Shown here piece by piece: positions 1 through 64,000 of a stretch of DNA of 64,000 bases. The DNA lies in contig JAFLBF010000009.1 in NCBI GenBank assembly GCA_017303895.1, forward strand, positions 1 through 64,000, given 5' to 3'. A program made the position numbers and the translations under genes. The first letter of the stretch is position 1. The number at the start of each line of letters is the position of its first letter. The DNA comes from Bacteroidota bacterium (GTDB lineage Bacteria; Bacteroidota; Bacteroidia; 2-12-FULL-35-15). Below the pieces are notes generated by a model. It made no database searches. It was given only the letters and a program-made list of their open reading frames with translations, and had not been told where the DNA came from.

Positions 1-776
1 ACTTCATTTGGCTTAATTGTAAAGGCCATAGCATCCCATTCAGGCACAAATTGCCCTCGTTGTATCTTTTCATACAAACCACCTTTGCTGGATGATCCCG
101 GATCCTCTGAATACAAACCTGCCATAGCTGCAAATGTTGTTTTGCCACTCACAATACGTTCACGGATGCCTTCAATTTTTTCTTTCGCAGCTTTTTTTGC
201 TTCATTCGTGATCGTTGGCTTTCTTACGATCTGCCCGATCTCTACTTCTGCATCAATAAAAGGCAATGAATCAGGATGGATCGCATCAAAATATTGCTTC
301 ACTTCATTCGGAGTAACCGTAACGCTCCCGATGATCTTGCTTTGCATTTGCTGCGACAATAAAAGATCTCTCACATTATCTCTCAGATCCGTTTTAAAAT
401 CATCAACCGACTTACCATAAAACTCAACAAACCGCTCTTCGGAACCAAACTGTTGAATATAAAAATTCAATCGTCTGTCCATTTCCTGCTCAATTTGTCC
501 TTCAGTCACTTCCAAACTATCTTTTTGAGCTTGTGCCAAAAGCAATTTTTGGTAAAGTAATTCTTCCAACAACTTACATTTTACCGTTTCATCAATTACA
601 GCATCGGGCTGCGACTGATATTGCTGAAATTGAGCATCTAACTCTGATTGCAATAAAATGTTTCCACCAATCACTGCCACTACCCTATCGATTATTTTCT
701 CCTGAGCAACTGAATTAGCCGCAAAGGCAAAAATAAGTACAAACAATAAGAACGTTTTATTTTTTAGATCTGTCAT
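1..776 (-). CDS. surA: SurA-family periplasmic peptidyl-prolyl isomerase/chaperone, 3' part cut by the window edge
   Basis: About 258 N-terminal codons are visible; the stop codon lies beyond base 1. The protein opens with a signal peptide (MTDLKNKTFLLFVLIFAFAA, then NSVAQ), followed by a SurA N-terminal chaperone region (VVAVIGGNILLQSELDAQ) and the start of a parvulin domain near residue 173, including the SEDPGSSSKGGLYE segment typical of rotamase domains. SurA proteins fold and escort outer-membrane proteins through the periplasm, which suits a T9SS- and PorP-rich neighbourhood. The ATG at 776 lies inside the last codons of the upstream gene (20-base overlap), so the two are probably translationally coupled. 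The family call is firm; the missing C-terminus cannot be judged. Confidence 0.85.
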   Translation of the reverse strand, partial: MTDLKNKTFLLFVLIFAFAANSVAQEKIIDRVVAVIGGNILLQSELDAQFQQYQSQPDAVIDETVKCKLLEELLYQKLLLAQAQKDSLEVTEGQIEQEMDRRLNFYIQQFGSEERFVEFYGKSVDDFKTDLRDNVRDLLLSQQMQSKIIGSVTVTPNEVKQYFDAIHPDSLPFIDAEVEIGQIVRKPTITNEAKKAAKEKIEGIRERIVSGKTTFAAMAGLYSEDPGSSSKGGLYEKIQRGQFVPEWDAMAFTIKPNE

Positions 777-1635
777 TTATATAGATTTCTATTTTATTAT
801 TATTCAATGCATCATTATAAACATCTTGTTTCATGCTGTTTATAAGCGCCAATTTTCTTTTGTTCAAAATGATGTTTTTAATATTCTCTTTCTCAAATGA
901 TAAGGGTGATGAACTATTTCTTATCTTAAAATCTTTGATACTTAAAAAGTAATGATTCAATGAATCACTAACTTCAACCAATCTATTGTTCTGCAAAAAT
1001 AATTCTTTGTTATACGTTTGAATAGGTATCTCTTTTAACAGATCATCAAACAATAACCATGACGAATCATCTAGATAAAAGTTGTCTGCAAACTGATGGC
1101 AATAACTGGCTAACTGTTCACGATCCTTCATATTGTCAGAACGGTACCATTTTTTTAGCTTATCAATTCCCGGTGCTTTCTTGCTCACTTTAACATAGAT
1201 CACCTTGATAATATTGTCCTTTAACTCAAATTCTGCTTTATTGGAATTGTAATACGCCTCGATCTCAGCATCAGAAACAACCGTATCCAATTTTTGCTTT
1301 ACCAATTCCTTCTCATAAATGTAAGTGATCAAGGATTTGCGATAATCGTTCAACTGCTTCTCAACATTCTTTTGCTCCTCATCTAAATTCTGTTCAGCCT
1401 TTTGTATAACAAGCACTTCACGCACCCAGTTATCCACAAATTGTTTGATCAATAAAATACTATCTTTTGAGGATGTTCCTGCCGGAACAAGATCTTTGAT
1501 ATCATCGTAATACAAAATAGCATCACCGGCCTTAGCAACAGGTTCACTTGAAGGAGCCTCTGTATCTTTTTTGCCGGAAGTGCAGGACACAAGACTTAAA
1601 AGCAGTATAGAACAGTATGTAAGTAGTATTTTCAA
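757..1635 (-). CDS. SurA-like lipoprotein (chaperone region without an evident rotamase core)
   Basis: 292 residues. A lipoprotein signal peptide ends in LVSC, so Cys18 should be lipidated. The segment VAKAGDAILYYDDIKDLVP resembles the SurA/PpiC N-terminal start, followed by a long helical region that aligns in style with SurA N-domains (FVDNWVREVLVIQKAEQNL, then DEEQK). I see no parvulin signature, such as the GG.LG or HI.V motifs of the neighbour upstream, so it may be a chaperone without isomerase activity. It sits between a double-parvulin gene and surA, overlaps surA by 20 bases, and is separated from the upstream gene by a hairpin terminator at 1655-1692. Family assignment is moderately sure; the precise role is inferred. 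Confidence 0.7.
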   Translation of the reverse strand: MKILLTYCSILLLSLVSCTSGKKDTEAPSSEPVAKAGDAILYYDDIKDLVPAGTSSKDSILLIKQFVDNWVREVLVIQKAEQNLDEEQKNVEKQLNDYRKSLITYIYEKELVKQKLDTVVSDAEIEAYYNSNKAEFELKDNIIKVIYVKVSKKAPGIDKLKKWYRSDNMKDREQLASYCHQFADNFYLDDSSWLLFDDLLKEIPIQTYNKELFLQNNRLVEVSDSLNHYFLSIKDFKIRNSSSPLSFEKENIKNIILNKRKLALINSMKQDVYNDALNNNKIEIYINDRSKK

Positions 1636-1654
1636 TGCCTGGTGATTAAACTAA

Positions 1655-1692
1655 AAAAGTTTATGGTACATTCAATTGCACCATAAACTTTT
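1655..1692 (-). terminator. Hairpin terminator of the double-parvulin gene
   Basis: A perfect 13-bp inverted repeat (AAAAGTTTATGGT / ACCATAAACTTTT) with a 12-base loop lies 18 bases past the stop of the 1711-3672 gene. On the minus strand it ends in a T-run. Confidence 0.75.
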
Positions 1693-1710
1693 GATCAAAA
1701 TGAATCGTTA

Positions 1711-3672
1711 TTATTTTACAGTTGATAGAACAGCTTGATCAATGTTAACTGCATATTTCTGTTTCAACTCGCTCAACCATTGTTTTTCTAAATATGCTTG
1801 ATAATCGGCTGTAACCATCCCCTTTGCATCCAAATATGCTTTTGGTTCAGGCTTCATCAATTTGTTTACCACAACGATCACCACTTTTTTATCTTTATCA
1901 ATAATATCTGCTGAAGTTCCCGGAGTCCAGTTCTTATCCACAAACTCATTTTCCCCTTTAGTGAACAAACGAGTTTCCACTTGTAAGTTCAATTGAGAAT
2001 CTTTGTTCACTGTAGTTAAAATATCTTTCTCTGTTTTCTTTTTCTTCATCAATGCACGAACTTGCTTCGCAACTTTGTCATTTGCACAAGAATAAACAGA
2101 TGCATCAGCTCTTTCATCCCACATGTAATTTGTTTTGTTCTTTTCATAGAACTCTTTTGAGCCGGTAGTATCTTTTACAGCTTTGCTCCATACCTTTTGA
2201 TCGGTCAATTCGAACAATAAGATCCCATCTCTGTATTCTTGCATCAAGGCTTTGAACTCTGGGTATTTTTGATCCAATCTTCCTTCTTCAAAAGCTACGA
2301 CAGTTTCTTCAACATATTGTTTATACAACTGATTTACGATCATTGCAACCTCTGTTTTTGGTCGCTTACTTTGATGAGAGTTAATATAAGCTGTAAAATC
2401 TTTTTGTGTGAAGACCTTGTCACCTAAATTAAACATCGGCTTCGTTAATTTTGCTGCTTTTGCAGGATCCCATTTCCCTTCGTAAATAGTAGTGTCCACT
2501 ACTTTGTAAAAATCGTCTAAGGATTTAGGTGTTTCTTTGAATTTATTCTCTGCTTTTACTTTAGCGATCAAAGAAGTTCTTCCCACTTGCGAACGGGAAT
2601 CTTTTGTCACCTTTGCTTTCAATTCATTCTTCATGTCATCAAATGATGCCACACCACGCTTATCCATCAATTTGATCACATGCCAGCCATATTTCGTTTT
2701 CATTGGCTCACAAAAATCGCCTTTGTTCACCAAAGCAAAAGATGCTTTTTCAAATTCAGCAGGCATTTTAGCGGTTCCAAACCAAGGTAATTCACCACCT
2801 TTTTTTGCTGATGATTTATCATCTGAGAATTGTTGTGCCAACTCATCAAATTTGCTTCCTGCTTTCAATTTATTATAGATCTCCGTAATCTTGGTATAAG
2901 CATTCAACGAGTCTTCTTTGGTCATGTTTGGCGTAGTTTTCACCATGATATGAGATACCAATACTTCGCCTTGAGCTTTTCTCCTGTCAACCACTTTCAC
3001 AATATGATAACCATAACGTGTACGAACAGGCATAGAAAGCTCACCAACCTTTGTATTGTAAGCTGCATTCTCAAAAGGATACACCATTTGTAAAGCAGTA
3101 AAATAACCAAGATCACCTCCATTATCCTTTGCAGAAGGATCACCATTTGCTGCACTCTCGCGAGCCACTTTTGCAAAATCTTCTCCTTTTAAGATACGCT
3201 TACGGTATTCCATGATCTTATTGTATGCCAACAAGGTATCTTTAGGAAGTGCATTTTCATTTACTTTCACAAGGATATGCATCGCATGAATATCTTCTTG
3301 CATGCGATTATATGTTTCCTGTAATAATTTATCATTCACATCTTTATCTGTCAAATAAGGTTGTGCTAATTGCTTACGGTAACCCGCTAATTCTTCTCTG
3401 AATGCTTTAGCAGTATCTAAACCCAAGGCCTCTGCTTCTTTTACTTTTAGTTTAAAGTTCACAAACAGATCAACATAATCGTTCAATGATTTAGGATCCG
3501 TAGCACTTTCTTTGTTGTTGTTCTTGTGGTACACATTTTCAAATTCAGCAACAGTAACTTTAGAATTACCGATCGTCATAAGCACAGCATCTTTATTTTG
3601 TGCAAAAGCATTATGCATTAAAAACAATGCACCTGTTAACATGAATGATCTTGAAAAAACTCCTGACTTCAT
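1711..3672 (-). CDS. Periplasmic peptidyl-prolyl isomerase with two parvulin domains
   Basis: 653 residues with a signal peptide (to about residue 25, ending FAQ). A SurA-like N-terminal helical region spans about 30-125. Two parvulin (PpiC-type) domains follow at about 128-230 (IHAMHILVKVNE; GGDLGYF; YGYHIVKV) and 239-340 (VSHIMVKT; GGELPWFG; YGWHVIKL). A roughly 300-residue helical C-terminal region has no motif I recognise. PpiC/SurA proteins catalyse proline isomerisation and act as outer-membrane protein chaperones in the periplasm. It heads a run of three such genes, has its own promoter (3703-3731) and its own terminator. Having two rotamase domains is like E. coli SurA, but the long C-terminal region is characteristic of Bacteroidota versions. 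Confidence 0.9.
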   Translation of the reverse strand: MKSGVFSRSFMLTGALFLMHNAFAQNKDAVLMTIGNSKVTVAEFENVYHKNNNKESATDPKSLNDYVDLFVNFKLKVKEAEALGLDTAKAFREELAGYRKQLAQPYLTDKDVNDKLLQETYNRMQEDIHAMHILVKVNENALPKDTLLAYNKIMEYRKRILKGEDFAKVARESAANGDPSAKDNGGDLGYFTALQMVYPFENAAYNTKVGELSMPVRTRYGYHIVKVVDRRKAQGEVLVSHIMVKTTPNMTKEDSLNAYTKITEIYNKLKAGSKFDELAQQFSDDKSSAKKGGELPWFGTAKMPAEFEKASFALVNKGDFCEPMKTKYGWHVIKLMDKRGVASFDDMKNELKAKVTKDSRSQVGRTSLIAKVKAENKFKETPKSLDDFYKVVDTTIYEGKWDPAKAAKLTKPMFNLGDKVFTQKDFTAYINSHQSKRPKTEVAMIVNQLYKQYVEETVVAFEEGRLDQKYPEFKALMQEYRDGILLFELTDQKVWSKAVKDTTGSKEFYEKNKTNYMWDERADASVYSCANDKVAKQVRALMKKKKTEKDILTTVNKDSQLNLQVETRLFTKGENEFVDKNWTPGTSADIIDKDKKVVIVVVNKLMKPEPKAYLDAKGMVTADYQAYLEKQWLSELKQKYAVNIDQAVLSTVK

Positions 3673-3702
3673 AACTATTTTTTTGTTTTTTTATTAGGGT
3701 AA

Positions 3703-3731
3703 CAAATGTACTTAATTATACGATGTATCAA
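3703..3731 (-). promoter_or_regulatory. Bacteroidota-type promoter for the double-parvulin gene
   Basis: On the minus strand a TTG at 3731-3729 is followed after 18 bases by TACATTTG (3710-3703), matching the TTG...TAnnTTTG consensus. It lies 30 bases upstream of the ATG. Confidence 0.6.
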
Positions 3732-3734
3732 AAG

Positions 3735-3765
3735 AAAACAGCCACGAAATATTCGTGGCTGTTTT
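3735..3765 (-). terminator. Terminator of guaB
   Basis: A perfect 14-bp stem (AAAACAGCCACGAA / TTCGTGGCTGTTTT) with a 3-base loop lies 28 bases past the guaB stop and ends in Ts on the minus strand. It partly abuts the promoter of the next gene. Confidence 0.8.
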
Positions 3766-3793
3766 GTTAATTATTGTTAAGCAAAAATGCTTG

Positions 3794-5281
<1,488 letters not shown>

Positions 5282-5304
5282 TTAATTATTGGTTAAAATT
5301 CCCG

Positions 5305-5336
5305 CAAAGATACATTTTTTTACCAATAAAATGCAA
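5305..5336 (-). promoter_or_regulatory. Promoter of guaB
   Basis: On the minus strand TTG (5336-5334), 21 bases, then TATCTTTG (5312-5305), a full match to TAnnTTTG. It lies 42 bases upstream of the ATG. No purine-riboswitch-like fold was recognised in the short leader. Confidence 0.65.
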
Positions 5337-5365
5337 TAATAGATTTTTGATATGGGTATAAAACA

Positions 5366-5393
5366 AAAGAGGAGGCTTGAAAGCCTCCTCTTT
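5366..5393 (-). terminator. Terminator of sucC
   Basis: A 13-bp perfect inverted repeat (AAAGAGGAGGCTT / AAGCCTCCTCTTT) with only two bases between the arms, then TTGTTTT on the minus strand. It lies 20 bases after the sucC stop. Confidence 0.85.
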
Positions 5394-5412
5394 ATTGGTA
5401 TTCAGAAGAATA

Positions 5413-6624
5413 TTAACTCAATACTTTTTTTACCAGGTCAGCAGCTTCTTGCAATGCAATTGCAGAATATACCTTTAATCCGGAGTCATCAATGATCTTT
5501 TTCGCTTCAACAGCATTTGTACCTTGCAAACGAACGATGATCGGCACATTGATAGAACCCATGTTTTTGTATGCGTCAACAATACCTTGAGCAACACGGT
5601 CGCAACGAACGATACCACCAAAGATATTTACCAGAATCGCTTTTACATTCGGATCTTTTAAGATGATACGGAAAGCTTGTTCAACACGAGCAGCGTTAGC
5701 AGTACCTCCTACGTCAAGGAAGTTAGCTGGATCACCACCTGATAATTTAATAATATCCATTGTAGCCATTGCTAATCCGGCACCATTCACCATACAACCA
5801 ACGTTACCATCTAATTTTACATAGTTCAAGTTGTGTTCACCAGCTTCTACTTCTGTTGGATCTTCTTCAGTAACATCACGTAAAGCCGCATAATCAGGAT
5901 GACGGAATAAACCATTACCATCAAATGTTACTTTAGAATCTACTGCAATGATCTTATTGTCAGATGTTTTTAAAACAGGATTGATCTCAAACATAGAAGA
6001 ATCAGTTGCATCATATGCTTTATACAAAGAAGCAACGAATTTTGTCATTTGTTTGAATGCTTCACCTGATAAACCCAAGTTGAAAGCAATTTTACGGCAT
6101 TGAAAATCACGCAAACCTACCTTTGGATCGATCTCTTCTTTGAAGATCAAGTGTGGAGTATCGTGTGCTACTGTTTCGATATCCATACCACCTTCTGTTG
6201 AATACATAATCGTATTACGGCCTTTTGCACGGTCCAATAACACACTTACATAAAATTCTTTTGTTGGTGTTTCACCCGGATAATAAACATCCTGTGCTAC
6301 CAATACTTTATTTACTTTCTTTCCTTTTTCACCAGTTTGTAAAGTCACCAACGTATTTCCTAAAATATTGGTAGAGATCGTTTTTACATCGTCCAATGAC
6401 TTGGCCAATGCAACACCGCGTTGCTCTGTTCCTTTGATCTTACCTTTACCGCGACCACCAGCATGGATCTGAGATTTGATTACCCACCATCCTGTACCGG
6501 TTTGTTTTTGTAATTCCTTGGCTGCTTCCACAGCTTGTTCAGGAGTATCAGCTACAATACCTTCCTGGATTGCCACACCGAAACTTTTTAAGATCGCTTT
6601 ACCTTGATATTCGTGTATATTCAT
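5413..6624 (-). CDS. sucC: Succinyl-CoA synthetase (ADP-forming) beta subunit
   Basis: 403 residues, slightly longer than the E. coli protein (388). With SucD it converts succinyl-CoA to succinate and makes ATP in the TCA cycle. The N-terminal ATP-grasp domain starts MNIHEYQGKAILKSFGV and has the glycine-rich HAGGRGKGKIKG segment; EINPVL and DSKVTFD are metal/ATP ligands. The C-terminal CoA-ligase half has GLAMATMDIIKLSGG, NFLDVGGTA and VNIFGGIVRCD. sucD is not adjacent. Monocistronic, with its own promoter and terminator. Confidence 0.97.
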   Translation of the reverse strand: MNIHEYQGKAILKSFGVAIQEGIVADTPEQAVEAAKELQKQTGTGWWVIKSQIHAGGRGKGKIKGTEQRGVALAKSLDDVKTISTNILGNTLVTLQTGEKGKKVNKVLVAQDVYYPGETPTKEFYVSVLLDRAKGRNTIMYSTEGGMDIETVAHDTPHLIFKEEIDPKVGLRDFQCRKIAFNLGLSGEAFKQMTKFVASLYKAYDATDSSMFEINPVLKTSDNKIIAVDSKVTFDGNGLFRHPDYAALRDVTEEDPTEVEAGEHNLNYVKLDGNVGCMVNGAGLAMATMDIIKLSGGDPANFLDVGGTANAARVEQAFRIILKDPNVKAILVNIFGGIVRCDRVAQGIVDAYKNMGSINVPIIVRLQGTNAVEAKKIIDDSGLKVYSAIALQEAADLVKKVLS

Positions 6625-6656
6625 AACTTAAATTTTTGCTATTATTTTAGAGAATC

Positions 6657-6686
6657 CAAAAGTATGTTTTTTATTGATGAATACAA
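6657..6686 (-). promoter_or_regulatory. Promoter of sucC
   Basis: On the minus strand TTG (6686-6684), 19 bases, then TACTTTTG (6664-6657). It lies 33 bases upstream of the ATG at 6624. Confidence 0.6.
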
Positions 6687-6713
6687 ATACTTGTGAAGAA
6701 TTTTAAATAAAAA

Positions 6714-6739
6714 ATCCCCCAACGGTTTCGAAGGGGGAT
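6714..6739 (-). terminator. Terminator of rpmE2
   Basis: A 7-bp GC-rich stem (ATCCCCC / GGGGGAT) around a 12-base loop lies 24 bases past the L31 stop; the minus strand continues with a run of Ts. Confidence 0.75.
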
Positions 6740-6763
6740 CGTTCAACTGAATGTATCAGTAAA

Positions 6764-7012
6764 TTATTTTTTAGCGTAACGGTTACGGAATTTATCAACG
6801 CGACCTGCTGTATCTACCAATTTCACTTTTCCGGTGTAGAAAGGGTGACTCATGTGAGAGATCTCCAATTTTACTACCGGATACTCATTACCATCTTCCC
6901 ATTTAATGGTTTCTTTTGTTTCAACGCATGATTTAGTAATAAATGCGTAATCATTACTCATATCTTTAAATACTACTAAACGATAGTTTTCCGGGTGAAT
7001 TCCTGCTTTCAT
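6764..7012 (-). CDS. rpmE2: 50S ribosomal protein L31, type B
   Basis: 82 residues, the normal length for zinc-independent (type B, C-minus) L31. Family landmarks are [19 protein letters not shown] near the start, SHPFYTGK in the middle and [12 protein letters not shown] at the end. The paired cysteines of the zinc form are absent; only one Cys is present. It binds the central protuberance of the large ribosomal subunit. Own promoter (7042-7071) and terminator. Confidence 0.96.
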
Positions 7013-7041
7013 TTTTTATTCTGTTTTTAATTTTCGGACTG

Positions 7042-7071
7042 CAAAGATAATTATTTGTATCAAATCTGCAA
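7042..7071 (-). promoter_or_regulatory. Promoter of rpmE2
   Basis: On the minus strand TTG (7071-7069), 19 bases, then TATCTTTG (7049-7042). It lies 30 bases upstream of the ATG. Confidence 0.65.
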
Positions 7072-7106
7072 TTTTTATTGAAAAATTTTTATCTGCCAAA
7101 CTCTTT

Positions 7107-7114
7107 TATATTTG
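7107..7114 (+). promoter_or_regulatory. -7 promoter element of the 48-codon gene
   Basis: TATATTTG matches TAnnTTTG and ends only four bases before the ATG at 7119, so the transcript may start at or next to the start codon (leaderless or nearly so). No well-spaced TTG is seen upstream. Confidence 0.5.
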
Positions 7115-7118
7115 CAGC

Positions 7119-7265
7119 ATGAAAAAATCCATTTTTAAGCTTTTAGCTAAGATCAACAAGGTTTTACTTCCAAAGTACTACAAACGCGACCTAAAAGGAC
7201 TAAAAAAGTGGGAAATGGCAATTGTGGGCTACAAATACTGGGTTACCTGCAATTCGCTGGATTAA
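7119..7265 (+). CDS. Small conserved basic protein of unknown function (48 residues)
   Basis: An ATG open frame encoding MKKSIFKLLAKINKVLLPKY and ending GYKYWVTCNSLD. It is strongly basic in the first half and contains a KxGLKKWEMAIVGYKYWVT-like tail. I recall closely similar 45-50 residue proteins across Bacteroidota, sometimes mislabelled as SsrA-binding protein; that recollection is unverified. A TAnnTTTG element sits just upstream. Its TAA shares the palindrome TTAA with the stop of the convergent PorP-like gene (4-base overlap), and no hairpin separates them. No enzymatic or domain motif is visible, so no function is proposed. Confidence 0.7.
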   Translation: MKKSIFKLLAKINKVLLPKYYKRDLKGLKKWEMAIVGYKYWVTCNSLD

Positions 7266-8722
7266 TCTTCCATGATTTGCACCCAGGCATCTTTTACCCC
7301 TGCCTCACGCGCTATCTTTAATTTTTCAACAGCTTCTTCTTTCGTTCCTGTTTTAAACATAAAGATATAGTTGTAACCTTTCGGGCCTGAGTAAACCCAA
7401 TCTGTGGTTTTGTAACCTTTTGCTCTAAAACGGTTCGCTTCTGCAATAGCCAGATCCTGATAAAAATAGGTTCCGATTACCACATAAAAGCCTTTTGTAG
7501 GAATGCTATTGTTATTTATATCTTTGAATTCAGTCTTTTTATTCGTCACAAATAATATTCCCCCTTCCGTTGAACGTTGAGCATTAGAAGGCTGCGTTAC
7601 CACATCTGAATTCTGGTTCCCCACTACCGGAGTATTTTGAACCTGTGTTTTTAGCTGATCCTGACTCTTGGCTTGTTGATCTAATTTATCGCTCAACTCC
7701 TTGATCTTACTGTTACTTTCGGCTAATTGAGTTTGTAAGCTGTCCATACGTTTCACATAAGCTGTATTCTCCAGTGCTTTAGCCGTTTCCTCTTTTTTGA
7801 TAGGCTCTTCTGATTTTTTAGCTTTTCCAAATTTGAAATTCACCATTATTTCATGGCTCGTACCTGCGTAGTTTGAAATACTGCCAATAATAAAATCGTA
7901 TGAATAGCCAACATAAAATTGTTTGTGGATGCAAAAACCTGCATTGGCACCAACAGCATAATCGCTTTTATAGGTTGCCCCTATCCAGAATTTTTCCTGC
8001 CAATCGAATGTCACACTTCCATCATATTGAAATGGCGTATTCGGAACAAATCTTACCAATGCTAATGGAGTAACAGACATCCCCTTTTCTTCATTTAGCA
8101 TGAATTTATATTTCAAGGAACCTAAATAATGACGGGCTTGAGAATAATATGAACGCACATTCTCATTGTCAACGTAATTCACTTTATTTCCAATAATTTG
8201 AGGTACAGATGCGCCAAACTCCAATCCTTTCCAAACGAACGCTAAACCGGCATTTCCATCGAATGTTGTTTTATGTTCAACTGTAGAAAATAAAGTAGGA
8301 TCCGTGTTGTTTTCAACCAAGGCATTCGTAAAATCAATTCGCTGATCAAAAACACCGGCTGAAGCTCCAAACAACAAATGCATGTCATCATTAATATTCA
8401 ATCGGTAAGAGTAGAATATATTCCCACCAATTCTATTATTCAAGCCTTTTCTATCGCTAATGATATTTAATCCCAATCCCACTTTTTTGTCCATGATGTT
8501 TCCATCCAAGGAAAACACATTCAGTTGAGGAGAATTTTTAAAGTCGGTCCATTGAGAACGACTGATGATCATTGCATTGGTACCATCATTCGTTGTCCCT
8601 GTAAATGCAGGATTATAAACCATCGGTTTATAGAAATAATGACTGAACATACCAACTTGCTGAGCATTCACTTGGATAGTCAGCGTCAACACAAAAAGTA
8701 ATGTATATATCTTCTTCTTCAT
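7262..8722 (-). CDS. PorP/SprF-family outer-membrane protein with SPOR-like C-terminus
   Basis: About 486 residues from the ATG at 8722, which begins a clean signal peptide (MKKKIYTLLFVLTLTIQVNA). A GTG at 8734 would add four residues and overlap the upstream stop. Residues about 20-305 are PorP/SprF type: FSHYFYKPMVYNPAFTGT at the start, then repeated beta-barrel segments. A charged, coiled-coil-like linker follows (about 310-385). The last 95 residues resemble a SPOR peptidoglycan-binding domain (FYVVIGTYFYQDLAIAEANR; KGYNYIFMFKTG). PorP-type proteins assist T9SS or anchor type B cargo at the outer membrane. It lies directly behind the type B protein gene 8734-10620, the usual pairing. The SPOR-like tail suggests it also contacts peptidoglycan. 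Confidence 0.88.
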   Translation of the reverse strand: MKKKIYTLLFVLTLTIQVNAQQVGMFSHYFYKPMVYNPAFTGTTNDGTNAMIISRSQWTDFKNSPQLNVFSLDGNIMDKKVGLGLNIISDRKGLNNRIGGNIFYSYRLNINDDMHLLFGASAGVFDQRIDFTNALVENNTDPTLFSTVEHKTTFDGNAGLAFVWKGLEFGASVPQIIGNKVNYVDNENVRSYYSQARHYLGSLKYKFMLNEEKGMSVTPLALVRFVPNTPFQYDGSVTFDWQEKFWIGATYKSDYAVGANAGFCIHKQFYVGYSYDFIIGSISNYAGTSHEIMVNFKFGKAKKSEEPIKKEETAKALENTAYVKRMDSLQTQLAESNSKIKELSDKLDQQAKSQDQLKTQVQNTPVVGNQNSDVVTQPSNAQRSTEGGILFVTNKKTEFKDINNNSIPTKGFYVVIGTYFYQDLAIAEANRFRAKGYKTTDWVYSGPKGYNYIFMFKTGTKEEAVEKLKIAREAGVKDAWVQIMED

Positions 8723-8733
8723 ATCAACAAGCA

Positions 8734-10620
8734 CTATTTATTTCTTAAAATATCAATTGAACCCTTTAAAACTTTATCGGAACTATCAAATTTCAGAACA
8801 TAATAATATGTTCCATCCGGAAGTTCCGAACCATTATAGGTTCCCTTCCAATCATTTGTATAACCTTGTTTCTGAAATACTACATTCCCATAAATGTTAT
8901 ATACTGTCACTTCATTATCGGGATAATTAGCGATGTCTTGCAAATACCATGTATCGTTAATCCCATCTCCATTCGGAGTAAATAAGTTTGAGATCATTCC
9001 ATTGTACTCCAATACTGTTACCGTTACCAATACCGTATCCGCATTAATGCAATTGTTCACATCTGTAACTGTTAAAATATAAGCAGTAGTAGTATTCGGA
9101 GTAGCAACAGGTGTAAATATTGTAGCACTACTCAATCCGGCAGAAGGCACCCACAAAGGCACGCCTGTTCCGGAGCCATTTAATGTCACCGACTGCCCCT
9201 GAACGATGGTGGTATCAGTACCGGCACTAACAGGAGTTGGAGCCAGAACAGTAACTGCAACAGCAGCAGTTGTATCAATATTACAAGCACCGCTTTGAAC
9301 AACAGCAGTATACCAGGTGCTTTGAGTTAAACCAGCATAGATCAAGCTGGTAGTCGTATTTGTCACAGGCGTCCAAGTAGCGCCATTATCAGTTGACGAC
9401 AACCAATAAAGAACATTACCAACATTACCTGAAAGATCTAAGGTGTCATTATTTAAAAAATAACAAACGGTCGCATTTGAAGCAACTGTCCCCGCAACAG
9501 TTTGAGGTGCCACACTAACAATTTCAATATTTGATGTATCGGGAGGACAGCCGGCACTTTGTACTAAAACAGAATACCAGGTTGTTGAAGGCAAATTAGT
9601 ATAGGCCTCTGTATTTGTTGTATTCGCAATAGGTGTCCAGCTTGCGCCATTATTTGTGGAGGAGAACCAGTTGATGATCGTACCGGTTGTTCCACTTAGC
9701 GTTAATGTTCCAGTAGCAGGTACACCACAATATATTCCCCCGCCTGTTAGGGTTCCGGCAACAGAAGCCGGATTAACAGTAATTATCGCAATAGAAGATG
9801 TGTCAGGAGCACAAGAACCACTTTGAACAATCACTTGATACCAAGTAGTTTGCGTCAAATTATTGAAAGCCTGAGTTGAAGAAGTATTTCCTGTGCTGCT
9901 CCAGCTTGCACCACTATTAACAGAAGATATCCAATCAATAATAGTTCCGGTAGTTCCTGACAAGGTCAAAGAACCGGAATTACCTGTAGCGCAAACCGAA
10001 GTTGCCCCATTGATCGTTCCGGCTACTGATAAAGGATCGATCGTAAATAATACCTGAGAAGAAGTATCAGTTGGGCAGACGGCTCCATTCTGAACAACAG
10101 CTTGAAAAAGGGTTGTTTGAGTTATTGCGGTATAATTATAAGTAGTGGTAGTATTTGCTATTGTAGTCCACGTTGCCCCGCCATCCGTAGAAGATAACCA
10201 ATAAAGAACCCCGCCATTGTTTCCGGATAAGTTTAATGATCCTGCTCCCGAATTATCACAAAAAGTTCCACCACCGGATACTGTTCCTCCAATACTAGGT
10301 GGGAATACATCTATACAAACAACAGTGGATGTATCTGCCGGGAAAACACCATCCTGAACAACAGCTCTAAAGCAAGTTGTTTGTGCTAAATTAAAATACG
10401 TTTGGTTGGGAGTAGTATTCGCATTATTTGTCCAGGTTGCTCCACCATTTGTTGATGTTTGCCAAAATAAGATATTGCCCACAAAGCCAGCAACAGAAAC
10501 AAAACCTGAGTTTGTTGTAGTGCAATAAGTAGCTGCACCGGATGTTGTTCCTCCAACCGATTGAGCCATTCCTGATAAAACAGCTAACAAAAAGACTATA
10601 AGTAAAATGCTTCTTTTCAT
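8734..10620 (-). CDS. T9SS type B surface protein with five Ig-like repeats
   Basis: 628 residues with a signal peptide (MKRSILLIVFLLAVLSGMAQ). Five tandem repeats of about 87 residues fill roughly 22-460; each has a Cys near the start, an LYW.SSTDGGATW-type core and TTWY..VVQ.G.C near the end. One further Ig/PKD-like domain (about 460-540) precedes the CHU_C type B sorting domain (NLFTPNGDGINDTWYLQD, NIYGNVVFQKQGY, WKGTYNG). Such proteins are exported by T9SS and attached at the cell surface. The following gene encodes a PorP/SprF partner with 11 bases between the stop and its ATG, so they form an operon. Repeats differ enough that the DNA is not an exact tandem array. Confidence 0.9.
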   Translation of the reverse strand: MKRSILLIVFLLAVLSGMAQSVGGTTSGAATYCTTTNSGFVSVAGFVGNILFWQTSTNGGATWTNNANTTPNQTYFNLAQTTCFRAVVQDGVFPADTSTVVCIDVFPPSIGGTVSGGGTFCDNSGAGSLNLSGNNGGVLYWLSSTDGGATWTTIANTTTTYNYTAITQTTLFQAVVQNGAVCPTDTSSQVLFTIDPLSVAGTINGATSVCATGNSGSLTLSGTTGTIIDWISSVNSGASWSSTGNTSSTQAFNNLTQTTWYQVIVQSGSCAPDTSSIAIITVNPASVAGTLTGGGIYCGVPATGTLTLSGTTGTIINWFSSTNNGASWTPIANTTNTEAYTNLPSTTWYSVLVQSAGCPPDTSNIEIVSVAPQTVAGTVASNATVCYFLNNDTLDLSGNVGNVLYWLSSTDNGATWTPVTNTTTSLIYAGLTQSTWYTAVVQSGACNIDTTAAVAVTVLAPTPVSAGTDTTIVQGQSVTLNGSGTGVPLWVPSAGLSSATIFTPVATPNTTTAYILTVTDVNNCINADTVLVTVTVLEYNGMISNLFTPNGDGINDTWYLQDIANYPDNEVTVYNIYGNVVFQKQGYTNDWKGTYNGSELPDGTYYYVLKFDSSDKVLKGSIDILRNK

Positions 10621-10678
10621 ATCAACGAATTCAAATCGACCGCGAAATTAATGATTTTTTCGACCAATAAAGAAAAAT

Positions 10679-10711
10679 AAAGTCCCTTCGATATTTTATC
10701 GAAGGGACTTT
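10679..10711 (-). terminator. Terminator of the giant SprB-like gene
   Basis: A perfect 15-bp stem (AAAGTCCCTTCGATA / TATCGAAGGGACTTT) with a 3-base loop lies 14 bases past the stop codon at 10725. It separates this gene from the type B/PorP operon. Confidence 0.88.
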
Positions 10712-10724
10712 GTGAAATTAATAT

Positions 10725-13700
10725 TTATTTTACAATCGTAACGTGTCCGATATAGTTATGTTTTAAGCCTTTTGTATCTTTTAAACTAACTTTCCAAACA
10801 TATACATCAATTTGAGCCATTTCTGCTCCAGCATTTGCTTTTCCATCCCAACCTTTTCGGTAATCATCGGTAGAAAAGATCATTTGTCCCCAACGATCAA
10901 AGATCATCATTTCAAATGTAGGTAGATCCCAGCCCACACCAAGAGGTAAAAATACATCATTCAATCCATCTCCATCCGGTGTAAAGGCATTTGGAGCATA
11001 GAATACGAAATCATCCTGCACCTCGATTAATTGATAGGTTGTGTCAATACAACCAAATTGATTTTCAACGATCAATTGAACATTATAGGTACCGACTCCA
11101 CTAAACTCATGTACCGGATTTTGAGCCGTTGTTGTATTCGGATTAGATGCTACATCACCAAAATTCCAATTCCACGAAACAATGTTGAATGTTGAGATAT
11201 CCGTAAAATTAACGGTAGGTGCCAAACTGGAAGCTGGATTCGGACTAGCAGAGAACGCTGCTGTAGGCAGTGGGTTAACTACAATATATCCTAAGTTGGT
11301 AACAGTATCCACACAACCAGCTGCTGTGGTAATGATCATTGAAACATCGTAGGTACCATCATTAGAATAGGTATGCGTTACAGGTGTGCCGGATCCGGTT
11401 CCTGAATCGCCAAAGTTCCAATCATAAGTTACACCATTATCACTAAAGGCAGTGAATGTAACAGTCAAAGGTTCACAACCAACTGTATCAGAACCTACTA
11501 AATAACCGATAGATCCCGGATTGATGGATACAATTGCTGTATCTAATGCATCATCTGAACATCCATCACTAACAGTAATCACATAGCTAGCTGGTGAAGA
11601 GGCTGCGTTGCCAACAACAGTCTGAGAAGCCGTTGTTGGACCATTACTCCATGAATAAGTATATGGTCCACCTGTTCCACCGGCAGCTGTTGCCGATATT
11701 GTAGCCGTCATTCCATCACAAACAGCAGTATTGCCTGTTGTTACTGTTAATGGAGGGCGAACTACCACTTGCATATCTAATGGCCCAGCAGGACAACCAT
11801 TTACATCTGTTACACTTACAGAATAAATGGAAGTAGCAGATGGTGTAACAAAATGAGGTCCGGTGCCAGATAAACCGGTACCAGTAGCGCCTAACCACGC
11901 ATAAGTATAAGGAGACACACCACCGGATGCTTGTGCATAAATTTGAGCTGTATCGCCAAAACAGATGGTATCTGTAGGACTAACAAATAATTCAAGTAAT
12001 GGATTCTCATCAACTATAACACTTCCGGTTACTGTACAACCATTATCATCGGTTACAATAATATCATACACGCCTTGAGAAAGTCCGCTTGCAGCAGGAA
12101 GCGTTTGTGTGCTTGGATTCCAATCGTATGTAAATGGAGCCGTTCCTGTATTAGCTGTTAAATGTACTGTAGCTGTTCCTGTACTTCCTCCGAAGCACAA
12201 TACCGGTGTTGACGTAACACTGTCAATTTGCGGACCTGCAATATTAAGTACAGTATCGGCAATCGTAATTGTACATCCGTTAGCATCCACCACTTGAACA
12301 GAATACACACCTGCTAAAAGACCATTGGCAGTATTTGTAGTTTGTAAAGCTGCATCATTCCACTGGACTGTATAAGGCGCTGTTCCACCGGATGGTGTAA
12401 CTGTAGCTGAACCATTCGCAGATCCACAGGTAGATGCAACCGTTGAAGTTGTTGCAGCCAAAGGAGTCGGCTCTGTGATCGTGTAGGTTTGTGAAGTGTT
12501 GCAACCGTTTTGATCGTTAACAGTTAATGTATAAGTAGCAGCAGGAAGAGCATTCGCTACCGGCCCGGTGCTTACATTCGGATTCCATGAAAATAAATAG
12601 AATGGAGTCCCGCCTGTTGCAGATGTGTTTATCGAACCGTCAGCAGAGCCTGCACAAGATACATTCGTTGATGTTGCATTTGTAATTGCTAAAGCAGCGG
12701 GTTGAGTAATTGTTATGGCAGTATCTGTTGCTGTACATCCATTTGCATCTGTATATACAACAGAATAAGCTCCTGCACACAAATTAGAGACTGTTGTTGT
12801 TGTCTGTCCTCCCGGTGTCCAGGCATAATTGATCGTTCCTGTACCTCCATTTGCTAAAACAGAGATTGAACCATCACAAGCACCAAAACAAGTTACATCG
12901 GCAGTGCTTAGGATCGCATGGTTGATCGGTAATGGTTCCAAAATCGTCACTCCATTAGCAGATACACATCCCGCAGCATCTGTTACGGTAATCGTATTCA
13001 ACCCTGCCGTAAGATCTGTTGGATTAGCTGTTGTTTGACCACCTGACCATAACACAGAATATGGAGGTGCTCCACCTGTGATACTGGTTGTAGCAGCACC
13101 ATCGGTATCGCCAAAACACTCCAGATCGATCTGTGAAGTGATCAATACATCCGGAGCAGCAATATCAATTACAAAGGCTGGTTCGGTTATTATACATCCA
13201 TTAGCATCCACCACCTCAACAATATATGGACCGCCAACTAAATTATTAGCACATGCTTGTTGTGTATATGAAAAATCATTCCATGTATATGTGTATGGAG
13301 CCAAACCACCCGATGTGGTTGCACAAGCCTGACCATTTGCTTGTCCGCAATTGGAATTGAGTGTAGTTGTATTCACAACTAATGGAGTGTATGCCTCTAT
13401 AATATTAATACTATCGGTATAACTACATCCATTTGCATCTGTAATTGTAGCAACATGTGTTCCAATACACAAACTAGCTGGATTGTAAACCGTTTGAAGA
13501 CTAGGAGTCCACAAGAATGTATAAGGTGCTGTTCCACCCATAAAACTGATATTACCGGATCCATCACAAGTTCCCGCACAAGTGATATCATTTCCTGTTA
13601 CGGAAGCCACTAATTGAGTTGGCTGTGTGATCGTTGCTACTGACGTTGAAGTACAACCATTCGCATCTGTTACGGTGCATGTATAAGTTCCGGCACACAG

Positions 13701-16604
13701 ATTTGATGCAGTAGCATTGGCAATTCCTCCTGGCATCCAATTGTATGTATATGGAGCTGTTCCACCGGAAGCCGTTATTTGAGCAAAACCTGTACAAACT
13801 CCAAAACAGGTCAAGTTTCCTGTCGCAAAAATATTGCTTGTTAGAGGGTTTGGTTGAGAGATGGTAGCAACAGCCTGAGATGTACAGCCATTAACATCCG
13901 TTACGTTAACAGTGAACGAGCCGGCACACAAACCAGTTGCAGTTTGAGTTGTTTGCGCAGTTGGATTATTCCACTGATACGTATATGGTGCTGTACCATT
14001 AACTGTATTTGCAATTGCAGTTCCATTACAAGCGGAAGCACAAGTTACATTTGTAACTGAAGTTGTTGTACTTAATGCAAGAGGATTAGTAAGCGTAACA
14101 CTTGAATTTTGAATACATCCATTTGCATCCGTTATGGTAACACTATAGGTACCGGCTGCTAAATTATTTACTACAGATGTGGCCGGTGACCCCGGTGATG
14201 TCCATGCATATGTATAAGGACTAACTCCTCCAACAGCACTGGCCGTAGCTGTTCCATTGGTTCCTGCAAAACAGGTAGGATTAGTACTAACAGCATTAGC
14301 AACCAATAATGTTGGTTGCGTGATCGTTATATTAGCAGAAGCAACACAACCTAATGCATCGGTTACTGTAACAGAATAAATACCTGCCACTAAATTAGAA
14401 GCTGTAGGTGTTGTTTGTCCATTATTCCATAAATAAGTAAATGGTGCTGTCCCTCCAGTAACCGTTACGGTGGCATTCCCATTATTACCTCCATTACAAG
14501 AAACATTTGTGAATGTGTTAATAGCGGCAGTCGGACCAGCAACACTACCCACCGTAACAGGAGCTGTTAAAGTACACATATTAATATCTGTAATGGTAAC
14601 AGTATAAGTACCTGCTGCTAAACCTGTAGCATTCGGACCGGCTTGACCATTTGACCAGCTCCAAGTATAAGGAGCAAAACCACCTGAGCCGGTTACTGAA
14701 GCCGTCCCATTTGGCTGACCACAGTTTGCGTTGGTTGTTGAAGAAGTTATTGCTAAAATCGGTGGCTGAGTGATCGTGGCTGTCCCTGTTTGAGTACAAC
14801 CTCGAGCATCAGTAACTGTAACTGTATATGTTCCAACACCTAAATTATTGATTGAAGATGTTGTAAACGCTCCCGGCATCCATAAGTAGGAATATGGTGC
14901 AGTTCCACCTGTTGGTGTTGCCGTTGCAGTACCGGAAGTTCCACCGAAACATCCCACATTGGTAAAGGTTGGAGCAACGTTTAATGCTGTTGGCTGAGTA
15001 ATTGCCTGAGAAACTGTAGCCGTACAACCATTTGCATCCGTTATGGTACACGTATAAGTTCCCGGTGCAAGGTTAGATGCAGTGGCAGCAGTACCGCCTG
15101 ACGGAGACCAAGAATAAGAAATAGGTGTTGTAAATGCAGCTGATGGCGAAACAGTTATTGAACCATTGTTAGCTCCATTACAAGTTACATTTGAGAATGA
15201 ACTCACAGCAATTGTTCCACCCGGTGTTGAATTTACTGTTGCTGTCACAGTTCTTGTACAGCCGGTAGCATCAGTAATTGTACACGTATATGTTCCGGGA
15301 GTTAAATTACTTGCAGTTGGATTTGTACCACCCGAAGGTGTCCAATTATAGGTCAATGGTGCAACCCCTGCCGTTGTTGTAACCGTAGCAGAACCATTGG
15401 GAGCATTACAAATTGAAGGAGTTGTAGTGGCTGTTGCACTAACCCCACCCACTGTGATACAGAATGAGTAGGTTTGACTTCCAAAAAATGGACAGTTATT
15501 ATCCGTAACCTTAACCGTAAAGCAATGTGGAACACTTCCTATGTCGGCTGTAGTCGGAGTCCAAGTAAATACGCCTGTTGGACGACTGGCAGTTCCTCCT
15601 GCCCCGCCTGTTGGGGAAAAAGTAGCTCCTGCAACACCTGAATTCCATGTTAATGTAACATTTTGAGAAGCATTGGCATCAAAGGATGGAATATTAAATG
15701 TTAATGGAACCCCGGCACACGCAGTTGTTGTGTATGATCCGGTATTGTTAATTCCATTCAGGGAAGGGTTGTTATTTGTACAAGTAATAGTACGCACCTG
15801 AATGTCACGCATTACACTTCCTACCAATACTCCATTTCTCCATTCTTTTACTAAAACAGCAAATACCGTTACTTGCAAAGCAGTAGGCGTTACACACATA
15901 TCACCGGTTAATGGATTAAATGTTGGTGCCGGAGAAGAAGCCAATGGATTACTTGCACTATAAGGAGCAATGTATGTTACATTGGTTGTAGCCGTGTGCA
16001 TTGGTGTTAACAAAGTGTAAGATAATGAATCGCCATCCGGATCCACAGATCCATTATTAAAACAGAAAGGTTGTCCAACACAAACAAATGGAACTGGCCT
16101 GTTGGTAAAAGTTGGAGAATCATTACAAGGGAATGCCAAATTATTTAAAGTGGCCTGAATATGAATATTCATCGACCCTGGATTATTAATAGTTGTAATG
16201 GCCGTGTTTCTACAACATAATTCATAGGACATTACCCAATCAGCACATGCTGGTAACGTTACTAATCCTTCATAAATGTATTCTTGCACCCCGGGCTGTG
16301 AACCACCTGTACATACAGTCGCCTGTCCTGGACAAATTGGGGTTACCTCTATCCCTGTTCCGGCAATCCTACTTAATGTTACGTTCTGATTGATATTGCA
16401 GGAGACAGATCGATAGTTAACAGAAACCGTAGTTGGTGCAGCGATACCTGAACAATCGCGGTACAATGCCAACCGTATACGATATTGATTTCCAGACAAA
16501 CATTGGTATGTCAAATTCCCCCCTTGAACGTGGGATGCTATAACTTGGTTCGTAGCCCCAAGTAACAGGAAAAAAACGACAAATGTTAGTAGTTTGTGTT
16601 TCAT
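10725..16604 (-). CDS. Giant SprB-like adhesin: 15 SprB repeats, Ig/PKD domains, type B sorting tail
   Basis: About 1,959 residues from the ATG at 16604, which starts a good signal peptide (MKHKLLTFVVFFLLLGATNQ); an in-frame codon at 16640 would add an unlikely 12-residue extension. An N-terminal domain of about 380 residues has many Cys (ASHVQGGNLTYQC; LYRDCSG; SYELCCRN). Fifteen SprB repeats of 74-78 residues follow (about 390-1540), each with T.V.C.G...G, GGTAPYTY.W, GTYTVTVTDANGC and an ITQP linker. Two Ig-like domains, two PKD domains (YDWNFGDSGTGSG; WNWNFGD) and a CHU_C domain (NAFTPDGDGLNDVF; DRWGQMIFSTDDY) end it. SprB is the mobile gliding adhesin of Flavobacterium; this protein shares its repeat type and is smaller. 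Role in adhesion or gliding is inferred. No PorP/SprF gene is directly downstream. Confidence 0.9.
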   Translation of the reverse strand: MKHKLLTFVVFFLLLGATNQVIASHVQGGNLTYQCLSGNQYRIRLALYRDCSGIAAPTTVSVNYRSVSCNINQNVTLSRIAGTGIEVTPICPGQATVCTGGSQPGVQEYIYEGLVTLPACADWVMSYELCCRNTAITTINNPGSMNIHIQATLNNLAFPCNDSPTFTNRPVPFVCVGQPFCFNNGSVDPDGDSLSYTLLTPMHTATTNVTYIAPYSASNPLASSPAPTFNPLTGDMCVTPTALQVTVFAVLVKEWRNGVLVGSVMRDIQVRTITCTNNNPSLNGINNTGSYTTTACAGVPLTFNIPSFDANASQNVTLTWNSGVAGATFSPTGGAGGTASRPTGVFTWTPTTADIGSVPHCFTVKVTDNNCPFFGSQTYSFCITVGGVSATATTTPSICNAPNGSATVTTTAGVAPLTYNWTPSGGTNPTASNLTPGTYTCTITDATGCTRTVTATVNSTPGGTIAVSSFSNVTCNGANNGSITVSPSAAFTTPISYSWSPSGGTAATASNLAPGTYTCTITDANGCTATVSQAITQPTALNVAPTFTNVGCFGGTSGTATATPTGGTAPYSYLWMPGAFTTSSINNLGVGTYTVTVTDARGCTQTGTATITQPPILAITSSTTNANCGQPNGTASVTGSGGFAPYTWSWSNGQAGPNATGLAAGTYTVTITDINMCTLTAPVTVGSVAGPTAAINTFTNVSCNGGNNGNATVTVTGGTAPFTYLWNNGQTTPTASNLVAGIYSVTVTDALGCVASANITITQPTLLVANAVSTNPTCFAGTNGTATASAVGGVSPYTYAWTSPGSPATSVVNNLAAGTYSVTITDANGCIQNSSVTLTNPLALSTTTSVTNVTCASACNGTAIANTVNGTAPYTYQWNNPTAQTTQTATGLCAGSFTVNVTDVNGCTSQAVATISQPNPLTSNIFATGNLTCFGVCTGFAQITASGGTAPYTYNWMPGGIANATASNLCAGTYTCTVTDANGCTSTSVATITQPTQLVASVTGNDITCAGTCDGSGNISFMGGTAPYTFLWTPSLQTVYNPASLCIGTHVATITDANGCSYTDSINIIEAYTPLVVNTTTLNSNCGQANGQACATTSGGLAPYTYTWNDFSYTQQACANNLVGGPYIVEVVDANGCIITEPAFVIDIAAPDVLITSQIDLECFGDTDGAATTSITGGAPPYSVLWSGGQTTANPTDLTAGLNTITVTDAAGCVSANGVTILEPLPINHAILSTADVTCFGACDGSISVLANGGTGTINYAWTPGGQTTTTVSNLCAGAYSVVYTDANGCTATDTAITITQPAALAITNATSTNVSCAGSADGSINTSATGGTPFYLFSWNPNVSTGPVANALPAATYTLTVNDQNGCNTSQTYTITEPTPLAATTSTVASTCGSANGSATVTPSGGTAPYTVQWNDAALQTTNTANGLLAGVYSVQVVDANGCTITIADTVLNIAGPQIDSVTSTPVLCFGGSTGTATVHLTANTGTAPFTYDWNPSTQTLPAASGLSQGVYDIIVTDDNGCTVTGSVIVDENPLLELFVSPTDTICFGDTAQIYAQASGGVSPYTYAWLGATGTGLSGTGPHFVTPSATSIYSVSVTDVNGCPAGPLDMQVVVRPPLTVTTGNTAVCDGMTATISATAAGGTGGPYTYSWSNGPTTASQTVVGNAASSPASYVITVSDGCSDDALDTAIVSINPGSIGYLVGSDTVGCEPLTVTFTAFSDNGVTYDWNFGDSGTGSGTPVTHTYSNDGTYDVSMIITTAAGCVDTVTNLGYIVVNPLPTAAFSASPNPASSLAPTVNFTDISTFNIVSWNWNFGDVASNPNTTTAQNPVHEFSGVGTYNVQLIVENQFGCIDTTYQLIEVQDDFVFYAPNAFTPDGDGLNDVFLPLGVGWDLPTFEMMIFDRWGQMIFSTDDYRKGWDGKANAGAEMAQIDVYVWKVSLKDTKGLKHNYIGHVTIVK
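12000..15440 (-). repeat. In-frame tandem SprB repeats (15 units of about 225-231 bp)
   Basis: Within the SprB-like gene, successive units share protein motifs (GGTAPYTY.W, VTDANGC, ITQP) but have diverged at the DNA level. They are coding repeats, not a CRISPR or satellite. Confidence 0.85.
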
Positions 16605-16874
16605 AAAGAGTATATAGTTATTGTATAAATTTAGTATCAATGAACAATAATAGCTATATGTTGCTATTCTACAGTATATAGTTGCATTATGTTTCTTTTA
16701 ATTTTTAACATTTTTCAACATTATTTAACAAGCCCGACTTAATTAAACCTGTTTATTAAGTTCATTTAACTACAAAAAATCGATAAACAGCCATCATATT
16801 AAGATAAAACATTAAAAACTATCGACAATCAAACAGAAACCTATCTTATGTTCTGATCATTATCGATTTAAATC

Positions 16875-19800
16875 CTACTTTAAAATAATGATCTTTTGAT
16901 GAAAAATATCTTGCTTATCTCCTCCAATTAAGAAATATGTACCATTTTTAAGATCATTCATATTTAAATACTGGTCAGCATTCGCTTCAAAAACCAGAGA
17001 CATCACAACCTGCCCCAATTCGTTAAATACTTGATACGTCCCTGCTCTAGCATTCTTGATAGTAATAAATCCTGCACTTGGATTAGGGTACACCTCAACA
17101 ACAGGTTTCTGATTCTCTTCTATCCCAACAACAATCACATTCATACAAGCAGATGTATCCACACAAGAATTTAATGTGATCTGAACTGCATAATCACCGG
17201 TAACCGTTGGAGTGAAAAACTGAGAAGTTTCACCCACTATAGGAGAAAATGAGTTATTGCAATCCAACCACTGATAAGAAGCGAAGTTTTGATGAGCACT
17301 TACTGTTGTGGATGCCAAACTCACCGTATTATCAATAATAGTAACAGAGGCTACCACCGGCTGTCTTGGATTTGATACACATCCATTGTTGCTTACTTCT
17401 ACATAATAAGTAGTTGAAGAAGACAAGCTTGGCGTTATATACGTCACTCCTGTTCCTACTAAATTCCCTCCGGTTACTGCATCAAACCAACTAATGGTTC
17501 CTGCGCTGGCTGTAGCTCCCAAACTTAAAGAACCCGCATCACATCTGCTAGCCGGAGTTGTTGACAAAATAGTTGGAGTTGTGTTTACCGTAGCAACGAT
17601 TGAAACTAGCGGAGAAGAAGCACATCCATTGGATACCGCTTCTAGATAATAGGTGGTAGTCGATGACAAAATAGGTGTTGTATAAGATGTTCCTGTTGCA
17701 AGCAAATTGCCCGCAGTAGCTGCATCATACCAATTGATCGTACCGGCACTTGCAACCGCTCCTAATGTAAGGTCCCCGCTGTCACATCTACTGGAAGGAG
17801 TAGTCGATACAATACTAGGAGTTGTATTAACTGTTGCCACAACAGCAACTCTAGGTGAGGATGTACAACCATTTTCAGACACCTCTACATAATAAGTAGT
17901 TGTTGCTGTAATTGAAGGCGTGGTATAAGAAGTTCCTGTAGCCAAAATATTTCCTGCAACAGGTGCATCATACCAAGTAATTATACCTGAGGTAGCAGAA
18001 GCACCCAGAACTACTGTTCCTGCATCGCATCTCGAAGCAGGAGTAGTTGATGTAAATGAAGGTGTTGTATTTATTGTTGCAATGACAGGTATTCTTGGAC
18101 TGGAAGCACAGCCATTAGCAATGGCTTCAACATAATACGTTGTTGTAACACTTATACTAGGTGTTGTATAGGTTGTGCCTGTTCCAACAAGATTACCACC
18201 AGTAATATTATCATACCAATTAACATTACCTGCACTTGAAGTAGCTCCTAGAGAAACACTACCTGCATCGCATCTTGTTCCAGGACTGGTTGATAAAACA
18301 CTAGGAGTGTTATTAACAGTCGCTAAAACAGGGATCCTTGGACTAGAAGTACAACCATTTGATGTTACTTCCACATAATAAGTTGTATTGGAAGATAAAA
18401 CAGGTGTTGTAAATGTTGTTCCTGTTCCTACTAAATTTCCTGCACTTAGGTCATCATACCAATCAACCGTTCCGGCACTTCCAACTGCTCCTAAAGCAAG
18501 TGTTCCTGCATCACATCTCGTATCAGGAGAAGTGGATGTAATACTTGGAGTTGTATTTACAGTGGCAACAACTGCTACTCTTGGTGAAGAAGCACATCCA
18601 TTTTCAATCGCTTCAACATAATAAGGTGTTGTTGATGCAATAGAAGGTGTTGTAAACGATGTTCCAGTACCAAGTAAATTACCTGCAGTAGCTGCATCGT
18701 ACCAATTTAAAGTTCCGGAACTAACTGTTGCGTTTAAAGTAACTGTGCCTGCATCACATCTGCTGGCAGGAGTAGATGACAAAACAGAAGGCGTTGTATT
18801 TACAGTTGCTGTTACATCTGTTCTAACTAAAGTTGTACAACCATTAGATGTTGCTTCAACGTAATAAGTCGTTGACGAGTTAATACTTGGAGTTGTAAAT
18901 GATACTCCTGTTCCAACCAAGTTTCCAGCTGTTGAAGCATCATACCAATTTATTGTCCCTGCACTTGCTGTTGCATTTAACATTACAGTTCCTGCATCAC
19001 ATCTACTCGCTGGAGTTACCGACAAAATAGAAGGAGTTGCGTTTACTGTTGCCACAACCGGTGTTCTAGGACTTGAAATACAACCATTATCATCTACTTC
19101 AACAAAATAAATAGTCGAAGAGCTTATAACAGGAGTAGTAAAAGCAGTACCGCTTCCTACCAGATTCCCTCCGGTACTTGCATCATACCAATTAATTGTT
19201 CCGGCACTTGCTGTTGCATTTAATATTACGGTTCCTGCATCACATCTGCTTGCAGGTGTAGATGACACTACTGATGGAGTTGGATTTACGGTGACAGTTA
19301 TTGCGGTCCTAGGACTAGCTAAACAGCTACTATCCTGTACATAAAAAGTAGTTGTAGAAGATAAAGATAAAGTTGTGTAATTGGTACCGGCTGCTAAATA
19401 ATTTCCACCAGTAGGTGCATCATACCAGGATATTGTTGCCATACCTGAAACCGATAACATAGTTGAATTACCACTGCAAATCGTAAGATTTGAAATAGGG
19501 GTAATATCCGATGGTGCTGGAGGAGCTGATGGAACTCCCGACACATCAACAATTTGAGAACAACTATCTACATTACCACTATTATCAGTAACATACCACT
19601 TAACAGTTGTTGAACCTACAAAGAAAGAAGCTGGCGCATTATTGACAATCGACAATACACCACAATTGTCAGAAACTAAAGGTGATGATAATGCTAAATT
19701 ATCGATAGAACATGTTCCAGGTGACAAACTTAAAAACAGATCGACTGGACAAGTAATAGTTGGCAATTCATTATCATTTACAGTAATAGTAAATGAACGA

Positions 19801-22800
19801 ATAGTTGTATTCCCGGAAGCATCTCTAGCTGTATCGTAAACCGTAGTTGTTCCTACGAAAAAAACATCTCCAGAGGAAAAGTTACTCGTGATGGTCACAG
19901 CAGAACAATTATCTGAAGCTGAAGGAGCTGCATAACTAACAATTGCAGAACACTGACCCGCATCAGCAGATTGAACAATATCTGACATTGCTGTAAACAC
20001 AGGTGCAATGACATCATTTGTACTAACAGTAATTGCTCGTCTCAAAGCAGAAGCTCCACAAGTACTATCTTGAGCGTAAAAAGTGGTCGTAGAAAACAAC
20101 ACAGGGGTTGCAAAGGTATTCCCTCCACCCAAATAGGTTCCTCCTGTTGCCGCACTATACCAACCAATTGTTCCTACTCCTGAAACAGTCAGAACAGTTG
20201 AAGTTCCAGCACAGATAGTGAGATTGGCAGCAGGTGTAGTGTTGGCAGGTCGAAGAGGCAATGGTGTTACTGTAGCCGTTATTGCAATTCTTGGACTTGA
20301 TGCACAACCATTATCATCCGCATCTACATAATAAGTAGTGGTTGCACTAATACTTGGAGTTGTATAAGATATTCCTGTTCCTAACAAGGTACCACCTGTT
20401 GATGCATTATACCAATTTATCGCACCTGCACTAGCAGTAGCTGACAAAGTTAAGGTACCTGTACCACATCTACTTGCAGGTGTAGTTCCTGTTATTGACG
20501 GAGTTGAATTGACAGTTGCAACTACGGCCAATCTTGGAGAAGAAGTACAACCATTATTGGTCACTTCTACGTAATAAGTTGTAGTTGCTCCTATGCTAGG
20601 TGTTGTATAAGAAGTTCCTGTACCTACTAAATTACCGGCAACAGTTGCATCATACCAGTTAATCATTCCGGCACTTGCTGTTGCTCCTAAAATAACGGTT
20701 CCCGCATCACAAATACTAGCATCTGTAGTTCCTGTTATGGAAGGAGTTGTATTAACTGTAGCAATTACAGCTGTACGAGGAGAAGATGTACAGGTTCCAA
20801 TTGTTGCATCCACATAATATGTTGTTGTTGAACTGATCGAAGGGGTTGTAAAAGAAGTACCGGTTCCTACTAAATTTCCAGCAGTTGGAGCATCGTACCA
20901 ATTAATTGTTCCGCCACTTGAAGTCGCCAACAAGTTTAATGTTCCCGTATCACATCTGTCAGCAGGAGTTGTTCCTGTTATAGCTGGAGTTGTATTCACA
21001 GTTAATACTGCTGCACCAGAGGCTGTCCCTGATGAACAAGATCCTCCGATCACTATACATCTATATTGATACGAATTGTATCCTACTGTAACATTGGTTA
21101 AGTTTAATGTAGTCGTATTTGAATTACTATAGATACCACCACTTGCATTGTTCCAAGTTACGCCATTATCCGTACTTACTTCCCATTGGTAAGATGTTCC
21201 ACCTGAAGCAGTAATTGAAAAAGTTGTATTTGCACCCGCACAGATCGAACTATTAGAAGGGTTGGTAGAGATTGTTATACCACCAAAACTAAACGCAGTA
21301 GAGTTCCTATAAGATGTATTAGAACCTACATTCGTAAAATCACCTCCGATGTAGATACTTGGAGTTCCAACAGTTATAGTATAAATCTGATTATCTCCAG
21401 CATTGGGATTCCAGGAAGTAGCTAAACCTGTTCCTAGATCTATTCCAGCAACCCTGTTTCTTGATTGCCCGCCAATTGTTGTGAACGAACCTGCAACATA
21501 GAATGTGGACCCATTAATACCTAAAGCATAAACAAGATTATTAGGGCTCGGATTCCAGGATGTGGCAAGTCCAGTTGTAGCATTTATGGCAGCAAGGCGT
21601 GGACGGGCTTGACCTCCAATGGTGTTAAATGCTCCACCAACATAAACTGTTCCGGCATCTACTAACAATGTATTAACAACTGCACTTGGAGCAGGATTCC
21701 ACGCGGTAGCAGTACCTGTAGTGGCATCAATTTCAGCTAAACGATTACGCGCCTGTCCACCAGCAGTTGTAAACAGACCACCTATGAATACTGAGTTGCC
21801 ACTTATTGCTATAGCTTTTACTGTATTAGCTGCACCGGGATTCCATGTAGTAGCTAAACCTGTGGATGCATCTAATGCAGCCAATCGAGTTCTTGCTTGC
21901 CCACCAATTGTTGCAAATGTTCCACCGGCATAAACCAAACTACCGCTTACTGCAAGAGCATTTACGCTTGCGCTGGCATTCGGATCCCAAGAGGTAGCTA
22001 CACCTGTTGAAGTACTTATAGCAGCAATACGGTTTCTTGTCGCTCCGCCTACTGTTGTAAACAGACCACCAACATAAAGCGTTGATCCGTTCAGAGCTAA
22101 TGCATAAACCGAGTTATTGATATCAGGATTCCAGGAGGTTGCTATACCTGTAGAAGCATCTAAAGCAGCAATTCTATTTCTTGCCTTTCCTCCTATGTAA
22201 GCAAAAGCACCACCGGCATATACATCTGTTCCATCTTTTGTCAATGTAAACACGGTACTGTTTGCATCCGGATTCCAAGATGTTGCAAGTCCGGCAGCAT
22301 CAATTTCTGCTATTCTATTTCTTGTTTGTCCACCAACCGTTAAAAAATCACCTCCTAAGAAAACGTTTGTTCCATTCACAACAATACTTCTTACTGTTGC
22401 AGAAGCATTTGGATTCCACGAGTTTGCAGTTCCTGTTGAAATATCCAAAGCCGCTACTCTATTTCTTGCTTGTCCACCGATGGTCGTAAAAGCACCACCT
22501 GCATAAACAGTTGATCCACTAATGGCAATACAATTCACCTGTGCACTTGAAGCAGGATTCCAAGAAGTAGCAAGTCCGGTACTTACATCTAATGCTGCAA
22601 TTCTTGCTCTGGCCTGACCGCCAATATTTGTAAAAGTACCACCGGCATACAAGGTCGATCCATTTAAAGCTAAGGCACTAACCAAAAAATCGGCATTCGG
22701 ATTCCATGCAGTTGCACTTCCGGTTGTAATATCTAGAGCAGCAATGTTATTCCGGGTTTGTCCACCAATAGTTGTAAATGTACCACCAACAAATACGGAA

Positions 22801-23381
22801 GAACCATCGACAATTATTGCATTGATCGAATTATTCCCATTCGGATCCCAAGAGGTAGCTAAACCAGTTGTAGCATCAATTGCCGCAATATAGTTTCTAG
22901 CTTGTCCGCCTACATTTGTAAAAGAACCACCAACATAAATTGTGGAACCACTAATGGTTATAGCATTTACAGAATTATCGGCATTCGGATCCCAAGAAGT
23001 TACTTGACCCGAAGAATTAATATGTGCTAAACGATTCCTTGTTAATCCCCCCACAGAAGTAAAGGCTCCTGCAATATAAAAACCACCTGATCCATCTGAA
23101 ACAGAGGCTAATACATTCCCCCCCGACACAACAGGAAATGTCCGATCGGCTTCACCGGTCGTTCCGCTCAATAGAGCTCCTTGCGTATAAAATGGGTTAA
23201 CAACAGTGAAATCACCACCTATGTAAAAAAGATTGTTTGCAGCATCAAAAACGGATGTATTCACCGTCCCGTTTGTAGCAAACATGGAAGAGATAGGAGC
23301 ATCACATTGTGCTATTGAGTTTGAGTTTACGAATAGAGCAAAACTAAAGAGTAAACAAATTCGAAGTAGCTTTTGTTTCAT
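16875..23381 (-). CDS. Giant T9SS type A protein: 14 propeller units, 13 Ig-like repeats, two HYR domains
   Basis: 2,168 residues with a signal peptide to about residue 25 (ending SIAQ). Residues about 50-705 carry 12 regular and two degenerate 47-48 residue units (VYVGGAFTTIGGQARNRIAA, then LD.STGLATSWNPN), the DUF5122 beta-propeller type. An Ig-like domain follows, then 11 repeats of about 84 residues with RCDAGT.. and GTINWYDA..GNLVGTGT.. motifs plus two ICAG variants (Ig_7, CHU_C-associated). The Ig series is split at about 1135-1300 by two HYR-like domains (VSDNCGV; DASGNTT). The last 75 residues are a Por_Secre type A tail (VEVYPNPSAGFITIKN; LKNGTYFL). It should be exported by T9SS and attached or released. 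Function unknown; adhesion or ligand binding is an inference. Confidence 0.9.
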   Translation of the reverse strand: MKQKLLRICLLFSFALFVNSNSIAQCDAPISSMFATNGTVNTSVFDAANNLFYIGGDFTVVNPFYTQGALLSGTTGEADRTFPVVSGGNVLASVSDGSGGFYIAGAFTSVGGLTRNRLAHINSSGQVTSWDPNADNSVNAITISGSTIYVGGSFTNVGGQARNYIAAIDATTGLATSWDPNGNNSINAIIVDGSSVFVGGTFTTIGGQTRNNIAALDITTGSATAWNPNADFLVSALALNGSTLYAGGTFTNIGGQARARIAALDVSTGLATSWNPASSAQVNCIAISGSTVYAGGAFTTIGGQARNRVAALDISTGTANSWNPNASATVRSIVVNGTNVFLGGDFLTVGGQTRNRIAEIDAAGLATSWNPDANSTVFTLTKDGTDVYAGGAFAYIGGKARNRIAALDASTGIATSWNPDINNSVYALALNGSTLYVGGLFTTVGGATRNRIAAISTSTGVATSWDPNASASVNALAVSGSLVYAGGTFATIGGQARTRLAALDASTGLATTWNPGAANTVKAIAISGNSVFIGGLFTTAGGQARNRLAEIDATTGTATAWNPAPSAVVNTLLVDAGTVYVGGAFNTIGGQARPRLAAINATTGLATSWNPSPNNLVYALGINGSTFYVAGSFTTIGGQSRNRVAGIDLGTGLATSWNPNAGDNQIYTITVGTPSIYIGGDFTNVGSNTSYRNSTAFSFGGITISTNPSNSSICAGANTTFSITASGGTSYQWEVSTDNGVTWNNASGGIYSNSNTTTLNLTNVTVGYNSYQYRCIVIGGSCSSGTASGAAVLTVNTTPAITGTTPADRCDTGTLNLLATSSGGTINWYDAPTAGNLVGTGTSFTTPSISSTTTYYVDATIGTCTSSPRTAVIATVNTTPSITGTTDASICDAGTVILGATASAGMINWYDATVAGNLVGTGTSYTTPSIGATTTYYVEVTNNGCTSSPRLAVVATVNSTPSITGTTPASRCGTGTLTLSATASAGAINWYNASTGGTLLGTGISYTTPSISATTTYYVDADDNGCASSPRIAITATVTPLPLRPANTTPAANLTICAGTSTVLTVSGVGTIGWYSAATGGTYLGGGNTFATPVLFSTTTFYAQDSTCGASALRRAITVSTNDVIAPVFTAMSDIVQSADAGQCSAIVSYAAPSASDNCSAVTITSNFSSGDVFFVGTTTVYDTARDASGNTTIRSFTITVNDNELPTITCPVDLFLSLSPGTCSIDNLALSSPLVSDNCGVLSIVNNAPASFFVGSTTVKWYVTDNSGNVDSCSQIVDVSGVPSAPPAPSDITPISNLTICSGNSTMLSVSGMATISWYDAPTGGNYLAAGTNYTTLSLSSTTTFYVQDSSCLASPRTAITVTVNPTPSVVSSTPASRCDAGTVILNATASAGTINWYDASTGGNLVGSGTAFTTPVISSSTIYFVEVDDNGCISSPRTPVVATVNATPSILSVTPASRCDAGTVMLNATASAGTINWYDASTAGNLVGTGVSFTTPSINSSTTYYVEATSNGCTTLVRTDVTATVNTTPSVLSSTPASRCDAGTVTLNATVSSGTLNWYDAATAGNLLGTGTSFTTPSIASTTPYYVEAIENGCASSPRVAVVATVNTTPSITSTSPDTRCDAGTLALGAVGSAGTVDWYDDLSAGNLVGTGTTFTTPVLSSNTTYYVEVTSNGCTSSPRIPVLATVNNTPSVLSTSPGTRCDAGSVSLGATSSAGNVNWYDNITGGNLVGTGTTYTTPSISVTTTYYVEAIANGCASSPRIPVIATINTTPSFTSTTPASRCDAGTVVLGASATSGIITWYDAPVAGNILATGTSYTTPSITATTTYYVEVSENGCTSSPRVAVVATVNTTPSIVSTTPSSRCDSGDLTLGAVASAGTINWYDAATAGNLLATGTSYTTPILSSTTTYYLEAVSNGCASSPLVSIVATVNTTPTILSTTPASRCDAGSLSLGATASAGTISWFDAVTGGNLVGTGVTYITPSLSSSTTYYVEVSNNGCVSNPRQPVVASVTIIDNTVSLASTTVSAHQNFASYQWLDCNNSFSPIVGETSQFFTPTVTGDYAVQITLNSCVDTSACMNVIVVGIEENQKPVVEVYPNPSAGFITIKNARAGTYQVFNELGQVVMSLVFEANADQYLNMNDLKNGTYFLIGGDKQDIFHQKIIILK
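17340..19280 (-). repeat. Eight consecutive Ig_7-type repeats (about 240-252 bp each)
   Basis: Eight adjacent coding repeats share runs such as RCDAGT, YDASTAGNLVGTG and TTYYVEV.NGC.SSPR. DNA similarity between neighbours is visible by eye, for example repeated TGCATCACATCT and TGCATCATACCAATT blocks on the plus strand. Confidence 0.85.
21270..23234 (-). repeat. Fourteen in-frame propeller units (about 141-144 bp each)
   Basis: Regular units with the motif GG.FT.IGGQ.RNR.AALD..TG.ATSWNPN. Twelve are well conserved; the first and last are degenerate. Plus-strand blocks such as GGATTCCA recur once per unit. Confidence 0.85.
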
Positions 23382-23687
23382 ATACCTTTATCTGTATTGG
23401 GTTAATAGGTAAACATATCAAAAATATCCCAATTTACGCTCATAAAAAAAGCAAGTTTCTTCAAATTCTTACGAAAAAGCATTGAAATAATAAATTACGA
23501 AAGAATAATTATCGACCAATCGTCAAAAAACTACAATAAAAACAATAAATTAAAAGACAAAGCCAAAAAACAGGAAAATAATCTATTGTGAAACTAAATA
23601 TCAGATAAAATTAGTTTTGAGGTAAGCAAGCAAAGCATATAAAGTACTGTTAATAAACAGCTTGCAATAAATACATGTAGTTTTTGC
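23382..23687 (-). other. 306-base intergenic region
   Basis: No gene or hairpin terminator is seen here. A minus-strand TATTTTTG (23426-23419) fits the -7 consensus 38 bases upstream of the 2,168-residue gene, but no TTG lies at the usual distance. The stretch is very A-rich, with no repeat or dyad that I would call. Confidence 0.4.
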
Positions 23688-25055
23688 TCACTTTAATGAG
23701 ATGTTCTCGTCACCACTTTGATAAGGCAGATATGTAACAATGAATTGGAACATTTCGTCCTCTGTTCGCATGCTGCCTTCCCGTTCGGCAACCAAACGTG
23801 GTGGAGAGAAAGGATTATTCGGATTGTTTCTTGTATTATCAAAAACGCCCTCTACTATGATAGTTGCGCCTGCAGGGACCTTTACCATTTTTTCGAATGT
23901 ATAAAAATATTGCCATCTAAAATCCCATTTTTTAATACGAATTAGAGGTATCGTATCTTTTTGAGTCGTAATAGCATATGCCCAAAAACTTTTTCCTAAC
24001 AAGTGCATATGTGGATTGATGGTTAGGATCGATATGTCGGCTGGAACAGTATATTTTGTAACAAATTTCATAATGGTATCAGGAGGAATGACCAAAGCGG
24101 GTTCAATTGGTGAAACACCAAAAGTTCCCATCTGAAATTCTCTGGTTGGTCGTTTAGGAGCCTCCTTTGCAAAAAACACATTAAAGGCGGTTTGATCACT
24201 TGTATCTATTCTTGAAGGACCATAATGCATATCTTTTAAAAAGAGCGCCCCTTTTCTTTTCATTTTAAAACCTCCTATTCCGTTGGGATAAACGGGTGGT
24301 GTTACACCCGGAAGGAAATTAGTTACCGAAGTGGTCATCATGGGAAAGCTCCCGTCATCATTGGGAAGATCTAATTTTTTATACGCTTCTAGAATAGTCG
24401 GATACTCGTTGATATCAACCACAACCTCCCCTTTCATAACATCTTTGCGTTTATCGAATTCATAGCTCAACAATTGAGCATTCACGTGGTGTACCAATTT
24501 TTTATTATCAGGAACCACTTCTATCACGCTAATGAATGTATCTTTCGGTATCTCGTAAGGAACACGCATCAATAAAAATCGATCTTTCAGATCCCCTTTG
24601 ATCTTATATACATCTCTTAATTTGATAACAAGATCGGGCTTCCCTAATTGCGAACCGGAAGGGAAATCGGGAACAGAAGGAATGTTTAGGGAATCTCCGA
24701 TTACACAGCCTTCATCTACCCAACGTACGATCAAGTCAATTTCCTCTTGCGATAACACTTTTTCGTCTACGAAATGTGTATAGCTGGCATCAGCCGGCCA
24801 GGGTGGCATAAAACGGGATTTAGTAACAGTTTTGATCAACTGCTTTCTGCTCAACACATCCTGATATGTTAACAAAGGAAATGGGCCTGCTTCACCGGGC
24901 CGGTGACAAGTAGAACAATGTTTATAGATCAAAGGAGCTATGTGTTCCGAATACGTTACCTTTTCTGCTCGTCCCTTCTCTACTTCACTGCTACAAGAGA
25001 ACAGAACAAGAGTCCATAAAAAAATAATATAAATGTATCCTTTGCTATTTTTCAC
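23688..25055 (-). CDS. Lipoprotein fusing a c-type haem motif to a copper type II monooxygenase-like region
   Basis: 455 residues with a lipoprotein signal peptide ending LFSC (Cys21). A c-type haem motif CSTCH (47-51) is followed by RPGEAGPF and SRFMPPWPAD, typical of Bacteroidota/planctomycete proteins that start with a small cytochrome c. The rest looks like the copper ascorbate-dependent (PHM-like) fold: VHHVNAQLL (His189-His190), KDMHYGPS (His277), NPHMHLLGKSF (His349, His351) and a late DEM (Met435) could supply the two copper sites. The set and order of ligands resemble PHM; the assignment is mine and the substrate is unknown. Monocistronic. A TATTTTTG (25091-25084) upstream may be its -7 box. 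Confidence 0.75.
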   Translation of the reverse strand: MKNSKGYIYIIFLWTLVLFSCSSEVEKGRAEKVTYSEHIAPLIYKHCSTCHRPGEAGPFPLLTYQDVLSRKQLIKTVTKSRFMPPWPADASYTHFVDEKVLSQEEIDLIVRWVDEGCVIGDSLNIPSVPDFPSGSQLGKPDLVIKLRDVYKIKGDLKDRFLLMRVPYEIPKDTFISVIEVVPDNKKLVHHVNAQLLSYEFDKRKDVMKGEVVVDINEYPTILEAYKKLDLPNDDGSFPMMTTSVTNFLPGVTPPVYPNGIGGFKMKRKGALFLKDMHYGPSRIDTSDQTAFNVFFAKEAPKRPTREFQMGTFGVSPIEPALVIPPDTIMKFVTKYTVPADISILTINPHMHLLGKSFWAYAITTQKDTIPLIRIKKWDFRWQYFYTFEKMVKVPAGATIIVEGVFDNTRNNPNNPFSPPRLVAEREGSMRTEDEMFQFIVTYLPYQSGDENISLK

Positions 25056-25124
25056 GTTATAGATGTGTTAATAAAGCCGTGAACAAAAATAGAAAACATT
25101 TCGAGCAAAAGCACTGATTGAAAT

Positions 25125-25132
25125 TACCTTTG
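25125..25132 (+). promoter_or_regulatory. -7 element for the small lipoprotein gene
   Basis: TACCTTTG matches TAnnTTTG and lies six bases before the ATG at 25139, so the leader would be very short. This argues against an upstream TTG start at 25118. Confidence 0.5.
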
Positions 25133-25138
25133 TTAAAT

Positions 25139-25378
25139 ATGATGGATCATAAACCATATCGCTTCCTTATTTGTATTTCTATTCTCTTTTGTCTGGCACT
25201 CCCTGCTTGCAAAAGCAAAAGTCCTTATAATCCATATCTAACCATGAAGCGTAAGCCAAGTGAACAAATGGCCAGAGAAAACAAAAAGCATATCAAAAAA
25301 GGGAATAGAGCTTACAAAAAGAAGGAAGAAAGCAGCAGAAAGCATCTATTCGGAAGGAAGCATGCTCCAACAAAATAG
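25139..25378 (+). CDS. Small basic lipoprotein of unknown function
   Basis: About 79 residues from the ATG at 25139 (a second ATG follows at once). A TTG at 25118 would give 86 residues but overlaps the -7 box. The signal peptide ends in LPAC. The mature part is only about 55 residues, starts KSKSPYNPYLTMKRKPS and is rich in Lys and Arg (NKKHIKKGNRAYKKKEESS). It probably sits in the outer or inner membrane facing the periplasm. It is divergent from the haem lipoprotein gene and ends one base from the convergent acyl-CoA reductase gene. I do not recognise a function. Confidence 0.65.
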   Translation: MMDHKPYRFLICISILFCLALPACKSKSPYNPYLTMKRKPSEQMARENKKHIKKGNRAYKKKEESSRKHLFGRKHAPTK

Positions 25379-25379
25379 A

Positions 25380-26453
25380 TCAGGCAAAACTCCCCAAAAA
25401 TTTCATCGTATCTATACCATCTGCATAATCAAACAAAGTAGGACATTGTGCTTGACCAAAATATACAGCATTAGAGAACAATTCACTCTTTGAAACTACA
25501 CACTGGATCATTTCTATCTCTTTGTCTATTTTTTCTTTTAGCAAGAGTAGATCATCATAATACTCATAATACAAAACACCTATTGGGGAAGAATACGATT
25601 GATCTTCTTTCAGAAGGAGAAAATTATTATCCAACAGACCTTTATCATTTTTCATAAGATAAACGGTCCGGTTGTATTCATAATTATTTACATACTTATT
25701 GACCTCAATCAAATGCTGATACTTATAGATAGAATCAAAAAACAAATTAAAGGAATAGCCTTTAGGAACAAAGAGCTTGGATACATTCCTACACCCTAAA
25801 CCAAAATACATAAAGATATCATCTGCCAACAATTCTAATTCTTCTCTCGTTTCATTACCTGTTAAAACGGCTACAGAGTTTCTGTTTTTTCGGATGATGT
25901 GTGGATATTTCCCGAAATAATAATCAAAGTACCTTGCCGAATTATTACTTCCTGTTGCAATTACAGCATCCATCTGCTTAATAAAACCTTCAGTAAACGC
26001 TATCCGACCCTCAAATCCAGGCTCAATGGCAATCAATACTTTCGAGATAAATGGCAATAACAACTTATCATCGCTGGATAACTTACCTAAAAACTTATTT
26101 CCGGACATCAACACACAAAAGAAGTCGTTAAAACCCACCATCGGAATATTGCCTGCCATAATAACCGCTACAGATCTGGGCGTATGTTCCTTTTGTAATT
26201 GATCGCGATAAACTGCCAACCAATTGATCAAGGTCTCTTCTTTCAAGCTATCAGCGATTGCAGCCATTGCCATTCTCACATTCTCTTCGATGAACCAAGG
26301 ATTTTGAATCCTAACAGCTTTGATCAAAGCTTCCATATCATCATAGAATAATGCGTTCAAAGGGTCGTTCTCCTTCTTTACACCATCTTTTCTGAACTGC
26401 TCCAAAAAATGTCCTAATACGACAAATGCTCTCACTCGCTGATCTAATTCCAT
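25380..26453 (-). CDS. Acyl-CoA reductase, LuxC-like
   Basis: 357 residues. LuxC-type enzymes reduce activated fatty acids to aldehydes with NADPH. Visible landmarks are VAVIMAGNIPMVGFNDFFCV (nucleotide-binding start), a GSNNSARYFDYYF segment, IIRKNRNSVAVL, and FMYFGLGCRNVSKLFVP, in which Cys221 is the expected catalytic cysteine. No LuxD or LuxE partner is near. In Bacteroidota this gene commonly lies beside a 4Fe-4S ferredoxin and serC, as here, so the lux naming does not imply light production. It is divergent from the ferredoxin gene with 90 bases between starts. The physiological substrate is not clear. Confidence 0.85.
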   Translation of the reverse strand: MELDQRVRAFVVLGHFLEQFRKDGVKKENDPLNALFYDDMEALIKAVRIQNPWFIEENVRMAMAAIADSLKEETLINWLAVYRDQLQKEHTPRSVAVIMAGNIPMVGFNDFFCVLMSGNKFLGKLSSDDKLLLPFISKVLIAIEPGFEGRIAFTEGFIKQMDAVIATGSNNSARYFDYYFGKYPHIIRKNRNSVAVLTGNETREELELLADDIFMYFGLGCRNVSKLFVPKGYSFNLFFDSIYKYQHLIEVNKYVNNYEYNRTVYLMKNDKGLLDNNFLLLKEDQSYSSPIGVLYYEYYDDLLLLKEKIDKEIEMIQCVVSKSELFSNAVYFGQAQCPTLFDYADGIDTMKFLGSFA

Positions 26454-26496
26454 GAAATTTATATTGTTTCTAAACTTTTTATAATGAAGTATGTAT

Positions 26497-26504
26497 TATA
26501 TTTG
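26497..26504 (+). promoter_or_regulatory. -7 element of the ferredoxin gene
   Basis: TATATTTG matches TAnnTTTG and is 39 bases upstream of the ATG at 26544. The element lies inside a possible N-terminal extension from 26484, which supports the downstream start. Confidence 0.55.
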
Positions 26505-26543
26505 CATCGATTTTTTTACAAAACTATAAACTATTATACACTT

Positions 26544-26891
26544 ATGGCAATTAAAATTACAGAAGAGTGCATTAACTGTGGTGCTTGTGAGCCGGAATGC
26601 CCTAACAATGCAATATATGAAGGTGGAAATGAATGGCGTTTTGCAGATGGTACATCCGTAAAGGGTATGTTTACATCTAAAAGCGGTATTTCTGCTGATG
26701 CTGATGCTCCTCAAACTCCGGTTGCAATGGATATTTACTATATCGTTTCTGACAAATGTACAGAATGTGTTGGTTTTCATGACGAACCTCAATGTGCAGC
26801 TGTTTGTCCTGTTGATTGCTGTGTTGATGATGAAAACTGGAGAGAAAGCAAAGAAGATCTTTTAGCAAAAAAAGCAACACTTCATGTATAA
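26544..26891 (+). CDS. 4Fe-4S dicluster ferredoxin
   Basis: 115 residues from ATG 26544; an ATG at 26484 would add 20 residues but overlaps the promoter. Two cluster motifs are visible: CINCGACEPECP near the N-terminus and CTECVGFHDEPQCAAVCPVD near the C-terminus, the spaced second motif being typical of bacterial 2[4Fe-4S] ferredoxins. Between them is an insertion with WRFADGTSVKG. It carries electrons in the cytosol; the partner enzyme is not shown, though the divergent acyl-CoA reductase and downstream serC are constant neighbours in this phylum. It ends at a strong terminator. Confidence 0.92.
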   Translation: MAIKITEECINCGACEPECPNNAIYEGGNEWRFADGTSVKGMFTSKSGISADADAPQTPVAMDIYYIVSDKCTECVGFHDEPQCAAVCPVDCCVDDENWRESKEDLLAKKATLHV

Positions 26892-26908
26892 GATCATACC
26901 TGATTCTT

Positions 26909-26938
26909 CAAACGCCATTCAAAATTGAATGGCGTTTG
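26909..26938 (+). terminator. Terminator of the ferredoxin gene
   Basis: A perfect 14-bp inverted repeat (CAAACGCCATTCAA / TTGAATGGCGTTTG) with two bases between the arms lies 17 bases past the stop, then TGTTT. Confidence 0.8.
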
Positions 26939-26990
26939 TGTTTAAAATAAAACACTTCTCATTGCGTTAATTATTCTGTACTTTTGAGAT

Positions 26991-27938
26991 ATGCGAAAGA
27001 TCATCTTTCTTCTTCTATTTTTTCAGTTCACGGATCTTTTAGCCAAAAAAGATACGACACTGGATTATTTTAACGCTCAACAAGCAAAGATCATTCAGAT
27101 CAATAAAAAACTATTCAAGAGTAAAAATGATGATGAAAAGCAAAAGTTAAATACTGAACTGCTTTCAGTATTTGAAGAAACACTCAACCAAGCTCAGTCG
27201 TTCAATTATTCGTTCGATTCGTTAAAAAGAGATATCGGGATACTCACATCGCCCGATGGTAAATTCAGGATCATCAACTGGAATATTGAAAAATCAGATG
27301 GGACTCACCTCTATTACGGATTCATCCAGGAAAAATACAGCTCAAGCAAGAAAAAAACAGAAAGTGTTTTACTTTTCCCTTTGATTGACAAATCTGCCGA
27401 TATTAAAAATCCGGAGAATACGATCAGCGACAATAAAAAATGGTACGGTATGCTCTATTACAAGATCATTCCTGTTAAGCAAAAGAAAAAAACGTATTAC
27501 ACCTTATTAGGAAGAGATATGAACGATAAAATATCCCAAAAAAAGATCATAGATGTACTCAGCTTTGATGGGAATGGGAACCCTCGTTTTGGCATGGATG
27601 TTTTTAGTTTACCTAAGAGATACCCCAAACGTATTGTATTCGAATATGCGATCAACTGTGTATTCGCTTTGAAATATGACGAAGATCTGAACATGATCGT
27701 ATATGACCGTTTAGGCCCAATTGAAGCACAATTAGAAGGGCAATATCAATATTACTGTACTTCCGATTTTGAATATGATGGCTTAAAATTAAAGAAGGGG
27801 AAATGGGTATTTACACCCAATGTAGCTCCCAAAAACGATAAAGACAATAAAGATAAACTATACAATAACCCGGATGGTGGTGGAGCAAAACCTCAAAGCG
27901 ATACATTTATGAAACGACCAAAAAAGAAAAAGAAATAA
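26991..27938 (+). CDS. Secreted protein of unknown function
   Basis: 315 residues with a signal peptide (MRKIIFLLLFFQFTDLLA). The mature part is rich in Lys and Asp, with FNAQQAKIIQINKKLFKSKN, LTSPDGKFRIINWNIEKSDG, YYKIIPVKQKK and a tail of GGGAKPQSDTFMKRPKKKKK. FRIINWN and the alternating strands suggest a beta-rich periplasmic domain. I recall similar hypothetical proteins in other Bacteroidota but no characterised member. It lies between the ferredoxin and serC on the same strand, cut off from the former by a terminator. No function proposed. Confidence 0.75.
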   Translation: MRKIIFLLLFFQFTDLLAKKDTTLDYFNAQQAKIIQINKKLFKSKNDDEKQKLNTELLSVFEETLNQAQSFNYSFDSLKRDIGILTSPDGKFRIINWNIEKSDGTHLYYGFIQEKYSSSKKKTESVLLFPLIDKSADIKNPENTISDNKKWYGMLYYKIIPVKQKKKTYYTLLGRDMNDKISQKKIIDVLSFDGNGNPRFGMDVFSLPKRYPKRIVFEYAINCVFALKYDEDLNMIVYDRLGPIEAQLEGQYQYYCTSDFEYDGLKLKKGKWVFTPNVAPKNDKDNKDKLYNNPDGGGAKPQSDTFMKRPKKKKK

Positions 27939-28037
27939 ATAATTCCTTCATCTGTTCTCTCTTTCCATTCAAATATTTCATAATTTCGTTGCGTATTTAT
28001 ACATCATACCACAAGACATTAAAAATTCATCATAACT

Positions 28038-29123
28038 ATGTTAACTACAACAAAAAAAGTTCACAATTTCAGTGCAGGTCCTGGTATCTTACCCGCTGAA
28101 GTATTAAAACAAGCTGCTGAAGCCTGTATCAATTTTGATAATCTTAATCTTTCTCTTCTAGAGATCTCTCACCGTAGCAAAAACTATGAAAAAGTGATGG
28201 ATGAGTCACGTGCTTTAGTAAAGGAGTTATTAGGACTAAACGACAATTACAAAGTATTATTTTTAGGTGGAGGTGCCAGCTTGCAATTTGCAATGGTGCC
28301 ATACAACCTTTTAAGAACAGAAGGCACTGCCGGATATATCAACACGGGTGTTTGGGCTAGCAAAGCGATCAAAGAAGCAAAAATGATCGGCAATACACAA
28401 GTGATCGCTTCGAGTGAAGACAAAAAATTCAACTACATTCCTAAAGGATACGATATCCCAAGTAATCTCGACTATTTGCACATCACTTCTAACAATACGA
28501 TCTATGGTACACAAATGAAGTCGTTTCCGAAAACATCAGTACCATTGGTTTGTGATATGAGTAGCGATATCTTTAGCCGTCAGGTAAATGGAAATGATTT
28601 TGCCTTGATCTATGCAGGAGCTCAAAAAAACATGGGGCCAGCTGGTGCTACAATGATTGCTGTTGATGAAAGAGCATTAGGAAAAACCGGACGAAAAATG
28701 TTGTCGATGTTGGATTATCAAGTACACATCAAAGGTGACAGTATGTACAATACTCCTCCGGTGTTCCCTATTTATGTGAGCATGCTGACCATGAAGTGGT
28801 TAAAAGATAATGGAGGTGTAAGTTGGATTGAAAAGATCAATCAGGAGAAGGCTGATACCCTTTACAAAGAGATCGACAGAAACAGTATGTTTGTTGGTAC
28901 AACAGCTGTTGAAGATCGTTCGAATATGAATGTAACTTTTATCATGCATAAACCTGAACTTGAGCCGGAATTTGACAAAATGTGGAAAGAGGCTGATCTT
29001 AGCGGATTACGTGGACATAGAGATGTAGGTGGATACCGTGCTTCATTATACAATGCATTACCACTGGAAAGTGTAAAAGCATTGGTTGAAGTAATGCAAG
29101 CATTCGAAAAGAAGTTTGCCTAA
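28038..29123 (+). CDS. serC: Phosphoserine aminotransferase
   Basis: 361 residues, normal length. A cytosolic PLP enzyme converting 3-phosphohydroxypyruvate and glutamate to O-phosphoserine in serine synthesis (and a similar step in pyridoxal phosphate synthesis). Family motifs are HNFSAGPGILPAEVL at the start, FLGGGASLQFAMVPYNLL, the PLP lysine in IYAGAQKNMGPAG (Lys197), and the substrate arginine region GLRGHRDVGGYRASLYNALP near the end. serA is not in view. It ends at a strong terminator shared with the convergent gene. Confidence 0.98.
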   Translation: MLTTTKKVHNFSAGPGILPAEVLKQAAEACINFDNLNLSLLEISHRSKNYEKVMDESRALVKELLGLNDNYKVLFLGGGASLQFAMVPYNLLRTEGTAGYINTGVWASKAIKEAKMIGNTQVIASSEDKKFNYIPKGYDIPSNLDYLHITSNNTIYGTQMKSFPKTSVPLVCDMSSDIFSRQVNGNDFALIYAGAQKNMGPAGATMIAVDERALGKTGRKMLSMLDYQVHIKGDSMYNTPPVFPIYVSMLTMKWLKDNGGVSWIEKINQEKADTLYKEIDRNSMFVGTTAVEDRSNMNVTFIMHKPELEPEFDKMWKEADLSGLRGHRDVGGYRASLYNALPLESVKALVEVMQAFEKKFA

Positions 29124-29135
29124 TTTTAATTAAAC

Positions 29136-29171
29136 AAAAAAAACACCTCAATAATTTGAGGTGTTTTTTTT
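29136..29171. terminator. Bidirectional terminator between serC and the convergent gene
   Basis: A 16-bp perfect stem (AAAAAAAACACCTCAA / TTGAGGTGTTTTTTTT) with a 4-base loop. It has an A-run on one side and a T-run on the other, so it can stop transcription from both sides. Its last two bases are within the stop region of the 29170-29622 gene. Confidence 0.85.
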
Positions 29172-29622
29172 ATGGATATGCAATTGGATATAGTACTTCA
29201 AACTTTTTTATCTCTTCAGTGCACCTCACTCCTCCAACATGATAAACAATACAAGCTTTCCCATTATATACAAGGACCTTTTCCGGTTTATCAGGTGGCA
29301 TATCAAGATCAAAAACATCTCTTCTATTCCACTTACAGTTTGATTCTAGAGTAAAATAGCGCTTCCCGTTTTTTATTGTTTCATTAATTGTCAAAGTTCT
29401 AGCTGTTCCGTTTACATATGACTGCTTGTCAATCCAAACCGTATCAAATCGAAATAAACTTGTAGTCTCTGTTGATTCAAGAACAATGTTGTAGTTAATT
29501 CCATAACTACAACATTGGCCGCCTGCCCAGGTTTGACTCGTTGATGAAATAACTTTAATTTTTTGGGCGAATGATATACTAATAAATAGATGACATAAGC
29601 TAAGTAACAATATTTTCTTCAT
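29170..29622 (-). CDS. Small secreted cysteine-containing protein of unknown function
   Basis: 150 residues with a signal peptide (MKKILLLSLCHLFISISFAQ). The mature part has AGGQCCSYGINYNIVLES, LESNCKWNRRD, YNGKACIVYHVGG and VRCTEEIKKFEV, with alternating hydrophobic strands. It looks like a small periplasmic or surface beta-domain, perhaps with disulfides. It is monocistronic and convergent with serC. The GG.C motif weakly recalls the lipoproteins at 47394 and 54060, but similarity is too slight to call homology. Confidence 0.65.
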   Translation of the reverse strand: MKKILLLSLCHLFISISFAQKIKVISSTSQTWAGGQCCSYGINYNIVLESTETTSLFRFDTVWIDKQSYVNGTARTLTINETIKNGKRYFTLESNCKWNRRDVFDLDMPPDKPEKVLVYNGKACIVYHVGGVRCTEEIKKFEVLYPIAYP

Positions 29623-29680
29623 AGAATAGAATCATTGGTTTCTATTCAGATGCCAACAAAACTTTAATTCCATAAAAAAA

Positions 29681-30724
29681 TTATAACATATTCTTCCGCT
29701 TAAATAGAGCGCCTTTCAGAATGTGATATTTCAAAGAGATCTCAGCTCCCCCATTCAATTTACTTGCCTTCCGATAGCTGGAAATATTAATATCATAAGA
29801 TACACCGATTGAAAAATCTTTCACCTGATAATATACTTGAGGAATAATAGCATCCATCAAGCGATAATGAAGTCCGATGGCAATACCCGACTCTGAATAA
29901 AAACCGGTGATCTTGGTTCCGTTTTTTAAACGGTAGCGAACAGCACATCCTGCTGTTACTTCCATATTGGGTCCCTGCATAAAATAAATGGCCGATGGTT
30001 GAAACGACAACTTCGTTCCTGCTTTATCGAAATGTCCATTCACATTCACAACCAATTTCCCATACAATTTTTCAGACACACTGATGTATTTCTGTGTTGG
30101 CTGATTAAGATGGAAATACGCAACACCTATGGCAAAACGTTTTTCATCATCACGTGAAAAATTGATCTTTGTATTGCTATATTCATAATATAAACCAGCA
30201 CCAAGGTCAAAATAGAAAAAAGCAGTATTCCCTTGGCTCTCCCCGGAATTGATGGTTGGATCAAAGCCTTGCCCGTTATATTGGGAACCCCATACAACTG
30301 AATTTAAATTAGCAGTCTGCTGAGCTCCGCCTAAAGAAACTCCTAATGAAAGTTTACTGGCTTCTGCAACGGGAATAATACCTGCGATGCACAGATTGGT
30401 TTGTGTTAATCCCATTTTACTGTCACCGGCTTTATCGTTAAAGAAATTCAAACCTAAACCTAAATGAGCTTTCCGCTCGTTATAATCAAACAAAGGAATA
30501 TCAAAAGAAGCAGCAATGGTATTAAATGCATTTCCCATAGCAGCCCATTGATTCTTATAATTAACGATACCACGCATATAACCGTTATACACCCCGGTAG
30601 CACCAGGATTTAACAGCTGAGGTGTTTCTCTGAATTGAGAAAAATGAACATCTTGTGCAAACACTTGTCCCGATATGATCAGCACAAAAAATGAACAAAC
30701 AATTTGATAGACAATTTTTTTCAT
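29681..30724 (-). CDS. PorP/SprF-family type IX secretion membrane protein
   Basis: 347 residues with a signal peptide ending VFA before QDVHFSQFRETPQLLNPGAT, the hallmark start of PorP/SprF proteins. The remainder is a beta-barrel-like series: GIVNYKNQWAAM, FDIPLF, KAHLGLGLNFFND, TNLCIAGII and a basic end (KYHILKGALFKRK). It follows the type B protein gene by only nine bases, so it is most likely the outer-membrane partner of that protein, as SprF is for SprB. Unlike the PorP-like protein at 7262 it has no SPOR-like tail. Confidence 0.93.
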   Translation of the reverse strand: MKKIVYQIVCSFFVLIISGQVFAQDVHFSQFRETPQLLNPGATGVYNGYMRGIVNYKNQWAAMGNAFNTIAASFDIPLFDYNERKAHLGLGLNFFNDKAGDSKMGLTQTNLCIAGIIPVAEASKLSLGVSLGGAQQTANLNSVVWGSQYNGQGFDPTINSGESQGNTAFFYFDLGAGLYYEYSNTKINFSRDDEKRFAIGVAYFHLNQPTQKYISVSEKLYGKLVVNVNGHFDKAGTKLSFQPSAIYFMQGPNMEVTAGCAVRYRLKNGTKITGFYSESGIAIGLHYRLMDAIIPQVYYQVKDFSIGVSYDINISSYRKASKLNGGAEISLKYHILKGALFKRKNML

Positions 30725-30733
30725 ACACCAATT

Positions 30734-33232
30734 TTATCTTACCAATGTTACATTCCCTTTTCTTTCTATAAAATCACCATTCGGTAATACACCCGAAACA
30801 CGATAAGCAAACACTCCCGGATTAACTTTTTGTCCGTTGAATGTTCCATCCCATCCTTTTGAACGATCAGTGGTTCTAAATACAATTTGCCCCCAACGAT
30901 TATAAATCGTAAAATCGATCTGATCAATACTTCCCAATACATAAAGAATATCGTTCACCCCATCGTCATTTGGTGAAAATGCTGTTGGAATACCTACTTC
31001 TTCTCCACCCGGTGGATCCTCCGGTTTTCTGAAGACAGCAATAATATTATCTGTTTGATTGAGATCTACTGCAACTGAATCATTAATTGTAGATGGTGTT
31101 GGTGTATGATTTTGAAATTCCCAATGATCAAATGTCCATCCTGGATTAGCACTTGCTCTAAAAATAGTATTCATCCCTCCAAAATAGCTTGCATTAAAAA
31201 TGTAAGAACTCGGAGTAATACTATTCACTTTCGCAATTCCGGAACCTGCAGGTTGAACATCTAAAGTTATTGCAAAAGGACCAGTTAAGGTATAACAATC
31301 GATCATACCCTGTGTCATCGAATTACAACGGTCTTGTATATCCTGTCTGAATGCAGCTGCATTAGCTTGCCAAGTAGAAAAACTTCCGCCCCATTTTGCA
31401 CAATGTGCGGTCATCTCAGGCTGTATAACTGCGATCATACTATCTAACAATGGCAATGCGAAGTTGCAATTCAAAGAGGTGTTCATTAGATCGACATACC
31501 TTGCCTGATAGTATTGTTTGAATCCCGGATTTGCCATTAAAGCATTTAATATTTGTGTATGCCCTTGTCCACCCGGATCAGGCAATCCTTCCACATTACA
31601 TGGATCGGCATTCGGTGATGGATCGGGAACTCCTGTGTAATTTATATAATGTCCAAGAATGGCATCCATATCCCACAGTGTATATCGCCACTTCTTTTTA
31701 TCTCCATTTGGATCTAAACCTCTCCACCAGGCAGTGTTCCAGTCGAGCCAATCAGATGTTGCCAACCAGGAATTGAACACAAAATAATCCACAAAACTTT
31801 TTACATTGAACAAACTATCAACATAATCATAGTTAGATTGAGTGGCCATGCTATTACCGGTAATAAAAGCACGCAAGGTGTTCCAATCGGTTTGAGCTTG
31901 CGTTCCACCATATTCACTCCAGGTTGCACCCCATGTTTTCAGGAACTGTATGTTCGGTTCATCTTGATCATAATAATAACTTATAAAATCGGAATCATCT
32001 ACTTTCTCTCTTACATCATAAACACCCCAATACTGACCATTCACATATAGAATTGCCGGTGCCCATGTACGCTCATCCATATTTAGTTTTGCCCGTTGCG
32101 ATAATGTATGCGCATAGGAATCGCGAATATGTGCAGGCAAGCCGGGAGTTCCTTCCGGAAAATTATCATTCGCTGCTCCTTTAAATATCAATCGTTCGAA
32201 CGAATCTCTCGTTTTATTAATAAAAACCTGATGGTTAACAGCATGATTATAGCCCATTTCATCTTTAGACACATAGTCAAAGCCTCTTTGATTATAAGCC
32301 CAAGAATCATTACCATGTTCATTCGCCTCACCTTCTGTTTCTGCTTTTAAAACTTGTGAGGCATCAAAATATTCTAATCCTGTTTGAGGAAAAATTTGAG
32401 ATCCATTTAATAAAGTTTCTATTTGATCACCAAATACAGATACAACATTGGTTGTGTGTGTTGCATTAATAAAATAGGTATTACTATTCACAAAGCTGGG
32501 CGGAATATTGGTGTTTGAACTAAAAGCCCTTGCTCTTAAAACCTTTGTAGATGAAATAGAAACCGGACCGGAATATAAAGTTGAAGAAGCGGTTGGAGTG
32601 GAGCCATCCAAAGTATAGTAAATTGAAACCCCTGCATCCGGAGAAGAAATTGTCACCGTTTGAGTACCCGAATAAAAACCGGCATTAATACTCATTGACG
32701 GCTTTGTGGCATAGTTCTGTTTGGCATTAGTATTAGAGGCATTGGGAGTTGGTGTGGTAAAAACACCCCATATTGCCGCACCATCTGTTATTCTTCCTCT
32801 CGAATGATTACTTTGTGTTGGAATCAATGTCATTGAATCAATAATTGCTCCCGATGCATCAGCAAAGACGATCGCTTCCGGTTGAGTTTGAGTTAACTTA
32901 AAACTAGTATGTATATTCCCACCATTCACAACATCTCTGCCCGATGCCCATATACGGACAAAACCATTTGGTGCAATAGAAACACCCGCAGGAATAGCCC
33001 ACTTGGTAGGATTTGTTTTTTTATCACTCAAATACAAACCGGTCAATGTAACTGATGAAGCAGAAGAATTATATAATTCTATCCAATCAGGAGTATCCCC
33101 AAAATCATCTGTTGTTGTTGAGACATTTGAGCAGGAATATTCATTAATAACAACCTGTGCATTGGCTACAAATAATTGATAAAAAAAGAAAAATGATAGC
33201 GAAAAAAATATTTTTGTAAAAAATGATCTCAT
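30734..33232 (-). CDS. T9SS type B protein with lamin-tail, chitobiase-like and CotH-kinase-like domains
   Basis: 832 residues with a signal peptide (to about 25). Domains in order: a lamin-tail domain at about 27-150 (VVINEYSCSN; DFGDTPDWIELYNSS; GLYLSDKKTNPTKW); a chitobiase-type beta sandwich at about 175-250 (SPDAGVSIYYTLDGSTPT); a CotH-like kinase region at about 262-590 (YVNGQYWGVYDVREKVDDS; YTLWDMDAILGH); a beta domain (about 655-740); and a CHU_C sorting domain (IPTAFSPNDDGVNDILYVLG; YNRWGQIVFRTTDRSKGWDG). CotH kinases phosphorylate spore-coat proteins in Bacillus; whether this surface-exported version is active is unknown. It is cotranscribed with the PorP-type gene behind it. Confidence 0.88.
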   Translation of the reverse strand: MRSFFTKIFFSLSFFFFYQLFVANAQVVINEYSCSNVSTTTDDFGDTPDWIELYNSSASSVTLTGLYLSDKKTNPTKWAIPAGVSIAPNGFVRIWASGRDVVNGGNIHTSFKLTQTQPEAIVFADASGAIIDSMTLIPTQSNHSRGRITDGAAIWGVFTTPTPNASNTNAKQNYATKPSMSINAGFYSGTQTVTISSPDAGVSIYYTLDGSTPTASSTLYSGPVSISSTKVLRARAFSSNTNIPPSFVNSNTYFINATHTTNVVSVFGDQIETLLNGSQIFPQTGLEYFDASQVLKAETEGEANEHGNDSWAYNQRGFDYVSKDEMGYNHAVNHQVFINKTRDSFERLIFKGAANDNFPEGTPGLPAHIRDSYAHTLSQRAKLNMDERTWAPAILYVNGQYWGVYDVREKVDDSDFISYYYDQDEPNIQFLKTWGATWSEYGGTQAQTDWNTLRAFITGNSMATQSNYDYVDSLFNVKSFVDYFVFNSWLATSDWLDWNTAWWRGLDPNGDKKKWRYTLWDMDAILGHYINYTGVPDPSPNADPCNVEGLPDPGGQGHTQILNALMANPGFKQYYQARYVDLMNTSLNCNFALPLLDSMIAVIQPEMTAHCAKWGGSFSTWQANAAAFRQDIQDRCNSMTQGMIDCYTLTGPFAITLDVQPAGSGIAKVNSITPSSYIFNASYFGGMNTIFRASANPGWTFDHWEFQNHTPTPSTINDSVAVDLNQTDNIIAVFRKPEDPPGGEEVGIPTAFSPNDDGVNDILYVLGSIDQIDFTIYNRWGQIVFRTTDRSKGWDGTFNGQKVNPGVFAYRVSGVLPNGDFIERKGNVTLVR

Positions 33233-33326
33233 GGATGTAGGTTAATTGCATAGCTAATTTAAACTATTAAATGCTAGTTAACAATGATTTAACAACCTTT
33301 TTATGAAATAATTAGCTTTCGAAAGA

Positions 33327-34349
33327 TTAAAACCCCAAAAGATGACCACTTACGCCCCTCTGATTGAATTCGAGTGAAGGAGCAGGAATTTTAATAAATC
33401 CAATCGTATTGAAGATTGTTTTCAATAATTTCGACTTGGTTTTTATACGCGTTAGGTCTGCATCTAAGGATAAATAAAACTGCCGGTATCTATCAAAAAC
33501 GACCTGATCACCATTTTGATCAATGTAAGGAGGATTAAAATTCCCACCGGTCATACCGTTAGCACCATACCCAACGGCTATATTAAGCCAGGAAGGGAAT
33601 CGCGTTTCCTTACTCATAAATGAAGCCAGATTAAAAGAAAGCCAATAAGTTTGTCCATTATAATCTTTCAGGATATTTTCAACAGTCGTTTTGCCAAGCA
33701 AATTAGGGCGATAGACAGCATATTCGCTTTTCTGAAAAGAAAATTTAAGAGTGATCCGTTGTTCATCCCAAGCTAATTCTTGCCCAACAACTAAAAGTGA
33801 GCCCGCTGTATTGGCCGCAAAATCGCCAATTGAAAATCCCCATTCCGCAGAATATCCATCTAATATTTCGATCGTACTTTGATACAAAGAACCTAACATT
33901 CCACCATACCAAATTGCTTTTTTCCGATTAACACCACACCATTTTAACATGCCTATCCCTACCTTACCAATGTAATAAGAAGTGGTTGCATGTCCCACTT
34001 TATCCATCTGTAGCCATTCTCTGTTATCATCAAAAAAATGAAAAGAAGAACGTGGATAATTTTTATACCACAATTCATTTAATCCAACAAGTGAGCCTGC
34101 ATACAGAACAGCTTCTGTTGATCCAACAATAGCCATGCGTTTTGGACTATAAAGGCTGGAGGGACATTGTAATTTAATAATTTTTAAAGTGTCTGAAGAA
34201 GCCTGAATTGAATGCTGCTGGCGATATACTTCAGTAGAATCTTTAATCACATTATAAAGACTCAAACTATCCAATTGCGAATATATTTTGCAATTGAAAA
34301 GCAAAGTAAAAAAAAGTGAAAGAGAAATATATCTGCTTGCCGAAAACAC
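33327..34349 (-). CDS. DUF2279-like envelope protein
   Basis: 340 residues from a GTG start, with an N-terminal hydrophobic segment (ISLSLFFTLLFNCKIYSQ) that could be a signal peptide. The core matches the DUF2279/YfiM-like pattern: WYKNYPRSSFHFFDDNREWL, MDKVGHATTSYYIGK, IWYGGMLGSLYQSTIEI, GYSAEWGFSIGDFAANTAGS. The conserved Asp/Lys/His (MDKVGHA) and EWGFS..D are family hallmarks; biochemical function is unknown. It is the last gene of the surE-lpxB operon, 26 bases after the SpoIID-like gene. Bacteroidota often keep these genes together. Confidence 0.8.
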   Translation of the reverse strand: MFSASRYISLSLFFTLLFNCKIYSQLDSLSLYNVIKDSTEVYRQQHSIQASSDTLKIIKLQCPSSLYSPKRMAIVGSTEAVLYAGSLVGLNELWYKNYPRSSFHFFDDNREWLQMDKVGHATTSYYIGKVGIGMLKWCGVNRKKAIWYGGMLGSLYQSTIEILDGYSAEWGFSIGDFAANTAGSLLVVGQELAWDEQRITLKFSFQKSEYAVYRPNLLGKTTVENILKDYNGQTYWLSFNLASFMSKETRFPSWLNIAVGYGANGMTGGNFNPPYIDQNGDQVVFDRYRQFYLSLDADLTRIKTKSKLLKTIFNTIGFIKIPAPSLEFNQRGVSGHLLGF

Positions 34350-34375
34350 AGCTAAAGATAATAAGTATTGATCGA

Positions 34376-35545
34376 TTATTCCAATCTAAAATAATTTAAA
34401 GCTGTTTGATCAACCAAATGAACATCTTTATAGTAGAACTTCAAAATATCTTTATAACTATAATTCAATTTAGCCATTTTCATCGCACCTTCCTGACACA
34501 ATCCTACTCCGTGACCATAACCTTTGCCATTAAATACGATCATATCCCCTTTTTGCTCCACAGAAAAATAAGTAGATTTTAATTGGAAATCTGCACGAAT
34601 TGTTTTCAATGGAATTCGAAGTTCCTTATCGATGAAATAAACTTGCCGGCCATTCGGCTGTGCAAATGTTGTCGCATTACTCATTAACAAACTATCATCC
34701 ACAGGGTATTTGTGCTTTAATTGGAGATAAGATCTCCAATCTTCTAAAGGAATAGTTCTTTGCCATTTGGCATGTGACTGACTTACACAAAAAGTGTCTT
34801 TTACCGATTTTAAATAAGAAGTAGAAACAGCCCACACATCTTGAGAATTTACAGTTTGTCCCCCACAGTTAGAATGAAAGGCTGCCGTGATCAAATTAAG
34901 GTCACTATCCACCACCACCATGCCACGTGTTTCAATGACACCTTTCCAAACATCCTCTTCTTTGTGTTTATTTAAATAAGCTTGACAATGAACATCATCA
35001 CAAACCTGAAAACCTTCCAGCACGTGACGATTGATATGCGCTAGAAGATAGGTTCTGCAAAGGATCGCTTGCAGTTTATAATATTCTAAACTGGTGCGGG
35101 TACCCGATTCCGACTCCACAACCCCTGCAATATATTTTTCCTGATCAACTCTATTCACGATCAAGAATTGCTTTTTATTCGGGCTTAATTCAACCGTTAA
35201 ATGATTATCATAGCTTCTTACTTTACTCTCCGGGATCACAGACTTGATCTTAAAACTAGCATCGTTCTCCTTTGCTTGCATCTTAATGGATGAGTATTTT
35301 CCAATTGTTTTTTCAAATGTTTTTAGAAGAATAGAATCACCCTCAATAGTCATTTGAAATATGCCTGATGCATCCGACTCCGTTAATACATTTCCATCGC
35401 CATAAATGATATATGTTCCATTCAATGGAGAAAAGATAAACGAACTGATCACTTTCGTGGTTAAGATCCGGACATTCACTGTTGCTGCATTGCCTATATT
35501 CAATAGGAAAAGCAAAAAAACAAATAGTATAGTTTTTTTATTCAC
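34376..35545 (-). CDS. SpoIID/LytB-domain protein
   Basis: 389 residues with a signal peptide (MNKKTILFVFLLFLLNIGNA). The SpoIID domain lies at about 140-360: VVESESGTRTSLEYYKLQAI, CRTYLLAHI, CDDVHCQAYL, ETRGMVVV, AAFHSNCGGQTVNSQDVW and GKGYGHGVGLCQEGAMKMA. SpoIID in sporulating bacteria is a peptidoglycan lytic transglycosylase; homologues in non-spore-formers are thought to act on cell-wall glycan. It starts three bases after lpxB, inside the operon. Activity here is inferred from the family. Confidence 0.9.
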   Translation of the reverse strand: MNKKTILFVFLLFLLNIGNAATVNVRILTTKVISSFIFSPLNGTYIIYGDGNVLTESDASGIFQMTIEGDSILLKTFEKTIGKYSSIKMQAKENDASFKIKSVIPESKVRSYDNHLTVELSPNKKQFLIVNRVDQEKYIAGVVESESGTRTSLEYYKLQAILCRTYLLAHINRHVLEGFQVCDDVHCQAYLNKHKEEDVWKGVIETRGMVVVDSDLNLITAAFHSNCGGQTVNSQDVWAVSTSYLKSVKDTFCVSQSHAKWQRTIPLEDWRSYLQLKHKYPVDDSLLMSNATTFAQPNGRQVYFIDKELRIPLKTIRADFQLKSTYFSVEQKGDMIVFNGKGYGHGVGLCQEGAMKMAKLNYSYKDILKFYYKDVHLVDQTALNYFRLE

Positions 35546-35548
35546 TGC

Positions 35549-36646
35549 TTATACTTTTAAATAACTTAACATTAATTCTGCTGTTTTTCTTGATGCACCT
35601 GCTCCGCCTAGTTTCATTTTCAATTCCACATACGATCGGATCATCTCTTCTCTGGAGTTGCCTTCCAACAACTTATCCAACTCTAACTTCAAATTTTTCT
35701 CATTCAATTCATCTTGTATCAATTCTTTTACGATCTCTTTATCCATGATCAAATTCACCAATGAGATAAATTTCACCTTTATCAACTGTCGTGCGATCAA
35801 ATATGAAACTTTTCCTCCTTTATAACACACCACCTCAGGCACTCCAAACAAAGCTGTTTCTAAGGTTGCGGTTCCAGAAGTAACCAATGCTGCTTTCGAT
35901 TGTTTGAGCAACTGATACGTTTGTCCAAAGACCATTGGAATGTCAGAACCGGCAAGGAATGGCGCATAAAATTCCTTCGATAATGATGGTGCACCTGCAA
36001 TTACAAATTGATAGTTTGAATAGTGCTTTCTCATGGAGAGCATTAAAGGAAGCATAACTGACACTTCTTGCTTTCTGCTTCCTGGCAAAATTGCAATGAT
36101 CGGCTTTTCAACCGGCAATTCCAGTGGCATGGACGATGAGTAATTTTCTACTGCGTCCAACAGAGGATGTCCAACAAAATCCACTTGATAATCAAAGCGT
36201 TTATAGAAATCTTTTTCGAAAGGAAGAATGACGAACATTCTATCTACGATCTTTTTTATTTTATGAACGCGTGATTGTTTCCATGCCCATATCTGTGGAG
36301 AGATGTAATAAAACACTTTTATTCCATTTTCCTTAGCAAACTCAGCTATCCGCAGATTAAAACCGGGATAATCGATCAGGATCAACACATCAGGTCTATT
36401 CTGAAGAATATCTTTTTTGCAAAAATCAATATTTCGTAAGATCGTTCTGATATTCATCAACACCTCCGTGAATCCCATAAAAGCAAGATCACGGTAATGT
36501 TTTACCAAATGGGCTCCTTGCGCCTCCATCAGATCTCCTCCCCAAGCTCTGAAATGAGCATCCTTATCCAATGCTTTTAATTCCCGCATCAGATTGGAAG
36601 CATGAAGATCCCCTGAAGCTTCTCCAGATATTATATAGTATTTCAT
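35549..36646 (-). CDS. lpxB: Lipid-A-disaccharide synthase
   Basis: 365 residues, slightly short of the E. coli 382. It joins UDP-2,3-diacylglucosamine to lipid X, giving the lipid A disaccharide, at the cytoplasmic face of the inner membrane. GT19 motifs: ISGEASGDLHASNLMRELK at the start, FRAWGGDLMEAQG, DYPGFNLRIAEFAK, YYISPQIWAWKQSR, FVGHPL, ILPGSRKQEV, TSGTATLETALFGVPEVVCYK. Start and stop abut the neighbours (zero and three bases), so it is part of the surE operon. Confidence 0.97.
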   Translation of the reverse strand: MKYYIISGEASGDLHASNLMRELKALDKDAHFRAWGGDLMEAQGAHLVKHYRDLAFMGFTEVLMNIRTILRNIDFCKKDILQNRPDVLILIDYPGFNLRIAEFAKENGIKVFYYISPQIWAWKQSRVHKIKKIVDRMFVILPFEKDFYKRFDYQVDFVGHPLLDAVENYSSSMPLELPVEKPIIAILPGSRKQEVSVMLPLMLSMRKHYSNYQFVIAGAPSLSKEFYAPFLAGSDIPMVFGQTYQLLKQSKAALVTSGTATLETALFGVPEVVCYKGGKVSYLIARQLIKVKFISLVNLIMDKEIVKELIQDELNEKNLKLELDKLLEGNSREEMIRSYVELKMKLGGAGASRKTAELMLSYLKV

Positions 36647-36949
36647 TTATTGCTCCGTAAAAAATTTAAGAAAAACAACCAATGCTGCCCATACAAATGT
36701 TGCTGCTATCACACCTTTTGTTGCATTGTATTTTTCTTTATTAATAAACAAATAAAACGGCACCAAATTGGTTAACACACAAAGTGTGATCAATTGAGTA
36801 TAGGTCTGGCCCATTTGAAGATATCTGATAAACTCACCCTTGGTCATGTAGGAATAATTGATCAGATAATAACCAAGTAAGGCAATAATAGGAGGAAGTA
36901 AACCCGCTATGAGCCCTACATAAAACTTATCCCAAATAAAATTTTTCAT
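36647..36949 (-). CDS. Small inner-membrane protein, three predicted helices
   Basis: 100 residues, with hydrophobic helices at about 10-30 (VGLIAGLLPPIIALLGYYLI), 50-70 (TQLITLCVLTNLVPFYLFI) and 78-97 (GVIAATFVWAALVVFLKFF). It begins six bases after surE and ends directly at the lpxB start, so all three are surely translated from one message. I recall the same arrangement in other Bacteroidota, which suggests a conserved but unnamed role, possibly in the envelope lipid pathway; that is inference from position only. Confidence 0.8.
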   Translation of the reverse strand: MKNFIWDKFYVGLIAGLLPPIIALLGYYLINYSYMTKGEFIRYLQMGQTYTQLITLCVLTNLVPFYLFINKEKYNATKGVIAATFVWAALVVFLKFFTEQ

Positions 36950-36955
36950 CGCTTT

Positions 36956-37729
36956 TTAAAATTTCCACTTATTAATTGTATTGATCGCTTGGTGAGCGGT
37001 CATATCAAACTGAGTTGGAACAATTGAAACATAATTGTTATCTAAAGCCCAAACATCGGTATCCTTACTGCCTTCATCATAATTTTCAAATTTTCCGGTA
37101 AGCCAGAAATAACTTTTACCACTTGGATCTTTTCGCTCGTCCAACTCTTCAATCCAATTCGCACGAGCTTGCCGGCATACTTTTATCCCTTTGATATGCT
37201 CATGTTTCAAATTGGGAATGTTTACATTTAAACAAACATCCTTAGGCATTTTATTAGATAACACATTCTTTACAATGCGCTTCACGATCTTTTGAGAAGC
37301 AGTAAAATCAGCATCAATAGAATGATCGCACAAAGAAAAACCAATAGATGGGATACCTTCGATCGCTCCTTCTACTGCAGCGGACATTGTCCCCGAATAG
37401 ATCACATTGATGGACATATTGGAACCATGATTGATGCCCGACAAACAAATATCAGGCTTGCGGGGCAAGATCTTATTTACCGCGATCTTCACACAATCAA
37501 CAGGGGTTCCGGTACAACTATATTCCTCTTTTACTCCGTAAATATTCACTTTATTGATACGTAAGGTAGAATTGATCGTAATAGCATGTCCCATCCCTGA
37601 TTGGGGTTTATCGGGAGCCACCACCACCACATCACCCATCGATCGAACCACATCGATCATTGCAGCAATACCCGGAGCTGTAATGCCATCGTCATTTGTA
37701 ATGAGTATTAAAGGTTTATTCTTTGCCAT
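36956..37729 (-). CDS. surE: 5'/3'-nucleotidase SurE
   Basis: 257 residues, normal length. A metal-dependent phosphatase that removes phosphate from nucleoside monophosphates. The N-terminal metal site ILITNDDGITAPG holds Asp13 and Asp14; further motifs are VVVVAPDKPQSGMGHAIT, YSCTGTPVDCVKIA, DICLSGINHGSNM and YSGTMSAAVEGAIEG. It is the first gene of the five-gene operon ending at 33327. A -7 box (TATTTTTG, 37741-37734) lies just upstream. Confidence 0.97.
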   Translation of the reverse strand: MAKNKPLILITNDDGITAPGIAAMIDVVRSMGDVVVVAPDKPQSGMGHAITINSTLRINKVNIYGVKEEYSCTGTPVDCVKIAVNKILPRKPDICLSGINHGSNMSINVIYSGTMSAAVEGAIEGIPSIGFSLCDHSIDADFTASQKIVKRIVKNVLSNKMPKDVCLNVNIPNLKHEHIKGIKVCRQARANWIEELDERKDPSGKSYFWLTGKFENYDEGSKDTDVWALDNNYVSIVPTQFDMTAHQAINTINKWKF

Positions 37730-37733
37730 GTAA

Positions 37734-37741
37734 CAAAAATA
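37734..37741 (-). promoter_or_regulatory. -7 element of the surE-lpxB operon
   Basis: The minus strand reads TATTTTTG, five bases before the ATG of surE. No TTG at the usual spacing was found, so support is partial. Confidence 0.4.
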
Positions 37742-37870
37742 GCCCTAATGCAAGCACTATCTCTTTCGAAAAACAAAAGACATTCACAGCCCATTGTTCA
37801 TAAAAGCGAATTAAAATCCGATAAATTCCACACAAACAAGAACACAATGCCTATCAAACAAATAATTTAA

Positions 37871-37878
37871 TAAATTTG
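37871..37878 (+). promoter_or_regulatory. -7 element of ispH
   Basis: TAAATTTG matches TAnnTTTG, 35 bases upstream of the ispH ATG. No clear TTG lies at the usual distance. Confidence 0.45.
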
Positions 37879-37913
37879 CCAAACAAAAGATCAAATCTGT
37901 TTGTTACTGATAC

Positions 37914-39134
37914 ATGAAGCATTTTATAATACCTGATTTTTACAAAAGTCCAATTATTTCTAGAGTAAAAGAGATCCGCAAGGTCAATGATCCACGAAAA
38001 AAAGATTACTCTCCTACTCTACTTGATTTCGGACCAGTAAAATTTTACATAGCGAGACATTTTGGTTTCTGCTACGGTGTTGAACATGCTATTGAAACAG
38101 CCTATAAAGCAATTGAAGAAAATGAGGAGAAACGTATCTTTTTATTGAGCCAAATGATACACAATCCGGAAGTAAATAATGATCTGTTAAAGCGCGGAGT
38201 TAAATTCTTAATGGATACATCAGGAAATCAGATCATTCCATTTGAAGATCTGACATCCAATGACATTGTGGTGATCCCTGCATTCGGAACAACATTGGAA
38301 ATTGAAAAAAAATTGAACAACATCGGTATAGAGGTTAGAAAATACGATACCACTTGTCCTTTTGTGGAGCGTGTCTGGAAAAAGTCAGAAAAACTTGGAC
38401 AAGAAAGCTATAGCATTATTATTCACGGAAAGTATAATCATGAGGAAACCCGCGCCACATTCTCAAGAAGTGAAAAAGATGCTCCTGCTATTGTTGTAAA
38501 GAATATTGAAGAATCAAAAATAATTGGAGAGTACATCCTTGGACATGTGTCGGATGAAGATTTTGAAAATAAATTTAAAGGGCGGTATTCAGAGAATTTT
38601 GATCCGAAGATCCATCTATCACGCGTGGGTGTTATCAACCAAACAACAATGCTTGCTACTGAAACACAGGAAATAGCAGATTATTTCAAAAAGATCATGA
38701 TCGAAAAACATGGAGAAGCTCATATAAAAGATCATTTTGCAGATACCCGGGATACTTTGTGCTATGCAACCAATGAAAATCAGGAGGCAACTTATGCCCT
38801 TTTAAAAACCGATGCCAATTTGGCTATTGTTGTTGGCGGATATAACAGTTCCAATACTTCACATATTGTTGAACTTTGCGAGGAAAAATTACCGACCTAT
38901 TTTATTTCATCAGCAGCCGAAATTGTTTCGCAAAGACGCATCAATCATTTTGATTTTAAAAATCATGAACATCTGGTAAGTGATAATTACCTTCCGGAAA
39001 ATACGGAGGTTAAAATAATTCTTACAAGTGGTGCATCTTGTCCTGACTCCGTAATAGATAGTGTTTTGCAGAAGATATTATCCTATTATCCTAACGCAAA
39101 AAGCATAGAGCAGGTTTTGGCTGAACTAAACTAA
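37914..39134 (+). CDS. ispH: 4-hydroxy-3-methylbut-2-enyl diphosphate reductase
   Basis: 406 residues, longer than the E. coli enzyme (316), with about 40 extra N-terminal residues and internal insertions as in many Bacteroidota. It makes IPP and DMAPP in the last MEP-pathway step using a 4Fe-4S cluster. The three cluster cysteines are present: RHFGFCYGVEHA (Cys53), YDTTCPFVERVW (Cys148) and TSGASCPDSVID (Cys376). Also visible are IIHGKYNHEETRAT, NQTTMLATET and VVGGYNSSNTSH. Convergent with ribH, five bases between the stops. Confidence 0.97.
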   Translation: MKHFIIPDFYKSPIISRVKEIRKVNDPRKKDYSPTLLDFGPVKFYIARHFGFCYGVEHAIETAYKAIEENEEKRIFLLSQMIHNPEVNNDLLKRGVKFLMDTSGNQIIPFEDLTSNDIVVIPAFGTTLEIEKKLNNIGIEVRKYDTTCPFVERVWKKSEKLGQESYSIIIHGKYNHEETRATFSRSEKDAPAIVVKNIEESKIIGEYILGHVSDEDFENKFKGRYSENFDPKIHLSRVGVINQTTMLATETQEIADYFKKIMIEKHGEAHIKDHFADTRDTLCYATNENQEATYALLKTDANLAIVVGGYNSSNTSHIVELCEEKLPTYFISSAAEIVSQRRINHFDFKNHEHLVSDNYLPENTEVKIILTSGASCPDSVIDSVLQKILSYYPNAKSIEQVLAELN

Positions 39135-39139
39135 AAGAC

Positions 39140-39628
39140 TTATTCACTTCTTTTAAAAGCAAGCATTTTTAAGGCTGTAACTGCCGCCTCATCACCTTTA
39201 TTGCCATGCTTTCCGCCTGCTCTATCTTGTGCCTGCTGCAATGTATTTGGAGTTAGCACTCCGAGGATCACCGGTTTATTATATTTTAAACTCACATTGG
39301 TAACACCATGTGCAACAGCATCGCAAATAAAATCAAAATGGCGGGTTTCACCTTGAATAACACAGCCAATGGTGATCACAGCATCAATTGACCGGTCTTC
39401 ACACATCAATTGCGCCCCAAACGTTAATTCAAAACTTCCGGGAACATATTTAACCACAATATCATTCTCAACTACACCATTTTCTAACAGCGTTTTTATT
39501 GCACCATCTCTTAATGCTCCGGTGATATCAATATTCCATTCAGCTACAACAATCCCGATACGCATACCTGCTCCATTAGGAATGCTGGTGTGGTTAAAAT
39601 CCGATAAATTCTTTAGTGATGATGACAT
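39140..39628 (-). CDS. ribH: 6,7-dimethyl-8-ribityllumazine synthase
   Basis: 162 residues, normal length. It condenses the ribityl-aminouracil with 3,4-dihydroxy-2-butanone 4-phosphate, the penultimate riboflavin step. Motifs: GIVVAEWNIDITGALRDGA, VPGSFELTFGAQ, VITIGCVIQGETRHFDFICD (with the catalytic histidine) and PVILGVLTPNTLQQAQDRAG, then GKHGNKGDEAA. No FMN riboswitch is seen. It lies downstream of the TPR gene on the same strand, separated by the hairpin at 39660-39687. Confidence 0.97.
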   Translation of the reverse strand: MSSSLKNLSDFNHTSIPNGAGMRIGIVVAEWNIDITGALRDGAIKTLLENGVVENDIVVKYVPGSFELTFGAQLMCEDRSIDAVITIGCVIQGETRHFDFICDAVAHGVTNVSLKYNKPVILGVLTPNTLQQAQDRAGGKHGNKGDEAAVTALKMLAFKRSE

Positions 39629-39659
39629 ACGAAAAGGATCAAAAATTAAATTAAAAATA

Positions 39660-39687
39660 AAAGGTGAATCTGTTAAAATTCACCTTT
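39660..39687 (-). terminator. Terminator of the TPR gene
   Basis: A 10-bp stem (AAAGGTGAAT / ATTCACCTTT) with an 8-base loop lies 24 bases past the TPR gene stop; ribH follows 31 bases later on the same strand. Confidence 0.6.
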
Positions 39688-39711
39688 CAAAATATCTTGT
39701 ACGCTATTCTA

Positions 39712-40395
39712 TTATAGATTCCCTAATGCTTTTGCACGAGCAATATATTTCTCCATCTCTCTACCTTCAGCTGTTTCTGAAAATTCAGTCTTAATTCGCT
39801 CATACAATTTTACTGCATCTGCATAGTTTCCTTTTTCTTCGTTTGCTAAAGCCGCTTTTTTCAAATAAATCGGAGTTGTAAACTTATTCCCATTTTGCTC
39901 AGCTGCTTTTAAATAGAACGTGATCGCTTCATCCGTTCTGCCCAATTCCATGTTTGCATCACCGATAGCACCGGTTGCAACTGGAGCTACTATCTGATCT
40001 TTACCATCAAATGCTTGTAAATGCTCAATAGCATCCTCAAACTGACCTTTTTTCAAATAGGAGATCCCTAAATAATATTCAGCCAAGTTTCCGGAAGGCG
40101 TTATACCATATTCTTCTACGATTTGAGCAAAACCCAATGCGATACCATCGCCATTGATCGCTTTATCCAAAGAATCCTGTTCAAAAAACTGCTCCGCTTT
40201 GAACATTTCAGCTTGCGCTTTGGTTTCTTCACCTGCTACATACCAATATTTATAAGCAAAATAACCACCAACCAATGCAACAATTGCACCGGCAATGATC
40301 ATTAAGCTTTTTTTATTTTGTTCAATATAAAGCTCTGTTTTACCTAAAGCATTTTCAACATCAACAATTGGTTCGTCTTTTATTTCTTTTGACAT
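39712..40395 (-). CDS. Membrane-anchored tetratricopeptide-repeat protein
   Basis: 227 residues. An acidic cytoplasmic N-terminus (MSKEIKDEPIVDVENALGKT) is followed by one helix at about 30-50 (SLMIIAGAIVALVGGYFAYK) and then TPR-like pairs to the end (EYYLGISYLKKGQFEDAIEHL; GAIGDANMELGRTDEAITFYL; ANEEKGNYADAVKLYERIK). The layout resembles YfgM-type proteins, which sit at the Sec translocon in E. coli, but that link is only by architecture. Scaffold for protein contacts, location inner membrane. Single gene with its own terminator. Confidence 0.82.
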   Translation of the reverse strand: MSKEIKDEPIVDVENALGKTELYIEQNKKSLMIIAGAIVALVGGYFAYKYWYVAGEETKAQAEMFKAEQFFEQDSLDKAINGDGIALGFAQIVEEYGITPSGNLAEYYLGISYLKKGQFEDAIEHLQAFDGKDQIVAPVATGAIGDANMELGRTDEAITFYLKAAEQNGNKFTTPIYLKKAALANEEKGNYADAVKLYERIKTEFSETAEGREMEKYIARAKALGNL

Positions 40396-40521
40396 AACTT
40401 ATTAAAATATTTTTTAGAACGTGCAAAAATAAGTTTTTTTTGGAATATCTGTAATTAATTCTGAACAATCTGCATTTTCGTCTTTTTTTTAGCTAATTTT
40501 ACAGCAAAGCAGAGCATTTCT

Positions 40522-41625
40522 ATGCATTTAAAGAACATTTCCCTTATTAATTTCAAAAACTACTCCGAAACCTCACTCAACTTTAGCAATCAGATCAATT
40601 GCTTTACCGGTGACAATGGAGAAGGGAAAACAAATATTCTTGATGCTATTCACTATCTTTCTTTCTGTAAAAGTTTTTTTAACCCGATCGATAGTCAAAA
40701 CATCCTTCATCAGGCTCCTTTTTTTGTCATACAAGGCACATTTGAAAACGGAGAGACTCCAGAAGAGATCTATTGTGGCCAGAAACGAAATCAAAAGAAA
40801 CAATTTAAAAGAAACAAAAAGGAATATCAACGCCTTGCTGACCATATTGGATTATTTCCACTTGTCATGATCTCGCCTTCTGATTCAGAATTGATCACAG
40901 AAGGAAGTGAAAGCCGAAGAAAATTCCTAGACAGTGTTATCTCACAATTTGATAAAGATTATCTTGAAAACCTGATCAACTATAATAAAGTCCTTTCGCA
41001 ACGCAACGCGCTTCTTAAGCATTTTGCCCACAAAGGTTCATTCGATAAAGGTTCGCTGGAAATATGGGATATACAATTGGTGGAATTAGGACAAAAAGTA
41101 TATGAAACCCGTAAAAAATTCATTGACGCATTTCTACCTATTTTTCAAAAATATTATGAGTTGATATCAGGAGGAAAAGAGACCGTTAGTATTGTCTATA
41201 ACTCCCATCTAAATAATGGTGAGTATGCCGTCATTCTGGATGCCGCATTGAACAAAGACAGAATACTGGAATATACAACAGTTGGTATCCATAAAGATGA
41301 TCTGGAATTTAAATTGAGCGACTTCCCTATCAAAAAATATGCATCACAGGGTCAGCAAAAATCTTTTTTGATTGCCCTGAAACTAGGACAATATGAATAT
41401 ATTAAGCATATAAAAAAAACAAACCCGATTCTTCTGCTGGATGATATCTATGATAAGCTAGACGACAACAGGGTACGACAGTTAATGGAATTAGTGAGTC
41501 ACAAAGATTTCGGGCAACTTTTCATAACCGATACGCATCCCAACAGACTTGCTGAATTATTTAAACATACTGCAGCTGATCATAAAATTTTTCAGGTAAA
41601 AAACGGACAAGCGTCAGAAATCTAA
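40522..41625 (+). CDS. recF: DNA replication and repair protein RecF
   Basis: 367 residues, normal length. An SMC-like ATPase that loads RecA at gaps with RecO and RecR. Walker A is GDNGEGKTNIL (about 30-40). It contains YLSFCKSFF, the ABC signature-like SQGQQKSFLIALKLGQYEYI and Walker B PILLLDDIYDKLDDNR, then FITDTH. It begins a plus-strand run with a DUF721 gene 10 bases on, a pairing also common next to dnaA/recF regions of other bacteria. Confidence 0.96.
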   Translation: MHLKNISLINFKNYSETSLNFSNQINCFTGDNGEGKTNILDAIHYLSFCKSFFNPIDSQNILHQAPFFVIQGTFENGETPEEIYCGQKRNQKKQFKRNKKEYQRLADHIGLFPLVMISPSDSELITEGSESRRKFLDSVISQFDKDYLENLINYNKVLSQRNALLKHFAHKGSFDKGSLEIWDIQLVELGQKVYETRKKFIDAFLPIFQKYYELISGGKETVSIVYNSHLNNGEYAVILDAALNKDRILEYTTVGIHKDDLEFKLSDFPIKKYASQGQQKSFLIALKLGQYEYIKHIKKTNPILLLDDIYDKLDDNRVRQLMELVSHKDFGQLFITDTHPNRLAELFKHTAADHKIFQVKNGQASEI

Positions 41626-41635
41626 ACTTTTAAAA

Positions 41636-41926
41636 TTGAGTAAACATAACGAACATAGTATCAAAGAGGTGATCGAGCAAATGCTAAAAGCATATCGATT
41701 GGACGATCGTATGGCTGAAAAGCGTTTAATATCCGCCTGGGACAATGTCATGGGGGCTATGATCGCTAAACACACCAAAGAGATCTATATCAACAATAAA
41801 CAACTTTATGTAACACTTGATTCATCCGCTCTTCGGAATGAACTGTCGATGGCTAGATCAAAGATCATCAAAATGCTTAATGAGGCAGTAGGATCGGAAG
41901 TGATCAATGAAATAATTCTTAAATGA
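41636..41926 (+). CDS. DUF721-family protein
   Basis: 96 residues from a TTG start (M)SKHNEHSIKEVIEQMLKAYR; the next ATG would cut 16 conserved-looking residues. Family features are the LISAWDNVMGAMIAKHT core and the C-terminal LYVTLDSSALRNELSMARSK, then IIKMLNEAVGSEVI. DUF721 proteins often sit beside recF or gyrase genes and are thought to act with nucleic acids or ribosomes, without firm evidence. Ten bases after recF; its stop overlaps a possible ATG of the next gene. Confidence 0.85.
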   Translation: MSKHNEHSIKEVIEQMLKAYRLDDRMAEKRLISAWDNVMGAMIAKHTKEIYINNKQLYVTLDSSALRNELSMARSKIIKMLNEAVGSEVINEIILK

Positions 41927-41934
41927 TTACGGAA

Positions 41935-43308
41935 ATGAAAAAAACAGCAACTTTAATATTATCCTTTCTGACAGGGCTTTCAGCTTTTTCTCAAACAGAT
42001 TCGGCTATCATTAAATCTCTTTTTAATGAAGCATTAACCAATGGTAAGAGTTACCAAAACTTGGAGTATTTGTGCAAAAAGATCGGGGGACGTTTAGCAG
42101 GCTCTCCCCAAGCACAACAAGCAGTGGAATGGACCTTTAAAGCCATGAAAGAGGCCGGTGCCGACACAGTCTATCTTCAAGAGTGTATGGTTCCTCATTG
42201 GGTGCGTGGAGAAAAAGAAATTGCCAAAGTGATCACTTCCAATGCGAAAAGTTTCAAAACTGTAAACATTTGTGCATTAGGTGGATCGATTGCCACTCCT
42301 GTAGAAGGCATAACAGCAGGAGTTGTGGAAGCAAAAGGAATAGATGATCTGAAAAAATTAGGAAAAGAGAATATACAAGGAAAGATCGTGTTTTTTAATG
42401 AACCGATGGACCCTACATTCATCGGTACATTTCATGCCTACGGCAAAGCAGTTATGCAACGCTGGGCAGGAGCCAAAGAAGCTGCAAAATATGGTGCTGT
42501 TGGTGTTGTTGTTCGCTCCATGACCTTAGCACATGATGAAAACCCACACACTGGTGTAATGAGTTATAACGATAGCATCACCAAAATACCTGCTTGTGCA
42601 ATTAGTACAAATGGGGCCGATTGGTTGAGTAACTACATCAAAACGGATAAAGAAGCTAAGTTCTATTTTAAAATGAACTGCCAAACACTTCCTGAAGAAA
42701 AATCATACAACGTTATTGCTGAGATCTATGGTAGTTCGAAAAAAGATCAGATCATCACAGTGGGTGGTCACCTGGATGCTTGGGATAATGGTGAGGGTGC
42801 ACACGATGATGGAGCAGGTATCGTTCAAAGTATTGAAGTGATCAGAATGTATAAAGCACTTGGTCTGAAACCAAAATGCACCATCAGAGCGGTAGCATTT
42901 ATGAATGAGGAGAACGGTGGAAGAGGCGGAAAAAAATATGCTGAACAAGCTAAACTAAAAAATGAAAAACACATCGCAGCCATTGAGTCGGATGCAGGAG
43001 GTTTTACACCTCGTGGATTTAGCAGCACCATGAGTGAACAACAAAAGAACCAATTAAAAAGTTGGAGAAAACTATTGGAGCCTTATGGCTTGCACGACTT
43101 TGAACATAACGGTGGTGGTGCCGACATTGAACCTTTAAATGAAACATTAGGCACACCGATCCTTGAACTGATGCCTGATTCTCAACGTTATTTTGACTAT
43201 CATCACACAGCAATTGACACATTTGAGGCGGTGAACAAACGCGAATTAGAATTGGGAGGCGCCTCAATGGCCGCATTGATCTGGTTAATTTCTGAGAACG
43301 GACTGTAA
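41935..43308 (+). CDS. Secreted M28-family zinc metallopeptidase
   Basis: 457 residues from ATG 41935, which gives a clean signal peptide (MKKTATLILSFLTGLSAFSQ) behind a GGA; the ATG at 41923 overlaps the previous stop and adds four residues. A PA-like insert (about 125-230) precedes the M28 catalytic part. The two-zinc ligands appear as GGHLDAWD (His), GAHDDGAG (Asp), AFMNEEN (Glu), IESDAGG (Asp) and YFDYHHTAID (His). Such enzymes remove N-terminal residues or dipeptides from peptides in the periplasm or outside. Its stop shares one base with the uvrB ATG (TAATG). Confidence 0.92.
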   Translation: MKKTATLILSFLTGLSAFSQTDSAIIKSLFNEALTNGKSYQNLEYLCKKIGGRLAGSPQAQQAVEWTFKAMKEAGADTVYLQECMVPHWVRGEKEIAKVITSNAKSFKTVNICALGGSIATPVEGITAGVVEAKGIDDLKKLGKENIQGKIVFFNEPMDPTFIGTFHAYGKAVMQRWAGAKEAAKYGAVGVVVRSMTLAHDENPHTGVMSYNDSITKIPACAISTNGADWLSNYIKTDKEAKFYFKMNCQTLPEEKSYNVIAEIYGSSKKDQIITVGGHLDAWDNGEGAHDDGAGIVQSIEVIRMYKALGLKPKCTIRAVAFMNEENGGRGGKKYAEQAKLKNEKHIAAIESDAGGFTPRGFSSTMSEQQKNQLKSWRKLLEPYGLHDFEHNGGGADIEPLNETLGTPILELMPDSQRYFDYHHTAIDTFEAVNKRELELGGASMAALIWLISENGL

Positions 43309-45332
43309 TGAACTTTAAACTAACAGCTGATTTTAAACCTACAGGTGACCAACCCACTGCCATTAAACAATTGGTGGAGGGTGTCAACGCACATGTTCCT
43401 GCACAAACATTATTGGGTGTAACGGGATCGGGAAAGACATTTACAATAGCGAATGTTATTGAACAAGTTCAAAAACCTACGCTGATCTTAAGCCATAACA
43501 AAACATTAGCAGCCCAATTATATGGAGAGTTCAAGCAATTCTTCCCCAATAACGCTGTTGAGTATTTTGTAAGCTATTACGATTATTACCAACCGGAAGC
43601 TTTTATACCTAGCACGAATACATATATCGAAAAAGATCTATCCATAAACGATGAGATCGAGAAATTACGTTTAAGCGCCACATCAGCCCTACTCTCCGGA
43701 AGAAGAGATGTGATCGTTGTATCATCCGTTTCCTGTATCTATGGCATTGGAAATCCAATGGAATTCAGGGAAAATGTGATCAATATCAAAAAGGGAGATA
43801 TCATTTCCAGAAACAAATTCTTGCATCGTTTAGTAGAAAGTTTATACTCCAGAACTACAGAAGATTTTTTGAGAGGTAATTTCAGAGTAAAAGGAGATAC
43901 GGTTGATATTAACCTTGCCTATGCTGACTATTCACTTAGAGTCACATTCTGGGATGATGAGATCGAAGGGATTGAATATTTCGAAACATCAACAGGCAAG
44001 AGTTTTGAAAAACTTGATAGTGCGGTTATTTATCCCGCAAACATATTTGTCACAAGCCCGGAAACGATGAAAAGTGCCATCCATCAAATCCAGGATGACA
44101 TGGTCAAACAGATCGATTACATGAAAGAAAATGGAAAACATCTGGAGGCCAAACGACTGGAAGATAGGGTTACATACGACCTGGAAATGATGCGGGAATT
44201 AGGATATTGTTCCGGAATTGAAAATTATTCCAGGTATTTTGACCGGAGATCTCCCGGATCCAGACCATTCTGTCTGTTGGATTATTTCCCTGATGATTAT
44301 TTAATGGTGATTGATGAAAGCCATGTAACGATCGGGCAAATAAAGGCAATGTATGGTGGTGACCGCTCAAGAAAAGTAAATTTGGTGGACTATGGTTTCA
44401 GGCTTCCTTCCGCTTTGGATAACCGTCCCTTGAAATTTGAAGAATTTGAATCGATGATCAATCAGATCATTTATGTAAGTGCCACCCCTGCCGACTATGA
44501 ATTAGAGAAATCAGAAGGTGTTGTTGCAGAGCAATTGATCAGACCTACCGGCCTACTCGATCCGGTAATAGAAGTTCGACCAAGCATCAATCAAATTGAT
44601 GATCTGCTGGAAGAAGTGGATAAAGTGACCAAAAGAGATGAAAGAGTGCTGGTGACAACCCTTACCAAAAGAATGGCAGAGGAGCTTCACAAGTACATGC
44701 TGAACATTGGGATCCGCTGCCGCTATATTCATTCCGATGTGGACACATTGGAACGTGTGGAGATCATGCGCGATCTACGTTTGGGACTGTTTGATGTATT
44801 GATCGGGATCAATTTATTAAGAGAAGGTCTGGATCTTCCGGAAGTATCACTTGTTGCTATTTTAGATGCAGATAAAGAAGGTTTTTTACGTTCGGATAGA
44901 GCATTAACACAAACCGCAGGAAGAGCTGCACGTAATATCAATGGAAAAGTGATCATGTATGCGGACAGGATCACCGATAGCATGCAAAGAACCATTGATG
45001 AAACAGAAAGAAGAAGAAAAAAACAGATTCAATATAACTTTGACAATGGATTAGTTCCAACTGCACTAAATAAATCGAAGGCGTCCATTATGGGGCAAAC
45101 GACAGTGGTGGTAGATGCAAAAGGAAATTTAGCCCGTCCTTATGTTGAAAGTGAGGAGATCAATTATGCTGCCGATCCGGTGGTACAATACATGAGCAAA
45201 GACGAACTTCAAAAAGCGATCAACCGGACTAAAAAAGCAATGGAGGCAGCCGCAAAAGAATTTAATTTTGCAGAAGCTGCAAGACTCCGGGATGAGATGT
45301 TTGCTCTAGAAAAACTCTTTTCCAGCAAATAA
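43308..45332 (+). CDS. uvrB: UvrABC excinuclease subunit B
   Basis: 674 residues, normal length. The damage-loading helicase-like subunit of nucleotide excision repair. Walker A LLGVTGSGKTFT (Lys43), the beta-hairpin YYDYYQPEAFIPSTNTYIEK, helicase motifs VIDESHVTIGQ, IYVSATPADYE, INLLREGLDLPEVSLVAILD and QTAGRAARN, and a C-terminal UVR motif (AAKEFNFAEAARLRDEMFAL). It overlaps the M28 peptidase stop by one base, so the two are translationally coupled although their roles differ. Confidence 0.98.
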   Translation: MNFKLTADFKPTGDQPTAIKQLVEGVNAHVPAQTLLGVTGSGKTFTIANVIEQVQKPTLILSHNKTLAAQLYGEFKQFFPNNAVEYFVSYYDYYQPEAFIPSTNTYIEKDLSINDEIEKLRLSATSALLSGRRDVIVVSSVSCIYGIGNPMEFRENVINIKKGDIISRNKFLHRLVESLYSRTTEDFLRGNFRVKGDTVDINLAYADYSLRVTFWDDEIEGIEYFETSTGKSFEKLDSAVIYPANIFVTSPETMKSAIHQIQDDMVKQIDYMKENGKHLEAKRLEDRVTYDLEMMRELGYCSGIENYSRYFDRRSPGSRPFCLLDYFPDDYLMVIDESHVTIGQIKAMYGGDRSRKVNLVDYGFRLPSALDNRPLKFEEFESMINQIIYVSATPADYELEKSEGVVAEQLIRPTGLLDPVIEVRPSINQIDDLLEEVDKVTKRDERVLVTTLTKRMAEELHKYMLNIGIRCRYIHSDVDTLERVEIMRDLRLGLFDVLIGINLLREGLDLPEVSLVAILDADKEGFLRSDRALTQTAGRAARNINGKVIMYADRITDSMQRTIDETERRRKKQIQYNFDNGLVPTALNKSKASIMGQTTVVVDAKGNLARPYVESEEINYAADPVVQYMSKDELQKAINRTKKAMEAAAKEFNFAEAARLRDEMFALEKLFSSK

Positions 45333-45380
45333 ATACCTCTCAAAACGATTGTTCAAAACCTAAAAAAAGATCCAAAAAAA

Positions 45381-45412
45381 TTTGCTTTTGGAGTTTTGGT
45401 TTATTACCTTTA
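45381..45412 (+). promoter_or_regulatory. Promoter of the T9SS protein gene 45457
   Basis: TTTG (45381-45384), 20 bases, then TACCTTTA (45405-45412), one base off the TAnnTTTG consensus. The leader is about 38 bases and contains CTCTAAACTAA (45428-45438). Confidence 0.55.
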
Positions 45413-45456
45413 TAAAATAATCAACCCCTCTAAACTAATTTTTAAATTAAAAACAA

Positions 45457-47304
45457 ATGAAAAAAGCTACATTCTTAATTGCTGGCCTGATCATTACTCA
45501 AGGGCTATGGGCTCAGGAGCAAATGAGTTCCGAGTCACAAGTTATTTATGGTGTCTATAATGGGATTTCAAAACCCATGAGAGACCTTCCTGATTTTGAA
45601 GGAGAAAAAGAACATCTTTATGAGATGACAGAGTCTAAAGATAAGGTTCACCGTCAGCCTCAAATTTTCCAATTTACAGCCGAAAAAGATGGGGCTGCCT
45701 ATGGAAATGATCCTAACTCTATCCAAAAAAGCATGGGAACAAGGGCAATGCTACCTACTATTTCCTCTTTTGCAGGTCAAAATGGTGGCGGTTATCCACC
45801 TGATCCATCCGGAGCTGCAGGTCCGAATCACTATGTGCAAGCAGTAAATGCAACACCTTTCAAAGTATTCAACAAGGCAACAGGAGCGCAGTTAATGGCA
45901 CCTAAAAACATTGGTACTTTATGGTCTCCAGCAACTGGAAATATGGGTGACCCGATCATCATGTACGACAGATATGCAGACCGTTGGTTTGTTTCCCAAT
46001 TTGGTGCTTCAAATAGTATTTATATTGCCATTTCAACGACACCTGATCCTACAGGAACATATCATACATATACGTTTACTTCTTCTCAATTCCCGGATTA
46101 TTTGAAGTTCTCAATTTGGGGCGATGGTTATTATATGACATCCAACCAGTCTACAGATAAATTATTCGTTTTTGAGAGAGATAAAATGTTATTAGGTCAA
46201 ACAGCAAGATCAGTTGTTGCAAACTTTACAACAGGTACTGTTACTGGATTTTTCTGTCCATTAGCTGCTGATGCAGATGGAGGCTTACCTCCTGCAGGAA
46301 CTGCTTGTCCATTCTTTTGGTACACAGAAAATTCTTGGGGAGGTGGTAATGTAGATGGTATTAAATATATCAAAGCTACAGTTAACTGGACACCCGCCAC
46401 TCCTACATTAACGATGAGTTCTACAACTACTATCCCTACAGCAGCATTTGATGGGACTTATGATCCAAGCTGGAATGATGTTGTTCAACCTGGCACTACT
46501 GCAAAATTAGATGGTATTGGTGGTGTTCCAACTTACAGAGCTCAATACAGAAGATGGGCTGGATACAATACTGTGGTATTAAACTGGGGTGTTAAGATCA
46601 GTTCAACTCAACGTAGTATCAAATGGGTAGAATTAAGAGAAACTACCCCTGGTACTTGGACACTATATCAAGAAGGAATTTATTCTCCTGATACAAAGAG
46701 CCGTTGGGTAGGAAGTATTGCAATGGATGACAATGGAAGTATTGCTTTATGTTATGCTAGATCTGCTTCAACAACATCTGCATCTGACGTGGGATACCCT
46801 AGCTTAGGGTTTACCGGCCGTTTAGCATCAGATCCATTGGGACAAATGACATTCGCAGAAACAATGGTACGCTTAGGTTCAGGAGTTCAAACTTCAAACA
46901 ACCGATTTGGCGACTATTCTCAAACTTCATTGGATCCGGATGGTATCACTTTCTGGCACACAGGAGAATATCTTCAAACAGGCCCAAGAACTTGGATCTA
47001 TTCTTTCCAATTGCCATTACCTACCGGTGTTGAAGAATCACAAAATCAAATCAATAATGTAACTGCTTACCAGTCATTAGGTGGAATCACTGTAAATGCC
47101 ACAAATATTAAAGAAGAAGGAGAATTGGTTGTTGACTTATTTGACATTACAGGAAAACAAATTGATGGAAAACAGATCGTAGCTAATGGTGGTGCATTTG
47201 AAACATCCTTCTCTACTTCAAATTTAGCATCTGGTACTTATTTAGTACGTGTTGGTAAAATGAATACCAGCTTCCAAAAAGTTGTTAAAGTTGTTGTAAA
47301 ATAA
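45457..47304 (+). CDS. Secreted T9SS type A protein of unknown function
   Basis: 615 residues with a signal peptide (MKKATFLIAGLIITQGLWAQ). The central region has GYPPDPSGAAGPNHYVQAVN, GDPIIMYDRYADRWFVSQFG, SIYIAISTTPDPTGTYH and YSPDTKSRWVGSIAMDDNGS, repeated beta segments that suggest a propeller-like fold. The last 75 residues are a Por_Secre type A sorting domain ending GTYLVRVGKMNTSFQKVVKV. It should pass through T9SS. Own promoter and terminator. No catalytic motif recognised. Confidence 0.85.
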   Translation: MKKATFLIAGLIITQGLWAQEQMSSESQVIYGVYNGISKPMRDLPDFEGEKEHLYEMTESKDKVHRQPQIFQFTAEKDGAAYGNDPNSIQKSMGTRAMLPTISSFAGQNGGGYPPDPSGAAGPNHYVQAVNATPFKVFNKATGAQLMAPKNIGTLWSPATGNMGDPIIMYDRYADRWFVSQFGASNSIYIAISTTPDPTGTYHTYTFTSSQFPDYLKFSIWGDGYYMTSNQSTDKLFVFERDKMLLGQTARSVVANFTTGTVTGFFCPLAADADGGLPPAGTACPFFWYTENSWGGGNVDGIKYIKATVNWTPATPTLTMSSTTTIPTAAFDGTYDPSWNDVVQPGTTAKLDGIGGVPTYRAQYRRWAGYNTVVLNWGVKISSTQRSIKWVELRETTPGTWTLYQEGIYSPDTKSRWVGSIAMDDNGSIALCYARSASTTSASDVGYPSLGFTGRLASDPLGQMTFAETMVRLGSGVQTSNNRFGDYSQTSLDPDGITFWHTGEYLQTGPRTWIYSFQLPLPTGVEESQNQINNVTAYQSLGGITVNATNIKEEGELVVDLFDITGKQIDGKQIVANGGAFETSFSTSNLASGTYLVRVGKMNTSFQKVVKVVVK

Positions 47305-47318
47305 TATTTATTTATAAG

Positions 47319-47367
47319 AAAACACTCATACTTCTCATTCTCGGAATGAATCTTGTATGAGTGTTTT
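47319..47367 (+). terminator. Terminator of gene 45457
   Basis: A 13-bp outer stem (AAAACACTCATAC / GTATGAGTGTTTT) encloses a 23-base loop with an inner CATTC/GAATG pairing; a T-run follows. Confidence 0.8.
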
Positions 47368-47393
47368 TTTATTAACCCAATTATTCAAATTTT

Positions 47394-47708
47394 ATGAAAT
47401 CGTACCTCATTATTTTTACAATTGTAGCAACACTACTTACATCATGTAAAACAAAAGAAGCAACAACATCAAATACTATGGGAAAAACATCAGGAAAAGT
47501 ATCTCATGAATACAAAGCAGGAGGCTGTTCTGCTGTTATTGTAACCAGTGATGGTGTTACCTTGATCCCAAAAGATGCACTTAAAAAAGAATTTGACGTA
47601 GATGGCTTAAATGTAACATTTGATTACATAACGCTTAAAATGCCACAACCGGCAGGTTGTACGACCGGCATACCGGCTGAGATCTCAAATCTTGGAAAAG
47701 CAAAATAA
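47394..47708 (+). CDS. Small lipoprotein of unknown function (module copy 1)
   Basis: 104 residues with a lipobox LLTSC. The mature part has SHEYKAGGCSAVIV, TLIPKDALKKEFDVDGLNVT and MPQPAGCTTGIPAEISNL, with two cysteines that could bond. I recall similar lipoproteins in other Bacteroidota but no function. It is followed by a terminator (47734-47757) and then the PPP-tail protein. The later pair 54060/54505 repeats the order of lipoprotein then PPP protein, although the two lipoproteins are not clearly homologous. Confidence 0.75.
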   Translation: MKSYLIIFTIVATLLTSCKTKEATTSNTMGKTSGKVSHEYKAGGCSAVIVTSDGVTLIPKDALKKEFDVDGLNVTFDYITLKMPQPAGCTTGIPAEISNLGKAK

Positions 47709-47733
47709 AAAATATCTCTTGTTATAACATAAT

Positions 47734-47757
47734 AAATCCCAGCATTTGCTGGGATTT
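47734..47757 (+). terminator. Terminator of the small lipoprotein gene
   Basis: A perfect 11-bp stem (AAATCCCAGCA / TGCTGGGATTT) with a 2-base loop, then Ts, 25 bases after the stop. Confidence 0.82.
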
Positions 47758-47762
47758 TTGTT

Positions 47763-47803
47763 ATACAACAAGTTGTATTAATTAAATCTATTTATTAAAT
47801 TTG
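47763..47803 (+). promoter_or_regulatory. Promoter overlapped by a palindromic operator candidate
   Basis: TTG (47773-47775), 20 bases, TAAATTTG (47796-47803): a full consensus promoter 17 bases upstream of the ATG at 47821. A perfect 16-base palindrome ATACAACAAGTTGTAT (47763-47778) covers the TTG. A regulator bound here could block or recruit polymerase. This would control the PPP protein and perhaps the TonB receptor beyond. Confidence 0.55.
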
Positions 47804-47820
47804 TGTAGCACAACAATTCT

Positions 47821-48348
47821 ATGATGAAGTCCGCTATTTCGTTTTTTCTTCTTACTATATTCCTATTTAACATAGCGGGATATGTTATAGTATTCAAAAT
47901 TTCTCAAAATCTAATTCGAAAAGAAATAAAGAGAGAAATTAAAATGAAACTGAATGAATCTGAATTGCAAAAAATTGTTTTCAATAAAAATGAACTTAGC
48001 ACAATCAATTGGCTGAAAATCGATAAAGAATTTATTTATGACAGTGAATTATTTGACATTGTCAAAACAACTGAAACTGCAACGACTATTACTTACTATT
48101 GCATTAATGACAAACAGGAGAAACAATTATTTGCAGATTTAGATGAACACATTAACCAACATATTGCAACTAATAAAACAAATAAAAAAAACACATTTAA
48201 ACAATATGATGACAGTAACAAAATTTCATATGAGTTGAAAATTAAAATTGATTCTAATATTGGCAAGCCAATAGAAAGAGTTTGGTTATACAATTACAAT
48301 TCAGAATCAATTGTTTTAGCTAAAAACAGCCCTCCTCCTCGACTTTAA
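47821..48348 (+). CDS. Membrane-anchored protein with C-terminal PPP tail (copy 1)
   Basis: 175 residues. One N-terminal hydrophobic helix (ISFFLLTIFLFNIAGYVIVF) acts as an anchor or uncleaved signal. The soluble part has basic helices, then INWLKIDKEFIYDSELFDIV, TTETATTITYYCINDKQEK and ends NSPPPRL. The protein at 54505 shares FLFN..GY..VFK, a Y...LYDI/LFDI..KTET segment, the YCINDK..E motif and a PPP near the end, so they are paralogues. Such proteins occur next to TonB receptors in other Bacteroidota from memory. The TonB receptor starts 127 bases on. No function known. Confidence 0.78.
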   Translation: MMKSAISFFLLTIFLFNIAGYVIVFKISQNLIRKEIKREIKMKLNESELQKIVFNKNELSTINWLKIDKEFIYDSELFDIVKTTETATTITYYCINDKQEKQLFADLDEHINQHIATNKTNKKNTFKQYDDSNKISYELKIKIDSNIGKPIERVWLYNYNSESIVLAKNSPPPRL

Positions 48349-48475
48349 TCATACCCTATTTTAGTGCATAAGCATTATATTTCTTTGTTACTCAGCAAAA
48401 ATGTTGGGAAATATTTCCTTATAAAAGAACAAATAGAATTCTATTCGTTTAGTTTTATAAAAAAACCTATTTCAT

Positions 48476-50905
48476 ATGCAAAACCGTATGTTGGCTATTG
48501 CGATGATGTTATTTACAATCATCGCAAAAGCTCAAATAGTAACTGTAATAGACAAGAATACTCAACAAACAATTCCTGGAGTTGTGGTTTACTCAAATAA
48601 CCCACAATTATCATCGCAAACAAATGCGAAAGGTCAATTCGATTTGTCTGTTTTTAAAGCTGCTGACACTATTAATTTTAAAATAGTGAGTCATATTTTA
48701 ACATCATATACATATGGTCAAATTGAAGCATTAAAATATAAGGTCGAGTTGGCGGATAATCCAATTTCTCTATCTGAAGTTGTTGTATCATCTACCAAGT
48801 GGGAGCAAAAAAAAATAGAAACGCCCAACAGAATTGTATCAATAAACATGAAAGAAGCTGCGTTTCAGAATCCACAAACATCAGCTGATTTACTAGGAAT
48901 GAGCGGTTATGCTTTCATCCAAAAAAGTCAATTAGGAGGAGGTTCTCCAATGCTAAGAGGGATGGCAACCAATAGAGTACTACTAGTCATTGATGGAGTA
49001 AGAATGAATACAGCCATTTTTAGATCTGGAAACTCACAAAATGTAATTTCTCTTGACGCAAATGCTATGGAAAGTACAGAAATTTTGTTTGGCCCCGGTT
49101 CTGTTATGTATGGAAGTGACGCGGTCGGAGGTGTAATGAGCTTTACAACCATCCAGCCCAGGCTTTCAGAATCTGAAGATAATAAGCCTTTATTAACAGG
49201 AAACGCAATGACTAGAATTTCAACTGCCAACTCTGAAAATACCGGGCATTTAGACTTTAATGTAGGTTTCAAGAAATTAGCATTAACAACGAGCTTTACA
49301 TATTCGAAATATGGTGACTTACGCTCAGGTTCTGTTGGTGGTGCTTCTTATTTCTACCGTAAAAACTACGTTATAACCTATGACGATAGGGATTACATGT
49401 TGCCAAACAATGACTCTACACTTCAAGTCGGTTCTAATTATAGTCAGGTTAATTTTTTGCAAAAAATTCGTTTTCAACCAATCAAGCATTTAGATATTGA
49501 ATATGGATTTCATTTTTCTGAAACGTCAAAATACAATCGCTATGACAGGCTTTATGTGATGCAAACATCTGGTCCATACAAGAACAAATTACGTTGGGCA
49601 GAATGGTATTATGGTCCACAAAAATGGCAAATGCACAGAATTGGTATTACTTATAACAAAAGCAATATTTTATTCGATAAAATGAAACTTATTGCTGCGT
49701 ATCAATTTTTTGAAGAAAGCAGATATGATCGTGAGTTTATGTTTAGAGAATTGCGAATGCAAAAAGAAAATGTTGATGCTTACTCATTAAACATTGATTT
49801 TGAAAAAAGAGTACTTGAAAAGGTTACTTTATCATACGGATTTGAATCAGTTTACAATAAAGTATCTTCAGTAGCATCTTTAACACATGTAATTACCGAT
49901 GAGATCACACCTACTGTTACCCGTTATCCAGATGGTTCAACATGGCAATCGAATGGACTGTACCTAACTGCAAAATACCAACCTCATCCAAAATGGACAA
50001 TTAATGGAGGCTTGCGTTACAATCACTTTTTGATTAAAGCTGATTTTGATACAACATTCTTTCCTTTTCCATTTACAAGCACAAAAATGTCAACCGGTTC
50101 TTTTAGTGGAAGCTTAGGATTTGTTTATTCACCACAGCCATCTTGGCAAGTATATGCGAATGGATCAAATGGATTTAGAGCACCTAACATTGATGACATG
50201 GGAAAAGTATTTGAATCTGTTCCAGGTTACTTAGTTGTTCCTAATCCGGATTTGAAACCAGAACAAGTATACAATGCGGAACTAGGAACTGTAAAAACAT
50301 TCAGTAGATTCATTAAAGTAGATGCAACCATTTACAATACCTGGCTAAGAGATGCAATGGTTAGAAAAAATGCTGAATTTAATGGTGATACAACCATTAG
50401 ATACCTTGGAAACAAAAGCAGGATTCAATCAATACAAAATGTAGCTAAAATTAATGTATATGGAATTCAAGCGGGTATAGAATTATACTACAAAGGAATC
50501 GGTCTTAAAAGCAACATCTCTTATCAAAATGGAAAAGAACAAGCACCTGATAGTTTGGTCTATTATCCCCTTCGACATGCTGCACCAACTTTTGGAAGTA
50601 CCCATTTGACCTATGAACATAAAAAATTTAAATTTGATTTATATGCTGTTTATAATGCCAAAATGGATTATGAAAATTTGGCACTAACGGAAAGAACAAA
50701 CGCATCATACGCTCGTGATGAAAAAGGAAATGCGTATGTAAAAGAATGGTATACTCTAAACTTTAAAGCAGGTTTTTATCCATCCCAATACATAGCATTA
50801 ACGGCTGGAGTTGAAAATATTACTGATTTAATGTATCGTCCATACTCCTCTGGAATTAATGCACCAGGTAGAAATTTTATTGCATCATTAAGAGCAAAAT
50901 TTTAA
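48476..50905 (+). CDS. TonB-dependent outer-membrane receptor, haem/haemoglobin-receptor-like
   Basis: 809 residues with a signal peptide (MQNRMLAIAMMLFTIIAKAQ). A carboxypeptidase-regulatory-like beta domain (about 20-95: TPGVVVYSNN-type and NAKGQFDLSVF) precedes the plug (about 105-220: LSEVVVSSTKWEQ; GGGSPMLRGMATNRVLLVID, then GVRMN; YGSDAVGG) and the beta-barrel, ending in Phe (NFIASLRAKF). It imports a ligand using TonB/ExbBD energy. The GSPMLRGMATNRVL and GVRMN..FR.GN segments look like haem or haemoglobin receptors; the ligand is not proven. Two RCC1-propeller genes follow with gaps of 21 and 11 bases, so all three are probably one operon. Confidence 0.93.
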   Translation: MQNRMLAIAMMLFTIIAKAQIVTVIDKNTQQTIPGVVVYSNNPQLSSQTNAKGQFDLSVFKAADTINFKIVSHILTSYTYGQIEALKYKVELADNPISLSEVVVSSTKWEQKKIETPNRIVSINMKEAAFQNPQTSADLLGMSGYAFIQKSQLGGGSPMLRGMATNRVLLVIDGVRMNTAIFRSGNSQNVISLDANAMESTEILFGPGSVMYGSDAVGGVMSFTTIQPRLSESEDNKPLLTGNAMTRISTANSENTGHLDFNVGFKKLALTTSFTYSKYGDLRSGSVGGASYFYRKNYVITYDDRDYMLPNNDSTLQVGSNYSQVNFLQKIRFQPIKHLDIEYGFHFSETSKYNRYDRLYVMQTSGPYKNKLRWAEWYYGPQKWQMHRIGITYNKSNILFDKMKLIAAYQFFEESRYDREFMFRELRMQKENVDAYSLNIDFEKRVLEKVTLSYGFESVYNKVSSVASLTHVITDEITPTVTRYPDGSTWQSNGLYLTAKYQPHPKWTINGGLRYNHFLIKADFDTTFFPFPFTSTKMSTGSFSGSLGFVYSPQPSWQVYANGSNGFRAPNIDDMGKVFESVPGYLVVPNPDLKPEQVYNAELGTVKTFSRFIKVDATIYNTWLRDAMVRKNAEFNGDTTIRYLGNKSRIQSIQNVAKINVYGIQAGIELYYKGIGLKSNISYQNGKEQAPDSLVYYPLRHAAPTFGSTHLTYEHKKFKFDLYAVYNAKMDYENLALTERTNASYARDEKGNAYVKEWYTLNFKAGFYPSQYIALTAGVENITDLMYRPYSSGINAPGRNFIASLRAKF

Positions 50906-50926
50906 AAACTAACTAAAAAAGACAAA

Positions 50927-52393
50927 ATGAAAAAAAACTTTCAACTATTTTCTGTTGTTACAATCCTAGCAGTAATAAGTTTATCAACTAGCGCTAATGC
51001 TCAACGCATAGCTGCTGGAGGATGGCATTCTGTAGTAGTTTGTAACGATAGCACCGTAAAAGCATTTGGCGAAAATGCAACTGGTGAACTAGGAAATGCA
51101 TCGAATACTGATAGTAATGTTCCAGTAACCGCAATCGGTTTATCAAAAATTATTGCCGTTTCAGGTGGTGGTGATCAACTAGAAGCACATTCTATGGCAC
51201 TCAAAAATGATGGAACCGTTTGGGCTTGGGGTAGTAATTTGTATGGTGGCTTAGGTAATGGCAACACAACTAATACTAATACTCCGGGACAGGTTCTATT
51301 GCTAACGAATGTAATAGCCATCTCTGCAGGTGGTTGGCATTCAACAGCTTTAAAAAGCGATAGTACTGTTTGGACTTGGGGCTGGAACATTGATGGGCAG
51401 ATTGGAGACGGAACGTTAGTCGACAAAACAATCCCAACAATGGTACCCGGACTTACTAGCGTAAAAGAAATAGCAGCAGGAACATATCATGTTTTGGCGC
51501 TTAAAAGTGATGGAACGGTATGGGCTTGGGGAGATAATGTAAGTGGTCAAATTGGTGATGGATCTACCACAGATAGAACCTCACCTGTTCAGGTTACAGG
51601 CTTAACAAATGTTGCACACATTGCAGCTGGTCGTTTTTTCTCTTTAGCCGTTAAAACGGATGGTACTGTGTGGACCTGGGGCGAAAATCTTTATGGACAG
51701 CTTGGAAATGGGACATTAACAGATAGTCATGTCCCTGTACAAGTGACAGGATTAACAGGAATAACATCTGCAACTGCAGCTACCGGTGCATTCCATTGCA
51801 TGGCTGTAAAAAATGACAATACAGTTTGGGCTTGGGGAAGAAACACCTATGGAAATTTAGGAGATGGAACAGTCACACACAGATCTACTCCTGTTCAGAT
51901 GCAAGGAATTTCAGATGTAGTTGGACTGGCTGCCGGAACCAATTTTTCTTTATTATTCAAATCAGACGGAACATTTTGGGGCTGTGGAAGAAATGCAAGT
52001 GGCCAATTAGGAGATGGCACATTTTTGCAACGCAACACTGTAGTACAAGCAACTGCAATGTGTCCGATATTGCTACCAGAAGAACCTGTTGGAATTGATG
52101 CAGTAGAAAATACAAACATCTCTCAAATAGTTGCATACCCAAATCCATCTACAACTGGAGAATTTACAGTAATGATAAAAAATAATTCATTGAATACACA
52201 ATCTACAAACAAATGTAAAATTGAAATTTACAACATAATTGGCGAACTCATATTTCAATCTGAATTAAATCAGCAACAACTGAATTCTCCAATTCAAATT
52301 GATCTATCTAATAAATCAAATGGTGTTTACTTCTTAAACACAATAATTGGTAATACTAAATTCAATCAAAAACTCATTATACAAAATAATTAA
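50927..52393 (+). CDS. T9SS-exported RCC1 seven-bladed propeller, first copy
   Basis: 488 residues with a signal peptide (ending TSANA before QRIAAGG). Seven RCC1-type blades of about 52 residues fill roughly 28-385; each has VWAWG.N..GQLGDGT..D...PVQV and an AAG..HSLALK.DGT core. A type A sorting domain ends the protein (IVAYPNPSTTGEFTVMI; NKSNGVYFLNTI). It should be secreted through T9SS to the surface. It follows the TonB receptor by 21 bases. Its tight linkage suggests a role in capturing the receptor ligand or a protein partner; that is inference. Confidence 0.9.
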   Translation: MKKNFQLFSVVTILAVISLSTSANAQRIAAGGWHSVVVCNDSTVKAFGENATGELGNASNTDSNVPVTAIGLSKIIAVSGGGDQLEAHSMALKNDGTVWAWGSNLYGGLGNGNTTNTNTPGQVLLLTNVIAISAGGWHSTALKSDSTVWTWGWNIDGQIGDGTLVDKTIPTMVPGLTSVKEIAAGTYHVLALKSDGTVWAWGDNVSGQIGDGSTTDRTSPVQVTGLTNVAHIAAGRFFSLAVKTDGTVWTWGENLYGQLGNGTLTDSHVPVQVTGLTGITSATAATGAFHCMAVKNDNTVWAWGRNTYGNLGDGTVTHRSTPVQMQGISDVVGLAAGTNFSLLFKSDGTFWGCGRNASGQLGDGTFLQRNTVVQATAMCPILLPEEPVGIDAVENTNISQIVAYPNPSTTGEFTVMIKNNSLNTQSTNKCKIEIYNIIGELIFQSELNQQQLNSPIQIDLSNKSNGVYFLNTIIGNTKFNQKLIIQNN

Positions 52394-52404
52394 TATTCTC
52401 AATC

Positions 52405-53850
52405 ATGGTAAATATATACAATAGAAATTTTAATAAGCCGAACAGCAGATTAAAATCAATTAAAACAATTTTCATTGCAATTGTTGCAATTATTAGCTCA
52501 AATACAAAAAGCTTTTCACAGCAAATTTCAGCAGGATGGTCTCATACATTGTATCTATGCAATAATGGCTCTACTGCAAATGCTTGGGGAGCAAATGCAT
52601 TTGGACAAGTTGGAGATGGCACCACAACTGATAAATCACTACCCGTATCTGTCAATGGTACTACCAATATAAAAGCAATTCAAGCTGGCTACCAACATAC
52701 ACTTATTCTAAAAAATGATAGTACGGTTGAAGCATGGGGCGATAATACAGATGGACAGCTAGGTAATGGGAATAATACAAGTACTACCTCACCTGTGCAA
52801 GTCAGTGGTCTTTCTAATGTAATTGCCATTTCTGGTGGCACTGCAGGGTATCACTCTCTTGCATTGAAATCGGATGGTACCGTTTGGGCTTGGGGAAGAA
52901 ATACAGATGGCCAATTGGGTGATGGCACCAATGTAAGTAAAAATATACCGACTCAAATTACCGCATTAACTGGTATTATTGCAATATCCGGAGGTGAATA
53001 TCATTCGCTTGCTATCAAAAATGATGGAACTGTGTGGGCTTGGGGAAGAAATAACAAAGGGCAATTAGGAAATGGGACTACTGTAAGTAGTAACGTTCCT
53101 GTTCAAGTTAATACACTTACATCCATTACGGCCATTGCTGCAGGAAGATACTTCTCTATTGCTCTTAAAAGTGATAGCACAGTTTGGACCTGGGGAGAAA
53201 ATCTGTACGGACAATTAGGAAATGGTACTACTGTTGACAGCAATACACCTGTCCAAGTTTCTGGATTGACTGATGCTACTGCAATTGCTGGTGCGGCATT
53301 TCATTGTCTTGTTATAAAAAGTGATAGTACTTTAGTATCATGGGGAAGAAATACATACGGTAATCTTGGAAATGGAACAACAACCAACAGCTCCACTCCT
53401 ATTTCTGTAAGCAATCTTACAAGTGTTGTTGCTATTGCTGGTGGAACAAACTATTCTGTTGCTATGAAAGCGAACGATTCGCTATTCACTTTTGGAAGAA
53501 ACACAAATGGGCAACTTGGTGATGGTACTACCACTGATCGTTATATTCCTACCCCTGTATTATCATTATGCGCTGTTCCAACTGAAATAGCAGAAAATAA
53601 TTTAACAGACTCAAATATTATTTTTGTTTTCCCTAATCCATCCTCAAATGGCATCTTTCAACTTATAAGCAACAGCAATAAAATCATTACAATTGAAGTA
53701 TTTAATATGTTAGGAGAAAAAATCATGAATACCACAAATAATAATACACCAACAGATTTAATTGATTTATCAACCCATGCAAATGGTATTTATTTGATGA
53801 CTATTAAATCCGAAAATAATATAGTTTATCAAAAATTGATCAAGCAATAA
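52405..53850 (+). CDS. T9SS-exported RCC1 seven-bladed propeller, second copy
   Basis: 481 residues. The N-terminus (MVNIYNRNFNKPNSRLKSIK) is longer and more polar before the hydrophobic TIFIAIVAIISSNTKSFSQ signal. Seven RCC1 blades follow (AWGRNTDGQLGDGTNVSKN; TWGENLYGQLGNGTTVDSN) and a type A tail (IFVFPNPSSNGIFQLISN; THANGIYLMTIKS). It is a clear paralogue of the preceding gene, 11 bases away, with blades five and six most alike, so the pair arose by duplication. Many identical short blocks make local recombination possible. The operon ends at the terminator 53861-53896. Confidence 0.9.
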   Translation: MVNIYNRNFNKPNSRLKSIKTIFIAIVAIISSNTKSFSQQISAGWSHTLYLCNNGSTANAWGANAFGQVGDGTTTDKSLPVSVNGTTNIKAIQAGYQHTLILKNDSTVEAWGDNTDGQLGNGNNTSTTSPVQVSGLSNVIAISGGTAGYHSLALKSDGTVWAWGRNTDGQLGDGTNVSKNIPTQITALTGIIAISGGEYHSLAIKNDGTVWAWGRNNKGQLGNGTTVSSNVPVQVNTLTSITAIAAGRYFSIALKSDSTVWTWGENLYGQLGNGTTVDSNTPVQVSGLTDATAIAGAAFHCLVIKSDSTLVSWGRNTYGNLGNGTTTNSSTPISVSNLTSVVAIAGGTNYSVAMKANDSLFTFGRNTNGQLGDGTTTDRYIPTPVLSLCAVPTEIAENNLTDSNIIFVFPNPSSNGIFQLISNSNKIITIEVFNMLGEKIMNTTNNNTPTDLIDLSTHANGIYLMTIKSENNIVYQKLIKQ

Positions 53851-53860
53851 ATTTTCAAAA

Positions 53861-53896
53861 AACACTCAGTGCTTTCACAAATAGGCACTGAGTGTT
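53861..53896 (+). terminator. Terminator of the TonB receptor/RCC1 operon
   Basis: A 12-bp stem (AACACTCAGTGC / GCACTGAGTGTT) with a 12-base loop, 10 bases after the stop. Confidence 0.8.
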
Positions 53897-54012
53897 ATTA
53901 TTTAATCTCGAAAAACATAACTTCGTATGAAAAATAAAGAATAACAATATATTTTACAAATAAATAAAAATACTTGTTATTTTAGTTTTTTTAATGCAAA
54001 TTTGAGTAATGT

Positions 54013-54039
54013 AAACTTGTGCTACCCCCCTACAAGTTT
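54013..54039 (+). promoter_or_regulatory. Dyad in the leader of lipoprotein copy 2
   Basis: AAACTTGT and ACAAGTTT pair over an 11-base loop containing a C-run, followed by Ts, 20 bases before the ATG at 54060. It could be an attenuator or operator. A weak promoter lies upstream: TTG (53974-53976), 20 bases, CAAATTTG (53997-54004), one base off consensus. Confidence 0.45.
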
Positions 54040-54059
54040 TTTAAAACACTATTTATTAA

Positions 54060-54503
54060 ATGGTAAGATCATCCTTTATAGGTATGCTAATTGCTGCCTC
54101 GTTATTTTTTTCATGCAAAACAAAAAAAAGTGCAACAACAGAAATGTATCATTCTAATTCCGAAATAGAAAATGTCATTTTGAAAACAGAATTAAATATT
54201 TCTGAAATGAAGTCAAATTATAAAATTGATTCAATTGCAATAAACAAAGATATATTGTCTGTTTTTGTAAATTATTCCGGAGGGTGTCAAAAGCATAAAT
54301 TCGAGTTACTATTCAATGGCATGTATGCAAAATCACTTCCCCCACAAGCAACACTGTATTTAAACCATATTAGCAATGATGATTTATGCAAGAAACAAAT
54401 ATTTCAAGAAGTACGTTTTAATATTGCATCTGTTTTAAATGAAAAATACACAGAAATTTATATAACAGTTGGGGAGTTTAAAATTAAATACACAAAAAAA
54501 TAG
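54060..54503 (+). CDS. Small lipoprotein with GGCxxH motif (module copy 2)
   Basis: 147 residues with a lipobox LFFSC. The mature part includes INKDILSVFVNYSGGCQKHK, then FELLFNG, and a second cysteine in SNDDLCKKQIF; strands alternate to the end (TEIYITVGEFKIKY). The YSGGCxxHxF motif is one I have seen in other Bacteroidota lipoproteins with no assigned role; Cys and His could bind a metal, which is a guess. The next gene begins one base after its stop, so they are coexpressed. Confidence 0.75.
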   Translation: MVRSSFIGMLIAASLFFSCKTKKSATTEMYHSNSEIENVILKTELNISEMKSNYKIDSIAINKDILSVFVNYSGGCQKHKFELLFNGMYAKSLPPQATLYLNHISNDDLCKKQIFQEVRFNIASVLNEKYTEIYITVGEFKIKYTKK

Positions 54504-54504
54504 A

Positions 54505-55047
54505 TTGAAAAAAATAATTGCCATATTTCTTCTTTTCATTTTCCTATTCAATTCAATAGGATACTATGCTGTTTTTAAATTTTCGGAATACCAAATAAAA
54601 AAAACAGCCAAAAGAGCTGTATTTGCTAACCTAGATGATTCACAATATGAAATTATTACTATCAATAAAAACGATTTAGATAAAATTGAATTTAAAGACG
54701 ATGGCAAGGAAATAATCTATAAAGATCAATTATACGACATCGGAAAAAAAACTGAAACAGAAACAGAAATTGTGTTGTATTGTATAAATGATAAAGATGA
54801 AGAAGCACTCATAAGTAGTTTAAAAACACACATAGACAATCACATAGCATTTTTTAAAACTAAAAAAAGCAGTTCTGGCCAGAAAAAAAACAGCGACAGC
54901 TCTTCTCTAAAAATTTATTTGAAAAACAAACAAGATTCAAACGTTTTCCATGAAAATACAGAGCAGAGTTATTCTAAACAAAAGAATATAATTTATATAT
55001 CTGCACTCAAAGAAATCAGCACACCACCTCCTGAATCAGGCTGCTAA
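54505..55047 (+). CDS. Membrane-anchored protein with C-terminal PPP tail (copy 2)
   Basis: 180 residues from a TTG one base after the preceding stop, giving (M)KKIIAIFLLFIFLFNSIGYY; an earlier TTG at 54469 would overlap that gene and put polar residues before the helix. After the membrane helix come FKFSEYQIKKTAKRAVFANL, EIIYKDQLYDIGKKTETETE, VLYCINDKDEEAL and a Ser/Lys-rich linker, ending TPPPESGC. It is the paralogue of the protein at 47821 and is slightly longer. The terminal Cys behind PPP is notable. Function unknown. Confidence 0.72.
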   Translation: MKKIIAIFLLFIFLFNSIGYYAVFKFSEYQIKKTAKRAVFANLDDSQYEIITINKNDLDKIEFKDDGKEIIYKDQLYDIGKKTETETEIVLYCINDKDEEALISSLKTHIDNHIAFFKTKKSSSGQKKNSDSSSLKIYLKNKQDSNVFHENTEQSYSKQKNIIYISALKEISTPPPESGC

Positions 55048-55066
55048 CCCATTTTTTTTAACTAGG

Positions 55067-55085
55067 TTACATTTACAGAATGTAA
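55067..55085 (+). promoter_or_regulatory. Short dyad between the module and the protease gene
   Basis: TTACATT and AATGTAA flank TACAG. No T-run follows, so it is a weak terminator or an operator; it lies 32 bases before the TTTG box of the protease promoter. Confidence 0.35.
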
Positions 55086-55116
55086 TAAAAACACTATCCA
55101 AGTAATAAATATTGGG

Positions 55117-55147
55117 TTTGTAGCTATTCCCTCATTTGTTATGCTTG
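55117..55147 (+). promoter_or_regulatory. Promoter of the serine protease gene
   Basis: TTTG (55117-55120), 19 bases, TATGCTTG (55140-55147), one base off TAnnTTTG. Transcription would start near 55153, directly before the hairpin at 55155. Confidence 0.5.
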
Positions 55148-55154
55148 GCATAGA

Positions 55155-55198
55155 GGCACCCTGCGTTCAGTCGGGGGGCTGGACGCAGTTTGTGTGCC
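55155..55198 (+). ncRNA. GC-rich structured leader RNA candidate
   Basis: GGCAC (55155-55159) can pair with GTGCC (55194-55198), and CTGCGTTC (55161-55168) with GGACGCAG (55181-55188, one G-U), around a 12-base loop with six Gs. It is far more GC-rich than its surroundings and would begin almost at the predicted transcript start, about 90 bases before the ATG at 55246. It matches no riboswitch class I know. It could stabilise the message, bind a protein, or be an independent small RNA. Confidence 0.45.
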
Positions 55199-55245
55199 GC
55201 TAAACGCTCTCTAAACTAACAAATTTAAACTTAAAACCAAAAAAA

Positions 55246-56916
55246 ATGAAAACAAACGCTACTTTCAGACTAATAACAGGTTTGCTTTTTAGTGCAAGTG
55301 TTATGTTTGCCCAAGAAAGGAATTCAATTATACCCTACTCTGCTACCCATGAATTAAAATCATCTATTACAACCATTGTAATGCCTAATCATGACTTTAC
55401 TCAAGATATTAAAGAAGCAGAAGAATTCGAAAAAAACGGGAATTATCCGCGGTTTGCGCGCCATTTTGATATTAATAGAACATTGCTAAATTCAGGAACA
55501 TGGACTGAAGTTGGCAAAGGAGATAGAATTTGGCAACTCAAATTAAAATCTAACGGTGCATTGTCAACTGGACTATTCTTCGAAGATTTTTGGCTACCCG
55601 AAGGATCGTCACTAACAGTATATTCACCCGATTTAAAACAAATATATAGTTATGATTATTCAAATAATCAGGGAAACAAATTATTTTCGACTGAATTCAT
55701 ACAAGGTGAGGAGCAAATTATTGAATATTTTGAACCTGCAGAAGTAAGAGATCAAGGCTCATTAAGAATCACCTCTCTCTCACACCAATATCGATCTGTA
55801 CTTGCAGACCCTTGCGAAGTAAATATCATTTGTACTCCAGAAGGGACCAATTGGCAAGATGAGAAAAAAGGAGTATGCAGGATCTACGTTGTTGAAGGTT
55901 CACAGGCTGGTTATTGCTCTGGAACATTAATAAATAATACATCTTTAGATTGTAAACGCTATATCTTAACAGCTTTTCATTGTGGTGTAAGTGCAACAAC
56001 AACAAATTTTAATAGTTGGGTTTTCCGTTTCAATTTTGAAGCAACTCAATGCACAGGACAAGCAGATACATTTGGAGCAAATAATGCATTTACAGGTTGT
56101 TCAAAAAAAGCTGATAGCGGTGACAATGGTGGAGATACCGGATCAGACTTTTTACTTTTAGAAATGACTTCAACTGCAACACCAACTTGGTGGAGCGGAG
56201 TATATTGGAATGGCTGGATAAATACTAACACTGCCCCTACTGGCGGTGGAGTTGGAATTCATCACCCTGCAGGTTCAAACAAAAAAATATCTACTTTTTC
56301 GGCAACTCCTACCTCACAATCATGGGGAGGTTCAACTCCTAATACCCATTGGAGATTTTCGTGGATAGGAACAACAAATGGTTGGGGAGTAACGGAAGGA
56401 GGTTCTTCCGGATCGCCAATTTTCAATAGTTCGGGACTCGTTTTTGGTACATTAACAGGAGGATCCTCATATTGTAATAGTGTTCAAGCAGGTGGGCAAA
56501 CTCAACCCGATTTATATGGAAAACTGTCTTATCACTGGACATCAAATGGTACAACATCTAACAGACAACTAAAACCATGGCTGGACCCGGGTAATACAGG
56601 TGCAACTTCTCTAAACGGCTCATACTCACCATGCACAGCAACGTCTGTTTCGTTAATTGAAAATTCAAACATTATGTCTGTTTATCCTAACCCTAGTAAC
56701 GGGCAAGTAAACATTCAAATTAATTTAAAACAAACCGAAAACTACAATATAAACATCTTCAATTCTGTTGGGGAATTAGTTGTTTCTAAAAGAATTGAAA
56801 ATTCTAATGGAGGAAATTTTGAATTTCAACTATCAGGCCAATCTGCAGGAATCTACCTAATAGAAGTAGTAACTTTAAACTTCAGAGAAACTAAAAAAGT
56901 AATGATCACTAAATAA
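55246..56916 (+). CDS. Secreted trypsin-like serine protease, lysyl-endopeptidase-like, T9SS type A
   Basis: 556 residues with a signal peptide (ending VMFAQ). A propeptide-like region (about 25-185) is followed by an S1-family catalytic domain (about 186-460) with a triad of His245 (ILTAFHCG), Asp301 (TGSDFLLLE) and Ser388 (GGSSGSPIF). GYCSGTLINN, cysteine pairs and the GSSGSP serine motif resemble Achromobacter protease I (lysyl endopeptidase). The end is a type A sorting tail (MSVYPNPSNGQVNIQINL; SAGIYLIEVVTL). It is probably exported by T9SS as a zymogen. Promoter, structured leader and a 32-base palindromic terminator surround it. Confidence 0.93.
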   Translation: MKTNATFRLITGLLFSASVMFAQERNSIIPYSATHELKSSITTIVMPNHDFTQDIKEAEEFEKNGNYPRFARHFDINRTLLNSGTWTEVGKGDRIWQLKLKSNGALSTGLFFEDFWLPEGSSLTVYSPDLKQIYSYDYSNNQGNKLFSTEFIQGEEQIIEYFEPAEVRDQGSLRITSLSHQYRSVLADPCEVNIICTPEGTNWQDEKKGVCRIYVVEGSQAGYCSGTLINNTSLDCKRYILTAFHCGVSATTTNFNSWVFRFNFEATQCTGQADTFGANNAFTGCSKKADSGDNGGDTGSDFLLLEMTSTATPTWWSGVYWNGWINTNTAPTGGGVGIHHPAGSNKKISTFSATPTSQSWGGSTPNTHWRFSWIGTTNGWGVTEGGSSGSPIFNSSGLVFGTLTGGSSYCNSVQAGGQTQPDLYGKLSYHWTSNGTTSNRQLKPWLDPGNTGATSLNGSYSPCTATSVSLIENSNIMSVYPNPSNGQVNIQINLKQTENYNINIFNSVGELVVSKRIENSNGGNFEFQLSGQSAGIYLIEVVTLNFRETKKVMITK

Positions 56917-56934
56917 AATTAGTTAATTTAAACT

Positions 56935-56966
56935 CAAAAGCCTTTGCAAATTTGCAAAGGCTTTTG
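56935..56966 (+). terminator. Terminator of the serine protease gene
   Basis: A perfect 32-base palindrome: CAAAAGCCTTTGCAAA followed immediately by its reverse complement, then a T-run, 18 bases after the stop. Confidence 0.85.
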
Positions 56967-57027
56967 TTTTTTAAAATAAAAAGGATATGTTTGTCCTGAT
57001 AAACACTACTCTACTACTGATTCTTTT

Positions 57028-57486
57028 ATGACTTTAAACGCAACAACTTTACTAAAGAAAGTAAAGTTGGATAAAATAAAGATCGAACTCTATGAAAATG
57101 AGATCGTTCATGTAACCTACTTAAAAGGGTCCAACATTGATGTGCTTGATAAAATGGCGGAGTTAGAAGCCAATTTAGCGATCACAAACAATCAGAAGCA
57201 TCCCTTTTTGATCTCATTTGAACCTTTTGTTAATATTAGTAAGGAAGCAAAAGAATACAGCATTACTATTGAATTAGAACAGCCATTCCTGGCGGTTGCT
57301 GTTGTGGTAGACAATCTGGCCTATCAGATCATGGCCGACTTTTACTTCAAATTTTATAAGCCAAAAGTATTGTACAAAGTCTTTAAATCACAAGCCAAGG
57401 CTATTGAATGGCTATTAGATGTTAAAAATAACCCCAATTCTGACCATAGAAATAAACCGCTAAAATTCCCATTCTTTAACTTCTAA
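57028..57486 (+). CDS. STAS/SpoIIAA-like protein
   Basis: 152 residues, no signal peptide. It opens with KVKLDKIKIELYENEIVHVT, and the second half has FLAVAVVVDNLAYQIMADFY, FKFYKPKVLYKVFKSQAKAI and EWLLDVKN. This matches, from memory, a Bacteroidota family of about 125-150 residue STAS-like proteins (DUF7793 type). Such proteins are cytosolic and of unknown role, possibly regulatory. It precedes recQ by 32 bases on the same strand and may be cotranscribed with it. Confidence 0.7.
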   Translation: MTLNATTLLKKVKLDKIKIELYENEIVHVTYLKGSNIDVLDKMAELEANLAITNNQKHPFLISFEPFVNISKEAKEYSITIELEQPFLAVAVVVDNLAYQIMADFYFKFYKPKVLYKVFKSQAKAIEWLLDVKNNPNSDHRNKPLKFPFFNF

Positions 57487-57518
57487 GACATAGTATTTCG
57501 TAAATTCGTGTATTAAAG

Positions 57519-59426
57519 ATGAGTTTGATCCACGAGATACTTGAAAAATACTGGGGCTATCGCTCCTTTCGTCCTTTGCAGGAAGATATTATACATTCCA
57601 TATTAAATGGAAATGATACGCTTGCTTTATTACCAACAGGAGGTGGAAAATCCATTTGCTTTCAGGTTCCTGCCATGTCAAAAGATGGAATATGCATCGT
57701 TGTATCTCCTTTGATCGCATTGATGAAAGATCAAGTAGAAAATCTTACCAGCAGAGGAATAAAAGCAATTGCGATAACAAGCGCCATGCACAAAAGAGAG
57801 ATCGACATTGCACTCGATAATTGTGTACACGGTAATATTAAATTCTTGTATTTGTCTCCCGAACGATTAGAATCTGAAATTGTAAAAGTCAGATTACAAA
57901 AAATGAAAGTGAGTTTCATTGCAATAGACGAATCACATTGTATTTCTCAATGGGGATACGACTTCAGGCCTAGCTACTTAAAGATCTTGCAGCTTCGTGA
58001 ACTATTACCCAACATACCAATACTTGCTCTAACAGCCACTGCTACACCTGAAGTGGTAAAAGATATTCAGCAAAAACTAGGATTCAAGAAAGAGAATGTT
58101 CTGCAAAAAAGTTTTGAAAGAAAAAATCTTTCATACGTTGTTTTACCAGAAGAAGATAAATTAGCAAGACTTGTAAAAATTGCTAATAATGTAAAAGGCA
58201 GTGGAATTGTATATGTCAGAAATAGAAAAAAAACACAGGAAATTGCCTCCTATTTGAAAAGCAATAAAATATCAGCTGATTTTTATCATGCTGGCTTAGA
58301 TATTAAAACAAGAGATGCCAAACAAAGTAATTGGATACAGAATAAAACAAGAATCATTGTATGCACCAATGCATTTGGAATGGGTATAGACAAACCGGAT
58401 GTTCGGTTTGTTGTACATATTGACCTGCCCGACTCTTTAGAAGCCTATTTTCAGGAAGCAGGAAGAGCAGGAAGAGATGAACAAAAAGCCTTTGCAATAT
58501 TACTATACAACACCGGTGATAAATTAGAACTCACAAGAAATATCGAAACAGGTTTTCCAAGCTTAGAAGAGATCAAAACAACTTATCAGGCATTGGCAAA
58601 CTATTATCAATTAGCAATTGGATCAGGCTTGGGTATCACAAAAGATTTTGATATTGCACACTTTTGCGACACCTACCAACTTCAAGCAATCAAAACATTC
58701 AACTGCTTAAAATTTATTGAAAGAGAAGGCTATATTTCATTGACGGATGCTATTCATCAGCCATCCCGGATAAAACTAGAACTGAATAAGGAAGATCTTT
58801 ATAAATTTCAAATATCTAATTCCAAATTTGATGGATTCATTAAGTTATTGCTCCGTTCCTATTCTAACCTCTTTGATAATTTTGTTAAGATCAATGAATT
58901 TGAACTTGCTAAAAAGGCAAATATGAAAAGAGGAGATGTCGTCAAAGGTCTAAACTACCTGCAGCAACTTAAAGTTTTGACTTATATAGAGCAAACAGAA
59001 CTACCGCAACTGACCTTTACACTTCCACGTGCTGATGCAAAAAATCTGACACTTTCAAAAGAAAACTTTGAACTATTAAAGAAAAGAGCCATTGCCAGAA
59101 TGGAGGCTGTGCTTGATTATGCTGAAAGCACACATAAATGTAGGAGCCAGATCCTACTCGCCTATTTTGGAGAAACGAATGCTTATCGTTGTAATCAATG
59201 TGATGTATGCCTAGAAGAAAATAAAAAGACACTTCACACCGATGAATTTGAAATGATCGCAGAACAAGTCAAACAACTCTTAGCTGTTCACTCACATGAT
59301 CTGAAAGATCTTGTTTCAAAAATAACAACAGGAAACGAAGAGAAGATATTGAAAAGTATCCAATGGCTCATCGATAATCAAGAGATCGTTTATGATCAGG
59401 AGCAACAGCTCAAATTACCGGATTAA
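57519..59426 (+). CDS. recQ: ATP-dependent DNA helicase RecQ
   Basis: 635 residues. A 3'-5' superfamily-2 helicase for recombination and fork repair. N-terminal FRPLQEDIIHSILNG, Walker A LLPTGGGKSICFQ (Lys44), DEAH-type motif IDESHCISQWGYDFRP (137-140), TATATPEV, the motif VI region FQEAGRAGRDEQ, and a zinc-binding set (HKCRSQILLAYFGE; CNQCDVC) near 540-570. The canonical HRDC end seems absent or much diverged; the last 65 residues form a small helical domain. It ends three bases from the convergent histidine kinase gene. Confidence 0.95.
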   Translation: MSLIHEILEKYWGYRSFRPLQEDIIHSILNGNDTLALLPTGGGKSICFQVPAMSKDGICIVVSPLIALMKDQVENLTSRGIKAIAITSAMHKREIDIALDNCVHGNIKFLYLSPERLESEIVKVRLQKMKVSFIAIDESHCISQWGYDFRPSYLKILQLRELLPNIPILALTATATPEVVKDIQQKLGFKKENVLQKSFERKNLSYVVLPEEDKLARLVKIANNVKGSGIVYVRNRKKTQEIASYLKSNKISADFYHAGLDIKTRDAKQSNWIQNKTRIIVCTNAFGMGIDKPDVRFVVHIDLPDSLEAYFQEAGRAGRDEQKAFAILLYNTGDKLELTRNIETGFPSLEEIKTTYQALANYYQLAIGSGLGITKDFDIAHFCDTYQLQAIKTFNCLKFIEREGYISLTDAIHQPSRIKLELNKEDLYKFQISNSKFDGFIKLLLRSYSNLFDNFVKINEFELAKKANMKRGDVVKGLNYLQQLKVLTYIEQTELPQLTFTLPRADAKNLTLSKENFELLKKRAIARMEAVLDYAESTHKCRSQILLAYFGETNAYRCNQCDVCLEENKKTLHTDEFEMIAEQVKQLLAVHSHDLKDLVSKITTGNEEKILKSIQWLIDNQEIVYDQEQQLKLPD

Positions 59427-59429
59427 ATT

Positions 59430-61403
59430 CTATGCGGGAATGCATTTTTTGATCGTAGCAATAAGCGACTCTATCATGATCGGTTTCGACAAATAGTGAT
59501 CACAGCCTGCTTCTAAACATCTTTCCTTATCACCTTTCATCGCATGAGCCGTCAATGCAATAATCGGAATTCTCTTACCTGTTAGAAATTCTTTTTCTCT
59601 AATCATTTTCGTAGCCGACAGGCCATCTAAAACAGGCATTTGTATATCCATAATGATCAGACGTATAGAAAGATCTGATTCAAACAGATCAACAGCTTCC
59701 TTCCCATTATTAGCAGTTATAACACGATAACCAGCTTTTTCAAGGATCAACTTCGTCAATCGCTGATTGATCAAATTATCCTCAACAAGCATTACTGAAT
59801 CTCTATCCTGCGAAACATGACGATCAATTTTATCAGACTTATCTCTTACAACAAGATTGGGTTTATATGGAATAGTAAAGTGAAAACTGGAGCCTTCTCC
59901 TAATTTAGAATCAACCCACATTTTTCCTCCCATCAACTCTACGATTTTTTGGGATATGGTCAAACCTAATCCGCTACCTCCATATTGTCTTGTTGATGAA
60001 GCATCGGCCTGACCGAACATATCAAATATTTTTTCGAAATCCTTTTCATCAAGTCCAATACCGGAATCTTCAACAAAAAAATGAATGAATGCTTCTTCCA
60101 ATTTTACATGCATTGTCACATGTCCCTCTGAAGTAAATTTAATGGCATTACTCAACAAATTATTCAATACTTGACGCAATCTTAAACCATCAACCAATAT
60201 TTCATCATTGATCTTTTCATCAATTTCTAAGTGCAGAGTCAAATTACTTTTTACCCCGATCAACAAGCCTTTTGCCATTACCTGAGCATCAATAAGCAAT
60301 TCTTTTATAGACACAGGTGATATTTCTAACACCAATTGTCCTGCTTCAATCTTAGAAAGATCCAATACATCATTGATCAAATTAAGCAACAAATGTCCGC
60401 TCTCCTTAACAGTTTCAAGATACGATCGATGCTCGGCCTGAAGCTTGTCTTTTAATATCAGATCAACATATCCAATGATCGCATTCATTGGCGTTCTGAT
60501 CTCGTGACTCATATTCGCTAAAAATTCCGACTTCGCTTTATCCGACTCTTCTGCCTTTACCCTCGCCTTCTCCATCTCCTCTTCCACTCTTTTCCGTTCA
60601 AAGAAGGTTGGAATATCATATACGATCTCCTCATTCCGACCGGACATAGCATCTTCATATTTTTTTATGTGAGCTTCGATCTTATGTGGTGGTGACATGA
60701 TAAAACGACACATATCATCGCCTTTAGCTTTACAAGTAACTTCAACAGCAGTAAGTGGCATCCCGAAACTTTGTTCGCACCATCCGGAAGAATAACCGGC
60801 ATTCATAATACAAACAGGTGTATCCGACTTTTTACCGGAACGCATCCATGAATCTGCTTCAAATGAAAAGGGATGGTCATAGATCATATAAAAACCATCA
60901 TCAGGACTAGGATTACTCTCAGGAAGTATATCAACATAAGCCCAGCCTGAATAGGCAAAATGAACAGGGCCGGCAGAGAGTTTAGAAATAGGATCAGTCA
61001 AATTCATCTTCGTATGAAAATTAACCGCATCATTGATTCCTATCACATGTGCAATGTCAAATAAAAAATTTTTACCGATTGACATCGCTTCTTTTTCTCC
61101 CCGGTCTGCATACAAAAGTTGTATCGTATTCAAAAAATCGGTAGACAAAGCAGATGCCCTCACTAAAACATAGCGCTGATCATTGATCTCAATGGTTCCT
61201 TTATTCGGTTCCATCTTTAGGTTTTTAAAATACTCCCCCACAATCTCTTGCGCTTTGTCGAATAATGGCTTCACATTGTCAGGAACACTGACAGTATTAA
61301 GATTTCGAATGGATGTAAAATCCCTACGAAGCATTGCATTTTCATGCCTTAGCTCTCCTATGATCTTTTTTAGCGATTGTATTTCCTGACTTTCTTCCTT
61401 CAT
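59430..61403 (-). CDS. Hybrid histidine kinase with XylR_N/V4R sensor domain
   Basis: 657 residues, no membrane helix, so cytosolic. A short N-terminal coiled coil (about 5-30) leads to a XylR_N-like ligand region and a V4R domain (about 75-240) with CIMNAGYSSGWCEQSFGM and EVTCKAKGDDMCRFIMSPP (Cys198, 209, 224, 232). Then a coiled coil, HisKA with NMSHEIRTPMNAIIGY (His300), HATPase (NNLLSNAIKF; VEDSGIGLDE; GGSGLGL) and a receiver domain with the acceptor in LIIMDIQMPV (Asp586) and YLSKP (Lys640). V4R domains bind small hydrophobic ligands or metals. It likely passes phosphate to an unseen HPt protein. Monocistronic. Confidence 0.92.
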   Translation of the reverse strand: MKEESQEIQSLKKIIGELRHENAMLRRDFTSIRNLNTVSVPDNVKPLFDKAQEIVGEYFKNLKMEPNKGTIEINDQRYVLVRASALSTDFLNTIQLLYADRGEKEAMSIGKNFLFDIAHVIGINDAVNFHTKMNLTDPISKLSAGPVHFAYSGWAYVDILPESNPSPDDGFYMIYDHPFSFEADSWMRSGKKSDTPVCIMNAGYSSGWCEQSFGMPLTAVEVTCKAKGDDMCRFIMSPPHKIEAHIKKYEDAMSGRNEEIVYDIPTFFERKRVEEEMEKARVKAEESDKAKSEFLANMSHEIRTPMNAIIGYVDLILKDKLQAEHRSYLETVKESGHLLLNLINDVLDLSKIEAGQLVLEISPVSIKELLIDAQVMAKGLLIGVKSNLTLHLEIDEKINDEILVDGLRLRQVLNNLLSNAIKFTSEGHVTMHVKLEEAFIHFFVEDSGIGLDEKDFEKIFDMFGQADASSTRQYGGSGLGLTISQKIVELMGGKMWVDSKLGEGSSFHFTIPYKPNLVVRDKSDKIDRHVSQDRDSVMLVEDNLINQRLTKLILEKAGYRVITANNGKEAVDLFESDLSIRLIIMDIQMPVLDGLSATKMIREKEFLTGKRIPIIALTAHAMKGDKERCLEAGCDHYLSKPIMIESLIATIKKCIPA

Positions 61404-61480
61404 TCAATGCAATTTAGAAAGATTAATACAAACTAAAATATTGACATTTAACTATTTTTACTTTATATTATCGTAAAACA

Positions 61481-61505
61481 AAAAAGCGGCTTTATGCCGC
61501 TTTTT
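61481..61505 (-). terminator. Terminator of the M1 aminopeptidase gene
   Basis: A perfect 10-bp stem (AAAAAGCGGC / GCCGCTTTTT) with a 5-base loop, two bases past the stop, then a T-rich run on the minus strand. Confidence 0.85.
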
Positions 61506-61506
61506 G

Positions 61507-64000
61507 CTAACCTCCAATAGTTATTGTTACATTTTCACTATTTCCGGAACCGGAACTTTCTTTCCCTCCACCTTTAAATGACTTGGTATTGTTATCCGGT
61601 GTACGATCGATCAATTTATTATATGGATCTATACCACATTTTACTGGTTCTTCATCCACGATCAACTCTATATCCATTTTGTTCTTATCGACCTTACGTT
61701 TTGCTAGGTACAATTCTGTCTCCGTCTTTTTACCTTTAATTTCTTTTGTTCCAAAAACACCAATATCTATCCAATCATTCGGCATCACATCTTTTAATTT
61801 TCCGATACTATCTGCTTTCATTTTCTTCGTGTCTATCGAAATTTTAACAAGATATTTTCCATCTTTTGTTTTTGAATAAGAACATTTTGAGACTTTGTTT
61901 TCATACAATGTAATTGTTTCAAACATGTCAGTAATAATATATTTCAGACTATCAGGGGTAGCTGCTTTTAAATAATTAATAAACTCAATAGAGTTAGTGT
62001 AAGGAGGTTCCTGGTATGCTACAGCTTTCACATACTTAGCAAGAGCAGCATTTAAAGAATCTTCACCTATATAATCTTTTAAAGCATACATCACTATACT
62101 TCCTTTATTGTAATGAATGTACTGCTGATTCTCTACCAACATCAACGGTCGCTCTTTTTTCCCTTCTCTAGCTCTTCCCTGTAAATATTGATTCATTTCG
62201 TACTTCAAAAACTTCTTCATGGCCTGCTTACCGAATTCCTTTTCCATCACCATCAAAGCAGAATATTGACTCATCGTCTCAGCCATCAATGTAGAACCCT
62301 GAACATTTCCACCGATCACCTGATGCGCCCACCATTGATGCGCCACCTCGTGTGCCGTTACATAAAACGGATAATCGATCGATTCAGGATCTGTATCATC
62401 TACTTTAGCAATAAAACCAATTCCTTCAGAAAATGGGATCGTATTCGGGAATGATTGTGCAAATGTTGCATAACGAGGAAACTCCAATATTCTTACCTGA
62501 CGATGTTGGTAAGGACTAAAGTTCTTGGTATAATAATCTAACGAACGTTTAATTCCTTTTATCATCCGATCGATATTGTATTCATGTCCTTTTTGATAAT
62601 AGATCTCTATAGCTACCTCTTTTCCATCCGGCAAAGAAGATCGCCATTTATCCTTTTTTACCTGATAATCGGCTGACAGGAATGAGTAAAAATTAAGGAT
62701 CTTACAATCCATTTTATAATGAAAATATTTACGTCCATCCTGCTCCCACTCTTTTTGAAGATATCCGGGTGCTATTGCTATTTGGTCCGCTGATGTACTT
62801 ACAATACATTCAAAATCGATCCAATCAGCATCAGAACTAATATAATTATTCATCCGGGCAATACTGTCTTTCACATTAGCCATTCGCTCTTTCTTACCTA
62901 AACCATATTTTTTACGCGCTGCTTCTTCACTTAACTCCACTTGGTCATTATAGCCTATACTCGGTAGGATCATGCTATTAAAGAACGTTCCATTATATAC
63001 AATGGCAGTTCCCGGATCAGAATTCTTAAAGCCTATTGGAAAATACTCCAAGCCTATATCAAGCTTAATGGAATCACCCGATTTTAGAGGGCTGGAAAGT
63101 TTGTAAACATAAAAACCATTTTCCTTGTCATCAACAACTCGCATAGCCCCACGTTCAAATTTAAATTCCTTAATATCTACATCCTGCAACATATTTAAAA
63201 TCACAGAATCTACATTACGACTCGATTTGTTCTTTAAAATATAATAACCTTTTACTTTAGCACCCCGTTCGTAAGGGAATATATCCACATTCCAATTCGC
63301 TGCAACGATCCTTGGTTGTTGTGTCTTTGAAAGATGCTTATACTTTTTCTCAAATTCAGCCTGAGCTTCTTCCTGCTTTTTGGATGATACATTTTTATTT
63401 AAAACGTTTGTATTGTAATAGATAAAAGCACCGGCAGACAAAAAGGTCAACACAAAAGCTATTAATCCCAATTTAGCTTTTGCGTTAAATAAGGTCTTCG
63501 CAATTTTCAATCTTGCTTTAAATCCTTTTTCTTTTCCTCTTACCCATAACAAATTGGAGATGACAAGTAAAATTCCACAGAAACCAACCCAATAGGTTTT
63601 AAAGATCATGAATGAAAGAATCGTATGTCCATAACCATTCATGTCGCTATAAGGCAAACGAGGACCGCTGCTGTTAAACTGAGTTAATTGATTATTCCAT
63701 TCCAATAAATTGAACGCAACAGGCAATAAAATCAGAATAAGTACGGCTACAAAATATCCAACATACTTATTATTAATGATCACCTGAATAGCCATAGAAA
63801 GTGAACAGATCAACATTAATCCGATCAGTTTGAATCCAAATAACTCTTTTAAATATTGCATCAATTCAACATTGTAATAGTCGTTATACATCTGTATAAC
63901 CATACCAGTTATCATGATCACAAACAATAGAACAACCTGAATTAAAACAAGTGCAACAAACTTTGAAAGGAATAATACCCAAGGAGCCAAAGGAGCTGTC
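61507..64000 (-). CDS. ABC-2 permease/M1 aminopeptidase fusion, 5' part cut by the window edge
   Basis: At least 830 codons are visible; the frame stays open to base 64000 and reads TAPLAPWVLFLSKFVAL there, so the real start is outside. The first part has several membrane helices of the ABC-2 permease type; a further helix lies at about residue 170. The second half is an M1-family peptidase with VTAHEVAHQWWAHQ (HExxH) and a downstream Glu in LMAETMSQYSALMVMEKE, 19 residues past the second His against the usual 18. The C-terminal 30 residues are Gly/Ser-rich. Such fusions are common in Bacteroidota; substrate unknown. The family is clear, the activity inferred. Confidence 0.9.
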   Translation of the reverse strand, partial: TAPLAPWVLFLSKFVALVLIQVVLLFVIMITGMVIQMYNDYYNVELMQYLKELFGFKLIGLMLICSLSMAIQVIINNKYVGYFVAVLILILLPVAFNLLEWNNQLTQFNSSGPRLPYSDMNGYGHTILSFMIFKTYWVGFCGILLVISNLLWVRGKEKGFKARLKIAKTLFNAKAKLGLIAFVLTFLSAGAFIYYNTNVLNKNVSSKKQEEAQAEFEKKYKHLSKTQQPRIVAANWNVDIFPYERGAKVKGYYILKNKSSRNVDSVILNMLQDVDIKEFKFERGAMRVVDDKENGFYVYKLSSPLKSGDSIKLDIGLEYFPIGFKNSDPGTAIVYNGTFFNSMILPSIGYNDQVELSEEAARKKYGLGKKERMANVKDSIARMNNYISSDADWIDFECIVSTSADQIAIAPGYLQKEWEQDGRKYFHYKMDCKILNFYSFLSADYQVKKDKWRSSLPDGKEVAIEIYYQKGHEYNIDRMIKGIKRSLDYYTKNFSPYQHRQVRILEFPRYATFAQSFPNTIPFSEGIGFIAKVDDTDPESIDYPFYVTAHEVAHQWWAHQVIGGNVQGSTLMAETMSQYSALMVMEKEFGKQAMKKFLKYEMNQYLQGRAREGKKERPLMLVENQQYIHYNKGSIVMYALKDYIGEDSLNAALAKYVKAVAYQEPPYTNSIEFINYLKAATPDSLKYIITDMFETITLYENKVSKCSYSKTKDGKYLVKISIDTKKMKADSIGKLKDVMPNDWIDIGVFGTKEIKGKKTETELYLAKRKVDKNKMDIELIVDEEPVKCGIDPYNKLIDRTPDNNTKSFKGGGKESSGSGNSENVTITIGG

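What the first reader, a model, noticed from the sequence alone, without database searches (positions are those of the whole stretch)
48476..53850. TonB receptor linked to two T9SS-exported RCC1 propellers: a possible capture-and-uptake cassette
Sequence: a TonB-dependent receptor, then two paralogous seven-bladed RCC1 proteins with type A sorting tails, with gaps of 21 and 11 bases and one terminator at the end. Known: TonB receptors usually pair with SusD-like lipoproteins or haemophores; RCC1 propellers are protein-interaction folds. Inference: the secreted propellers may bind a host or environmental protein and hand its ligand to the receptor, a surface analogue of haemophores.
Basis: partly seen in the sequence, partly recalled or inferred. 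Interest (0 to 1): 0.65.

Follow-up and report, generated by a model that had tools for sequence, protein, structure and literature searches.

The report
Receptor with secreted β-propeller partner proteins
This bacterium has an outer-membrane nutrient receptor whose gene is followed by two genes for secreted β-propeller proteins; the receptor and its first propeller stay side by side in nine lineages, so they probably work together, much as known lipoprotein 'lids' catch vitamins or iron carriers for their receptors, although contact and cargo are unproven.

Summary
In detail: a TonB-dependent receptor (TBDR) and two seven-repeat RCC1 proteins with type A T9SS tails lie head to tail with 21- and 11-bp gaps. 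The linkage is not accidental. In relatives, all nine TBDRs of one supported clade (60-69% identical to the window's) have an RCC1 ortholog directly downstream, and every RCC1 ortholog of at least 58% identity in 395 class genomes sits there. More distant TBDRs lack RCC1; none of 26 unlinked RCC1 genes has this type of TBDR nearby. Linked RCC1 proteins share an invariant insertion (GGDQLEAHS); all 20 strictly clade-specific TBDR residues lie in extracellular loops or strand tops. The second RCC1 gene recurs in one other genome. Best explanation: a T9SS-delivered propeller that captures ligand for, or caps, its TBDR, working like the lipoprotein propellers BtuG and XusB. Haem specificity is not supported: neither the plug nor the FRAP-NPDL region has a histidine. 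A fused AlphaFold model did not dock the two (pTM 0.61). Verdict: a real conserved cassette, new variant of a known kind; contact and ligand unproven.

The parts
47734..47757 (+). Intrinsic terminator-like hairpin that separates the unit from the upstream lipoprotein gene
   Evidence: 10-bp stem then T run, called on both strands
47796..47803 (+). Possible Bacteroidota -7 box TAAATTTG, with GTTG at 47772-47775 (spacer 20); candidate promoter of the unit
   Evidence: Read by eye from sequence against the Bacteroidota consensus known to me; a strict scan did not list it because the -33 box is imperfect; weak
47821..48348 (+). 'SPPP' protein: N-terminal membrane helix, small beta domain, disordered tail ending PPPRL; the most widespread neighbour of the TBDR
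   Evidence: Family member within two genes upstream in 51 of 77 TBDR loci; conserved E70, D79, D97, E100, P172, P173; no Pfam/NCBIfam family above cut-off; AF2 pLDDT 81, no significant PDB fold match
48476..50905 (+). TonB-dependent receptor, 22-stranded barrel with CarbopepD_reg-like N-terminal domain
   Evidence: Pfam/NCBIfam, AF2 barrel and Foldseek to PhuR/OprC/ChuA
50927..52393 (+). RCC1a: signal peptide, 7 RCC1 repeats, T9SS type A tail; ortholog beside the TBDR in 9 of 9 clade members (one truncated by a contig end)
   Evidence: Pfam; neighbourhoods
51170..51198 (+). Codons of the GGDQLEAHSMA signature: insertion in blade 2, invariant in linked RCC1a and absent in unlinked RCC1
52136..52381 (+). 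T9SS type A C-terminal sorting domain of RCC1a
   Evidence: PF18962 5.7e-13 at residues 404-485; TIGR04183
52405..53850 (+). RCC1b: second 7-repeat RCC1 protein with T9SS tail; groups with the second RCC1 of the G371 cassette
   Evidence: Pfam; tree support 1.000 with G371_b
53626..53841 (+). T9SS type A C-terminal sorting domain of RCC1b
   Evidence: PF18962 8.9e-12 at residues 408-479
53861..53896 (+). Terminator-like hairpin after RCC1b (weak T run)
54481..55047 (+). Second SPPP paralog (about 40% identical to the first), not followed by a TBDR

Best explanation
The locus encodes one functional unit at the cell surface. The TBDR is the outer-membrane importer. RCC1a, and here also its paralog RCC1b, is a seven-bladed propeller carried through the outer membrane by the T9SS and left on the surface, where its type A tail would be removed. 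There it docks on the extracellular loops of the TBDR and captures the ligand or caps the barrel, raising the rate or affinity of uptake; TonB then drives import. Shown here: gene order, domains, clade-wide linkage, co-inheritance, private conserved features on both partners, presence of SprA. Inferred: docking, capture, surface anchoring. Not known: the ligand (the TBDR is nearest to haem-type receptors but lacks histidine where ShuA/ChuA-type receptors have their haem ligands), and the role of the upstream SPPP membrane protein.
For: (1) All nine TBDRs of one clade (support 1.000) have RCC1a directly downstream on the same strand; seven closest TBDRs outside it (56-58% identical to the window's) and the other 78 genome-contig loci do not. 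Every RCC1a ortholog of at least 58% identity in 395 class genomes lies next to this TBDR. (2) None of 26 unlinked RCC1 genes has this type of TBDR within two genes. (3) TBDR and RCC1a distances correlate at r = 0.92 (Mantel 0/10000). (4) All 20 strictly clade-specific TBDR residues fall in extracellular loops or strand tops (background 44%, p = 5e-8; control clade 8/12, p = 0.10), clustered in L3, L7 and L8. (5) Linked RCC1a shares an invariant GGDQLEAHS insertion and invariant W33, W137, Y187, F237, F289 and F340 in the AGxxH loops; W137 aligns with the Trp of UVR8's GGW-R-H-T motif, a protein-contact face by established knowledge. (6) T9SS is present: SprA and 145 type A tails. (7) Solved precedents for 7-bladed propeller capture lids on TBDRs: BtuG-BtuB (PMC10404256) and XusB-XusA (PMC13142918).
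Against: AF2 on a TBDR-RCC1a read-through construct gave pTM 0.61, no confident placement (only two paired rows, so inconclusive). RCC1 is dispensable for the wider TBDR family, which is widespread without it. Co-inheritance shows linkage, not contact. Loop divergence could reflect a new ligand rather than a docked protein. RCC1a lacks the lipid anchor that tethers BtuG and XusB. No ligand is indicated. The aromatic-loop pattern is only moderately unusual: aromatic residues also occur at this position in unlinked RCC1 proteins.
Confidence: 0.48

Rival explanations
1. Co-transcribed but physically independent: RCC1a/b are T9SS surface adhesins or binding proteins that serve the same niche or regulation as the TBDR without touching it.
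For: RCC1-T9SS proteins occur in many genomes of the class away from this TBDR. Close RCC1-less TBDRs have an unrelated T9SS protein (M43 peptidase with PKD/reelin-like domains) just downstream in G026, G011 and G003, so the slot can hold other surface proteins. An RCC1 T9SS protein was found in the Flavobacterium psychrophilum extracellular proteome (PMC5682007).
Against: Exclusive pairing of one RCC1 ortholog with one TBDR clade over about 30-45% divergence; tight 9-64 bp spacing; clade-specific extracellular TBDR residues; private conserved RCC1 insertion.
Confidence: 0.27
2. RCC1a is a cap or shield that protects the TBDR mouth from phages, bacteriocins or proteases rather than capturing ligand.
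For: TBDRs are common phage and bacteriocin receptors (established knowledge); a docked cap would also explain the extracellular clade-specific residues.
Against: No specific sequence evidence; known propeller partners of Bacteroidota TBDRs bind the imported ligand.
Confidence: 0.1
3. Haemophore system as first proposed: RCC1 propellers take haem or haemoproteins and hand haem to a haem-type TBDR.
For: TBDR scores best with TIGR01785/TIGR01786 (197 and 185 bits, below cut-offs of 317 and 324); best folds PhuR, OprC, ChuA; FRAP/NPDL motif present. T9SS-secreted gingipains act together with HmuY/HmuR in P. gingivalis haem supply (PMC10100897).
Against: No histidine in plug residues 95-229 or between FRAP and NPDL, where ShuA/ChuA-type receptors have their haem ligands; OprC (copper) fits about as well as haem receptors; no haem gene noticed in the neighbourhood.
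Confidence: 0.1
4. Hitchhiking: TBDR and RCC1 stay together only because they move or are inherited as one DNA segment.
For: Patchy occurrence within the genus: of 36 genus genomes only the window's has an RCC1a ortholog above 50% identity; genus-type SPPP beside a TBDR-RCC1 pair whose closest relatives lie in other families.
Against: Adjacency survives 30-45% divergence with otherwise different flanking genes; the two partners carry private conserved extracellular features.
Confidence: 0.05

Closest known systems
BtuG-BtuB (vitamin B12 uptake, Bacteroides; PMC10404256)
   Same: A seven-bladed beta-propeller partner of a TBDR in Bacteroidota, encoded beside it; in BtuBG it caps the barrel and passes ligand to the transporter.
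   Different: BtuG is a surface lipoprotein of another propeller family and the TBDR is BtuB-type. Here the propeller is RCC1, has no lipid anchor and carries a T9SS sorting tail; the TBDR is nearest to haem-type profiles; docking and ligand are unproven.
XusB-XusA (xenosiderophore uptake, Bacteroides; PMC13142918)
   Same: Seven-bladed propeller encoded beside a TBDR; XusB has a ligand-binding insertion ('hook') in blade 2, and RCC1a has an invariant insertion in its second repeat.
   Different: XusB is a DUF4374 lipoprotein and the locus includes a PepSY protein; no PepSY or DUF4374 hit was found among the genes scanned here, the RCC1a insertion is only 4 residues, and its role is unknown.
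HmuY-HmuR with T9SS gingipains (P. gingivalis haem supply; PMC10100897)
   Same: Surface or secreted proteins, some T9SS-exported, work with a haem-type TBDR.
   Different: HmuY is not an RCC1 propeller; gingipains are proteases; the window TBDR lacks His at the usual haem-ligand segments.
HasA-HasR haemophore system
   Same: Secreted capture protein delivered to a TBDR (functional analogy; HasR is among the fold matches).
   Different: HasA is not a propeller; unrelated protein family and secretion route.
UVR8 / RCC1 / HERC propellers
   Same: Same seven-bladed fold (part of the model matches UVR8 with TM 0.86).
   Different: Eukaryotic intracellular proteins; no T9SS tail, no TBDR partner.

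Membership tests
TonB-dependent receptor | Plug plus 22-stranded beta-barrel | tested here: met
   PF07715 and PF00593 above cut-off; 22 strands in the AF2 model (assigned by me)
Haem/haemoglobin receptor (TIGR01785/TIGR01786) | Score above curated cut-off | tested here: not met
   196.8 vs 316.85 and 185 vs 323.75 bits
Haem/haemoglobin receptor (TIGR01785/TIGR01786) | Histidine haem ligands in the plug and between FRAP and NPNL | tested here: not met
   No His in residues 95-229 or in FRAPNIDDMGKVFESVPGYLVVPNPDL; ligand positions are from general knowledge of ShuA-type receptors
RCC1 seven-bladed propeller | About seven RCC1 repeats | tested here: met
   7 PF00415 stretches in each of RCC1a and RCC1b
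T9SS type A cargo | C-terminal Por_Secre_tail plus signal peptide, in a genome with T9SS | tested here: met
   PF18962 and TIGR04183 above cut-off; signal-like N-termini (by eye); SprA present. Export itself not tested
BtuBG/XusAB-type propeller-capped TBDR | Propeller gene conserved beside the TBDR | tested here: met
   9 of 9 clade members
BtuBG/XusAB-type propeller-capped TBDR | Propeller is a surface lipoprotein (lipobox Cys) | tested here: not met
   RCC1a signal-like N-termini end in AQ or GQ before the first repeat, with no lipobox by eye, in 8 of 8
BtuBG/XusAB-type propeller-capped TBDR | Propeller docks on the barrel mouth | tested here: inconclusive
   Fused AF2 model pTM 0.61; indirect support from extracellular clade-specific residues
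BtuBG/XusAB-type propeller-capped TBDR | Propeller binds the imported ligand | not testable with these tools
   Needs biochemistry
XusABC | PepSY inner-membrane protein in the operon; DUF4374 propeller | tested here: not met
   No PepSY or DUF4374 hit in the scanned genes around the TBDR
SusCD | SusD-like lipoprotein next to the TBDR | tested here: not met
   No SusD hit in the neighbours scanned

The most novel reading that the evidence does not exclude
A class of TonB-dependent transporters whose ligand-capturing propeller lid is delivered by the type IX secretion system instead of being a lipoprotein, so that T9SS export and TonB import act together in one uptake machine, with an uncharacterised PPP-tailed membrane protein as a further part of the transporter.
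Probability: 0.38. Interest if true: 0.72.

Novelty: new variant of a known kind. Interest (0 to 1): 0.52.

Why it matters
Propeller-capped TBDRs have been described with lipoprotein lids. A T9SS-delivered RCC1 propeller conserved with one TBDR clade would show that a second export route can supply such partners. It would also give a first testable role to some of the many RCC1 proteins exported by T9SS in Bacteroidota, and it points to an overlooked small membrane protein that is the TBDR family's commonest neighbour.

Tried and rejected
Haem specificity: considered because of TIGR01785/6 and PhuR/ChuA matches, rejected as unproven for lack of histidines in the expected segments. Complex prediction: the TAA stop was read as Gly to fold TBDR(91-809)+RCC1a(1-395) in one chain; pTM 0.61, no docking, inconclusive. 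SPPP protein: no Pfam/NCBIfam family above cut-off, no significant PDB fold match. Literature: no paper found in the held library that links RCC1 proteins to TBDRs; the Leptospira and F. psychrophilum hits concern other contexts. Retrieval by the DQLEAHS DNA pattern in 395 phylum genomes found only the window, so the cassette is rare. Composition gives no sign of recent transfer: RCC1 and TBDR GC3 is like the neighbours'. 'General TBDR+RCC1 association in Bacteroidota' is rejected: RCC1 is confined to one TBDR clade.
Full report
OBSERVATION. The first is a TBDR (Plug, barrel, CarbopepD_reg-like N-terminus). The other two each have seven RCC1 repeats and a type A T9SS tail and are 47% identical. 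A hairpin follows at 53861-53896. The genome has SprA and 145 type A tails, so a T9SS gene next to a TBDR is not remarkable by itself.

IS THE LINKAGE CONSERVED? I searched relatives with the TBDR and with RCC1a separately. In 395 genomes of the class, the RCC1a orthologs at 58-68% identity are the window's and seven others (G371, G172, G263, G147, G260, G102, G082), and all lie next to a TBDR 61-69% identical to the window's. A ninth case, L077 (66%), ends in an RCC1a start 29 bp after the TBDR. In every complete case the order is SPPP protein - TBDR - RCC1a on one strand, TBDR-RCC1a spacing 9-64 bp once a sensible start is chosen for G263 (in G147 a short extra ORF overlaps the SPPP-TBDR junction). 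TBDRs outside this group (56-58%: G002, G003, G011, G016, G026, G040, G211) have no RCC1 after them, nor do the other 78 of the 80 genome-contig loci. In a tree, the RCC1-linked TBDRs form one clade with support 1.000. Conversely, 26 other RCC1 genes, most with T9SS tails, have no TBDR of this type within two genes. Within the genus's 36 genomes only the window's has an RCC1a ortholog above 50% identity.

CO-INHERITANCE. Pairwise distances of TBDR and RCC1a correlate at 0.92 (Mantel 0 of 10000). RCC1b of the window groups with a second RCC1 gene (837 aa, 14 repeats) in the G371 cassette, support 1.000, so the a/b duplication is older than this genome, though only two of the nine are seen to have both. 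The window's SPPP proteins are 35-45% identical to those of close genus members but only 16-26% to those of the other cassettes. In genus relatives the SPPP-TBDR pair sits between a rhomboid-like gene and an M43-T9SS gene (L061). In the window's own genome that site has the rhomboid-like gene and the M43-T9SS genes (57% identical) but only 231 bp between them and no SPPP-TBDR. The simplest reading, an inference, is that the RCC1-linked TBDR displaced the resident one and does the same kind of job; base composition does not show a recent transfer.

MARKS OF A SHARED SURFACE. I folded TBDR residues 91-809 with RCC1a 1-395 as one chain by reading the TAA stop as glycine. The barrel has 22 strands; relative placement is not confident (pTM 0.61), as expected with two paired rows, so this neither supports nor refutes contact. 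With that topology I asked where residues invariant in the nine linked TBDRs and rare (at most 10%) in 41 others lie: 20 of 20 are in extracellular loops or strand tops (background 44%, p = 5e-8), mainly L3, L7 and L8; a control clade of seven unlinked TBDRs gives 8 of 12 (p = 0.10). On the RCC1 side, all eight complete linked RCC1a proteins, and the L077 fragment as far as it goes, have the insertion GGDQLEAHS in the second repeat, absent from RCC1b and from five unlinked RCC1 proteins. The AGxxH loops carry invariant W33, W137, Y187, F237, F289 and F340. W137 aligns with the Trp of UVR8's GGW-R-H-T motif (entry 8gqe carries Ala there), which I know as the UVR8 dimer face. Aromatic residues at this position also occur in unlinked RCC1 proteins, so the insertion is the stronger mark.

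LIGAND. The best profiles are TIGR01785/TIGR01786 (haem/haemoglobin) but below cut-off. The best folds are PhuR, OprC (copper) and ChuA. Neither the plug (residues 95-229) nor the FRAP-NPDL segment contains a histidine, where ShuA/ChuA-type receptors have their haem ligands (general knowledge).

KNOWN SYSTEMS. BtuG (PMC10404256) and XusB (PMC13142918) are seven-bladed propeller lipoproteins that capture ligand and sit on their TBDRs. The window system works like these in architecture but fails one defining feature (lipoprotein) and is untested on two (docking, ligand binding), so I do not file it as a member. RCC1 T9SS proteins have been seen in an extracellular proteome (PMC5682007); no paper found in the held library links them to TBDRs.

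MECHANISM. Most likely (0.48): T9SS delivers the RCC1 propeller to the surface, where it docks on the TBDR loops and captures or gates the ligand. Rivals: independent co-expressed surface protein (0.27), shield (0.10), haemophore proper (0.10), hitchhiking (0.05).

LIMITS. All linked genomes other than the window carry only handles or are metagenome-assembled genomes; whole contigs of some are short. The structure-based residue classes rest on a model with mean pLDDT 72. The identity thresholds were seen before the clade was named; the tree gives the same split.

Noticed in passing
window 47821-48348 and 54481-55047; A5 alignment: Uncharacterised 'SPPP' family: about 175-190 aa, N-terminal membrane helix, small beta domain, disordered tail ending in PPP; within two genes upstream of this TBDR in 51 of 77 loci across Bacteroidota and related lineages, with no Pfam/NCBIfam family above cut-off or PDB fold.
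   Followed up: partly
L206:5351-5583 (own genome C4): The genus's usual SPPP-TBDR site is empty in this genome: 231 bp between the M43-T9SS gene and the rhomboid-like gene.
   Followed up: yes
L061:8676-11408, L063:5273-8038, L065:146-2989: In three genus relatives the slot after the RCC1-less TBDR holds a T9SS M43 metallopeptidase with PKD/reelin-like domains.
   Followed up: partly
window 54060-54503 and 47394-47708: Small lipoprotein-like genes with GGC motifs precede each SPPP gene; no family above cut-off.
   Followed up: no
L058:7082-8197 (own genome C3): An RCC1 protein with a lipoprotein-like signal and no T9SS tail, unlike the other RCC1 copies.
   Followed up: no
L175-L183: RCC1-repeat proteins encoded on viral contigs, up to 53% identical to RCC1a.
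   Followed up: no
L164:4448-6961: A double-length (14-repeat, 837 aa) RCC1 protein with one T9SS tail, apparently a fused duplicate of RCC1b.
   Followed up: no
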